Source: Thermodesulfovibrionia bacterium (GTDB taxonomy: Bacteria > Nitrospirota > Thermodesulfovibrionia > UBA6902). Taken from it: 5,501 nucleotides of DNA. Below, one piece after another: positions 1 through 5,501 of this stretch (position 1 is its first letter; every line of letters begins with the position of its first letter). The notes under the pieces were generated by a model. The model saw nothing but the letters and a program-made list of their open reading frames with translations, ran no database searches and had not been told where the DNA came from. A program made the position numbers and the translations under genes. The stretch lies in contig CAMYJJ010000199.1 in assembly GCA_947258735.1 (NCBI GenBank), forward strand, positions 1 through 5,501, read 5' to 3'.

Positions 1-534
1 TCCGAGTAACTTTGCGATTTTTTTTCCTCTGTCTGTTGCCTTCCCCCGGGTTACCTGTATGGTGCTGACAAGTTCTGCCACCAATATGGTCATAAAGCCC
101 ATGTAGCTTGATGAAGATATGAAGAACATCGAGCTTTCATTTCTGAGAAGAAAGGGGATTTTCATTGCCCGGAAGGGGTTCCCTACGTCCATCATAACGC
201 AGCCCATGGCAGCAAAAATGCTCATCAGGCCGATAAGAATTGCACGTGTCCCAACCGGATGGTAGTCATCGCGACCAAACCCGTGAATTAAAAGACCGAC
301 CATGGTCGCTCCCGCACTCAGGCCGATAAAAAAAGCCAGGCCAGATATGAATACACCCCATGGAACCATGTCACTCATATTGCTATGGTGATGTCCTTCA
401 GCAAGAGCGGTAATTGACCCCCCCAGTCCCAGAGCGCCTATAATCAGCAAAATTAAACAGTAAACATAAAATTTCCTGCTCGCGCCTGCTAAGCTATCTC
501 TGACGTGACTTATTGCGTCTTTAACAATATTCAT
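1..534 (-). CDS. NrfD/PsrC-type membrane subunit of a respiratory FeS complex (C-terminus off the window)
   Basis: Integral membrane protein of the NrfD/PsrC/DsrP-like family, which binds quinone and passes electrons to or from a periplasmic four-cluster ferredoxin subunit. The first 178 residues are visible. Hydrophobic segments lie at about 23-46, 58-86, 97-117 and 135-160. The second begins with the family-typical 'PWGVFISG', followed by 'GLSAGATMVGLL', and the third helix ends in 'DVGNPFR', matching the Gly-x-Pro region after NrfD helix 3. A short His-rich stretch (HHH, 48-50) sits in the first loop. The ATG overlaps the stop of the upstream ferredoxin gene (ATGA), and an AGAGGA ribosome site lies about 8 nt before it, so translation is probably coupled. 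The reading frame stays open to base 1; full family members are usually 300-450 residues, so more than half may be missing. Family call is firm; the exact complex (polysulfide, sulfite, nitrite or cytochrome-linked) cannot be told. Confidence 0.9.
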   Translation of the reverse strand, partial: MNIVKDAISHVRDSLAGASRKFYVYCLILLIIGALGLGGSITALAEGHHHSNMSDMVPWGVFISGLAFFIGLSAGATMVGLLIHGFGRDDYHPVGTRAILIGLMSIFAAMGCVMMDVGNPFRAMKIPFLLRNESSMFFISSSSYMGFMTILVAELVSTIQVTRGKATDRGKKIAKLLG

Positions 535-1442
535 CGCTTTAATCCTCTGATATCCGGAGAGATCGGAATTGGTTTAAACCACCGCATGGGTTTCTCTTTT
601 GGCCGGGTCAGATACCATATCTGGGGACCGGTATTCAGTCCCACCTTGAGACGGAAATATCTCTCACTCGCAATTAATTTTGAAACCGCACTGTCGGGGT
701 CATTGAGGTTTCCAAACGTCCGTGCCTTGTTCGGACAGGCCTCTACACATCTTGTGGTCCTTCCCCGTCTCGTCCGGTGCACGCAGAAGGTACATTTTTC
801 AACCACACCATCAGTGCGTATGGGAACCAGGGGGTTTACCTTATCAGCAGGTATCTCAGGTTTTGACCAGTTGAACCTTCGTGCATTGTACGGGCAGGCA
901 GCCATGCAGTATCTGCATCCGATGCACTTGTTGTAGTCCATCATGACTATGCCATCAGGACTTTTGAATGTCGCTTTCGTTGGGCAGACTTTTGTACACG
1001 GCGGATCATCGCAGTGGTTACACTGGACCGGCATATACATCCTGTCTTTACGCAATTTCGTGTACAGGAGGCCATTGCCATTTGTATGACCTTTTACCGG
1101 CAGCTTTTCATCTATTACCTGGCCGGGTTTGTATCTGGTTTCCAAGACCATTATATATGGAGGATTAATTGCGTCCGGCACATTGTTCTCCAGTTTACAG
1201 GCATAAGAGCATCGTCTGCATCCGATGCACAGGCCCAGATCTATTACCATTGCGAATTTTGCTCCGGAGATCGGAAGAGGTGTTTCTACTTCTCTTCCGA
1301 TGGTACCCTTTATACCCTGTGATATCTTTTCTACTATTCCTTCAAACAATCCCGCAGAAGCCTGTACCTGCCGGGGGATAAGAACGCCGGCTCCGGCAAC
1401 TACAGCAAGTTTGATCATCTGTCTACGATCAAATATACTCAT
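531..1442 (-). CDS. Tat-exported ferredoxin subunit with four [4Fe-4S] clusters (DmsB/NrfC/DsrO-like)
   Basis: Electron-transfer subunit of 303 residues, predicted to act on the periplasmic side with the NrfD-type protein that follows. The N-terminus carries a twin-arginine signal: DRRQMIK at 5-11, a hydrophobic run to about 22, and an A-S-A cleavage site at 28-30. Sixteen cysteines form four complete cluster sets: C72/75/78/82, C141/144/149/153, C173/176/179/183 and C217/220/232/236, with the spacing usual for this family, including the long CX2CX11CX3C set. No motif is missing. The ATG at 1442 is the only plausible start: an in-frame TGA lies four codons upstream, and the next Met (residue 9) would destroy the Tat motif. 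No clear Shine-Dalgarno precedes it; the leader is AT-rich. It is the first gene after a predicted sigma-54 promoter, so the catalytic or cytochrome partner must lie beyond the NrfD gene or elsewhere. The substrate is unknown. Confidence 0.93.
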   Translation of the reverse strand: MSIFDRRQMIKLAVVAGAGVLIPRQVQASAGLFEGIVEKISQGIKGTIGREVETPLPISGAKFAMVIDLGLCIGCRRCSYACKLENNVPDAINPPYIMVLETRYKPGQVIDEKLPVKGHTNGNGLLYTKLRKDRMYMPVQCNHCDDPPCTKVCPTKATFKSPDGIVMMDYNKCIGCRYCMAACPYNARRFNWSKPEIPADKVNPLVPIRTDGVVEKCTFCVHRTRRGRTTRCVEACPNKARTFGNLNDPDSAVSKLIASERYFRLKVGLNTGPQIWYLTRPKEKPMRWFKPIPISPDIRGLKR

Positions 1443-1516
1443 AAATAAGTATCAGATTAATAAGTAGTAAATAATGAGATCCGGATTGTTTTTTTTAAAA
1501 GACTATTTCTCTAATT

Positions 1517-1532
1517 AGCAATTTGAGTGCCC
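1517..1532 (-). promoter_or_regulatory. Sigma-54 (-24/-12) promoter of the ferredoxin/NrfD operon
   Basis: On the minus strand the sequence is GGGCACTCAAATTGCT, against the consensus TGGCACG-N4-TTGCW. The invariant GG (1531-1530) and GC (1519-1518) are present with exactly 10 bases between them. The mismatches are the leading T (here G) and the G after GGCAC (here T). Transcription would start near 1506, giving a leader of about 64 nt before the ATG at 1442. It lies in non-coding DNA directly upstream of an operon and close to two sigma-54 activator genes. Confidence 0.78.
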
Positions 1533-1572
1533 GCATTCCGATTCAGAGTCATTGCAGCTGAGTATCTCAATA

Positions 1573-1585
1573 GATCAATACGTTA
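1573..1585 (+). promoter_or_regulatory. Possible IHF-binding site between activator site and promoter
   Basis: The sequence GATCAATACGTTA matches the IHF consensus WATCAANNNNTTR except for the first base. Its centre is about 73 bp upstream of the predicted start of transcription, between the sigma-54 promoter and the nearer inverted repeat, where IHF commonly bends DNA at sigma-54 promoters. The motif is short and AT-rich and can occur by chance. Confidence 0.4.
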
Positions 1586-1626
1586 TAAAAGAGTTGGTGT
1601 CATCTGTAGTTTTTGAGCTGTTTTTT

Positions 1627-1646
1627 TTGTTACATATTCGTAACAA
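1627..1646. promoter_or_regulatory. Perfect inverted repeat TTGTTAC-N6-GTAACAA, probable activator-binding site
   Basis: Two perfect 7-bp arms (1627-1633 and 1640-1646) are separated by 6 bases. The centre is about 130 bp upstream of the predicted sigma-54 start site, within the usual range for enhancer sites of NtrC-type activators. The same GTTAC-N6-GTAAC core recurs at 3415-3430 upstream of the other sigma-54 promoter, and in a degenerate form at 1730-1748. No U-tract follows on either strand after a stable stem, so a protein site is more likely than a terminator. Which activator binds is inferred. Confidence 0.68.
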
Positions 1647-1729
1647 TACATCATTCTAGCCCCCCACTTGTTTATTGGCTAATTTAATGTTTAATTTCAG
1701 AGGACTGGATGATGTTAAGACGTTATTGA

Positions 1730-1748
1730 TTGTTACAATTCGGTAGCA
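1730..1748. promoter_or_regulatory. Second, imperfect copy of the inverted repeat (TTGTTAC-N6-GTAGCA)
   Basis: The left arm TTGTTAC is identical to that of the site at 1627. The spacer is again 6 bases, and the right arm is GTAGCA, one change from GTAACA. Its centre is 103 bp, close to ten helical turns, from the centre of the perfect copy, which would place both on the same DNA face. It lies about 233 bp upstream of the predicted start of transcription. Confidence 0.5.
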
Positions 1749-1760
1749 TTATGAGGAAAG

Positions 1761-1815
1761 AAAAAACCTGGCGTTCAGCATGGCTATGAGATGATATAAT
1801 GTGGCTGAACGCAGG
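1761..1815 (-). terminator. Intrinsic terminator of the PhoU-like/HTH/Cys-rich operon
   Basis: Arms GCGTTCAGC (1771-1779) and GCTGAACGC (1804-1812) pair over 9 bp and extend by three more pairs (CCT 1767-1769 with AGG 1813-1815) across a single bulged base. On the minus strand the stem is followed at once by TTTTTTCTTT (complement of 1757-1766), the layout expected for Rho-independent termination of minus-strand transcripts. The loop is long (24 nt). It ends the unit about 86 bases after the stop codon of the cysteine-rich gene and insulates the next promoter. Confidence 0.8.
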
Positions 1816-1901
1816 GGATTAATAGTCTGCTGCCATGCGCTGCATGTTTTTTTGAAATATTCATTTCAGCATCCTTTTATTTATATTGTCAATCAATTAA
1901 A

Positions 1902-2105
1902 TTAGAAACAGTCTGTTGGTTTCTTGATTCTTTTCGCACGACATATAAACACGGCTTCTGTTAACAGGCTGCATGCATCAACACATTTACAGAATTTACA
2001 TTTTCTATCTTTCTTATTCAGTAAACATTCAAGCATGTCAGAGATTGAATTATGAATTTCAGCTTTAATAGATGCATCATCCTTAATATCTTCCAATTCA
2101 GGCAT
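1902..2105 (-). CDS. Small cysteine-rich protein of unknown function (67 aa)
   Basis: I do not recognise the family. The 67-residue product has an acidic, helical-looking N-terminal third and seven cysteines at 27, 36, 39, 41, 45, 55 and 66. The core CKFCKCVDAC is a CX2CXCX3C cluster that could bind zinc or an iron-sulfur cluster; the C-terminus is basic (RAKRIKKP). There is no signal peptide or membrane segment, so it is probably cytoplasmic. The start is well supported by AAGGAG six bases before the ATG. The gene follows the free-standing HTH gene by 46 bp and is the last before a strong terminator, so it is probably co-transcribed with the PhoU-like and HTH genes. A redox- or metal-sensing adaptor is a possibility, not a demonstrated role. 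Confidence 0.72.
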   Translation of the reverse strand: MPELEDIKDDASIKAEIHNSISDMLECLLNKKDRKCKFCKCVDACSLLTEAVFICRAKRIKKPTDCF

Positions 2106-2151
2106 ATCTGCTCCTTATTCAAAGGTTTGTATAGGTATACAAAAAAGTTCA

Positions 2152-2340
2152 TTATGATATATCAATATCATACGACTTGATCTTCTCCCACAGAGTCTTC
2201 CTGCTTATATCCAGGATTTCAGCGGTCTTTCTCCTGTTCCCATTTGTTGATTTAAGAATTTTTATGATATGTTCTCTCTCTGCTTCAGCCGTAACTTCGT
2301 ACAGGGGTGGAAGAGGGGGGGTATCTTTATGAATTGTCAC
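2152..2340 (-). CDS. Free-standing Fis-type (HTH_8) DNA-binding protein (62 aa)
   Basis: The product is almost entirely the Fis-like helix-turn-helix found at the C-terminus of NtrC-family activators, with no receiver or AAA+ domain. Residues about 18-60 match the C-termini of both neighbouring activators: 33 of 43 aligned positions with the one ending at 5045 and 28 of 43 with the one ending at 3577 (hand count). The recognition-helix region ISRKTLWEK is identical to the former. A short proline-rich lead (PPLPP, 8-12) replaces the usual linker. The start is GTG at 2340, supported by AAAGGAG about 10 nt upstream; an in-frame TAA nine codons before it rules out a longer protein. Its own ribosome site, intact frame and operon position argue against a decayed activator. 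Such a protein could bind the same sites as the activators without contacting sigma-54. Bacterial Fis itself is larger (98 aa), so this is not Fis. Confidence 0.8.
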   Translation of the reverse strand: MTIHKDTPPLPPLYEVTAEAEREHIIKILKSTNGNRRKTAEILDISRKTLWEKIKSYDIDIS

Positions 2341-2410
2341 CGCTGTGATACTCCTTTCCCTGCGTTATATGACTTCAATACACATCACCATGAAGGCCCG
2401 GGTTATCTCA

Positions 2411-2426
2411 CTGTTTGTTGAAACAG
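2411..2426. repeat. Small hairpin CTGTTT-N4-AAACAG between the PhoU-like and HTH genes
   Basis: A perfect 6-bp inverted repeat with a 4-base loop in the 124-bp gap between the two genes. No U-tract follows on the minus strand, so it is not a classical terminator. Weak, AT-rich stem; the function is unknown. Confidence 0.3.
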
Positions 2427-2457
2427 GTTAATCTCTGCCCCGAATACTCCTTCTGCA

Positions 2458-2473
2458 GCACTGTTTACAGTGC
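2458..2473. repeat. Hairpin GCACTG-N4-CAGTGC wrapped round the stop codon of the PhoU-like gene
   Basis: Perfect 6-bp arms (2458-2463, 2468-2473) enclose a TAAA loop in the mRNA, which contains the TAA stop. With the second hairpin at 2411-2426 it could act as an intercistronic RNA-stability or processing element. No U-run follows, so transcription probably continues into the HTH gene. Confidence 0.4.
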
Positions 2474-3088
2474 GGTAAGCCTGACTGCTATTTCTTTTGA
2501 ATGCCATGCAATGCTTTTAATTGCATCAAGCATCCCCAAATATGCGGATGAAGCCGAGGCATTACATATTCCTTTGATCAGACGGTCCTCATGCAAGGTG
2601 GCGTAATCAAGAGCCATTTTACTGATCCCTATTTGAGACTCCTCGATATATATAGCGAGGAATGCATTTCTGGCGAGTATGATGTCTGCTGCCGGCGCCA
2701 TAATTTCAATCAGCCGCTGAATCAGAAATATAGACTCTCTTATGGCCTTATCAGAGAAAAGGATATTTTCATCGATCTTTTTTCCAATATGTACTGTAAG
2801 CTGTTCGACGCCGTTCACAATATTCATCACATTACCGGGAATTGGACGATACGGCATCCAGTCAGGATTATCCGTAAGATAAGCCACTGCATCATTGCCA
2901 AAGAAGTCGCCCTGTTTTCTGATGAGGCTGATATTCCTTCTGCCTTCCTGGAGAAGTTTTGAATTATGATAAATGAATGCATTCTGTAATATGGATATAC
3001 TCTCCCTTGCGCCATCCATCATCTCATACAGCGTTATCAATTCCTTATTAAGCTTTTTGTCTTTTTGTTGTAATTCGGTGTTGATCAT
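2465..3088 (-). CDS. PhoU-like helical protein (207 aa)
   Basis: An all-helical cytoplasmic protein without signal peptide or membrane segments. The C-terminal quarter (about residues 157-207 from this start) has the pattern of PhoU domains: aromatic, then His-x-x-Arg-Leu-x-x-Gly, a short turn, then Leu-x-x-(Ile/Leu)-x-x-Ala-x-His-(Ser)-x-x-(Ile)-Ala, seen here as HEDRLIKG and IAWHSKEIA. PhoU proteins bind metal ions and regulate phosphate uptake or signalling partners. The usual acidic metal ligands (E/DxxxD) are not obvious, so the role may have diverged. I chose ATG 3088 over an upstream in-frame ATG at 3124 because AAGGAGA lies 8 nt before it, while nothing resembling a ribosome site precedes the longer form. 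No phosphate transport (pst) genes are visible. It is the first gene after a sigma-54 promoter and heads an operon with the HTH and cysteine-rich genes. The PhoU assignment rests on a remembered motif, not a search. Confidence 0.7.
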   Translation of the reverse strand: MINTELQQKDKKLNKELITLYEMMDGARESISILQNAFIYHNSKLLQEGRRNISLIRKQGDFFGNDAVAYLTDNPDWMPYRPIPGNVMNIVNGVEQLTVHIGKKIDENILFSDKAIRESIFLIQRLIEIMAPAADIILARNAFLAIYIEESQIGISKMALDYATLHEDRLIKGICNASASSAYLGMLDAIKSIAWHSKEIAVRLTAL

Positions 3089-3198
3089 AGAGTCTCTCCT
3101 TTCAATAAAAGAAACTGCAGGCATGGAAATGAAATGTTCAGCCCTTCTTCCTGCAGCAGGATTGTTTATGCATAATGTTCATTTACAAAATTATGTAT

Positions 3199-3214
3199 TG
3201 CAAGTTAAATGCCA
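3199..3214 (-). promoter_or_regulatory. Sigma-54 (-24/-12) promoter of the PhoU-like operon
   Basis: On the minus strand the sequence is TGGCATTTAACTTGCA. It matches TGGCAY-N5-TTGCW completely, with the GG (3213-3212) and GC (3201-3200) pairs 10 bases apart. Transcription would start near 3188, about 100 nt before the ATG at 3088. This is the better of the two sigma-54 boxes in the window. Confidence 0.82.
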
Positions 3215-3243
3215 TATGCACTCTGTGAGTTGTAAAAGTGTAA

Positions 3244-3281
3244 AGGATACATAAAAACAGGAAGTTCCATTAATGTATCCT
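3244..3281. repeat. 9-bp dyad (AGGATACAT...ATGTATCCT) between activator site and promoter
   Basis: Perfect 9-bp arms at 3244-3252 and 3273-3281 with a 20-base spacer. Inside lies a smaller, nearly concentric palindrome, GGAA-g-TTCC (3260-3268). The centre is about 75 bp upstream of the predicted sigma-54 start, between the promoter and the GTTAC cluster. It could be an operator for a second regulator or fold as a nested hairpin; no U-tract suggests a terminator. Confidence 0.5.
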
Positions 3282-3408
3282 GATGATCTGGAATTACTGC
3301 ATTTCAAGCGCTGCTATTCCAATTCTGATCATGTTATCTCCCTATCTCATTGAATCTAAGATAAAATGGTGAGGCAATTCCTGAGAAACAAAGAATGGCT
3401 ACTTTCAG

Positions 3409-3445
3409 GTTACAGTTACTGTTTGGTAACGTTGTGCAGGGTAAC
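3409..3445. promoter_or_regulatory. Cluster of GTTAC/GTAAC half-sites, probable activator-binding region
   Basis: Four half-sites occur in 37 bp: GTTAC at 3409-3413 and 3415-3419, GTAAC at 3426-3430 and 3441-3445. The pair 3415-3419/3426-3430 forms GTTAC-N6-GTAAC, the same core and spacing as the perfect repeat at 1627-1646. Its centre is about 234 bp upstream of the predicted sigma-54 start for the PhoU-like operon. CAGTTAC (3413-3419) and GTAACTG (3441-3447) also pair as a wider 7-bp inverted repeat. Recurrence upstream of two sigma-54 promoters suggests one shared activator. Confidence 0.62.
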
Positions 3446-3494
3446 TGCTTTCAGTACGTGACTTATTTTGAAAAAGGTTTTAAGGGAGGTGGTG

Positions 3495-3528
3495 TCAAGG
3501 GGTCAAGGGGACAGATAAGGGATTTATC
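3495..3528. repeat. Tandem 8-mer TCAAGGGG x2 with adjoining small palindrome; possible relic repeat
   Basis: TCAAGGGG occurs twice back to back (3495-3510), followed by ACA and a 5-bp palindrome, GATAA-GGGAT-TTATC (3514-3528). The GGGGACAGAT-like string resembles sequences found beside REP-associated/IS200-like transposases in many bacteria, but no transposase or second end is visible, so a mobile origin is only a suggestion. Confidence 0.3.
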
Positions 3529-3576
3529 AATACATCGGTACTGCACTAATCTGAAAGAATGAACATTCAGGCTGAA

Positions 3577-4923
3577 TCAGGTCTTAATATTGTAGTTTTT
3601 TAGTTTCTCCCACAGGTTTTTTCTGCTGATGTTGAGTATGACAGCGGCTTTTGTCCTGTTACCCTTTGTTGCTTTTAATACTTTTATTATGTGTGCCTTC
3701 TCTGCCTCTGACGCAACTGCTGAAAGAGTATCCCGGGCAGGTCCTTTTTGCTTCCCCAGAATATGTGACGGGAGAGCATTGAGAGGAATCGTGTCTTTTA
3801 CTGAAAGTGTTACACATCGTTCCAGAATATTTTCAAGTTCTCTTACATTTCCGGGGAATTCATATTCCAGCAGTGCCTGAATCACGTCAGGGTGCAGTAC
3901 AGCCTTTCTGCCAGATCTGCAATTATGAATATCAAGAAAATGATCAATAAGGATGGGGATATCATCTCTCCGTTCCCTGAGAGCGGGTATGTGAACAGGA
4001 ATAACATTCAATCGGTAATAGAGATCTTCCCTGAATCTCCCATTTTTCATGTCCTGTTCCAAGTCCCTGTTCGTAGCCGTAATCACTCTCACATCGACGT
4101 TCCGCATCTCTGTCCCTCCCAGTCGTTCGAAAGACCCGTCCTGCAGCACCCTGAGGAGTTTTGCCTGAACAGAAGGCGGCAGGTCACCTATCTCGTCAAG
4201 AAAGATTGTTCCTTCATGAGCACGGTCAAATCTGCCCGGCTTTCTCTGGGCTGCCCCTGTAAAGGCCCCTTTTTCATATCCAAAGAGTTCACTTTCAACG
4301 AGGTCTTCCGGAAAAGCTGCGCAATTAACCTTTATCAACGGAGCATTCTTGCGTGTACTTTGCTGGTGTATCGCTGTTGCAACCAGTTCTTTACCTGTAC
4401 CGCTTTCTCCAAGAATAAGAATTGAAGAATTGTTTTTCGATATTTGCTTGATGAGGTCATATATGTTCATCATCTCTTTACTGACACCGACTATATTGGG
4501 GTAACCATGGCAGTCAGACCTGTCCTTTCGAATTCCGGCATTTCCCTCTTGCAGTTTCCTGGCCTGAAGGGCTTTCTGTATCACAAGAATGAGCTCTTCC
4601 ATTGAAAACGGTTTAGTTATGTAATCAAAAGCACCGAGTTTCATCACACTGACTGCAGATTGAATGGAAGCATATGCGGTGATGATGATGACTGTTATGG
4701 AAGGATCAATGCCCTTCAATTCCCGTAATATCTCCATCCCGTCCTTTTTGGGCATCTTCAGATCCACCATAACGAGATCAGGCTTTTCCTGTCTGAACAG
4801 TTTCAGTGCCTCGGAGGGATTATCAGAGGTTATACAGGTAAAGTGATGTTGATCGAGGATGCGTGAACAGCTATCCAGGAGGTCCTTTTCGTCATCGATT
4901 ATTAATATCTTTCCACTGCTCAT
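3577..4923 (-). CDS. NtrC-family sigma-54-dependent response regulator (448 aa)
   Basis: Complete three-domain activator. The receiver (about 5-118) has acidic D10/D11, phosphoacceptor D54 in VMVDLKMP, T82 and K104. The AAA+ domain (about 143-365) has Walker A GESGTGKE (172-179), the sigma-54-contacting GAFTGA loop (219-224), Walker B TIFLDEIGD (239-247), sensor I ATNRD, the [11 protein letters not shown] arginine-finger region and sensor [11 protein letters not shown]. The Fis-type HTH lies at about 405-445. Every motif needed for phosphorylation-controlled, ATP-driven opening of sigma-54 promoters is intact, and length is normal for the family. The ATG at 4923 begins directly at the receiver; its ribosome site is weak (AGAGAAAG, rather far upstream). 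No sensor kinase is present, so the signal is unknown. A paralogous activator ends 121 bp upstream. The sigma-54 promoters and shared inverted repeats downstream make it a prime candidate to control them. Confidence 0.95.
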   Translation of the reverse strand: MSSGKILIIDDEKDLLDSCSRILDQHHFTCITSDNPSEALKLFRQEKPDLVMVDLKMPKKDGMEILRELKGIDPSITVIIITAYASIQSAVSVMKLGAFDYITKPFSMEELILVIQKALQARKLQEGNAGIRKDRSDCHGYPNIVGVSKEMMNIYDLIKQISKNNSSILILGESGTGKELVATAIHQQSTRKNAPLIKVNCAAFPEDLVESELFGYEKGAFTGAAQRKPGRFDRAHEGTIFLDEIGDLPPSVQAKLLRVLQDGSFERLGGTEMRNVDVRVITATNRDLEQDMKNGRFREDLYYRLNVIPVHIPALRERRDDIPILIDHFLDIHNCRSGRKAVLHPDVIQALLEYEFPGNVRELENILERCVTLSVKDTIPLNALPSHILGKQKGPARDTLSAVASEAEKAHIIKVLKATKGNRTKAAVILNISRKNLWEKLKNYNIKT

Positions 4924-5044
4924 ATGTTCGATGTTCTTTCTCTTAGCAGGCTCGACAGTGTATCAATAGAGGTTATTGAAAAACTCTGCTCTTTAAGTAA
5001 AATTTTAACCGTATGTCTGTGGAGCGAATAATAACAGAATAAAT

Positions 5045-5501
5045 CTAATGTTTGATGTCGTAGACCTTTGTTTTCTCCCACAGGGTCTTTCTGCTGATGC
5101 CCAGAATTTCAGCGGCCTTTGTTTTGTTCCCCCTTGTTGATCTCAATATTTTAATTATATGTTCCTTCTCGGCCTCAGCCGCAGTAGCTGAAAGGGTCGA
5201 TATGGAAGATACATTTTTCTGGACGTTCACGATATGCGAAGGAAGGTGTTCTATTGTAACAAAATCCCCTGTTGCAAGCGCAACGCACCTCTCTATAATA
5301 TTTTCCAGTTCCCTTACATTACCGGGAAAATCATAATTTATTAATTCACTGATTGCATCAGCGTCCATTTTGATCCTTTTGCCAAATCTGCAATTATATG
5401 TATCCATAAAATGATCAATAAGAAGGGGGATATCGTCCTTCCGTTCCCTGAGCGCAGGCATATATACAGGAATAACATTCAGTCTGTAATAGAGATCTTC
5501 C
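5045..5501 (-). CDS. Second NtrC-type sigma-54 activator, C-terminal part only (start off the window)
   Basis: The last 151 residues are visible. The frame is open through the window edge and begins [13 protein letters not shown], the arginine-finger region of the AAA+ domain, so the gene extends upstream of any internal Met. It continues through [11 protein letters not shown] and sensor [12 protein letters not shown] to a Fis-type HTH (about the last 45 residues), ending YDIKH. It is clearly paralogous to the 448-residue activator just downstream and equally close to the free-standing 62-residue HTH protein. The N-terminal half, probably a receiver or other sensor domain, cannot be seen. The gap to the next gene is 121 bp, and no terminator is apparent there, so the two may be co-transcribed. 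Confidence 0.93.

Follow-up and report, generated by a model that had tools for sequence, protein, structure and literature searches.

The stretch analysed here, called the window below, comprises 5,501 nucleotides of a Thermodesulfovibrionia bacterium (contig CAMYJJ010000199.1 of assembly GCA_947258735.1) and carries on its minus strand the gene of a free-standing Fis/NtrC-type HTH protein of 62 aa (2152..2340), named FS in the following and recognized by an open ORF, an HTH_8 match and a structural model. FS would be a regulator in its own right, a separately encoded DNA-binding domain of the kind carried by the local sigma-54 activators. The explanation we prefer, and which we consider about equally apt to prove right or wrong, is that of an activator-induced competitor for the enhancers which exerts negative feedback; an architectural helper is its main rival. 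The wider claim, that Thermodesulfovibrionia possess in FS a bacterial equivalent of the DNA-binding microProteins, i.e., a separate gene behind the activator's enhancers providing dedicated negative feedback by ATPase-less enhancer occupancy, is put forward tentatively, with a chance slightly short of even.

The ORF of FS is uninterrupted, starts with GTG and is preceded by a GGAG ribosome site 10 bases 5' of the start. Of the Pfam families, only HTH_8, the DNA-binding domain of sigma-54 enhancer-binding proteins, exceeds its cut-off (52.7 bits versus 22, E 3.4e-14), and the AAA+ sigma-54 interaction domain of such activators was not matched by Pfam. Thus, the first-pass annotation, which had described a Fis-type domain by itself, provided with a ribosome site and without ATPase, was borne out. 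Like a microProtein, FS is a single-domain relative of a multi-domain regulator and is kept near the presumed target genes (four of five genomes).

On the minus strand, the order of transcription is partial sigma-54 response regulator, full sigma-54 response regulator, PhoU-like gene, FS, 67-residue Cys-rich protein, DsrO-like gene and NrfD-like gene. The partial regulator (5045..5500) is cut by the window end, leaving its C-terminal part with lid and HTH_8, and the full one (3577..4923) consists of receiver, AAA+ and HTH_8 (both by Pfam). The two are 63% identical over 150 residues and have nearly the same recognition helices. The gene preceding FS (2465..3088) encodes a protein of 207 aa without Pfam match, labeled PhoU-like after the name 'Na+/phosphate symporter' given in some sources; its ORF could begin at 3124, and the start is at 3088 in the closest relatives. 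Members of this family occur at many loci of Nitrospirota, and in G001 and G002, too, a sigma-54 box and site(s) precede the gene. By the named relatives of its PhoU-like protein, the window belongs near Thermodesulfovibrionia and other Nitrospirota. The Cys-rich protein of 67 aa (1902..2105) has no Pfam or NCBIfam match. The presumed target operon begins with the gene of the DsrO-like iron-sulphur subunit (531..1442; NF045797 with 214.9 bits, cut-off 200), followed by that of an NrfD-like membrane subunit cut by the window end (1..534; 47.7 bits, cut-off 25.8). In the relative G001, the presumed operon encodes the DsrO-like protein, NrfD, two multihaem-cytochrome-type proteins, a TAT-signal iron-sulphur protein and a molybdopterin oxidoreductase; for the window, G002, G004 and G014, the DNA in hand ends short of the molybdopterin gene. 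Ahead of the G001 operon, at 3028-7731 of L090, a phosphonate-type binding protein, a histidine kinase and a response regulator are encoded, an order which we take to resemble tetrathionate sensor systems. By eye, this binding protein has a C-terminal CxxxCH string.

A box scan predicted one sigma-54 box before the PhoU-like gene and FS (3199..3214, minus strand, TGGCATTTAACTTGCA) and one before the DsrO-like gene (1517..1532, minus strand, GGGCACTCAAATTGCT). Three enhancer-like, unstranded palindromes of the form TGTTAC-N6-GTAACA (≤ 2 mismatches) were found in the window versus 0.13 expected, a number reached in 0 of 200 shuffles. The weakest of them (AGTTACTGTTTGGTAACG, 3414..3431, two mismatches) has its centre at a distance of 209.5 bp to the GG in the 3214 box. 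The DsrO-like promoter has a proximal site without mismatch at 105.5 bp from the GG (TGTTACATATTCGTAACA, 1628..1645) and a distal one with one mismatch at 208.5 bp (1731..1748), the latter being absent from the first-pass annotation. An FS operon with a sigma-54 promoter and shared sites had been claimed there, in agreement with the box at 3214-3199 (-) and the three palindromes. In the gap of 124 bases that separates FS from the PhoU-like gene, there is no box at the cut-off and no site, and a simple scan of the minus strand from 1443 to 3300 gave no terminator-like hairpin. FS of the window would be served by the box of the PhoU-like gene, with one weak site at 209.5 bp.

In all five relatives with FS, a sigma-54 box and site(s) are located directly before FS, as before the DsrO-like gene, which strengthens the feedback idea. 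At the seven DsrO-like promoters (window, G001, G002, G004, G006, G014 and G034), the site centres are, measured from the GG, at 95.5 or 105.5 bp and at 195.5-197.5 or 208.5-210.5 bp. The distances at the FS promoters are 95.5/198.5 (G001), 106.5/209.5 (G014, G004), 106.5/136.5 (G002) and, for a single site, 127.5 (G006), i.e., three of the five have the DsrO-like geometry. Pairs of enhancer-like sites with a spacing of about 100-105 bp, the proximal one being about 95 or 106 bp away from the box, recur (1517-1748 of the window; L090, L091, L121, L122, L179, L196), and the same long-spaced pairs occur also in genomes without FS. Judged by mismatches, the sites of FS promoters are not consistently weaker than those of DsrO-like promoters; therefore, there is no sequence sign of late FS induction. 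With regard to a possible origin of the FS promoter by a duplication of the DsrO-like one, alignments of DsrO-like promoters gave z values of 20-60 within genome groups and -0.4 to 14 between groups. Among FS promoters, the alignment is poor (z -0.7 to 3.5), and between FS and DsrO-like promoters it ranges from absent to moderate (z up to ~10, partly from the shared sites).

Sites with ≤ 1 mismatch accumulate near the locus. In G001, a span of ~9 kb contains 7 of the 13 sites, and in G014 a single 14-kb contig contains 7 of 14. The numbers are 6 of 12 for G004 (a span of 2.3 kb), 4 of 13 for G002 (3.1 kb) and 3 of 7 for G003 (~7.5 kb), while in G006 the two contigs with FS and the DsrO-like gene account for 4 of 6. 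The clustered sites are often paired, in front of sigma-54 boxes. Genome-wide, 13, 13, 7, 12, 6 and 14 sites in G001, G002, G003, G004, G006 and G014 compare to 7, 6, 6, 13, 4 and 6 for the reversed pattern and to 5, 10, 11, 7, 5 and 5 for another palindrome. This excess is modest and not seen in every genome; the signal is the clustering at the locus and the position before sigma-54 boxes, from which we infer that the response regulators bind these palindromes.

For the analysis of distances, the PhoU-like promoter of the window and G034 were added, and the promoter of the 67-aa gene in G001 (94.5, 222.5), L121 9801 (+), L092 11563, L171, L174 and L175 were left out; some of the latter box/site combinations are without a fitting gene, hence, chance combinations occur. 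The distances fall into the classes 95.5 or 105.5-108.5 and 195.5-198.5 or 207.5-210.5, the others being 127.5, 136.5 and 149.5. Although their periodicity was reached by 0 of 5000 random sets, helical phasing is only suggestive, because orthologous promoters do not represent independent cases and the best period differs between all 33 sites (11.4) and the 16 distinct distances (10.2). In G004, the longest FS frame runs through the sigma-54 box, which is translated as GTQIA close to the N-terminus; since the box falls inside this frame, the true start probably lies further downstream in it. A box-encodable string opens 10 of 90 FS proteins, G004 among them, whereby the boxes of the nine metagenomic proteins were deduced from protein letters.

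The residues S46-R47-K48 and L50-W51-E52-K53 of the recognition helix are invariant across an alignment of 20 rows, which includes both response regulators of the window. As proposed at first pass, the helix is nearly identical to that of the neighbouring activators, the difference being an N in the full regulator at the position of T49 in FS. FS of G004 has LWKK instead of the LWEK seen in that alignment. In a larger set, E52 is replaced by K in 6 of 103 FS rows, four of which represent the same G004 place. The FS core for these 103 rows was cut by a pattern itself demanding a recognition-helix match; therefore, invariance was taken from the 20-row alignment. The AF2 model of FS (mean pLDDT 81) has three helices (12-31, 36-43 and 47-57) and no helix N-terminal of residue 12, i.e., helix A is absent. 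Superposition on the DNA-binding domains of NtrC1 and NtrC4 gave TM-scores by query of 0.66-0.78. Given the activators' recognition helix and this match of the model, the simplest inference is that FS would bind the same palindromes as the activators. According to the accessible part of the source, isolated DNA-binding domains without helix A are monomeric off DNA, and values for such domains range from a Kd of 20 uM (NifA) to low nM binding (NtrC1) (PMC10590331). Together with the missing helix A of the model, this argues for FS dimers formed on DNA.

The fold also bears on the main rival, a Fis-like architectural helper, which would bind the palindrome or a nearby degenerate site, bend the DNA and aid contact between activator and promoter in a positive feed-forward; we regard this as unlikely, albeit far from negligible. 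The model of FS matches Fis chains with a TM-score by query of ~0.7 and an rmsd of ~1.2 over 49 columns (several rows), and it shows the HTH fold of the C-terminal half of Fis. Fis structures rank first in the Foldseek search, though with E-values of 0.03 or more and 0 matches at E 0.001. In the accessible part of a study on NinH of phage lambda, this free-standing Fis-like protein binds and bends DNA, and Fis is a bending protein, too (PMC7166090). The spacing of 100-105 bp between paired enhancer-like sites at many promoters suggests that DNA shape may matter. However, G003 and G034 have equal long-spaced pairs without FS, and FS is shorter than Fis and reaches 28.7 bits with the Fis model PRK00430, below the cut-off of 99. 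Furthermore, competition is a direct consequence of shared sites, whereas a helper needs an added property, e.g., bending. We give little credence to a mode of action via mixed dimers, in which one FS and one activator chain per palindrome would alter the assembly of the oligomer. The cores of FS and activator domains are nearly alike, which speaks for it, but the model is without helix A and such isolated domains are monomeric off DNA in the text available (PMC10590331). This weakens stable mixed dimers in solution and leaves competition on DNA unaffected.

The distribution of FS was determined in 150 relatives of G001, taken as one set for the FS and the DsrO-like search (identical genome selection). 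Some FS match at E 1e-10 was obtained in 42 genomes, with a frame of < 130 residues in five of them (G001, G002, G004, G006 and G014). A DsrO-like match at E 1e-80 was present in 14 of the 150, six of which (G034 and the five genomes just named) have an identity of ≥ 73%. FS is present in five of these six genomes and was not found at E 1e-10 in the remaining 144, numbers which are not readable as a probability because related genomes are not independent. The sixth genome, G034, possesses the operon, the response regulator and the site pair, and has no FS. The other eight DsrO-like genomes have 60-68% identity, and no TGTTAC-N6-GTAACA site with ≤ 1 mismatch was present at seven loci of these eight (G020 not among them). 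In a second per-genome scoring (≤ 14 candidates per genome), at least four frames of < 130 aa were among the matches listed (G001, G006, G161 and G080). As FS is missing from G034 and G003, in which the enhancer architecture is present, it is an accessory of the circuit.

Conservation of the gene beside such operons, which the first-pass annotation had suggested to check, was found: FS and the DsrO-like gene share a contig in four of the five genomes. FS is situated upstream of the DsrO-like gene in G001, G004 and G014; the order in G002 is response regulator, FS, 67-residue gene and, further on, the DsrO-like gene. In G006, FS comes after a response regulator at the end of one contig, and a different contig carries the DsrO-like gene. 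A homologue of the 67-aa protein adjoins FS in G002 (69%), weaker ones are encoded 0.8-1.3 kb from FS in G004 and G001 and ~7 kb off on the same contig in G014; in G006, the homologue is on a different contig from FS, and none was found in G003.

At E 0.001 or better, FS has matches in 17 short proteins, the entry of the window itself not counted. Inspected by eye, one of them (P0019) resembles the end of a complete regulator, and the rest have N-termini unlike the lid of activators. In a profile search, 2625 of 7998 scored candidates were short matches, and similar short proteins are found in metagenomes. Most of 54 fetched proteins start with Met and have tails of their own; some originate from short contigs, hence, a truncated frame is possible in individual cases. 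The FS sets for the 103-row alignment and the tail analysis consisted of the 120 listed of the 2625 matches, earlier matches and the loci, filtered by length, first residue and lid-like N-terminus; a few regulator ends passed. An NHKDP-like string occurs in 18 of 90 FS tails versus 0 of 39 activator linkers, whereby whole tails were compared with only the last 16 residues of the linkers. A tree over 47 columns, which bears on a possible single origin of FS and is built from 142 rows (repeats included), has four starred branches and 12 label changes compared to 33.6 in shuffles. Tails of several kinds may indicate differing functions, and palindrome matches exist also elsewhere in the genomes. 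Both would suit a separate small transcription factor for other targets or sites that is merely made by this regulon, which is improbable, as the recognition residues are those of the local activators and FS is linked to the DsrO-like operon in four of five genomes.

Substitutions in FS were counted with NG86 over 47 codons. The two pairs with the lowest dS, window versus G014 (dN 0.149, dS 1.03) and G001 versus G014 (dN 0.102, dS 0.74), have a dN/dS of ~0.14; in the other 13 pairs, dS is ≥ 1.2 or not computable (6 of 15 pairs). Differences at third positions are ~2.5 to 6.5 times as frequent as those at second positions in 15 of 15 pairs. These values are signs of purifying selection. A gene intact in no relative and under no purifying selection had been considered fatal to the first-pass proposal; instead, FS is intact in five of 150 genomes with the dN/dS given above. 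It is, therefore, very improbable that FS is a remnant in decay, left by the duplication of a response regulator: similarity to activator C-termini is high, few short frames exist outside the FS group and a few of the 90 short proteins (P0217, P0226, perhaps P0235) resemble regulator ends, but the frame is open in five genomes and the window, many distinct metagenomic homologues start with Met, selection has left signs and a sigma-54 box with site(s) lies ahead of FS.

In the preferred explanation of FS as a competitor, the phosphorylated response regulator would fire the sigma-54 promoters, whereupon FS would be made as well. FS would pair on the TGTTAC-N6-GTAACA palindromes and displace or dilute the activator at the paired enhancers. 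Bound FS would be unable to open the promoter because it has no ATPase, and its gene, being behind the activator's kind of promoter, would be a feedback element. As a result, the output of the respiratory operon would be capped and shut-off would be faster. In favour of such a brake we count the sole HTH_8 domain, conservation, linkage, upstream boxes and sites, the matching helix, low dN/dS and own tails; against it, the paired enhancers of G034 and G003, where the circuit does without FS, the lack of consistently weaker FS promoters, LWKK in G004 and the helix A missing from the model. Of the decoy or brake proposed initially, the bare domain, helix, promoter, shared sites and conservation with signs of selection stand; binding to the sites and the negative sign of the effect are putative.

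As far as is known, control of sigma-54 activators is exerted mostly on the ATPase or the sensor. If true, a conserved, regulon-encoded enhancer occupant would represent a different control point for these activators in a compact circuit, with the regulator gene and the presumed target under one promoter kind. It would also show an NtrC-type domain turning into an independent regulator, a step proposed for the origin of Fis. Fis is said to descend from NtrC, as reportedly claimed in a title by Morett and Bork in 1998. Like FS, it is a free-standing HTH of the NtrC C-terminal family; in contrast, FS is shorter, far under the Fis cut-off, linked to one operon and equipped with the recognition helix of local activators. 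To our knowledge, limited to the portions of the literature available, neither Fis nor NinH is a regulon-bound copy of a local activator's domain. NinH of phage lambda is, similar to FS, a small free-standing Fis-like DNA-binding protein, but is a phage gene with a degenerate G-N13-C preference, and no link to activator enhancers is described in the accessible part of the source (PMC7166090). A published classification of sigma-54 activators includes types without sensor or without DNA-binding domain, all of which, in the section available, retain the central domain (PMC3162934). No system of the FS form was described among the literature matches listed, in which subscription papers are thinly covered and sources partly accessible. 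The isolated DNA-binding domains of NtrC1 (4l5e) and NtrC4 (4fth) have the same domain and fold as FS, whereas NtrC-family enhancer-binding proteins carry a receiver and an AAA+ ATPase, both of which FS is without. Eukaryotic microProteins are single-domain relatives of multi-domain factors and compete with them. FS resembles them as a single-domain relative and putative competitor of a multi-domain factor, and differs in that its putative competition would proceed via DNA binding at bacterial enhancers.
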